From Bifiguratus adelaidae (lineage: Eukaryota > Mucoromycota > Endogonomycetes > Endogonales): 35,205 nt of DNA. A program made the translations under genes and the position numbers. The notes beneath the pieces are model-generated. The model did not search any database. It saw nothing but the letters and a program-made list of their open reading frames with translations, and was not told where the DNA came from. Where the stretch lies: contig MVBO01000151.1 of the NCBI GenBank assembly GCA_002261195.1, positions 1-35,205 of the forward strand, read 5' to 3'. This document shows positions 1 to 35,205 of this stretch, in pieces. Each line of letters opens with the position of its first letter. Within the stretch, counting starts at the first letter, position 1.

Positions 1-111
1 TGATTAGACACTGTGCAATTTACTCAAGAGGATCTACAGCAGGCACACAACCCTCGCATCCCCTATATACATTAGATTGAAATAGACTACACAGTATAAT
101 GTACTACTTGT

Positions 112-1345
112 TTATCGGGCATGAGTTGGGTACGGCGAAAGGACTTGCGGCGGATTCGGTCCAGGTGGTCTCGCAGGACCCGCGATGCTCGGAGGATAAA
201 ACCCACCTGGGTTTCCTTGACTGTGTGGCCTTGAACCATTCTGTTGTTGCGGTGGTTGCGCAAAGAAGCCCTTGCCTAACTCGGGATAAGACTGATTTCG
301 CGCTGCTGGTTGACGTGGATGGACAAAGCCAGGATGTTGACCACTTGGGACAGCTGAACTGGATCGGGGCATATGATGATCAGGACGGTCTAGGGGTTGC
401 AGCACATGAGTAGGTGTGCTATCAGGCATCGCTTGTTGCGGAGGAAGCATGCTTTGATGTCGAGGTGGCGCGACTGAATGCATGCTCATGGGTGCAGAAG
501 ACGCTACAGCTGGCGGATAGGATTGTACCGTCTCACGTAAGTTTGGGCCCGTCTGGAGTCGAGGGATTGGTCGTGGTCCGGGTGTTATATTCTGGTGATG
601 GGGTGGAGGCATATTGCCTGAGATTGGCCTACCAGGCGGCAGTCCATTGCGCTGTCTAAATGGGACAGGACCTTGTGGAGACCTGTTGAGACGGCTCTAA
701 CAAGGTTTGGTTACATTCGGTCATTGCATTTCCAACCGATGATCCCAATGACTTACAGCGTAGTAGGTGAGCTCTAGATAGATCTCGCCAGCAGGCTTAT
801 CTTGGAACTTGAGTGAAAACCATCCTAAGAAAAGCCGTTAGACATTGCTGTGAATTGTGCGGAAAAGGGATAGGATGCATTACCGTCTTGTTCGCCGGTT
901 TTCAGCACAAAAGATAGGTCAGCCTTGCCGATCGCTACGGGTTCAGGCTTTCTAGGAGCTTTATGCAAGATTGTCATCTCTAAAGGCACATTGCCAGCAG
1001 GCACAGGAATGTTTACTTGATCATCCCAGATTGGATTTGGGCCACCCGGAATAGCGACTTTGGTTGTTCTTGCTTCCCCGGCAATCTTGAAATGACAATA
1101 AAGAGCCATGCGCATGCCCAGCTAAGCAAGAGCAAGAACATCTGCAGTTAGTGCGCAACTCTTCAAAGGCCTCTATTCGCGATTGATTACATACTTGAGG
1201 AGGCAAGTTGCGCTGAAAATGACAAAGCAAATAGGAAATCGTCAGAAAGAGAGAGCATAATGCCATATACTTGAGGTCTACTTACTGCCTTTAGAGCAAC
1301 TACGACCAGCTCACCCACTATCGGAGGTCTCTGAGGCTGAGCCAT
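112..1345 (-). CDS. fic1: C2-domain cytokinesis protein, Fic1/Inn1-like (ingression protein)
   Basis: Five exons join in phase on the minus strand: 1345-1286, 1212-1195 (only 18 nt), 1121-884, 824-757 and 696-112, giving 322 aa. The start is the ATG at 1345 (MAQPQRPPIVGELVVVALKA). Residues about 8-127 form one C2 domain: an opening strand GELVVVALKARNLPP, then NPIWDDQVNIPV, and a closing strand PAGEIYLELTYY. The remaining ~195 residues are disordered and rich in Pro, His and Gln, with many PxxP stretches. In yeasts Fic1/Inn1 have the same layout: a C2 domain that acts at the division site and PxxP motifs that bind SH3 domains of Cyk3 and Hof1/Cdc15. The usual C2 aspartates are mostly absent, as expected for a calcium-independent member. 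Family by architecture is fairly sure; the exact orthology is inferred. Confidence 0.75.
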
Positions 1346-1473
1346 AGCAGGACAAGAGCACGAGGTGCAAGAGCCCTTCCGTTCTCCACAAACACGTCAC
1401 GATTACCCTAAAAGGAAACATCCGCCAATGAAAGCCGGTTAGAGCGACAACGACTGCTCTCTCTCTTACTATC

Positions 1474-2636
1474 ATGGCAGCTCAAATCTCCAAGAAGAGG
1501 AAGGTAAGCATCGATTATAGGGCTGGGAGAGTAGGGCCATGGTAGATGTTGCGCGAAGGTTCGAAAAATTTGACGGATGTGTATGGATGGATGTCGATCT
1601 GCGGATGGGATAGAGGGTAGGAGGCTGGGCAGGTGCATCCATCCATCCAACGAGATAGACTCGCGCATGTGCATAGGGATCATTGTCGACTGTGGACGCA
1701 TGTTGCTGGGGAGGAGCTTGATCTTGGTCGGAAGGAAGGCGTCAAAGCCATCTTGCATCTTGCATCAATGCGCATGAGCCTGCTAACAGGTCAAGAGCCT
1801 ATGCGATCGCAACGGTTGGGTTCGATCGCACTCCACATACTAACTTATCGCTTCCTTTATCTCTAGTTCGTAGCTGACGGTGTCTTCTATGCCGAATTGA
1901 ATGAGTTCTTCACTCGTGAACTCTCCAACGAGGGTTACTCTGGTGTTGAGGTGCGCGTTACACCCGCTCGCACTGAAATCATCATTCGCGCCACCCACAC
2001 CCAAGATGTTCTTGGCGAGAAGGGCCGCCGTATTCGCGAGCTCACCACCTTGGTTCAAAAACGTTTCAAGTTCCCAGAGAACACTGTCGAACTTTACGCT
2101 GAGCGTGTCCAAAACCGCGGTCTTTGCGCTGTTGCTCAATGCGAGTCTCTGAAGTTCAAGCTTCTCAACGGTCTCGCTGTCCGCCGGTAAGTTGAATGCA
2201 GATGGATTGCTGGCACAAGTCTTCCACCCTGTCTAATATGTCAATTCCCAGTGCTTGCTACGGTGTTGTTCGCTTCATTATGGAGTCCGGAGCCAAGGGT
2301 TGCGAAGTTGTTGTCTCTGGCAAGCTCCGTGCCGCTCGTGCCAAATCCATGAAGTTTGTTGACGGTTTCATGATTCACTCTGGTCAACCTACTCGTGATT
2401 TCATCGACACGGCCGTCCGTCACGTTTTACTCAGACAAGGTGTGTTGGGTTTGAAGGTCAAGATCATGTTGGACTGGGATCCTACCGGCAAGACCGGCCC
2501 CAAGAAGCCCCTCCCCGATATGGTCACCATTGTCGATCCGAAGGAAGAGGAGGCCCCCGCTGGCCCCATGTCTCAAGACTTCTCTGCTCCTCCTGCTGCT
2601 GCTCCTGTCCAACAGCAACAACCTGTCAGCGCTTAA
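1474..2636 (+). CDS. RPS3: 40S ribosomal protein S3 (uS3)
   Basis: Three exons, 1474-1503, 1867-2186 and 2252-2636, encode 244 aa, close to the usual ~240. Exon 1 gives only [10 protein letters not shown]. The KH domain follows, with [20 protein letters not shown] and the loop [13 protein letters not shown], then the C-terminal domain with [18 protein letters not shown] and [12 protein letters not shown]. It ends in the less conserved acidic, Pro/Ala/Gln-rich tail. The protein sits at the mRNA entry channel of the small ribosomal subunit. The first intron (1504-1866, 363 nt) is five to seven times longer than other introns in the window, which is common after the first codons of fungal ribosomal protein genes. 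It carries a perfect TACTAAC branch site at 1838-1844. The bZIP gene starts only 134 bp downstream. Confidence 0.97.
1584..1645 (+). repeat. 10-bp inverted repeat inside the long RPS3 intron 1
   Basis: TGGATGGATG at 1584-1593 is exactly complementary to CATCCATCCA at 1636-1645, leaving a 42-nt loop. The repeat lies in the middle of the 363-nt first intron of RPS3, so the intron RNA can fold there. No function is shown by the sequence. Confidence 0.5.
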
Positions 2637-2670
2637 AGTGTACGTTTTATAAACACCTCGCCCCTGTGGC

Positions 2671-2676
2671 AATAAA
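2671..2676 (+). terminator. AATAAA polyadenylation signal of RPS3
   Basis: A canonical AATAAA lies 35 nt after the RPS3 stop codon and before the start of the next plus-strand gene at 2771. It is a plausible 3'-end signal; the cleavage site itself cannot be read from the sequence. Confidence 0.5.
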
Positions 2677-2770
2677 AGAAGAGTATATCCATACGCATTG
2701 CTTTCTTGCCTTGACAGTGACCGAACTGTAAGGTTTTCTCAACTAGGCAATTCCGCTTCTCCTTGTGGTC

Positions 2771-3403
2771 ATGAAACGACCTCGAGTCGATCAACCAGTG
2801 ACGGTATGCATCTGCCTTTCAACGTATCCTCTGGTACTTATCACCCACTTGAAGCCCGCTCAAAAGGCGCAAAGAGAATATCGGAAGCGAAAACAAGACT
2901 ATGTAAAGGCACTTGAACAGAAACTGGAAGAATACAGGAAGAGAGACACGGAGCTGGTCACGGACTTGCAAAGACGACTGAGAATGGCGACCGAAGAGAA
3001 TGAGAGGCTTAAAAATATCCTTCTCCGGATCACAGCGTCGTCCAAAGGGTTTGAGCCTGGTAAGCGACGAAGGAGTCTAGGTGTTGTGGTATATTAATCC
3101 GGTTTGACATAGCTGCTCCGGTGCCTCAACCCACCACTGCCGCGGGGAAGGAGCGGCCCATACCGGCCGCCCCGATCGCACAGACCTCCTGTTCGATAAA
3201 GCATGTAGAGGAGTCTACCGAAGAAGAGATCTGTTGCTCTGGACTATTCGATTGCGATGCTCTAGCCAAGGGTGAGGTGCCTGCTGAGAATTGACAGCTT
3301 GGTGGATAGCAGGCTACATATACTGAGATGTAAGGCGCCTTCAGAATCCGAACAGCATGACGTGGATGAAAGTGCCGCCTTGGCATATATCTCAAATCTT
3401 TGA
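2771..3403 (+). CDS. Small bZIP transcription factor (AP-1-like)
   Basis: Exons 2771-2803, 2855-3059, 3113-3271 and 3345-3403 join in phase and give 151 aa. The DNA-binding segment reads PAQKAQREYRKRKQDYVKAL and continues into a coiled coil with leucine and hydrophobic spacing (LEQKLEEYRKR, LQRRLRMATEENERLKNILL). It resembles fungal Yap/AP-1-type bZIPs at AQREYRKRK. The first intron interrupts the basic region just before it, and the asparagine that normally precedes AQ by three positions is not seen in this model. The C-terminal part is short and acidic, with several cysteines (EEEICCSGLFDCDALAK). The last intron is chosen because it is the one that removes the in-frame stop. Likely a nuclear regulator; targets unknown. 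Confidence 0.7.
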
Positions 3404-3612
3404 AAAGCGGTCTCCTGTCGGAATCGTTTAGCCAGGTGAGACTCACTGGCACTTCAGTCTACGCGGCGTGATTTCCATCGCATCTCTCGGCCCCGTAAAT
3501 AGAAGAGAATGACCCTTTCACAGTGGACTATCGGTCGAGATGTGGTTGAGTTTGATTGTTCATAGGAGGTTCAAATAGAGTTTGACAAGGCATTGTATTG
3601 ACATTCGCCCCT

Positions 3613-6600
3613 CTAAATACGTTCTACATAAGTGGCAGGAATGACGCCAATCCGTCCATTAAGCTGAACCTCCCACCAATCACCCTCATCATCCAGGATT
3701 TTCATCACATCGCCTTCCATCAAATCGAGTTCTTCAGAGTTTGTTGCCTTCCAATCGTAAAGAGCGCGAGCGTACTCAGAAGATACATTGCCGGTATCTT
3801 CATGATCTAAGATATATGAGGCCTGCGTTGCGAGGTAAATGACAATCTCAACTTACCTCCCGTCCCACCAATATTGTCAGCCCGTTCAGCTTCGTTGCTC
3901 TCCGTGGGCTCCTCGGGCATCGGGTCGAAGCTTGGGGCATATTTAGATGGCTGAGAATTGAATTGGTCGTGGGCTAGGCCGCTATACCAATCTGTCGAGT
4001 ACCGGTTCTGTGCCTTGCTCGGGGACGTAGCCGTTTCTGAACCTGCTGATACAACAGGCACGTTAGTGCTACCACCCTCAGAGTCAACAACATGTCCCGC
4101 TGAGGCGGGTTGTGATCGGTCGTTGGTTTGTGCTTTTTTAAGATTCAGTCCTAAATGAATTTCATGTTGCAAAGCAGCATTCAGACCACCACTTGGAGAA
4201 AGACTTTCGGTGCTTGCTGAGGTCGTTGGGGGGACACTTGGAGCAGGAGGCGGCGGAGGCGGCGGAGCAACACCAGCATTGGATGGAAGGGTCGATTCTT
4301 GATCCGGCGGAGTGACAAGATGCCAGTCATCGTTTGCCGTGTCCTCACCAGCAGTTGAGGTAGGCTCTTTCGCAGGCGTGGCGGATGTAAACGGGTTAAA
4401 CGAGCTGTTAGAAGCCGCTGCGGGCTCGCTCGGCATGAAGCTTGCGAACGGGTTGTTGCTCGCAAAGTTTGAAGTAGGCGACTCCTCAGTATAGGTGAGA
4501 GGTTTGGTATCCTCTGTTGCATGGGGTACTTTTGTCGATACAGGAGACACTGGAGGAGATGACTTGAAATCATCTGAAGATCCAGAAGCTGAGTGTCTAT
4601 GTTGCTCGGCCTCTTTCACCCTTTGAGCGGCCCTGTCTTGAGCTTGTCTCAATCGTTGCTGTGCGCGAAGCTCTTCGGGATCCTGGGCTTTTGCTACAGT
4701 GGGAGATGAAGGGGCAGTGAACGACCTTGATGAACTAGGCGTACGGCCACGGGCTTTCTGCAAAGCAGCCAATCGTTCCCGTACGCGAGCAGCCGCCTGC
4801 GCTTTGATCTCCTCGGCAGTCCTTGGTTTGGTCGGAGCCGGGGGCGAACTTTGCACCTTTGCAGATCGTATTCCGTCCGTTTCTAAGCGCGTCGGTGAAA
4901 AGGTGTCACGAGCATAATCTTGCCGTGCGTGAGGTGTCTGATATTCGGATTTATAGCTGGACGACAAATGACTGGAGTATGAGGGCTCCTTTGTCGACGT
5001 CGTGTAGTCTGTAGAGGCATAGTTGGAATAATCGTAGCTTGCCTTCAACTCTGAAATGAATTGACTGACTTCAGGGTCCACGCCAATGCCATCCTCCCAT
5101 TTTGCCCTCTCATTGACCTCTTTCTCATATTCGTCGAGGTCAGCTTGGACATCGTTAGTATCGAAACCTGGCCCAATGACTAGGCTGTTCAGCCTTCTAA
5201 TCTCAGCCTCCAAATCGAACAAACGATCTTGGCGCGATCGATACTCCGCATCAAGTGCTTCTTTCTCACGCTTGGCCGCATCCTGGCTATCAAGAGAGGC
5301 TGGTGAGCGAGCAAATGTGCTTGAAGCTTTGCCCGTAATCTTTTCCATACGAGCAGCCAGCATGGCTTGGGCTTTGGCCCTGCGCCGATCTTGCTCAGTA
5401 ACTTCACCATTCGGACCTGTGCCAACAATAGCTGATTCGCTGTCGCCTGCTGGTGCTTTTCCTGCCTTGGCCTCGAATGCACGACATTTCATATCATGCA
5501 ATTGGTTGTCAAGTTTCCGGATATGTTGGAGAAGATCCGGCAGTTCGTATTCTAGGCTCGCAATAGCTTCAGCCGACACATCCTGTTTTTGCTCCAACAG
5601 GGATTTCAAATCCTTGGTGTTGCCTGCGAATTTGCTCCAAGCTCCACCTTTGGAAGACGAGCCGTAGGCGGCAATCTGCGTCTCCAATTCTTTGGTACGT
5701 TCCTTGAGATCAGCAATATCTTCAGCATCATTCTTGCTGACCCCATAATTTGGATCAAGGGCTTGCTGAAGAAGCGTCTCCTGTTCGGCAAGTACAGCCT
5801 TCAGATCAGCGATACGCTCCCGCTTGTCCTTGTAATGAACGGTGGCTGGGGAATTAGCACGAGAGCCGTTGCTACGTGGCGACAGAGAAGAGGCATGAGA
5901 TGGAGTGCCAGTGCGGGAGCGATCTACACCTTTCCGCCGTGCGCTTGAAACGTATCCAGTATCGTCAGAATACCGATCCTTGCCTGATAACGGCGATGGT
6001 GAGCGGTTAGGAGCTGCAGGTTGAGGCGTCAGCGAGCGCGGTGTAGACTTCTTCTTGGCGATGTCCGTGACAAGAAGTTTTTTGATCAGGTCCACACTAT
6101 CACTTAAGTCTCGGCTTGAAGGCGGGATCAGCTCCGGTGGAAGCTCTTTTGGAACATCGTATCCATTCAATTTACGATAAATCAGGTGCATGGCGACGGC
6201 AAACTCGTCTTGATTGAGTTTTCCATGGTCATTTGGATCGGCGAGGGTCCTGTACCCATGCGCGATGAGCATTTGGATTGAACATACCCAGCCCACAAAG
6301 TGCCTTACCAGATTTGCATCAAGACATTAGAAGGAAGGCCACTTTGTGAAAAGACGTCCCTCGCCTTTTCACCTGGCAGAAACCCAGAATTAGTGACATC
6401 CCATGCCTTGAAGATTTCGGTATATCGTTCCTTTTCCTCCTTCGTCACCGCCCAAGGGATTTTTATGCTCGCGCTGATGCCAGAGAACGCATCCGCTCGC
6501 TGAGACATTGCATGCGGCATCATCCGGTTCATGAAATCTTGGTTGTTAGCTTGCATTCCAGACGGCCCGCGAGGGTTGTGCCATCCTTGTTGACCGGGGA

Positions 6601-7476
6601 GACCCGTTCTCATAGGCTGAAGCGCGCTCATCGAAGATGCACCGGTCATCATGGGCGATTGATATGAGCCTGATAAACCTGGTGCATATCCGGTTGCTTG
6701 AGGCATCAAATGTGATGTGGATGTCATTTGAGGTGTCAACCCTGTGATCTGGGGCATCAGTCCGGTCATTTGAGAGCTCAGACCGGAGGAAGATCTGTCA
6801 GAGGAACTAAATCCGGTAGGCATAGGGTACTGAGGCTGAGGTTGTGCGAGATAAGACATGCCCGACAAATTGTTGGCTCCTGCCGATACGTTAGCAGACT
6901 CCTCTTGCGACTGTATGGTAGCCACCGCCATTTGAACTTCCTCCTTGACGTTCTCTGGCAAAGATCCCGGAAGGTCTTTACCCGCCAACTTCATCGTCGT
7001 GAGATACATGGCGACTGCAAATTCGGGAAATGTAAGTTGCGGTGCATCGGTGACATTGGACAGGTCCCTGCCACGAAGAATGTGAGTAAGATTTTGCGCA
7101 TGCAAGAACGCGTTCGCATACCATATCCTGCCCAAAATATCATCACTCAAACGAGACTTGCTCAAAACGTCCTTTGCTGCCGAAGCTGCGCGCAGATGAA
7201 CACAGATTGCCAGGTCAGTGTCTATCTAGCAGACCCTATCGCTATCCATTATGCCTACCGGAAAGCGTATTAGAGCTGCCCGAGCTCTGTTTAAAGAGCG
7301 ACTCAAACTTCGCCTGGTCGGGAGCCGATATAAAGGTCAGCCGGGGACCTAGTTGCCATGTCAGTTCGGTTACAACGCCATGTGCTTAGTTATCACCGCG
7401 TATACAGACCTTCAATATATTTTGAAGTTTTGCTACCCGCACCAGTAGCTTGCGGTAGCATCCCGCTCCCAAACAT
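3613..7476 (-). CDS. PAN1: PAN1-type endocytic actin-regulatory scaffold with C-terminal SH3
   Basis: Six exons (7476-7410, 7348-7259, 7185-7122, 7067-6309, 6249-3857, 3806-3613) keep phase and give 1188 aa. Two EH domains lie at about 29-115 ([32 protein letters not shown]) and 277-375 ([30 protein letters not shown]). Then come long coiled coils, a proline run ([14 protein letters not shown]), a WH2-like actin-binding motif near 1013-1035 ([13 protein letters not shown]) and an SH3 domain at about 1136-1187 ([32 protein letters not shown]). The EH1-EH2 linker carries four consecutive LxxQxTG-type sites, and a fifth is at residues 6-12; in yeast these are the phosphorylation sites of Ark1/Prk1 kinases that switch Pan1 off. 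Role: coupling the endocytic coat to Arp2/3 actin assembly. Budding yeast Pan1 lacks the SH3, so this looks like a PAN1/intersectin intermediate. The exon 1 donor is GTCTGT, less common but needed for phase. Confidence 0.92.
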
Positions 7477-8255
7477 TGCCAAACCTTGCACCTTGCGCGC
7501 AAATGACTGACTTGCTTAATTTGGACGCTCTGTGTGCGACAAGGTTGATGATGTCATCGTTTGTTCTCTGGTGGAGTTTGCACCGAAAGTACCGCAAAGG
7601 CAGGCATTGGATTAATAAGGAGCCATCAGCATCGCGCCAGGAGGGGCCACTCTCTTCATGTCGACCCTCGACCCAAATCTCGCGTCAGAAAAATCCATGC
7701 CAAGCTCACGTGCCGATCCACCATGATGTGATCTATCTATTTGCATGTGAGCAGTGATTTGATATTCGAGAACTCCTTTGCGGTTGTTCACAGGAATGAG
7801 AACACGTCTAATATAACCCAAATCAGTGATGATCAATATTCCCCCTTTCCTCGAAAGGCATTGTCATCCAACCACCTGACTCCAAAAGTCATTTGTACCC
7901 TGAATGGAAGCGAGGGAAACACTGTTTGCTCGAAAACCGAAAGGGCGCAGCCATGTGCAATTGTAAAATATGCCCCCCTGGGAAAAGAGCGATAACGCCC
8001 AACCTAAATTTCAATATAGGCAGACTGATATATAAAAGAGAATTGTCCTTGATTTAGAAGTACGCTCTACGCTTGGCCTTTCTTCCCTTGGTTCGTTTGA
8101 CCCTCGTCCGCACGCTCTTGCTCGCTCGTTGTTGACTAGCCTACCAGGAAAATCCAAACCTTGTGACACCGTGACTGCTACCTGCTCCAACCAAAAGTGT
8201 GGGGAAACGGTCATTGTCCTCTTGTGCTCTCTTCTCTCTCGTTCAAGTCTCTTGC
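7477..8255. promoter_or_regulatory. Divergent intergenic promoter region, PAN1 / LRR gene
   Basis: About 780 bp separate the PAN1 start (7476, minus) from the LRR gene start (8256, plus). I see no supportable gene here. The LRR-proximal half is pyrimidine-rich after 8070, as is usual for fungal 5' leaders. Confidence 0.5.
8029..8037 (+). promoter_or_regulatory. TATA box upstream of LRR gene
   Basis: TATATAAAA lies 219 nt before the chosen ATG at 8256 and just upstream of a CT-rich leader, a plausible TATA element for the LRR gene. Confidence 0.4.
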
Positions 8256-10040
8256 ATGGTCTCTCTCTTCAAGCGGCGATGGTCGCTTCAGATAACGAGT
8301 CCAACGCCGACAATAACAAGGACTAGGTCGCGGTCAAGGTCTATTGACGCACCTCGGCCGCTTCGGCGGTACTTTTCAACCGAGGCTGACAGTATCGCAA
8401 ATTCGTTACTCAAAGAGAAAAGCTTGGTGCAACGGATAAAAGCAAAAGATTTGGTGCACATTGAAGAAAAGGAGCTGGATGAAGTTATAAGGATATGGAC
8501 GGCCAGAGGTGGCACAAATGAGTTGCAACAACTCAAGTTTGTTGACATTGGATTTGGCGTTGAACATGCTAAAATCATTGGCAAGCTACTTCGGACCAAC
8601 CAGGTGGCGAACATCAAGGTGCTCAAGGTTCCCAAGAACAGATTCCATGGCGACGCTGCCAAGACGCTCTTCAAGGCTTTGGCGCAAAATAGCACAGTAC
8701 TGCATCTGGACTTATCCAACAATACGATAGGCGACAAGGAATGCAAAGCACTTGCCAAATACCTCAAAGTCAATCGTTGTTTGCGGTACCTCGACATTTC
8801 CAGTAATCGTATCGGTCCCGCTGGCGCAAAGCGTATCGCCAAGGCACTTGCAACGCATCCCTGTCTTGAACGTCTTTACCTGCAGGGTAACAATTTCAAA
8901 GCCAAGGGATCTATCCCACTGGCACAAATGCTGCTTGATAATCACACACTGCGACACGTGGACCTTGGTTTCAATCGGCTGCATTACGAAGGCGTGACCA
9001 ATTTGAGCCATGCATTGCTCGGTTCGACTCAGCTCAAATCGCTTCGCTTGGACCTGAATGAAGTAGGATACCTTGGCATTTGTCAGCTCTCACATGCCTT
9101 GACCATCAATACCGCTCTTACACACCTCAACCTGACTTGCAATAACCTTGGTGATGAAGGCGTCGCTCAATTTTGTCAACGATTAACCACTCGATGCTCT
9201 CTCGAGTCCCTCGATATATCCGGCAATAATTGCGGTCAGAATGGGTCTTCCTTAGGCGCCAAAGCCATTGCTGAATTGCTAAAGCAGTCTACCACGTTGC
9301 GGATACTTAATCTGGATTCCAATCCCTTGGGTGACGCCAATGTCGAAATCATCTCCAAAGCGCTTGCTCAAAACACGACGTTGGAGAAGCTGTACCTGTC
9401 CAATTGTCGCCTGGGTGTGCAGGGTATACAGGCCCTCGCGGAGGCCCTCAAGACCAACACGACACTTCAAGTCATCAACCTCGCCGATAATGTTCGCCTT
9501 GGACCCGAAGGTCACTGGCTGATCGCCAACGCACTGGAAATCAACACCAACATCAAGATCATCAACCTCGACTACAATATTGCCGACTGGCAAAAACTCT
9601 ACAATTCCATTCAATCCTCACTTACCCGAAATTATATGCTTCAACGCACAAAGCATTACAATGCCTGCGAAATCTTGCGAGCCGCTCGTGTACTCTTCCA
9701 CGGTCGACCGAAAACGGAACGTGATATGATTGACTTTCGGTTGCCACATAGTCCTGAACAATTGACACGCTCTATACCTCTCGTTCAAGGATTCAACCTT
9801 TCTCGACTACCTACCGAGGTGATTGAAGGCGTGCTTGGCATGTTGGACATGCAGCAAGTCCTCAACCCTTACCAACGACAACGGATTTTCGATTATGCGG
9901 CCGATAGACAAACACTGAAATCGATTCGGACCAAACGAGCCTTTCTTGAAGGGACTCTAGGACGAGTGTTTGATGCGGATGAAGGTCTTTGGGAAGTAGA
10001 ACCCGAGATTGCCTTCCCCACTCCCACATTTCATCGCTGA
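8256..10040 (+). CDS. RNase-inhibitor-type leucine-rich repeat protein
   Basis: A single exon of 594 aa. The ATG at 8256 is chosen because the frame upstream has no earlier ATG. The first ~45 residues are Arg/Ser/Thr-rich with almost no acids (MVSLFKRRWSL, TRSRSRSIDAPRPLRRYFST). They resemble a mitochondrial presequence, and RYF/ST fits an R-3 processing site; this is inference. Residues about 95-420 are some ten repeats of 28-29 aa of the RNI/NLRC3 type (LHLDLSNNTIGDKECKALAK, LRYLDISSNRIGPAGAKRIA, LTHLNLTCNNLGDEGVAQF). The C-terminal ~90 residues form a helical segment LSRLPTEVIEGVLGMLD that looks F-box-like, at an unusual C-terminal place. No catalytic domain is seen. Most likely a protein-protein interaction scaffold; partner unknown. 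Confidence 0.85.
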   Translation: MVSLFKRRWSLQITSPTPTITRTRSRSRSIDAPRPLRRYFSTEADSIANSLLKEKSLVQRIKAKDLVHIEEKELDEVIRIWTARGGTNELQQLKFVDIGFGVEHAKIIGKLLRTNQVANIKVLKVPKNRFHGDAAKTLFKALAQNSTVLHLDLSNNTIGDKECKALAKYLKVNRCLRYLDISSNRIGPAGAKRIAKALATHPCLERLYLQGNNFKAKGSIPLAQMLLDNHTLRHVDLGFNRLHYEGVTNLSHALLGSTQLKSLRLDLNEVGYLGICQLSHALTINTALTHLNLTCNNLGDEGVAQFCQRLTTRCSLESLDISGNNCGQNGSSLGAKAIAELLKQSTTLRILNLDSNPLGDANVEIISKALAQNTTLEKLYLSNCRLGVQGIQALAEALKTNTTLQVINLADNVRLGPEGHWLIANALEINTNIKIINLDYNIADWQKLYNSIQSSLTRNYMLQRTKHYNACEILRAARVLFHGRPKTERDMIDFRLPHSPEQLTRSIPLVQGFNLSRLPTEVIEGVLGMLDMQQVLNPYQRQRIFDYAADRQTLKSIRTKRAFLEGTLGRVFDADEGLWEVEPEIAFPTPTFHR

Positions 10041-10264
10041 TGTTAACCACATCTGCCAAAAAAGTATGTACATACATATACGCTAGTTCTTTGGTGCAAA
10101 TAGTCTGAATTCAGGGTACTTTTCGTTCATCCATCTTGAGCTAATAATACAGCGACAAAGAATGCGAAAAAGAATAGACATTATTACACCGCCGCAACGG
10201 GCTAAACTTCAACAAGGTACATGGGATAGCATCATGAAAAGAGATGGGAGCATACGTGCGGGAA

Positions 10265-11449
10265 TTAGGCGGATAGAATGACCTCCTTGATCAGACGTTG
10301 TCGTTCCTTCATCAGTTCATCGGTGGCGGCACCTAAAGCCAGCTCTTCGTCAACACTCCGCTTCAGGTTCTCGATGATGTTCTTGTGACACCACTTGGAG
10401 AGATCGGCCAAGGAATTCTTGACATCCCAAAGGAAAGCTTGCATGGGTTTATATTTCGCGCCGGTCTCATCTGGTTTGTCGTGGAAGAACTCCGGCTTGG
10501 GAATAGATGGAAGCGAAGGATATATGTTGCGCGCCTCCTTGATGGCCTCGAATGCTTCGTCTGGGAAAACCACACGACCTTCGCCTGGATTGCCGTTACC
10601 AGAGGCAGAACGCAGATCAACAATAGCGATCATGATAGCAGAGTCCGCCTTTGCCAACAGCTCAATGACTTTACGAAGTTGCAGCGTGTCTTTTTCTGTT
10701 GCCTTTATTGTCTCGCGGCGTGATTCCGCCGCAGCCTTGAGGGCACTGTTTGTAGAAAAGTCTCCTCCAGCAAAAATCTAGGTATGACAGTAAGCATAGT
10801 GACTTAGGTTTGTGAGACGTAACTTACGGGGTCTGTGAGTTGTGCCAGTTCATCCCGATACTTGTCCAATGTCCGGCAATCCACGGCGTACTTTTCGCCC
10901 TGAAAGTAAACTATAGGTAAGATGATGTCGCATTGGGGAATGGAGCACTTACTTCGGCGCTAATCTTGCGAATGCGTTCACGTACCGCGTTCTCAGCTTC
11001 TTGAATGTCCTCCTCAAAGGACTTTGACTTTTTGATACCGGCATGAATTTCGTCCAGCTCACGTTGATATCGGCACTGTCGGACAGTCGAAATAATGAGC
11101 TTCGGTATGTATGAGGTCAATGCACAATCACTTACAGTAAATTTGGTCAAGAACCAATAGAAGGACCATGACTGCAGGTCATGCAGACGTTCGGTCCACA
11201 TTTCACTGAGCGCGAGATGAGTAAGATGACACTCGGACGGTCAGACGCTGCAGCAACTTACGTCTTCTTCTTGGCTTCTTCGAGTCTTATCTCAAGCGGA
11301 GGTAGTTCCTCTTCTTCAATAATCTTTTGTTGAAGCTTGCCCTCCAGATAGGGCTTCTCGGTGTGCTGTAGAGCTGCTGAGGCGTTTATGAGATTGTCGA
11401 TATTTGAGACATTGGCACGAGCCAGTTGTACGAGGGATGAGTTAACCAT
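10265..11449 (-). CDS. Unrecognised conserved-looking coiled-coil protein, 321 aa
   Basis: Five exons join in phase: 11449-11262, 11205-11136, 11075-10953, 10899-10828 and 10777-10265, with introns of 50-60 nt. I do not recognise the family. The protein starts MVNSSLVQLARANVSNIDN. Residues ~40-130 are strongly charged and predicted coiled coil (LQQKIIEEEELPPLEIRLEE, SFEEDIQEAENAVRERIRK), interrupted by an aromatic patch LQSWSFYWFLTKF. The C-terminal half has RVVFPDEAFEAIKEARNIYP, AFLWDVKNSLADLSKWCHKN and ELMKERQRLIKEVIL. There is no signal peptide, no membrane segment and no catalytic motif, so a cytosolic structural or adaptor role is the safest reading. It converges with the LRR gene (225 bp between stops). 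Confidence 0.75.
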
Positions 11450-11808
11450 GATTAACGGTCGGGGAAGAGGATATATGGGGAGGTAAAAAGGACACAAGGA
11501 CAAGGAGAGAAGCAGAAGCAGCAAGGCAAGAAGCAAGTAAGCGAGAAAGTCGGAAAATGTTCCGGGGTAACAAACCCTAACCCAACCCCACCTTTTTAAC
11601 GGAGAGGAGCGTTTTGGATGTGGTCTCCGACAAGCCATGAGGTGAGATGGAGCACATTGCGCATGATAATGAATATAGGGATCTTGAAATGAACATGTTC
11701 TAAACCCTACAACTTCTAGATATCCTACAAGCATATACATGTCTCCACACTGTGAGATCAAACCCAAACTTAACTTGCCCAGAAACGGTAAAATGCAGCA
11801 ACTTGGCT

Positions 11809-13116
11809 TCATTCCGCAGCTTCCCGTGGTTTGCGCACGAAATCTGGTTCACCGTGAACGATGGTGACCTCTGTCGTGGATCGCGCATCAGTCGGAGAAT
11901 GCGCTCTGTTGCTGGAGATGGATTCCTTGTGCTTCGGTTTGCCCTCTAAATCAGTTATCTCGAGATCTTGCGTAACGTTCCCCACATCAACGGGGTCTGC
12001 TTCCTCGTGAGCTTGTTTGCTCTTCTCCTCCTCTAGTTCAATATCCAATGCCTCTATGGCTTCGTCATCATTGATTTGGTTTCCGAGATTGATGTGGGTT
12101 CCTTCTGATTGCGTCGTCTCGGCATTTGCTGGTGACGGCGCTGGTTCTGTCGTTTCCTCAACCGGCGAGCCCGTTGATGATGATTCTTCATCATCCTCGC
12201 CATTGTCATTATTGACTCTTGCCGATGTGTCCTGCTCGTCTTCCCTTTCCACTTGCTTTCCTAACGCTTCTTCAGCTTCACTGCGATCTTGAGTGATCTC
12301 TGAATCTTTCTTATCTTCATCTAGCTTGTCAGCTGCGTAAGATTGTTGATCTCGAACATCCTGTGCATCCGTGTCTTCCGTCGGTTGATCACTGGGTATT
12401 TCAACCACTGGAACGTCAGCAGACGGTTCTGGATGATCTCCAATGGCGTCTTCATGGGACGTTGCGGCAGTACTTGAGTCGATGGATGTTGTCACGTTAT
12501 CCTCGTCGTTTATTGGCTTTTCTTCATCTAAAGCAGTGGCATCGGTCGAGGATTCTGTTTGACTGAGCTTTTCCGTAACAGATGTAGCGGCGCTTGAAGT
12601 TTTGCCCGGGGTTGACGTGGTCTCCTTCCGTGGCGCCGTGGATTTGGACGAAGGAATACTCACTCCTCCTGGCGTCGTTCTCTTAGCACGAGTCCTCCTT
12701 TCAATCCCCCCATGAGCTTACCTCTAAGGGGTGCCGTCGCTGTCGTTTGCTTCCATAGGCCAGTAGGATCGGCCTTGGGAGCCGCTAAATCCACCGTTAG
12801 AGGTACGTCTTGGTGGCTCCACTCGTCTCACCTTTGGCATTCCGGATATCAAGAGGGTCGGCTACTGTCGTAGCTTTGGCTTTAGGAACATGCTTGGCAC
12901 AATACAGTTTACCGCCAGACGACTGGAAGTTTTGTATGGTCAACATGACCTTGCAACCTATTTCGGAACACTGGAGAGGTCTAAGTCATCGGAAAAGGTC
13001 GACATGCCGAGACTTACTCGAAAACATGGTCGGTGATACCATGCACTGTTTGCCTCTATGCGTTCAGTAGGATAAACCTTCTTCTCGCATACGGGACAAG
13101 TCTGTGCAGAGATCAT
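11809..13116 (-). CDS. LIM-domain protein with long acidic low-complexity tail
   Basis: Exons 13116-13018, 12970-12832, 12784-12722 and 12668-11809 join in phase to 386 aa. A single LIM zinc-binding domain occupies residues ~7-66: CPVC, WYHRPC, then FRCSEIGC and LYCAKH. The second finger opens C-x4-C rather than C-x2-C, a variant that may still bind zinc. Next comes a short segment with ADPTGLWKQT. From residue ~100 to the end the protein is disordered, dominated by Glu, Asp, Ser and Thr (SETHEDAI-like runs, EEEKSKQAHEEAD). LIM proteins of this kind commonly bind actin structures or act as adaptors; which applies here is unknown. The 53-nt last intron was chosen because it is the only one that connects the LIM frame with the tail frame. 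Its start lies only 95 bp after the MGM1 stop on the same strand. Confidence 0.82.
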
Positions 13117-13211
13117 GGTAGCGAAGGGAACAGAGTCACACGATGCTAACGAAAAGATGCCCAATAAATTTGTTTGTAGGAATAGGGAATGAGTAAAGAT
13201 ACATGTCTACA

Positions 13212-16200
13212 TCAATAAGCATTGTGGACGCCAGCTCTTTCTTGACGATCCTGTTGTCTCCGGACGAGGTAATTAAGTTTCTCCTAAACCCAAATGAGTT
13301 CTTTGGAACGGATGCTTTGCATCGAGCCTTACCATCACTTCCTCTAACTTGGCCTTCCGCTCTTGGAGGTCCAAATGACGCTGAACACTGGGGTTCTCGC
13401 GAGCAAATTTGTTAATTTGCTGTCGGTCGAACTGATAGACTAGTTTGTTGTCAACTTCTCGGGGGAATTGGAAAAAGAATTCATTCAGCAGCTCCACTTG
13501 AATAAACATGACGGCCTAAGGAAGAGTGAGAATGCACGCGAGAGCAGACCTCCAAGCTACCTACCGTATACGTGAGCTTCTCGGCTACGACATTCAAGAA
13601 TGCTTCAGGGCAGTACTGCTTATTATCGGCTGTCTTGCATTGGCGTGATTTGAGAGCAGCCAGGCGATACTTGAGAATCGTCGAACGGTCGCGGAGAAAG
13701 AGGGCTTCTTGAGCTTTCTCCAAGACTTTTGGGGGATAGCTTTGTCGAGATACGACATTAAGATCGAGATCATTTGCCTCTTCGCTCTCTAATGGTTCGG
13801 CATCCACTTCACTGATGCGTTCGGCCTTACGTTGTTCCTCCTTTTCGAGATCGAGCAGATACTTGATGGCCGAACGCAGCTTCTTCTTGCCTACTTGTTG
13901 CTTGATTTGCTCGCTCATCTTGTCACACATCGCCAATTCCCGTTCCAACAGGGTGATTGTTCTCTTCAGACCGTCAGCCCAATCAGCCTCGGTTACCTCC
14001 ACCTCGTACTTGTATGGTTTGATGGTATTCTCGACTTGATCGCTGGTGGTGAGGAATTTGTGCCGCAGAATCTCGTTAGAAAAGTCAATGATAGCTTCTT
14101 TGGTGGAAGGGTGATAGTTGAGTGGCTCCATGGATGTCAAAATGTCCATGTTATTGAGCAAGACGTCGAGCACAAGCTGTGTGGTTGATCGACCGACACC
14201 TGACTTCGTCAAGGCGGAAGCAGACAAGTCCAACTTGTAGAGCCAGTAAATGTCGTCGTACAGAGCCTTAGGCAAGTCTGACACTTTGCGATCTGACCAG
14301 TACATTTCAGCACAGATATCCAACAGTCGTTGCTCCAGCATTTGGCGCACTTCGTGTCGCACTTGAGGCTTGCCGAATTGGCCAGCAAAGTCCTTGAACC
14401 TATGCTTGAGCGCATCGACGGTCTCTGCGAGATATGACTCGGGTGACACACGTCGATCGTTGTATTGAACCTTGAATTGATAGCGGGCCTCCTCCAGCTC
14501 CTTTTGTACAGCGTCTACAATACCTGAAAGTGATCGACCCATAGACTGCTCCAGGACGCTCATAAGTGTTCGCCTTAACGTGACTGTGCCAACGTTAATG
14601 CCGCGTTGATTATAAACGTAGTGTCCCTTGAAGAAGTTGTCTTCATTTCTCACCACCGTTTTGGTGAGATTGCCATCAGCCGTATTGGAGGGCGCCTTGC
14701 AGATGACACCGATATATCCTAACTGCAGTGGATAGTCACGGTTGCGAAGAATTTTTGCACCCAACTCTGGCTCAACGAGATCCATCTTCGTGACGACTCC
14801 GATGGTTCTGCGCCCACGAGGATCTACACGACGAGAAGCGTTCAACGCAGGCGAATTGGCTAAATCTACATCGGCGGCGCAAACAGCCAGGATGATGTTT
14901 GGCGGTTTGATGTATTTTTCGCAAAGATCCTCAATCTTACTCTTGAGCGAGGCTGGTTGATTTGCGTTGTGAATTTGGATGTAACCGGGTAAGTCGATGA
15001 GTTGTAAATCAGGGATGTTGGGCGAATATATTTTGAGTTCTATAGGTTTATCGGAGACACACTGGTCTTCTGGAACGGCAAGGTTGAGGTCGGTCAGCGT
15101 CTTTTGAATTTGCTTAAAGTCATGAATCTTGCCAAACGGCAGGGATGGGAATTCTCCATACTCTTCATCCGATCCGGGTGTGTGTATTAGGGTCAATTCG
15201 ATTGGACGACGAGTCACCATATTTGAACCCCTTTGAGAAGATTGCGTTAACGTGTGCATTCAACGACATGATTGCACTTACTTTGGCAAGAATTCGTGAC
15301 CAACGATCGCTTCTAGCACCGAAGACTTTCCAGAACTTTGACTGCCAATCACAACGATACTTGGCAACTTAAGCGTGTCATTATGGTCAATGCTGAGCAA
15401 GATGGACCGAATCTCGATTAGTTTCTTGGTCAACATCATGAATTGTTCATCGTGCTGCAGTATTGAGGTGGATTTCTTTCCAGCGAGAGCTTTGGTGGCT
15501 TTGGCTTCAGTTTCAGCAGGTTTGGTATCCTCGTCTTCTTCACGCAAGAGCGCAGCGGCAGCAGCTGCTGCCGCCGCCGCAGGTCCGCCGCCGTAATTTG
15601 GTCCTTCACCCCTACCTCCAGGTTCCTGACCCATGCTGCCTCTCATTTTGTCATCTCCAAAGGTATGCTTGGTTGCCTTGTCAATATCAGTTGATTGCCT
15701 CCCCGCCATGATATTTTTCACAAATTCAGGCATGCCAATCGATGGCAGCTCTGGAAAGTGTATGTCCAGATCCTCAATGTCCTCTTGAATCCTTCCAATA
15801 AAGTTCTTTGCGTCCTGAGTAATGCCGTTGATGAAGTCTGTACTCTTTGTCGTATAGTCTGTAGTGGCAACTTGATGAACATGTTTCCGATATGTACTAA
15901 TGTCTCGACTCACCTGTGACTTTATAATTGACATAGGCAGCACCACCAGCTGCTGTACCGGCCGCAGCGAGGGGAATGCGCAAAGACTTGAGCAGAACCC
16001 TGGGAATCGTCCCCCACGCCATGCCGCGTTCAGAACCGGGTAGAAATGTTAGAGGGGCAAGTTGAGGTCTTGCTGTTGTTTGCATAAACCCTGGAGAAAG
16101 CAAGGCAATTCGTCTTGATGGAACATAACGATATGAGCGAACGATGGTAGGCGTTATGCGTCGAACGTGTTGTCGCAATGGTTTGCGCGTATGTAGCCCT

Positions 16201-16328
16201 CGTGGGCTCCCTACTCGCGCTGGAAGCGTAATCTGGCTAGCAACTGGACCCGGTAGAAGCGTATGAGATATGCCCTGACGAGCATATCTAGACACTTGGT
16301 GTCCACTAGCCCGTAGAATGGCCGACAT
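13212..16328 (-). CDS. MGM1: Mitochondrial inner-membrane dynamin-like GTPase MGM1/OPA1
   Basis: Five exons (16328-15914, 15858-15282, 15230-13565, 13515-13333, 13283-13212) give 970 aa, the usual family size. The ATG at 16328 opens an Arg-rich, acid-free presequence ([19 protein letters not shown]). A hydrophobic segment at ~118-134 ([18 protein letters not shown]) would anchor the long form in the inner membrane. The GTPase domain has G1 GSQSSGKSS at ~310-318, T337 in TRRP, G3 DLPG at ~410-413 and G4 TKMD at ~478-481. Middle and GTPase-effector regions follow ([40 protein letters not shown]). The protein drives inner-membrane fusion and crista shaping. Between anchor and GTPase lies a Gly-rich stretch with ten consecutive alanines, near the region where rhomboid processing happens in yeast. 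The last exon encodes just 23 residues. Confidence 0.96.
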
Positions 16329-16865
16329 AAGCCCAACAAGCTGAATTGCAAAAGTTCGGAAGCCAATGACTGTATGCTTGCTCAGTTGATAATGAATTAA
16401 TTTCCCTTTATGGATGTCACCCGCGCGACATGGGAGCATGTCTATCCAACAGGATCTATGGCATTGGATACACGTGAATGAGCGCCTTGTCTTGTAAGGA
16501 GACACGCATCATGTGAAGAGCAGGTGAAGTGTCTCTGAATATATGGGAGTGACAGAGATTATCTTTATATGATATTAGCATTAAACAGGAAGCAAGATCC
16601 ACTCTTGACGACCGCATCCATTATTATACGACCACATGTTTACCGAGTTGTCGCTAGCATTGCTTGCACAACTATCAAAACGTGTTGCATCCTGAGCGTC
16701 CATTCACGTTTTGAAAGGTGTATCCAAGAGCCGTAGGCGTCACGAGCCATTGCAGACGATGGGAACCGTCATCCTAAGAATAAAGGTCAACGCCGTCGTT
16801 GCCGCAAGGCCATGAAGAGAGGTATGATGCTGCGCAACCATCGCGACCGCCCGAAAATCTGAACG
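16329..16865. other. Intergenic region upstream of MGM1
   Basis: About 540 bp between the MGM1 start and the coding debris at 16.87 kb. A minus-strand hydrophobic reading frame (MVAQHHTSLHGLAATTALTF, near 16,750-16,845) ends quickly at a stop and is not supported as a gene. It may be the tail of the adjoining debris. Nothing else is seen. Confidence 0.4.
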
Positions 16866-17280
16866 TTGTACGTGTTGGGTTATCCAGCGACCTCGGTGAA
16901 TTTAACATTGTTGCCGACTAGACCTGCACGTCTTGTCAGTCCGTCAGCTCTTGCCCATCTTGGTATAACCTACCCGACATTTATGATGTAGAGGTCCACA
17001 TAATCAGAAGTACCGCAGGCATAAGCATCCAGGTATGTTGTGTTACAGCCATATCGACCTCCTGCTACCGTGAGGTGTAGGTCTTACAACGCAGAAGGAA
17101 CAAAGCTTATGGTCAGCCAGCATGCCAAAACTTATAAAAGTCTGAGCAATTTCGCTTCCCGTCCACTCATGTTGTATCAACAGTATAATTGTACCCAGGA
17201 CGCGGAATATATGACGGAGAGTTCACCATATCAACCATCAAATCGGTTGTCGACGTACCATAGGAGGTCAAGGTGATTTG
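16866..17280 (-). pseudogene. Coding debris of an unassigned secreted-type protein
   Basis: Three minus-strand stretches look protein-coding but lie in different frames: YGTSTTDLMVDMVNSP with SYIPRPGYNYTV at ~17,180-17,260, EWTGSEIAQTFISFGMLADH at ~17,100-17,165, and GGRYGCNTTYLDAYACGTSD followed by YVDLYIINVG at ~16,975-17,070. The last stretch ends at a good donor (GTAGGT), and a matching acceptor CTAG follows near 16,920. But the downstream frame (VGNNVKFTEVAG, stop) only connects if one G of a GGG run is dropped. Cys/Tyr/Asn-rich composition suggests an extracellular protein. It abuts the GH35 remnant on the same strand. It could be a degraded separate gene or the rearranged C-terminus of that gene. 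Family not recognised. Confidence 0.4.
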
Positions 17281-18376
17281 AGCCGAGGTGCACACAAACG
17301 GAGCAGCCAAGGCACTCAAACTGGTACCGCCATAAGTCATGTACAAGCTTTGCATGGTAATGCCTTGGGCATAATTGGGTTTTGTAGTAGACCTTGGCAA
17401 ATTGCTCGTTGGTCGATTGTGCGCAGTTGGAATATCCACTTCCTCCCCATGCATCGAATGATCCACCTTGAAACTCTGGGTTATAGTGAGGTTCAGAGAT
17501 GTTGAGAGATTCGAAATAAGAACGATAACCGGTATAGATAACGGAAGGCCAACTCGTCGGATTGGCACAATCGAACCCAAGATGGTAGGAACCTTGTCGT
17601 AGATATCACCACTACCCTTGTCAGTGTAATACGACTTCGTTTCGGAAACATCGTTAAAGGTGAAGGGAATGGTAAGGCCATCCGCCCGAAACTTGGACTC
17701 GAGATTTGCATGTACGGTTGACCGTTCGTGTCTTCCACGAGTTCAATCTCTACCTGATTGAGAATCACCGGATCGTTGTGCATAGTCTGATTGTTGACCA
17801 GATAAGGATCGATCGCCGACAGCCACTGAGTCCATTGAGCTTGGTAGACTGGATCGTTTGTTCTTGTACTGCAATTCACGTTGATCAACCACCCGCGAAA
17901 GCCGCCTGCATCATCTTCAGCGTTGATTAAGTTCCCGGGCGGGCGACAATGTAGATGCCGACATCCTTGGCGGTGTCCATCAACTGTTGAACGTCTCGGA
18001 TACCGTTAAAGTCGTATTCCAAACTTCGCAGAATGGTAAGACCAATCGAAGCAAACGGACGCGGCGTTGTAGCTAGCAGCAAACATCTTCTCCAAGACGT
18101 CTCTCCAAACGTCAGGAGACGGAAGACGATAACACTAATTATATGCCAGTCTGGATATCCACGTGTAAGCGTGCTCCTGCGTGGAATTCAGAAAACAAAA
18201 AGATACGATTACCATTAATCTTGAGCGAAGAGTTGTCCCATGTCACAAGGCCACTGTTATTGGGGCTGGTAGCCGGTATGGATCGAGCATTGAGGATCTT
18301 GGGAACTGCGGCACTGGCTTGACGCAGTAGTGCTACGGCGGTAGCACTACTGCCAAGAACGGAGAAAACCGCGCAT
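17281..18376 (-). pseudogene. Degraded secreted beta-galactosidase (GH35) pseudogene
   Basis: Minus-strand pieces line up in GH35 order but in changing frames: a hydrophobic leader (VLGSSATAVALLRQASA), TWDNSSLKINGNRIFLFSEF, YRLPSPDVWRDVLEKMFAAS, YDFNGIRDVQQLMDTAKDVG, GGFRGWLINV, NDPVILNQVEIELVED, FDCANPTSWPSVIYTGYRSY, NPEFQGGSFDAWGGSG and LYMTYGGTSLSALAAPFVCT. Frameshifts sit near 18,360, 18,018, 17,932, 17,702, 17,576 and 17,380, at places too tight for introns. One likely intron (18180-18135) has GC instead of GT at its donor. The general-acid motif NE of QVENE reads QVEIE here, whereas the nucleophile segment EFQGG survives. After PFVCTS the similarity stops abruptly, so the C-terminal two thirds of a normal ~1000-aa enzyme are missing. 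Neighbouring genes are intact, which argues for a true pseudogene rather than poor sequence. Confidence 0.8.
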
Positions 18377-18415
18377 ATATGGGATGCTCACCACAGGGTC
18401 TTCTACTCCACATAT

Positions 18416-18627
18416 TTATAACTCCTTGATCAGTGTGGGAATCATCTCTTCCTTAACTAATTTCCCTTGGTCAATCTCTGCAAAGCCGATAAGACGTGCA
18501 AGAAGATGCGGGAATCTGGGAAGAATTCCGGTTGGACAGTGGTCGTTGAAGAAATTGGCGTCGCGTCGCGTCAGGTTTGAACCCCTCGGATCAATCAATG
18601 TTGCATATTCGACACCAGCCTTTTACT
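18416..18627 (-). pseudogene. Fragment of an unrecognised gene, C-terminal piece
   Basis: A clean minus-strand frame of about 70 residues reads AGVEYATLIDPRGSNLTRRD, then ANFFNDHCPTGILPRFPHLL and ARLIGFAEIDQGKLVKEEMI, ending in TAA at 18416. Its composition is that of a real globular protein. No continuation with matching phase could be found upstream: stops close all frames near 18,640, and 18,650-19,110 shows only weak frames. It ends about 40 bp before the GH35 remnant starts, on the same strand. Probably a broken gene of the same decaying patch; a missed intron is the alternative. Confidence 0.35.
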
Positions 18628-19293
18628 ATTCCGCTCTCACTAATCGTATCATCCAAGGTTGTGGGGTTCGAGTGTCGACTCTTGATTCCTCAGATCAAGC
18701 GTCATTGCAAGATGGCAATCACATTGGCGTTCTGAGATCGTCCGGTGTAACAGAAAAATGGCTTGCAGGCGTCCCGGGAACAGCAGCGGACCCTGGAAAG
18801 ATGCCACATTCTCAAGGTGTACAAGTTGTATCCAGCGGGGATCTGGTCTCAATATACGAACCTGGGTGGTTAGTGTTGCGCCGTTGGAATGTCTATCATT
18901 TTCCGGGACTCTTTGTCTTGTACCGACCAGTTGGATACTACAAGCCACCATTGTGGTAACTTTTGAAGTGACCAGCGTCGCGTGACGCTGGGATGCTGGG
19001 ATGCAGAATGCGCTAGCCTTAACGCGGACCTTTGGCCATCCCTGATTTTCCCGATTTCTCCCAGGACTTTCACTTTGGCGGCTTGATCTGGTAACGGCGA
19101 CATTTGACACATTCCGTTGCTCACAGCGATAGGATCAATCATGGCGCTTTCCAGATGTGTCCGATGTCGTGTATGTCCTCTGCGCGCAACCGGCTCATCA
19201 TAGAAATGGGTTAGGGTTGTGAAAAAGAAGGCTTCTCCTAGGATTTGATGCACTTTGACACTCTTGCATTCTCTGCTCAAGCACTTTGTTGTT
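18628..19293. other. Intergenic / decayed region upstream of the fasciclin gene
   Basis: About 660 bp between the broken fragment and the fasciclin start. Minus-strand frames such as MIDPIAVSNGMCQMSPLPDQ at ~19,080-19,140 are moderately protein-like but short and unconnected. No gene can be supported. It must contain the promoter of the fasciclin gene. Confidence 0.4.
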
Positions 19294-19944
19294 ATGGCAC
19301 GATTTGCCCTTGTGATTGGGTTAACACTCCTTTACAGTCTATTGACGAGTGCACAACTCGTTCCCAACTTTACGCCAATTAGTGAAGAGACCTTCGCTGA
19401 GGCCATGGACCAAGACCGACACCCATTTGAAGCAACATCCGGCTTGGTGTTCCAAAACACCGAAACCTCGTCCAACGAGCAAACACTGCTCGACAAACTA
19501 CCGAGAGACAAATCCTTGTCCATTTTTCTGGATGTCGTCATGCAAGTGCCTACCCTAGTCCACATGTTCAATAACGCCACCTTGGACCCAGCCGTCACCG
19601 TCTTCACACCCACCAATGGTGCCTTCAAGGCCTTCTTTGATACGGAAACCATGACAGAGCATGGCAAGGAGAGTGGACGGCGGATTTTGGCTTCAGATGC
19701 GGATATGCACGAGTTTTTGGCGTATCATGTTGTACCCTCTGGCAAGCTTACATTTCAGGATCTAGCGAAGGCATCCACATTGGAGACCATGGCCAAGAAA
19801 ACCATTGACGTCAAGCATAGCGGCAAAAAGGCCATGTTGAATGGCAAAGTTGCAGTGTCTGAGGATTCCAAAGTCATTGAGGCAAAGAATGGCATCGCCT
19901 ACAAGGTTGACAGGGTGCTGACGAGTCTCAATGATATTGACTGA
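19294..19944 (+). CDS. Secreted fasciclin (FAS1)-domain protein
   Basis: A single exon of 216 aa from the ATG at 19294. The start is confirmed by a classical signal peptide, MARFALVIGLTLLYSLLTSA, with likely cleavage before QLVPNF. One FAS1 domain spans ~70-214. Its H1 motif is VTVFTPTNGAFKAFF, a YH-like motif occurs in HEFLAYHVVPSGKLTF, and it closes with GIAYKVDRVL. FAS1 proteins act outside the cell in adhesion or cell-wall association. There is no C-terminal hydrophobic GPI-attachment segment (it ends SLNDID), so the product is probably soluble or wall-bound non-covalently. It is transcribed away from the decayed patch and converges with the TLC gene; the stops are only 70 bp apart. Confidence 0.9.
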   Translation: MARFALVIGLTLLYSLLTSAQLVPNFTPISEETFAEAMDQDRHPFEATSGLVFQNTETSSNEQTLLDKLPRDKSLSIFLDVVMQVPTLVHMFNNATLDPAVTVFTPTNGAFKAFFDTETMTEHGKESGRRILASDADMHEFLAYHVVPSGKLTFQDLAKASTLETMAKKTIDVKHSGKKAMLNGKVAVSEDSKVIEAKNGIAYKVDRVLTSLNDID

Positions 19945-20014
19945 GATAAGAATGTCATGTTAACAATGCTGCAAGTGTATATAATTTCCTGTAAGCGCAA
20001 CCTGTGTTTATAGT

Positions 20015-21178
20015 CTATTTGTCCTTGCTCTTTTCTTTTGCCTCCAACACTTGGAGTCCTTCTATGGTCTCCTCTACCAATTCGCCGTTGCACACTGCTT
20101 GGGTCGAGTTGACCTTGGCAGGGAGTTTCTTGGGAAATCGTTTGGCCAACATCTTGATCATGAGATAGAACCAGTAGTAATTGAGGATGTTGTGAACCGT
20201 ATTGGCCGCCAGGTAAATGCTCGTCACTGCAGGAGTGAGATTGTCAGCGCGTGTGGTCCACGCTTGCGCTCGCGTCACTTACACCACGTAGGCACAAGAT
20301 GCTTGGCCGCGAATATGTCCACTGTCAGCGTTAAATCCATATTGATTAGTCGAGGCAAGGCTTGATTCCGTGAATACTCACCAAAGGTCCAGTAGCTCAT
20401 GTAGGTACCGAAAATGACACGCACTCCGAAAAAGGCAGAAAGCAAGATGATCCCATTGATCAACTGCGCTTTCGAGCCTGTATATCCGAGTTTGTCCTAG
20501 AACAAAATATTAGAACACAAGTAGCGGACCCCGGAGAATATTTCACTTACCATGAACCAGTTGATGTTGAGAAATATAGTGGATAACTCAAACATGATAA
20601 AGACCGCGCCGTAATAGTTGATAAATGGGCGCTATGCAAAAGCGTGAGCTTCGACCAACGTATACACCTTTGCACTTACATAGGATAAAATGAATACCGT
20701 AAAGGCACAGACACCGTGCATGACCATGCCAATGCCCTGATCTTTATGATACTTTAATGCTGTAAATGCATCCCACAAAAAGTATCTGCAGACCGTTAGA
20801 CGACAACAAAATAGAAGAATCCTGTACTTACCCGGTGGCTAGGGAATGAATGTCGGTAGCATTCGGATCGTAGCCAAACACATGATCAGCCATGAGCGTT
20901 TCATTCCAGAAAAGCGGAAATGAAAAGGTACAGAGGATGGCGGCATGAAGAAAAGAGACCACGTGGATATGAAAACTGGTCTTTTGGTATCCTTTCATGC
21001 GCGCAAATGACTTGGGGAATAGGTAGGGCGAGATTGTCCGAGAGATTTGGAAGATGACGTTGCATGTGAGGGTGGTAGCGAGAATGACATGGTAATGGTT
21101 GGTTAGTGTCGGTACGCCGAGTGAAACAAAGAGAGGGTGTAGTTCCGCGGCGAATGGAGCAGGATGTAGTTCCTTCAT
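20015..21178 (-). CDS. TLC-domain multispanning membrane protein
   Basis: Six exons (21178-20832, 20785-20680, 20631-20551, 20496-20382, 20321-20283, 20226-20015) keep phase and give 299 aa. At least six hydrophobic segments are visible, e.g. HVILATTLTCNVIFQI, VVSFLHAAILCTFSFPLFW, GVCAFTVFILSY, INGIILLSAFFGVRVIFG and TVHNILNYYWFYLMIKML. The TRAM-LAG1-CLN8 signature is seen as FHIHVVSFLHA, FLWDAFTALKYHKDQGIGMV and the acid/aromatic region FINYYGAVFIMFELSTIFLN. It resembles the TMEM56/TLCD4-like subgroup rather than ceramide synthases, as no Lag1p motif with paired histidines is seen. It probably sits in the ER and handles or senses membrane lipids. The tail is Lys/Glu-rich (LEAKEKSKDK), close to a di-lysine type ER retrieval tail. 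Confidence 0.88.
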
Positions 21179-21585
21179 GATGCTGTGTGGCCGTTGCCCG
21201 GTATAATCTCGAATATGGACGCTCTGGAGGTAGATGCAGCAGCCACCGAGATAAAGGGAAAGGAGAGAAACTTGCCAAAGTGGAGAGGAAATTAATTCAT
21301 TAAGAGTTGAAGTCTAAATGACAATGAAGCTTATGTGCACGGCCGTCAACCACGATGCCACTCGTTCCAAGCTTTGTACAGGCCAAATTCATTCTTCTAC
21401 GTCTTATTAGACGCAAGACCACCTTCACGATGGCATATTGCTGGTATTCTCTCTCTTTAATTCTATCCTGCGCCTATTTCATGAGAACAAAAGGCCTACC
21501 ACACTCTATTTTAGATTGACGGGACAAGAAGGTCGAACACTTTTACCACTCCTCCTGACCGACAGCACATAGCCGTTTTCGTGAA
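21179..21585. other. Intergenic region between TLC gene and transposon relic
   Basis: About 400 bp. It must hold the TLC gene promoter (minus strand). No coding frame of quality was found, although the transposon relic may extend into its right end. Confidence 0.4.
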
Positions 21586-22312
21586 CAAGGCAAGAGGCAG
21601 GGCAAACGATCATTCTGTGGTCATTTCGATACCGACGGTGTCGATGTCTCGGTGTTCAAGCAAGACGGTGACTCCTAACGCAGCTCGGACAGATTGCAAT
21701 GGAAGGAACTGAAACCGGAGCCACGAAACGGTACGTTTTCATCGATCCTGGTAGAGCTGACCTTCTCTACTGCATGGAGGAGGAAGTGCGCCCTTTCGAA
21801 ACCCAATGTCTAACGGATCACCAGGCAGTCAACAACAAAGGAATGGAGGAGACCCGAATACGTAAATTCCGCATTTCGATGAAGGAAAATCGTTAATTCA
21901 AGGCTAGAATTCACTGTCTCAGTAACTCCGGACAACCAGCACAATTTAAAGGTTAGATTTTAATGAACTTGGCGCCAACTTATCACCCGCAAGTAGCCGA
22001 CGACAAGCTGGCAAAGCGCCTCCGAGAAAAGTTTGGGACCCAGGCTGTATTGGTCAGCGGATAAGTGCGAGCAATGGATGTAGCCATGCAGTCCTCCAAG
22101 GTCGTCATTGACAGGCCGCGCCGAACGCAAAGTTCCCGGAATCCACCAACGGAAAAGGATGGTGACGGATGCTCTGCCGGAGGAATTTAAAGTCTATCTG
22201 ATTGACAAATGTTATACACTTTCACACTCCCTTCCTGCGCATCGGAGGTGTCCACTTTTCAGGAGATCGATAACCATCGTCCTAAGCAAGGCGAGAAGTG
22301 GCCCCAATTGAT
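21586..22312 (+). mobile_element. Degenerate Fanzor/TnpB-like (IS200/IS605 OrfB-type) transposon nuclease relic
   Basis: Collinear pieces in shifting plus-strand frames match the layout of the eukaryotic OrfB/Fanzor-type nuclease: RQGKRSFCGHFDTDGVDVSV (~21,595-21,655), RYVFIDPGRADLLYCMEEE (~21,729-21,785, containing the DPG of RuvC-I), KGMEETRIRKFRISMKENR (~21,838-21,894), PQVADDKLAKRLREKFGTQA (~21,990-22,047), NAKFPESTNGKGW (~22,127-22,165) and EEFKVYLIDKCYT followed by SLPAHRRCPLF (~22,178-22,260). At least four stops or frameshifts break it, so it cannot make a working protein. I cannot see terminal inverted repeats or a duplicated target site. Family assignment rests on motif order from general knowledge and is moderate. 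It is probably an old insertion between the TLC and MCPH1-like genes. Confidence 0.55.
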
Positions 22313-22840
22313 GTGTCATAGCTTGTTTTAAGGTATGCGTACCCTATATATACTTTCCTTACTGATTGGCCCACTAAGGTGCTCGAACCCAATTTGTCTG
22401 CAAGCCGAACAGACCACGTCGTCGCCTCTTTGCAAAGTCTGTAATGTAGATTGATTGCAGCCCGCAACTTTCGCCTGATCATACAAGAGATGCGTAGGTT
22501 GGGTGAGAGGTCAGCAAGGTCCAGCAGGAAAGGGCAGGAGGAAGAGACAAGAGAAGTAGTAGATGGAATTAACCTGTGCAACTTATCGGTGGCAAGCAAA
22601 GATACGCTTGTAGAGTGATCTGCAGGGTGTGGTCGGGGACATAAATTGTATTTGGATGAACGGGGCACATGATGGAGAAATGGGGTATAGAGTAGCAATA
22701 GGGGGAAATTAGAATGGTCAACGACTCCAGACACGCTTGGATAGAGGGCTATTAATGTCGTTCTGGAGTTGATCGATAGTATATTTGCTATAAGGTAAAC
22801 CTGTTGCGGGAGGTTGAGTATATGTGCCTGTTGTGGGCGA
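22313..22840. other. 3' flank of the MCPH1-like gene
   Basis: About 530 bp with no supportable gene. It contains a possible last intron of the neighbouring BRCT gene: GTAATC at 22844 downward with an acceptor CAG near 22,800. If spliced, this would replace the final stop by the short ending FTL. Confidence 0.4.
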
Positions 22841-25014
22841 TTACCTACACTTCAGTTGCTCAATGGAATCAAAAAGCCAATTCTCCTTGACGATAGTAAT
22901 GCTGTGGTTCCCTCGTGCATTGCATGTACCAATGCAAAGCGTAGCATCCGTGATCCGTGCTACCAGCTTTCCTCCAGCGAGCTTGATCAGCTCGGTAATC
23001 TACAAGGCGTTAGTGAGTGATTTCTTCAGAGCAGCTAGTCATGTGCACTTACCTGACCCTTGTCGTATTTGGTCTGGCCCAAGTATACGGTCAAGTTGCG
23101 CGGAAAGATGAATGTCTTGGTGGAACCCTTCTTTTCGCGATCCTTGAGCGATAATCGGGCCATTTTGGCTTTTGGGAACCATTCCGTTACCTCGAACGCT
23201 TCCTCCATGACATACTCGTTACGTTCCAAGCTTGTATATAGCCTGTGCATTGTGCTAAGCGGGTGCTTTTCCATAGTTGCTCTTACCATCCAGGCTTGAC
23301 AAGCCAGGCACCTCGCAAGATACCCAACAAGACGGTCAGCGTTCTTCGGTTGGATCCAACTAAACAAGCGATGTTGCTTGTCAGTACGATCGCACTCCAC
23401 ACTCGATGCCACTTACCAATGACGTGAGTCGTGTCCGCTTTGACCTTTTCTTCTATCCGATATCTGCCCAATTTCTCAATGGTGGAGACACAGGTGGTTC
23501 TATCATTGTCCACCAGACTCGTGAGAACAATAGACGAGGTATATTTCTATGGCAGTCAGGATCCAGCAAGCGTACCAATTGTGAGTCTGGCGCTTACCTT
23601 TTGGATTTTAGACGGCGTTGAAGGAACGTGAGAGGTCGGAACTGATGTTGTGGAATCTGACTTTAGCAGTTGGTCCACGAAACGATTCTTGGCCGGAGTG
23701 ATATTGGGTGTTTCTAAAACTTTGCGCAAAGGTGTGCCGTAATCGGTCATGGGCGTTAGAGGAGAGATTGGAGAGTACTCGAGGGCTTTCGGGTTGTTCT
23801 TGTAGTCGGGTGTCTTTAGCATGAGTTTTTGACGCTTATTCTGATCCATAGGGCGAGGGGTTGATGGAGTTTTGGATAACTCTGGTAGAGGCACTGGCGT
23901 GATGGGTATGGTCGATCTACGAGCTGCCTTTGGCGTTTGAAATCCGTCGCCGTTTGATGTAGTCTTATCTGGTGGCGGTAACGGCAAGGTACCGACCTTC
24001 CAAACTGTCAAAGGTGTGCTTTTAAGGATCCTGTGTTGCGTGGGACCTAGACAGGAGTGTGTTAGTCGACAGGCCAGGTGCATAGCATATCAAATACTGA
24101 CTAGATTGACTGGGAGTCGGATTTGGACTTCCGTTGGATCTCGCTAGAATCCCGATCAGAATGTGTTCCTCGGTTTAGCTACGTTGTCCGTGACTTACGC
24201 TTATGATGCGATGACGTGAATCTGGAATCATCTGCTGCGATCTCGCGAATTTTCGTTGGCTCCATGGACCTTCGTCGTTTGCGACCGGTCGTACTAGTGA
24301 CTATTACTCTTTCCGCGGGAAAATCCTTTTCGGGAACGCGTGCTCCCAATGCTCTCGACCTGAATGATCACAACAGTCAGCCGAAGAGATGTTCGATCGA
24401 CACGGCAATCTTACCTGAGAAGCCAATTCAAATTGACTATATGAGTTTTCCTTGAGATCTGGGCCTTTTGATATGCCGCAACGGATCCCTTTTTGAAGAT
24501 GAGGTGGGTGACATTTTCTACATCGACAGACCGGGTCAATACCATGATGACTCGTCCTGGAGTTGAACGTCTCGAGCGCGCTTACCTGACATGACTTTGC
24601 GGACCTAGAAAAAAGACATGAGTGAAAGAACTTATACAACAGATCTCGCCCAGCCAGCCCATTCTTACGTACCTTCCCGCCAAGTGACATGACAACCGAC
24701 TCGAACTTTGACGACACATCAGCGCCGTCTTCTGTCCTGTAAAAGTCCTCAACGCGTCAGCATAATGCTGTTAACTATCTGCCCGGCTATTCCTTGGCTC
24801 ACCTGACATCTACATGCGCAACAACTCCAGCAAATATGGTGTTGCCCGGACGCTTTGTGGGCTCCTCACCCGGTACATCGCCATTCTCACCTGCGATAGA
24901 GGAGCTCCGTGTCAGAGAATGTCGCCTTGGACGAGGCGAGGCGACTGGTGGCTCTGCACTACTAGATCGCCTACGCTGAGTGTCCGCAGACGGCCTCAGG
25001 GCGAGCTTGGACAT
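22841..25014 (-). CDS. MCPH1: Microcephalin (MCPH1)-like protein with three BRCT domains
   Basis: Eleven exons (25014-24803, 24736-24673, 24604-24586, 24517-24415, 24359-24199, 24143-24102, 24046-23598, 23546-23417, 23359-23287, 23242-23053, 22999-22841) keep phase throughout and give 533 aa; exon 3 is 19 nt. BRCT1 covers ~58-150 (IFAGVVAHVDVRTEDG, NVTHLIFKKGSVAAYQKA, THIVNLNWLLRSRALGARVP). A basic and Pro/Thr-rich linker follows, with SP/TP sites (LEYSPISPLTPMTDYGTPLR) that suit cyclin-dependent kinases. BRCT2 is ~351-430 (SSIVLTSLVDNDRTTC, RTLTVLLGILRGAWLVKPGW) and BRCT3 ~455-533 (ITELIKLAGGKLVARI, ITIVKENWLFDSIEQLK). The order BRCT - linker - BRCT-BRCT and the RTLTVLLGI...GAWLV stretch are the MCPH1 signature. 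In animals MCPH1 acts in chromosome condensation and the DNA-damage response. Nuclear role here is inferred. Confidence 0.85.
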
Positions 25015-26034
25015 ACAAGCGTGTCACTGGCGTGAATGGCCCAGTTCCTTTATTTGGGAAGAACTTTCGCGCGTGACGCGTCTCCTTTTGTGCTTTGGGT
25101 GAATGATAAGGCTAGAGAAGGTTGAGGATAATAGACGCACTTGGGCAAGAGATCACCGTTGCCTTTTGCGTTACGCGTTGACTTGAATTATCCTTGCATG
25201 ACTATTTAGCGGATGATTTGCGCGCTGCAAGAGGTGCAATTGGCCTACAACCACGCGAGCCGCTTTGCTAGTAATCGAGTGTTGGCGTTCCACGAGAGCA
25301 GCAGCAATGGAAGGTACTAGAGTCATAATGTCCGCACGAGGGCATGCCATCTCCCCATCGTCAATTCATGGATCCAAGGTCATTATCGTGACGTCAATGA
25401 TTCGCGGTTCCCTGTATTCAACCACTACTCTCACTACAGCAATAGCAGCAGCCATCACCTCCTCCTCCTTGGTAGGCTGAGCCGATAGACCTGTCCTACC
25501 TATGTACACATTGACGCCAAGCAAAGCCACCTTGAACAAATATCATGATAACTCCTGGTCATACAAAACACTGGTTTTGTGACCGAAACGCGGCAATAGC
25601 AATTTGTCCCGCTGCGCCGATCTATTGAACCTTTGACACCAAAATAGAAATTCATAGCCAAATGTGTATGCATCGTTGGGCGCCATAAAAATCTTCCCAC
25701 AGCAGTCTTCATTCTTTGGGCCATGACATGCTTGTCTGGTGCATGACGCCGTGACTGTGAGTATTCTTGCCCTGTCTATCCACACCTATAACATCCTTGT
25801 CATCCAAGAATTCCTGCAATAGATCCCTCAATGACATCGTTGTGTAACCATAGTTATATATAGTATCACTGCAGAATTTTACAGTGGACGTACTGTCTCG
25901 CTCGGTTCTTTCTCTTGGCGCGCTCTCCCTTATTTTATTGCCCTTGCTTCTCTTGGTCCCTGTCTATTGGCGCTGTTGAGTCATCTTATCCAACGTATAA
26001 GCGTCTATCCATAGCCTAAAGAGCAATCATTCAG
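25015..26034. other. Intergenic region with one Cys-rich minus-strand frame
   Basis: About 1 kb. Near 25,546-25,785 the minus strand has an open stretch with SCTRQACHGPKNEDCCGKIF, then NDAYTFGYEFLFWCQRF. A second frame upstream (MSLRDLLQEFLDDKDVIG, ATG near 25,835) follows a TATATATA run at ~25,855-25,863. The two frames do not join through a good intron, so this is noted as possible debris or a very small gene, not annotated as a CDS. The right part holds the promoter of the next gene. Confidence 0.35.
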
Positions 26035-26113
26035 GTAAGTGATTATTCTGAGACATCCGTTTTTGGGTTTGTTGTACCCTGCAATGGCTAATCTACTTCT
26101 TTACTCCTTCTAG
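26035..26113 (+). other. Probable 5'-UTR intron of the Ser/Thr-rich membrane protein gene
   Basis: CAG/GTAAGT at 26034/26035 and a pyrimidine-rich CTTCTAG acceptor ending at 26113 bracket 79 nt. The first ATG after the splice is at 26127, followed by ATG ACC G and a second donor GTACGT. This suggests a tiny first coding exon. Confidence 0.5.
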
Positions 26114-26126
26114 TTAACTTATCATC

Positions 26127-27227
26127 ATGACCGGTACGTATTGGTGTTTATACCTTGGAGCGGGTCAGGTTTCGGTGGAGAGCATGCAAGGATACGGCAT
26201 AAAAGGTGGCGCCATAATTTCCCGTATTTCTGCGCTGGCACTTTATCAGTAGGTCGATGGGACTCGGCAGGCTTGGCGTCGTGGCAGCAGTGACTCTTGC
26301 GAAAGGTCCTCTGCCCTCTTGTGTATTGACCACGTCATGTACCGACGACCTAGGCCGGCATTGCCTTTGCAAAAATATCCAGGATCATTAGAGATTCCCG
26401 CTGCGAATTTAAGGGGAGCACGCATACCCGTGCAGTCACCTTTGCCCGTGCGCCTACCTCTCCCTGTGATGCCTGACAGCTCTCGTGTACCTACGCGGAC
26501 AGTTGCTAAAAGTTTCACGTCTTTTCCACATGCAGATACAACGTCGTCGTCGTCGTCGACTGATACCTGGTGGACCCCATCGCCCACATATACCCCAACG
26601 GATACGAGCACGAGCACGAACACGAACACATGGACCGATACGACCACGTCTACTACAATGCCATGGTGGACACCGTCGCCATCAGTCGCGACAGATTCCA
26701 ATGGTAATCCGATTACACCAACGTCTACAGACACCGCTAGCACAGATAGCGGTTCGTCCACAGACACCTCCAGCGACACCAGCGTGTGGATAGATCCTGC
26801 AACCTTGCCACCCATTACCCCTCCGCTTATCACACCCTTTTCTAATTCCTCCTCCGTCGCCCCTACTGATCTCAGCCAGATTGCCGCTTCTTCACAGCAA
26901 GCCTCATCTGGACCGAACAAAGATGCCATTATCGGTGGAACTGTGGGTGGAGTCGCCGCAGTTGCTCTCGTCGGTGCTCTTGGTCTCTTTGCCTTCAAGC
27001 GTCGGAGAGCCAAGGAGAATGAACTGGAAGCCTTCCACCCGGAAATGGACGACGAGGAGTACGCCGGGGGAGTCGGTGGGTACGCCAGCCCATCGCATCC
27101 CGTATACCCTAGTGAGAATCCCGGTATGACGCAAATTGGGCACCCAGCCAGCAATGCTGTAGGCCCTAGCGGCGGATACGGAGGCGATGGATATCGTAGC
27201 TGGGGCAATGAAGCACCCAAGTATTAA
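26127..27227 (+). CDS. Ser/Thr-rich single-pass plasma-membrane protein (N-terminal exons unresolved)
   Basis: The part from ~26,530 to the stop at 27227 is clearly coding. It starts with a Ser run, then a Thr/Ser/Trp/Pro-rich, surely O-glycosylated region with repeats (DTWWTPSPTYTPTDTST, TMPWWTPSPSVATDSNG). A membrane segment follows (AIIGGTVGGVAAVALVGALG LFAF), then a KRRR stop-transfer and an acidic then Gly/Tyr-rich tail ending NEAPKY. This is the design of fungal wall-stress sensor-like or mucin-like proteins. The N-terminus is uncertain: the frame continues open to an ATG at 26337, but a different frame at 26,258-26,388 has a leader-like stretch and cysteines in PLPSCVLTTSCTDDLGRHCL, as in CFEM-type ectodomains. 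Either one or two introns lie between 26134 and ~26,540 or a frameshift is present. Confidence 0.6.
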
Positions 27228-27578
27228 CGCATAACCATACCATAGCCATAGCTGACCAACAGTTTAGTTCAATGTACCATTGTATCATCCGTGACCTATC
27301 CAAAATCTATCTGAACCTTCATGTTCATTTATTACCTCTTCGCGCGGGATTATCGGTCTTGCCAAGCTATCCACATTGTGCAACTACCAGTTACACAAAC
27401 AGTCTTCGTACCGAGAGGTACCTCTTTTTATGGATGAGCCGGCATTGGATCAATTACGGCGCTCCTCTCTCGCTTGCTACTTGTCGACGTCCACCCGGCG
27501 GCTAATTGATCCCCATTGCTGCGGTTAACAAGGCTGTAAGAGATCGACGCGTCACACACTGTATATTGCCCGAACAAG
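27228..27578. other. Intergenic region
   Basis: About 350 bp between two plus-strand membrane protein genes. No gene or clear signal is seen. Confidence 0.5.
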
Positions 27579-28321
27579 ATGACATCCAACGCCACTGCCT
27601 CTCCGTCGGACCTTCCAAGCGTCAACTGTCCATACACCTATACGTATGCCGCTTGTGTCCTGGCAAGTACCCCAAATCAATGTTCACAACCTTGGATCAA
27701 CCAGTATACGCTGTGTGCGTATTGCAATGGAAACACGCAGGTAAGCGTCCAATCCGCAGAAGGTTAGGGAGAAGACACTGAATAGAGTAGCCGGTAGACA
27801 ACGCCATCAACTTTTGCGCGTCTACAAGAGGCATCACCTACTTGACAAATCCTGCAAACTCTTCAACTTTCGCCGCGTCTGTCTCATCCTTAGTTGGGAG
27901 CTCGCCAACGCCTTACCTCTATCCAACATCCACACCCGTACCGTACAGTTACATACCCTATTCCAATGCTAGCCCAAGCACAAGTGCAAGTGGCGCTTAT
28001 CAGACATCAAGTTCCGGTCCAAGCAGCTTATCGCCTACCGTACTTCCGGTGGTAATCCTCGTTCCAGCCGCTGCTATCATCACCATCGCCGCCTACGCCT
28101 TCAGTTACGCTCGGAAAAAGCGAAAACTTGAAGAGGAACAGGCAAGAAGGTATTCGGTTGCAGGGTACGCTTATCCCCCACCGGCTCCTATCTATGGCAA
28201 CCATGTCTACGTGTATCAGCAAATGCCGGATATCCCCCCGACTATCCCTATGTATTACATCCGCGATCCGGCTACAGAACCTCCGCAAGGATCCATGCCG
28301 ACACATACCTCTCCACAGTGA
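27579..28321 (+). CDS. Single-pass membrane protein with Cys-rich ectodomain and YPPP/IPMY tail
   Basis: Two exons, 27579-27740 and 27791-28321, join in phase 0 to 230 aa; the family is not recognised. The ectodomain (~1-60) has spaced cysteines (VNCPYTYTYAACVLASTPNQ, CSQPWINQYTLCAYCNGNTQ, INFCAST). A Ser/Thr/Pro/Tyr-rich linker follows with N-glycosylation sites, then a membrane helix at ~127-150 (VLPVVILVPAAAIITIAAYA) and a KKRKLEEEQARR stop-transfer. The tail reads GYAYPPPAPIYGNHVYVY and then IPPTIPMYYI. There is no N-terminal signal peptide, so the helix would act as a signal anchor with the N-terminus outside. The tail motif recurs in the next gene, which suggests a shared cytosolic partner. 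Sensor or adhesion roles are possible but not shown. Confidence 0.75.
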
Positions 28322-28822
28322 GGTACGAAGCGTATACGCTGGCCGGCAAACCATGAGTTTTGACAGGCCGGTATGCCCGAGGCAATTTACGAAATCCTGG
28401 GACAGTATGACTGGAATAGGTGAGTCGATATCCTCACGATCACGCCACATCGTGCAGATTGGCTCTCGTTCAGTGTCGATACCACGCATAGACATATCAT
28501 TCACATTCACACTATTTCACTAAAACTCTATCACCTTACTGTTCTCGTCATTCAATAAAACCATAGCATGATGATACCTTGGCGGATCCCGAACTGGAAA
28601 TGTGGTTACTTCGGGGCAGAAATAGGCATGTTGCGAAAATGGCCATTTTGTGTGACGACCAACTTGAAGAACCGCCTTGTGTCGCGTTGACGTACATCTT
28701 GAATCGCGCGCGTTCGGTCAACGGACCGTTAACGCCTTCTTTCGCTTCTTTCATCATCAATTGTTCTCAAACGACACGGCAACGCCCCCGCTTAATCTGC
28801 TGCCCTTTGACCGACGGCCGCG
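28322..28822. other. Intergenic region
   Basis: About 500 bp. Contains AATAAA at 28554-28559, 233 nt after the stop of the upstream gene, a plausible polyadenylation signal. A plus-strand open frame from 28579 runs through this stretch and over the next gene in a different frame, but lacks protein-like composition. Confidence 0.4.
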
Positions 28823-29149
28823 ATGAGCAGCATCCCGACTGGGATCACTTTGTTATCCATCCTATTCCCCATCGTCGTCTTCGCTATCGCTGTCACGACA
28901 CTTATTGCAAGGTGCAGAAAATTAAGGCGTTCAGAGGAACCCGAGCATCTCCAGCCCGTTTATGTCTACCCACCACCTATAACTGTATATGGACAAGAAG
29001 TCCACGTCTATCCACCTGGGCATATTGGACAAGATATTCCCATGTACGAAATGAACTATGCATCGGCACCTCCTCTCTATGCAACCTATGGTTGGAACCC
29101 ACCGAATCAACCGCCTTACCCAATGGACAGCAAAGCCCCAGCTTACTAG
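28823..29149 (+). CDS. Short membrane protein sharing the YPPP/IPMY tail with its upstream neighbour
   Basis: A single frame of 108 aa. After MSSIPTGIT comes one membrane helix (LLSILFPIVVFAIAVTTLIA), a basic stop-transfer RCRKLRRSEE, and a tail VYVYPPPITVYGQEVHVYPP then GQDIPMYEMNY and a Pro/Tyr-rich end. The tail has the same order and spacing as in the gene at 27579: YxYPPP, xxhYG, VxVY and IPMY. Unlike that gene it has no ectodomain. Either it is a truncated duplicate, an exon with the ectodomain was missed upstream, or it is a bona fide short form. I do not recognise a known family. Confidence 0.65.
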   Translation: MSSIPTGITLLSILFPIVVFAIAVTTLIARCRKLRRSEEPEHLQPVYVYPPPITVYGQEVHVYPPGHIGQDIPMYEMNYASAPPLYATYGWNPPNQPPYPMDSKAPAY

Positions 29150-31850
29150 ACCCAGTATGTCATGGTGCAGCGTATGATTTCGAATGACTCAGGTGCTGCG
29201 CAAGCCAGTCATGATTTCGGATAGTTTAGAGCAATTGTACAAAGAGGTCGCAGGCGACTGCGGCAGTTGCAAATAGATATTAAATCTCTTCGTGGCCCAT
29301 CTCTTCTTCACACCCGTATTTGAACGTCCTTCACCATTCAATTCCTTTACTCAGGGGAATCGACCTCAAGAATGCCATTGATAAGGCGCCTCAGACCTTA
29401 TCGTCTATTGGATACGTTCCAAAGATGGCGTACGGTTTTCTAGCCGACTATTTGGCATTCATTTATGAAGACGGTGAAGACCGTGGCAATGGCTACGGCA
29501 GGTTCTGAATAAAACGGGAAAGGTGCTCAAGTTGTTGGAGCAAGCTATTCGGCAGTAACTCAGTCGGCTACCAGACTGTTGCAAGGAGGTAGTGGAGTAC
29601 AAACATCGCGATGCTATTCTCGGCCCCGATAACTGCCATGTTACCCCCAATCACTTGAAAGGATTGCGAAATATCAAGATGAAAAATGTTCAAAAATGGT
29701 TCAAGAACATCTTCAGTATCCGGCCGCGGCGACGTCAGAACTGTCCTGACGGTGTTTGATCCAAGTCTCAGGGATGCCCGTGACATCACTGCGGTGGAGA
29801 TCGCAGTCAGCGACGCCGTTCTTCGACTGGTCGAAAAGCGATAGGCCGACCACTTCTTTCCCATGAGTGTTCGAGCCAGGAAGGAATGACGAACCGCGCA
29901 GCGAGGCACCAAGGGACATGATAGGCATTCTTTTTGATCGGACTGGAAAATACAAGCAATGGCACAAATTCGAATTTGAAGGCACCGAGGACGAGTCAAA
30001 GTGTCAAAGCCGGCCGAAAGAGCATCTGCTAACATGTAACGATAGGCTAGGCACTTGGGCTGCCTTTTATCCTTCAGTCTGATATGTGGTCACCAAGGTA
30101 ACCAAAGGCTACTGAGCGACCTTCTTCAATATTTCCGGAAGCCGTCTACCCGAGGGTGTCAAGGATCCAGCGGAGGATGCTCAAATCCAATCAATGGCAA
30201 AACTCTCAAAACCCTTCCAACTGCGTGCGCCATAATGCTCACTCAGCAGTGCCTGAACGGCACCAAGCATTCTGTCGGTTTTGACGGCCTTCTTGCAGCT
30301 GCTGTTGACAGGATACCTGGAGTTCCATCGGATAGGTCCCAAGGCTTGAATACGATTACCTCTTCAACAACCTACAACATCCGAACGGAGTCCTCAGCTG
30401 AAAGCCTAAAAGCAATCTCCTACCCGAGCAGGCGCGCCCATATCCCAGGAATATCGAAAATCCCTTCGAGCAAGGACAAATTTAATGACTCCATAATCAC
30501 TCAAGAGCGACCCCACCCTTGCGACCTACTTTTTCACTCAACGTTACAATAGCCGGACTATTATTCTAGTGGCTTCGACTCACTTCCTCAACACGCGGCA
30601 CGACAAATCGCAAATACGCATATTTTGCGCCTTCAAATCGTATTTCACCTGAAAATGACAAGGATTTCAGCGCCACAGCAACCACCCAGGTACTCTCGGT
30701 GACGGATTGGAACGTCTAGCACATCTTGGGTCGCAATAGCACCAGCCATGAGCTCGAATGGCTACCACATCTATCGCCGCAAACGCTATTTCACTTCAAC
30801 GCACGTCTGGAGGGATTTTGATATTCAACACGACGGATGGATACATAGCCAACAGACAGCCATTTCCTGTTCCTCAGCTTTGCCTTTGTACTTTGTAACC
30901 CAAATGTCCCTAAAAATGTGTAACTTTGCGTTGTTTATATCTCGCCTACGAGTCTTTTCATCCGTTGATTGATAATGGCTAACCTTCTATCACGAGATGT
31001 GCCCTGAGTCGTCCGCGTCGATACTCCCTAGGAAGCTGCGATGAAAAGGTACCCGGAACAAGCTGCCATGCCTTGCTGGTATGCATAAGTAGACCATGCA
31101 AACCATGCGTAATCGATCTGAGGAATGCCAAAGCCTGGCGCCTTTGCCCCTCACATGCTGGGACCCGCGCCCACCGAAAGCGCGGAGTCACTTGACCAGA
31201 GCCGGACCACAGGGAAGAGCTGGACTTACAAGGCCCGAAAACGCTTGACCGTCTGCACGATAACTTGCCCGCTGTACCTTTGTAAGCTTCACCTTCATCT
31301 CCTGTCTCCCTCCGCTCATATCAAAAATTGCCCCAAAGATCTGCTCGAGGCTGTTAACATTGCTCTCAAATGTTATAAATTTCCGGTGAACCTGAAACGT
31401 GTAGAGCTGTGAATTACACCGTCGGAGCCTCAGCATGAGGAGAGCACATGCGGACAACGCTCAGGCCTCTTTTCTGGATAGCGCGCATCCCGGTCCGAAG
31501 CTGTACACGACCGCCGCGTATCGGTCAAATGATCATCGGCACTAAACGGTTCCTGGCAAAGGCAGCACCACGATATACACAGCCGGCAAGGAAAACGGCG
31601 AAAGAATACAAAACCCGAGAGTATAACCGCTTACAACAAGCTAGTCCTTAGGCGTAACGACTTGGCGGAATGTCCGTCCTCCCATGGGATGGGGCGGGAA
31701 CACATGAAATCGGACCCTTACTTCCCCACACTAAAATTTGCGGGGTAATGATCTCACTGATGGGATGGCCTTGTGAGACTGATGAAGGCTTGATCTGTGG
31801 GAATTACTGCAAGGATGGTAAGGCTAAAAGCTTGGATATCCAGAATGAAG
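29150..31850. other. Gene-poor 2.7-kb region with only short unconnected frames
   Basis: No gene can be supported. Short frames with some protein character occur on the plus strand (VPKMAYGFLADYLAFIYEDG near 29,430; DMIGILFDRTGKYKQWHKFE near 29,915) and on the minus strand (PFLNIFHLDISQSFQVIGGN near 29,640; FQVHRKFITFESNVNSLEQI near 31,360). They do not join through credible splice sites and match nothing I know. The region is probably decayed sequence plus the GH3 promoter at its right end. Confidence 0.5.
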
Positions 31851-31851
31851 C

Positions 31852-31858
31852 TATAAAA
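31852..31858 (+). promoter_or_regulatory. TATA box of the GH3 beta-glucosidase gene
   Basis: TATAAAA lies 55 nt before the ATG at 31914. A single CCCCAC at 31724-31729 fits the SYGGRG core of CreA/Mig1-type glucose repressors on the opposite strand; one such hexamer is weak evidence. Confidence 0.45.
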
Positions 31859-31913
31859 TGAAGAATGTGCGCTTTCCGCGAAGCACGACTATAACGAGTC
31901 TGGTCTTACTCCA

Positions 31914-34766
31914 ATGAGATTCCTCTCCATAGGCGCCTGTCTTGTTTTTGTGGCTTCCGCAGCCGCGGCTCCGGCTATGCCTAACAAAGGCCACCCAGCC
32001 ACCAACGACTGGACGTCCGCTTATACCAAGGCCCAGGCATTCGTCAAACAATTGAACCTGACGGAATTGGTCAGCATGGTGACGGGAACCGGCGGACCCT
32101 GCGTAGGCAACATTGCTCCGATTCCACGGGTGAATTTTACTGGATTTTGCTTGCAAGATGGTCCTTTGGCTCCTCGTGTGGCTACCAATGTTACTACTGG
32201 CGTTGCGGGCATCAACGCTGCCGCATCCTGGGACAAGGATCTTATCCTTTCTCGAGGTCAATACATGGGCCAGGAATTCAAAGGATTGGGGGTCAATATG
32301 GCCTTGGGCCCAATGATGAACTTGTAAGTCTCCGGTTGCATTCAGTGATGCGCGAGACCTGGCCTAATCACTGTTCTCCTAGGCTTCGCGTCCCCCGCGC
32401 AGGACGTAACTGGTAAGTTCCATGGCGGGGTCAGGTGAACTGGTTCTGATATTTGGGTGGCATCTCATAGGGAAGGTTTCGGCGAAGGTATGTGGGACAC
32501 ACAGGAAACACATACGGCAATCATCTCATCCAATTTTCCTCTTCTAGACCCATACCTGGCCGGCGTTGCCGCTTTTCAAACTGTCACTGGCCAGCAAAGT
32601 TCAGGTGTCGTGAGTACACATGGTGATCACTACTAGGTTGAATAATGGGACTAAAACGTCTTTCTGCCTGAATAGATTACCACCGCAAAGCACTACATTG
32701 GCAACGAACAGGAGACGGATCGTACAACCGTAGGATCGTTGATGAATTGGATCCACAAGATATTCACTTTTTCAAATTCTGTAGTCATCTTCCAACATTG
32801 ATGATCGAACTATTCACGAAGTGTATCGCTGGCCCTTTGAACAAGCCGTTCAAGCAGGAACAGGAGCTATCATGTGCTCGTACAATTTGCTTAATGGAAC
32901 ATACGCCTGCCAGAACAACAAGACGTTGAATGGACTCCTCAAGGGTGAATTGCGGTACAAGGGCTTTGTGATGAGTGACTGGGGAGCTGTCCATGATGGT
33001 GTTGCTAGTGCGTTGAATGGCTTGGTAGGTTACTTACTTGGTGTCTATCGCTTCAGTCCATGCATGTTGACGCAATCTCTTTGTATGACTCTAGGATATG
33101 GACATGCCGGGTAGGTCAATCCTCATCCACCTTTCATCAAAGAAAGAGACACTAATGGGTGATTGCCACAGGCGAAAGCAATCACTACGGTCCAAATTTG
33201 GTCGCCGCCGTACAAGGTGGCAGGGTTCCCCAGAGCACAGTATGGATCTCGCGCAAATTGTTGACTAGCTGTACTAAATACATTGTCAGGTTGCCGAAAT
33301 GGCCACCAGAGTCATGGCGGCCTATTACTACACCGGACAGGATCAGGTAGGAAAGATCGGATGTGCAATGGTTCGCGAGGCTTAACCGGTACACAGGGCT
33401 ACCCCACGGTCGACCTCAACCGGGATGTTCAAGCCAACCACAAGGTGGACGTTCGAACCATGGGAACCGCTTCTGTAGCGCTTCTCAGGAACAAGAACAA
33501 TGTCTTGCCATTGACAAACAACACAGGAACGCTTGCCATCATTGGTTCCGATGCGGATAATGGAACGCTCGCGCAAGGATGGGGAAGTGGTTCAAGCACC
33601 TTCCCCTATCTCGTCACGGTAACCAATCCGAAATGTTGGATACAGAGCATGGCTCTAATACCCTCCTGTGCGTTTTAGCCTCTTCAGGGCATCACTGCTC
33701 GAGCCGGTTCCTCCATCAAGATCGTTTCTACCGACAGCGACTATGATACCGCCAATATCACCCACATTGCTTCCGGCGCAAACGTGGCCATGGTCTTTGC
33801 GAACGCTGATTCTGGTGAAGGTAGTGATCGATTGGATCTCAACTTGCAGAACAATGGTAACGAGCTGGTACGTGCAGCGCGCGGCCTTGTGTGTACATCA
33901 CCGTGGTTAATGCTTCACACCTAGATCCAAACGGTGGCCAATGCCAACAAGAATACGGTCGTCGTGATCCACTCTGTTGGGCCTGTCTTGATGCCTTGGA
34001 TCGATCACCCCAATATCACCGCCATTGTTTGGCCTGGTCTTCCCGGTCAAGAGTCTGGAAACGCTCTGGCAGACGTGTTGTTTGGTGATGTGAATCCTTC
34101 TGGTAGATACCGCGCATTTTCCGATATAGCCGCGCACTAAACCACCATGACAGGCCGTCTCCCGTATACCATTGGCAAGTCTGAATCGGATTATCCAGCC
34201 GACGTGTCGAATGCTCCCTCGGTAAGGACTTCGCTAACCTTGCAACCGTTGACAAAAGCACCCGTCTAGTTCCCCTATTCGGAGGGACTGTTCATCGGCT
34301 ATCGCTGGTTCGACGCAAAGAATATTACGCCAAACTTCGAGTTTGGATTTGGTCTATCATATACCACCTTCAAGTATTCTGGCATCTCTTTCCGCAAAGC
34401 TGGACAACGTGTTACTGTCACGGTTCAGGTGCACAATAGCGGCAAGTTAGACGGCGCCGAAGTGGCGCAGCTATACCTTGGATTCCCCAGCAGCGTCGGT
34501 GAACCACCCAAGGTTAGTATAGACAAGAGCACGTTGGTCCGTCCTTGCCGTTCTCTGACGAACCCCGCCAGATCCTCCGTGGTTTCGACAAGGTCTTCCT
34601 CAAGGCCGGCGCATCCACTACCGTGACCTTCAAACTCACTCCCGCGTCCGATATGAGTTATTGGGACGTCCAACAGCAAGCTTGGGTTGTTCCTTCCGGT
34701 ACCTTTGCCGCCTACGTCGGCGCTAGTTCTCGCGATATCCGACAAACGGCCACCCTTAATTGGTAG
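31914..34766 (+). CDS. Secreted beta-glucosidase, glycoside hydrolase family 3
   Basis: Fifteen exons with 14 introns of 48-70 nt join in phase to 679 aa. Exons: 31914-32323, 32383-32412, 32471-32487, 32548-32609, 32676-32729, 32785-33024, 33095-33110, 33172-33239, 33290-33346, 33397-33618, 33688-33867, 33925-34102, 34154-34221, 34270-34512, 34572-34766. The signal peptide is [20 protein letters not shown]. The N-terminal barrel has [46 protein letters not shown] and [11 protein letters not shown]. The catalytic nucleophile is the Asp of GFVMSDWGA. The second domain has [21 protein letters not shown] and [22 protein letters not shown]-terminal fibronectin-III-like domain closes it ([20 protein letters not shown] to QTATLNW). 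It hydrolyses cello-oligosaccharides and other beta-glucosides outside the cell. Several introns carry no stop, so the raw frames look broken, but every junction restores a family motif. Confidence 0.93.
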
Positions 34767-35059
34767 TTCAAAGTGCAGTGTAGCCTCTATCACGTATGTC
34801 TGTGTATTCCGAGGGTATCTGGATGTATTCCCGAATATATATCGTGTTGTCATCTTTGATCCAAGTCTTATGGGGCCGCCTTAGCCTCTCCGCACCATGT
34901 CAACTGTTGTGTCATATCGCAAGTAGATACTTCGCACGAGGATGATACCATTTTCAAACAACTCTACGACAAGCCGAGCCACCCAGCGGCTTCAACGAGA
35001 ATGGAACAAATCATGAGGCGCGTCGGCACAACCGCACCACAAAGCGCGAAAAGGATACC
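34767..35059. other. 3' flank of GH3 gene
   Basis: About 290 bp after the GH3 stop. No gene or clear terminator motif was seen. Confidence 0.4.
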
Positions 35060-35205
35060 ATGACCGACGGCAAGTCACCGATTGATCTACTCATTAGATC
35101 GCCCAAACATCATCGGCTGCGCCTTGTGTCCTTGTCCAACCGTCGATCCTCCGGGTTAGATGATGCGCGCAAAAAGATCGGCGGTGCTTCAATGGTATTG
35201 TGCAA
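35060..35205 (+). CDS. Possible partial reading frame running off the right edge
   Basis: From the ATG at 35060 the frame stays open to the end of the window (MTDGKSPIDLLIRSPKHHRL and on), 48 codons. The same frame is open upstream back to a stop at 34943. The composition is basic and Ser-rich, no domain is recognisable, and no start context or splice signal supports it. It may be the first exon of a gene continuing outside, or chance. Confidence 0.2.
   Translation, partial: MTDGKSPIDLLIRSPKHHRLRLVSLSNRRSSGLDDARKKIGGASMVLC

Follow-up and report, generated by a model that had tools for sequence, protein, structure and literature searches.

In yeast, the short single-pass membrane protein Rcr1 binds the ubiquitin ligase Rsp5 through a VPEY motif, with a PPSY motif cooperating, and motifs of the LPxY or PPxY type are present in the proteins Comm, PRRG and CYYR1 (PMC5578492). 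Rcr1 and Rcr2 are counted among the non-arrestin Rsp5 adaptors in PMC9105457, and PMC9603707 describes Rcr1 as induced after calcium stress, whereupon the chitin synthase Chs3 is ubiquitinated and degraded. A second group of single-pass proteins, STMC6, is characterised in PMC5578492 by cysteines in the order C*C*CC*CC.

Here we describe two adjacent genes of the fungus Bifiguratus adelaidae (Mucoromycota, Mucoromycotina, Endogonales) whose products are compared with these systems. The window, that is, the whole stretch of DNA analysed, is 35,205 nucleotides long and constitutes one entire contig (C59); the assembly searched comprises 18,628,366 bases in 286 contigs. An initial annotation had placed a pair of membrane proteins with a common tail motif at positions 27579-29149, and both the coordinates and the motif were right: each of the two genes carries it. 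Among the literature matches listed that name B. adelaidae, no title concerned gene 1 or gene 2.

Results

Gene 1 (BZG36_04402; 27579-28321, forward strand) was modelled as a spliced gene with one 50-nt intron, and the model, picked among possible splice forms, is identical to the database protein BZG36_04402 over all 230 amino acids. Exon 1 (27579-27740), supported by the splice model and the database protein, encodes residues 1-54 and with them the bulk of a six-cysteine ectodomain. The intron (27741-27790, GTAAGC...TAG) is followed by exon 2 (27791-28321), which on the same support encodes the remainder of the ectodomain, a Ser/Thr/Pro stalk, the transmembrane (TM) helix, the tail and the stop codon. 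The six cysteines (C17, C26, C35, C46, C49 and C63; 27627-27817, across the intron) were placed by alignment to a paralogue, BZG36_00513, and are spaced C-x8-C-x8-C-x10-C-x2-C-x13-C; three N-glycosylation sequons likewise lie N-terminal of the TM helix, and the stalk is rich in Ser and Thr. A single hydrophobic segment, residues 132-161, constitutes the TM helix, and its core by hydropathy (28037-28093) is a 19-mer with a mean Kyte-Doolittle value of 2.46, followed by RKKRK. We saw no signal peptide, the TM helix being the only hydrophobic segment. In the tail, a core, YAYPPPAPIYGNHVYVY (28166-28216), was delimited by BLASTP, a shuffle test and a motif scan, and the motif scan placed IPMY at 28244-28255.

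Searched against the protein database at word-based sensitivity, gene 1 found only itself up to E 1 (650 candidates), and its sequence had no PDB match at E<=1. Confidence in the predicted structure models is low (mean pLDDT 52 and 42). Short helices are predicted for the gene 1 ectodomain, where residues 31-80 have block means of 73-83, and the predicted structure had no fold match in the PDB, the best reaching E 2.4. Pfam at E<=1 returned only matches below the cut-off: PqiA for gene 1 and ECSCR for gene 2. Weak genome matches to gene 1 on contigs C118, C1 and C218 (E 0.03-0.17) were rejected when their frames, inspected by eye, contained neither the ectodomain nor the tail.

Gene 2 is a single-exon open frame of 108 amino acids that runs on the forward strand from the ATG at 28823 to its stop codon (28823-29149). 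It matched no protein in a database search confined to proteins of 0.55-1.75 times its length, a range outside which longer models containing gene 2 would fall, and it looks unannotated. Hydropathy places its TM helix core, a 19-mer with a mean Kyte-Doolittle value of 2.69, at 28850-28906, followed by RCRKLRR. The tail core, YVYPPPITVYGQEVHVY, lies at 28961-29011 (BLASTP, shuffle test and motif scan), IPMY at 29036-29047, and a canonical PPxY motif that gene 1 lacks, PPLY, at 29069-29080 (both by motif scan). Only about 9 residues precede the TM helix core, leaving almost no ectodomain, and the eight 5′ extensions that can be built with a single upstream exon add at most 15 residues and no cysteine-rich domain. 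A search for an ectodomain remnant between or beside the genes gave nothing convincing: many segments were tried, and the best were each reached by 2-6 of 200 shuffles. No DNA repeat 16 bases or longer is common to the two genes. The ectodomains had been described as completely different; it is more accurate to say that gene 2 has almost none. The idea of a sensor family with swapped ectodomains is not supported, there being almost nothing in gene 2 to swap.

An AATAAA between the genes (28554-28559, forward strand) may mark where the gene 1 transcript ends and suggests that gene 1 and gene 2 may be separate transcription units. In both proteins the tail lies beside the one hydrophobic segment with basic residues directly after the helix, as the initial annotation had it; by the positive-inside rule, each protein is likely to have its N-terminus outside and its tail inside, with no cleaved signal peptide.

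Two other features of the window deserve mention. A third tandem single-pass protein, Ser/Thr-rich outside and with a TM helix followed by KRRRAK, is encoded at 26319-27227 on the forward strand; its stalk-TM region has 18 genome matches elsewhere (E 1e-6 to 5.7), and its final APKY resembles the last residues of gene 2, APAY, a pattern chosen after it had been seen. Coding pieces at 31914-33678, also on the forward strand, resemble those of a secreted beta-glucosidase of glycoside hydrolase family 3.

Both tails contain YxYPPPxx[IV]YGxxVxVY and then IPMY 8-9 residues on, the arrangement being YAYPPPAPIYGNHVYVY-(9)-IPMY in gene 1 and YVYPPPITVYGQEVHVY-(8)-IPMY in gene 2. The core and IPMY had therefore been placed correctly in both proteins; the spacing of 8-11 residues first given was too wide, and the proteins do not end at this point, since 21 residues follow IPMY in gene 1 and 33 in gene 2. 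BLASTP aligned the two proteins over the TM helix and the tail core with E 9e-7. The tails gave a Smith-Waterman score of 84, which none of 3000 composition shuffles reached (mean 36.2, maximum 65); a Gumbel fit to the same shuffles yielded a milder P of 1.3e-4. When YPPP was held fixed, none of 5000 shuffles reached 84 (maximum 78). The TM segments alone, by contrast, scored 26 against a shuffle mean of 24.2, and 1017 of 3000 shuffles reached that score, so that they are not alike beyond composition. Two other tails served as comparisons, and neither was alike beyond composition: for the third membrane neighbour (26319-27227), 641 of 3000 shuffles reached the score with gene 1 and 485 of 3000 that with gene 2, and for BZG36_00513 the corresponding counts were 950 and 246 of 3000. 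We conclude that the tail is the conserved part of the gene pair and that its likeness exceeds composition, as had been claimed, rather than being an alignment through low complexity alone.

A likeness confined to the tail, with the TM helix no more similar than composition predicts, is what one would see if two unrelated Tyr/Pro-rich tails had gained one motif side by side. However, the genes are adjacent on the same strand and their tails are colinear, with RKL, the core and IPMY in the same order; convergence between such neighbours is unlikely, and we consider this account very improbable.

Of the 21 aligned tail positions with identical residues, 7 use the same codon, where by our own arithmetic about 7.5 would be expected under uniform codon choice; synonymous sites thus look saturated, yet the peptide has been retained. 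The tails have a pS of 0.81 and a pN of 0.41 (Fisher 2e-5). We rejected this contrast as evidence of selection, since codon-shuffled pairs under the same alignment behave alike: their mean pS was 0.82 and mean pN 0.47, and 184 of 1542 fell at or below the observed pN, the 1542 being those of 2000 shuffles that had at least 20 aligned codons. Because the pN/pS contrast is matched by this alignment control, the case for constraint is made from the similarity score. Neutral copies this old would not be expected to score above every shuffle, and selection on the tail, which the initial annotation had invoked, is therefore the likely cause of its conservation.

The same data bear on an ordinary tandem duplication with a decaying copy, by which gene 2 would be a 5′-truncated remnant, its frame open by luck and its tail likeness residual. 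Such a remnant could well have almost no ectodomain, find no database protein in the length-limited search and show a pN/pS contrast no better than that of the alignment control, as gene 2 does. However, the peptide likeness exceeds 3000 of 3000 shuffles at a distance at which synonymous positions look saturated, which is hard to obtain without constraint on both copies, and gene 2 reads from its ATG through 108 uninterrupted codons to the stop and encodes a complete TM helix with its basic flank. We consider decay unlikely.

BZG36_00513 (P0002, L007; C207:148560-149771), the model of which is identical to a 387-residue database protein, is the only other protein found with the six-cysteine ectodomain of gene 1. 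Over residues 1-96 of gene 1, 37 of 96 aligned columns are identical (39%; E 3e-15); all six cysteines are kept, and an intron of 48 nt lies at the same position in the protein alignment. In contrast to gene 1, BZG36_00513 has a 192-residue Gln/Pro/Tyr-rich tail that lacks both YG..V.VY and IPMY. This tail has no [LPIV]PxY, although it does contain YPPPL. A protein database search with the BZG36_00513 ectodomain gave no further match up to E 10 (212 candidates). The stalk and TM region of BZG36_00513 also matched the genome on contigs C4 and C269. Gene 1 hence has its outside in common with one paralogue and its inside in common with another. The simplest history would start from an ancestor with the layout of gene 1, with BZG36_00513 a dispersed paralogue whose tail has diverged and gene 2 an old tandem copy that has lost its ectodomain but retained the tail.

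To find further tails we relied on motif scans of the assembly, because the genome protein scan has limited sensitivity. In that protein scan, full-length gene 2 and gene 1 each found the partner gene (E 1.7e-4 and E 1.3e-5, respectively) and a 98-aa query comprising the TM helix and tail of gene 1 found gene 2 (E 0.001), whereas the 77-aa tail of gene 2 alone missed the tail of gene 1. The motif scans, for their part, are blind to diverged tails that have neither an exact IPMY nor a near-exact Y[AV]YPPP. The assembly has 80 IPMY-coding sites, each of which was translated in frame over as many as 50 upstream residues and inspected, with introns ignored; three of them (L023, L028 and L044) lie about 100 bases or less from a contig end and have little upstream sequence. 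YPPP or YG..V occurs upstream of IPMY at 2 of the 80 sites, both in this gene pair. The 38 sites that code for Y[AV]YPPP, one altered base being allowed, were likewise all read, and none belongs to a third tail. Three of the 38 are exact; the one outside the gene pair, at C240:170981, continues YAYPPPQNASYGGGYGQPQQ; its frame is open for only 16 residues upstream, and IPMY is absent from the 60 residues shown. Most IPMY and Y[AV]YPPP sites are background, because reversed patterns gave 33 places against the 80 observed for IPMY and 41 against the 38 observed for Y[AV]YPPP. YPPP on its own matched at 316 places.

One set of IPMY sites forms a repeat of its own. A near-identical G-IPMY-RR-[LH], followed by a stop codon and DTG or NTG, occurs at C7:26, C12:206, C24:240232, C44:30502, C167:122049 and C209:138625; at least those on C7, C12, C24 and C209 are close to contig ends, and the repeat is perhaps subtelomeric.

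No third tail was thus found in the 18.6-Mb assembly by the two motif scans (80 and 38 sites), and the protein database, at word-based sensitivity, yielded no relative outside this genome. We conclude that there are two copies of the tail at the stringency tested. They form an orphan two-gene tail family, real but small, and the broader lineage-specific family that had been proposed is not supported.

The initial annotation had suggested WW, SH3 or endocytic adaptor domains as partners of the tail. Among the motif classes tested, only [LPIV]PxY, together with the looser xPxY that contains it, was found in both tails, and the word in common is IPMY. An identical [LPIV]PxY word in both tails arose in 181 of 20000 shuffled pairs, which is suggestive of, and only suggestive of, a common IPMY beyond chance. 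At this composition a single [LPIV]PxY is expected by chance with P 0.37 in gene 1, and two in gene 2 with P 0.14; the five xPxY of the gene 2 tail compare with a shuffle mean of 2.0 (P 0.019). The gene 1 tail has neither PPxY nor LPxY, so that PPxY is not kept in both tails; the PPLY of gene 2 lies outside the common core. The SH3 ligands [RK]xxPxxP and PxxPx[RK] are absent from both tails, as is NPxY. Because IPMY alone of the tested classes is common to both tails, the WW option survives weakly; the SH3 and endocytic adaptor options find no motif common to the two. None of the motif classes tested is common to both tails within the core YxYPPPxx[IV]YG. To our knowledge, YxYPPPxx[IV]YGxxVxVY is not a known WW ligand. 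Our literature searches found nothing that links IPMY with a WW domain, and for a YPPP motif in a cytoplasmic tail they returned, by title, only CTLA-4-type receptors.

The tail might instead serve sorting only, read by endosomal or ALIX/PalA-type machinery, for which the motif is YPX(n)[LI], or by clathrin adaptors through YxxPhi. Gene 2 does contain YPPPI and YPPGHI, and the YPPPL of BZG36_00513 is of the same kind. Gene 1, however, has no YPX(1-3)[LI], its tail having YPPPAPI instead; there is a single YxxPhi in gene 1 (YQQM) and none in gene 2, and the absence of NPxY also counts against clathrin adaptors. A pure trafficking signal is, accordingly, an improbable explanation of what the two tails have in common.

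Discussion

The reading that we prefer, to which we assign a probability of roughly 0.35, draws on analogy with Rcr1. Gene 1 and gene 2 would be old tandem duplicates, of which gene 1 has kept the six-cysteine ectodomain, the Ser/Thr-rich stalk, the TM helix and the tail, and gene 2 only the TM helix and the tail. The tail would act as the cytosolic docking peptide of a transmembrane ubiquitin-ligase adaptor: IPMY, helped in gene 2 by PPLY, would bind a WW domain of an Rsp5/NEDD4 ligase, and the bound ligase would thereby be brought to membrane cargo. The YxYPPPxx[IV]YG core might add affinity or a second contact.

A partner of the WW type is probably available in the genome, because two loci there encode pieces with the layout of Rsp5/NEDD4 ligases, three WW domains and then HECT (C135:62415-64350, forward strand, and C31:9473-7338, reverse strand). 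These are candidate Rsp5/NEDD4-type ligases, apparently two in one small fungal genome. Other observations are less favourable to an Rcr1-like adaptor. Rsp5 is reportedly unneeded for the activity of yeast Rcr1 in chitin deposition (PMC5578492), which counts against the adaptor reading. Neither gene matched the RCR family (PF12273) with the limit set at E 10. The conserved YxYPPPxx[IV]YG core is unexplained by the adaptor reading. In favour of that reading, the top RCR match of the genome is the TM helix and tail of BZG36_00513, the protein with the gene 1 ectodomain; this match is sub-threshold (E 0.0011; 19.0 bits against a cut-off of 27.8), with a place on contig C237 barely behind (E 0.0013), and no place in the genome exceeds the cut-off.

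The YxYPPPxx[IV]YGxxVxVY core is the starting point of a different proposal, in which the tail, again a docking peptide but specific to this lineage, would bind a partner of another kind than WW. The core would then be the real ligand, for example as a short strand bound on a scaffold, with gene 1 a surface sensor and gene 2 a competitor without ectodomain, or a constitutive form. Consistent with this, the core is the longest conserved block and no tested motif class is common to both tails within it, and the gene 1 ectodomain, with its six cysteines, three sequons and Ser/Thr-rich stalk, has the outline of a surface protein, an outline common to many fungal surface proteins. However, no relative with this tail was found in the database and the sequence suggests no partner; neither a ligand nor a signalling role can be read from it. 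We regard this proposal as possible but doubtful. An extension of it would make gene 2 a tail-only twin that competes with gene 1 for a common partner or recruits that partner constitutively, so that a receptor and its built-in antagonist or bypass would be encoded by neighbouring genes, with the core as a hitherto undescribed docking motif of an early-diverging fungus; this is a long shot, offered as speculation.

If the tail binds a defined partner, whether the WW domain of the adaptor reading or another, the gene pair would offer a compact example, from a fungal lineage that has received little study, of an ectodomain and a tail with separate histories, and the peptide could serve as bait for that partner. 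As it stands, this is a two-gene orphan family without known biology, and its reach is limited.

Three known systems resemble the locus in part. Like the fungal surface sensors of the WSC and Mid2 type, gene 1 and the neighbour at 26319-27227 have a stalk, a helix and a basic juxtamembrane segment; no WSC or Mid2-type Pfam match was found at E<=1 for gene 1, gene 2 or this neighbour, the last searched as given, with its N-terminus unmodelled. Gene 1 also recalls the Shisa-like or STMC6 proteins (Shisa, CYYR1, WBP1 and VOPP1): it has six cysteines in its N-terminal domain, a single TM helix and a tail rich in proline. The Shisa-like family has a signal sequence, whereas none was seen in gene 1, and the cysteines of gene 1 do not follow the order C*C*CC*CC. 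Rcr proteins have a short N-terminus before the helix, a layout that gene 2 resembles. Gene 1 differs from them in its six-cysteine ectodomain, and neither gene matches PF12273. We know of no Rcr counterpart of the YxYPPPxx[IV]YGxxVxVY core. The likeness of both genes to yeast Rcr1 and Rcr2 lies in the overall design, a short single-pass protein whose tail carries motifs of the [LPV]PxY type, VPEY and PPSY in the yeast proteins, as given in PMC5578492, and IPMY and PPLY here.
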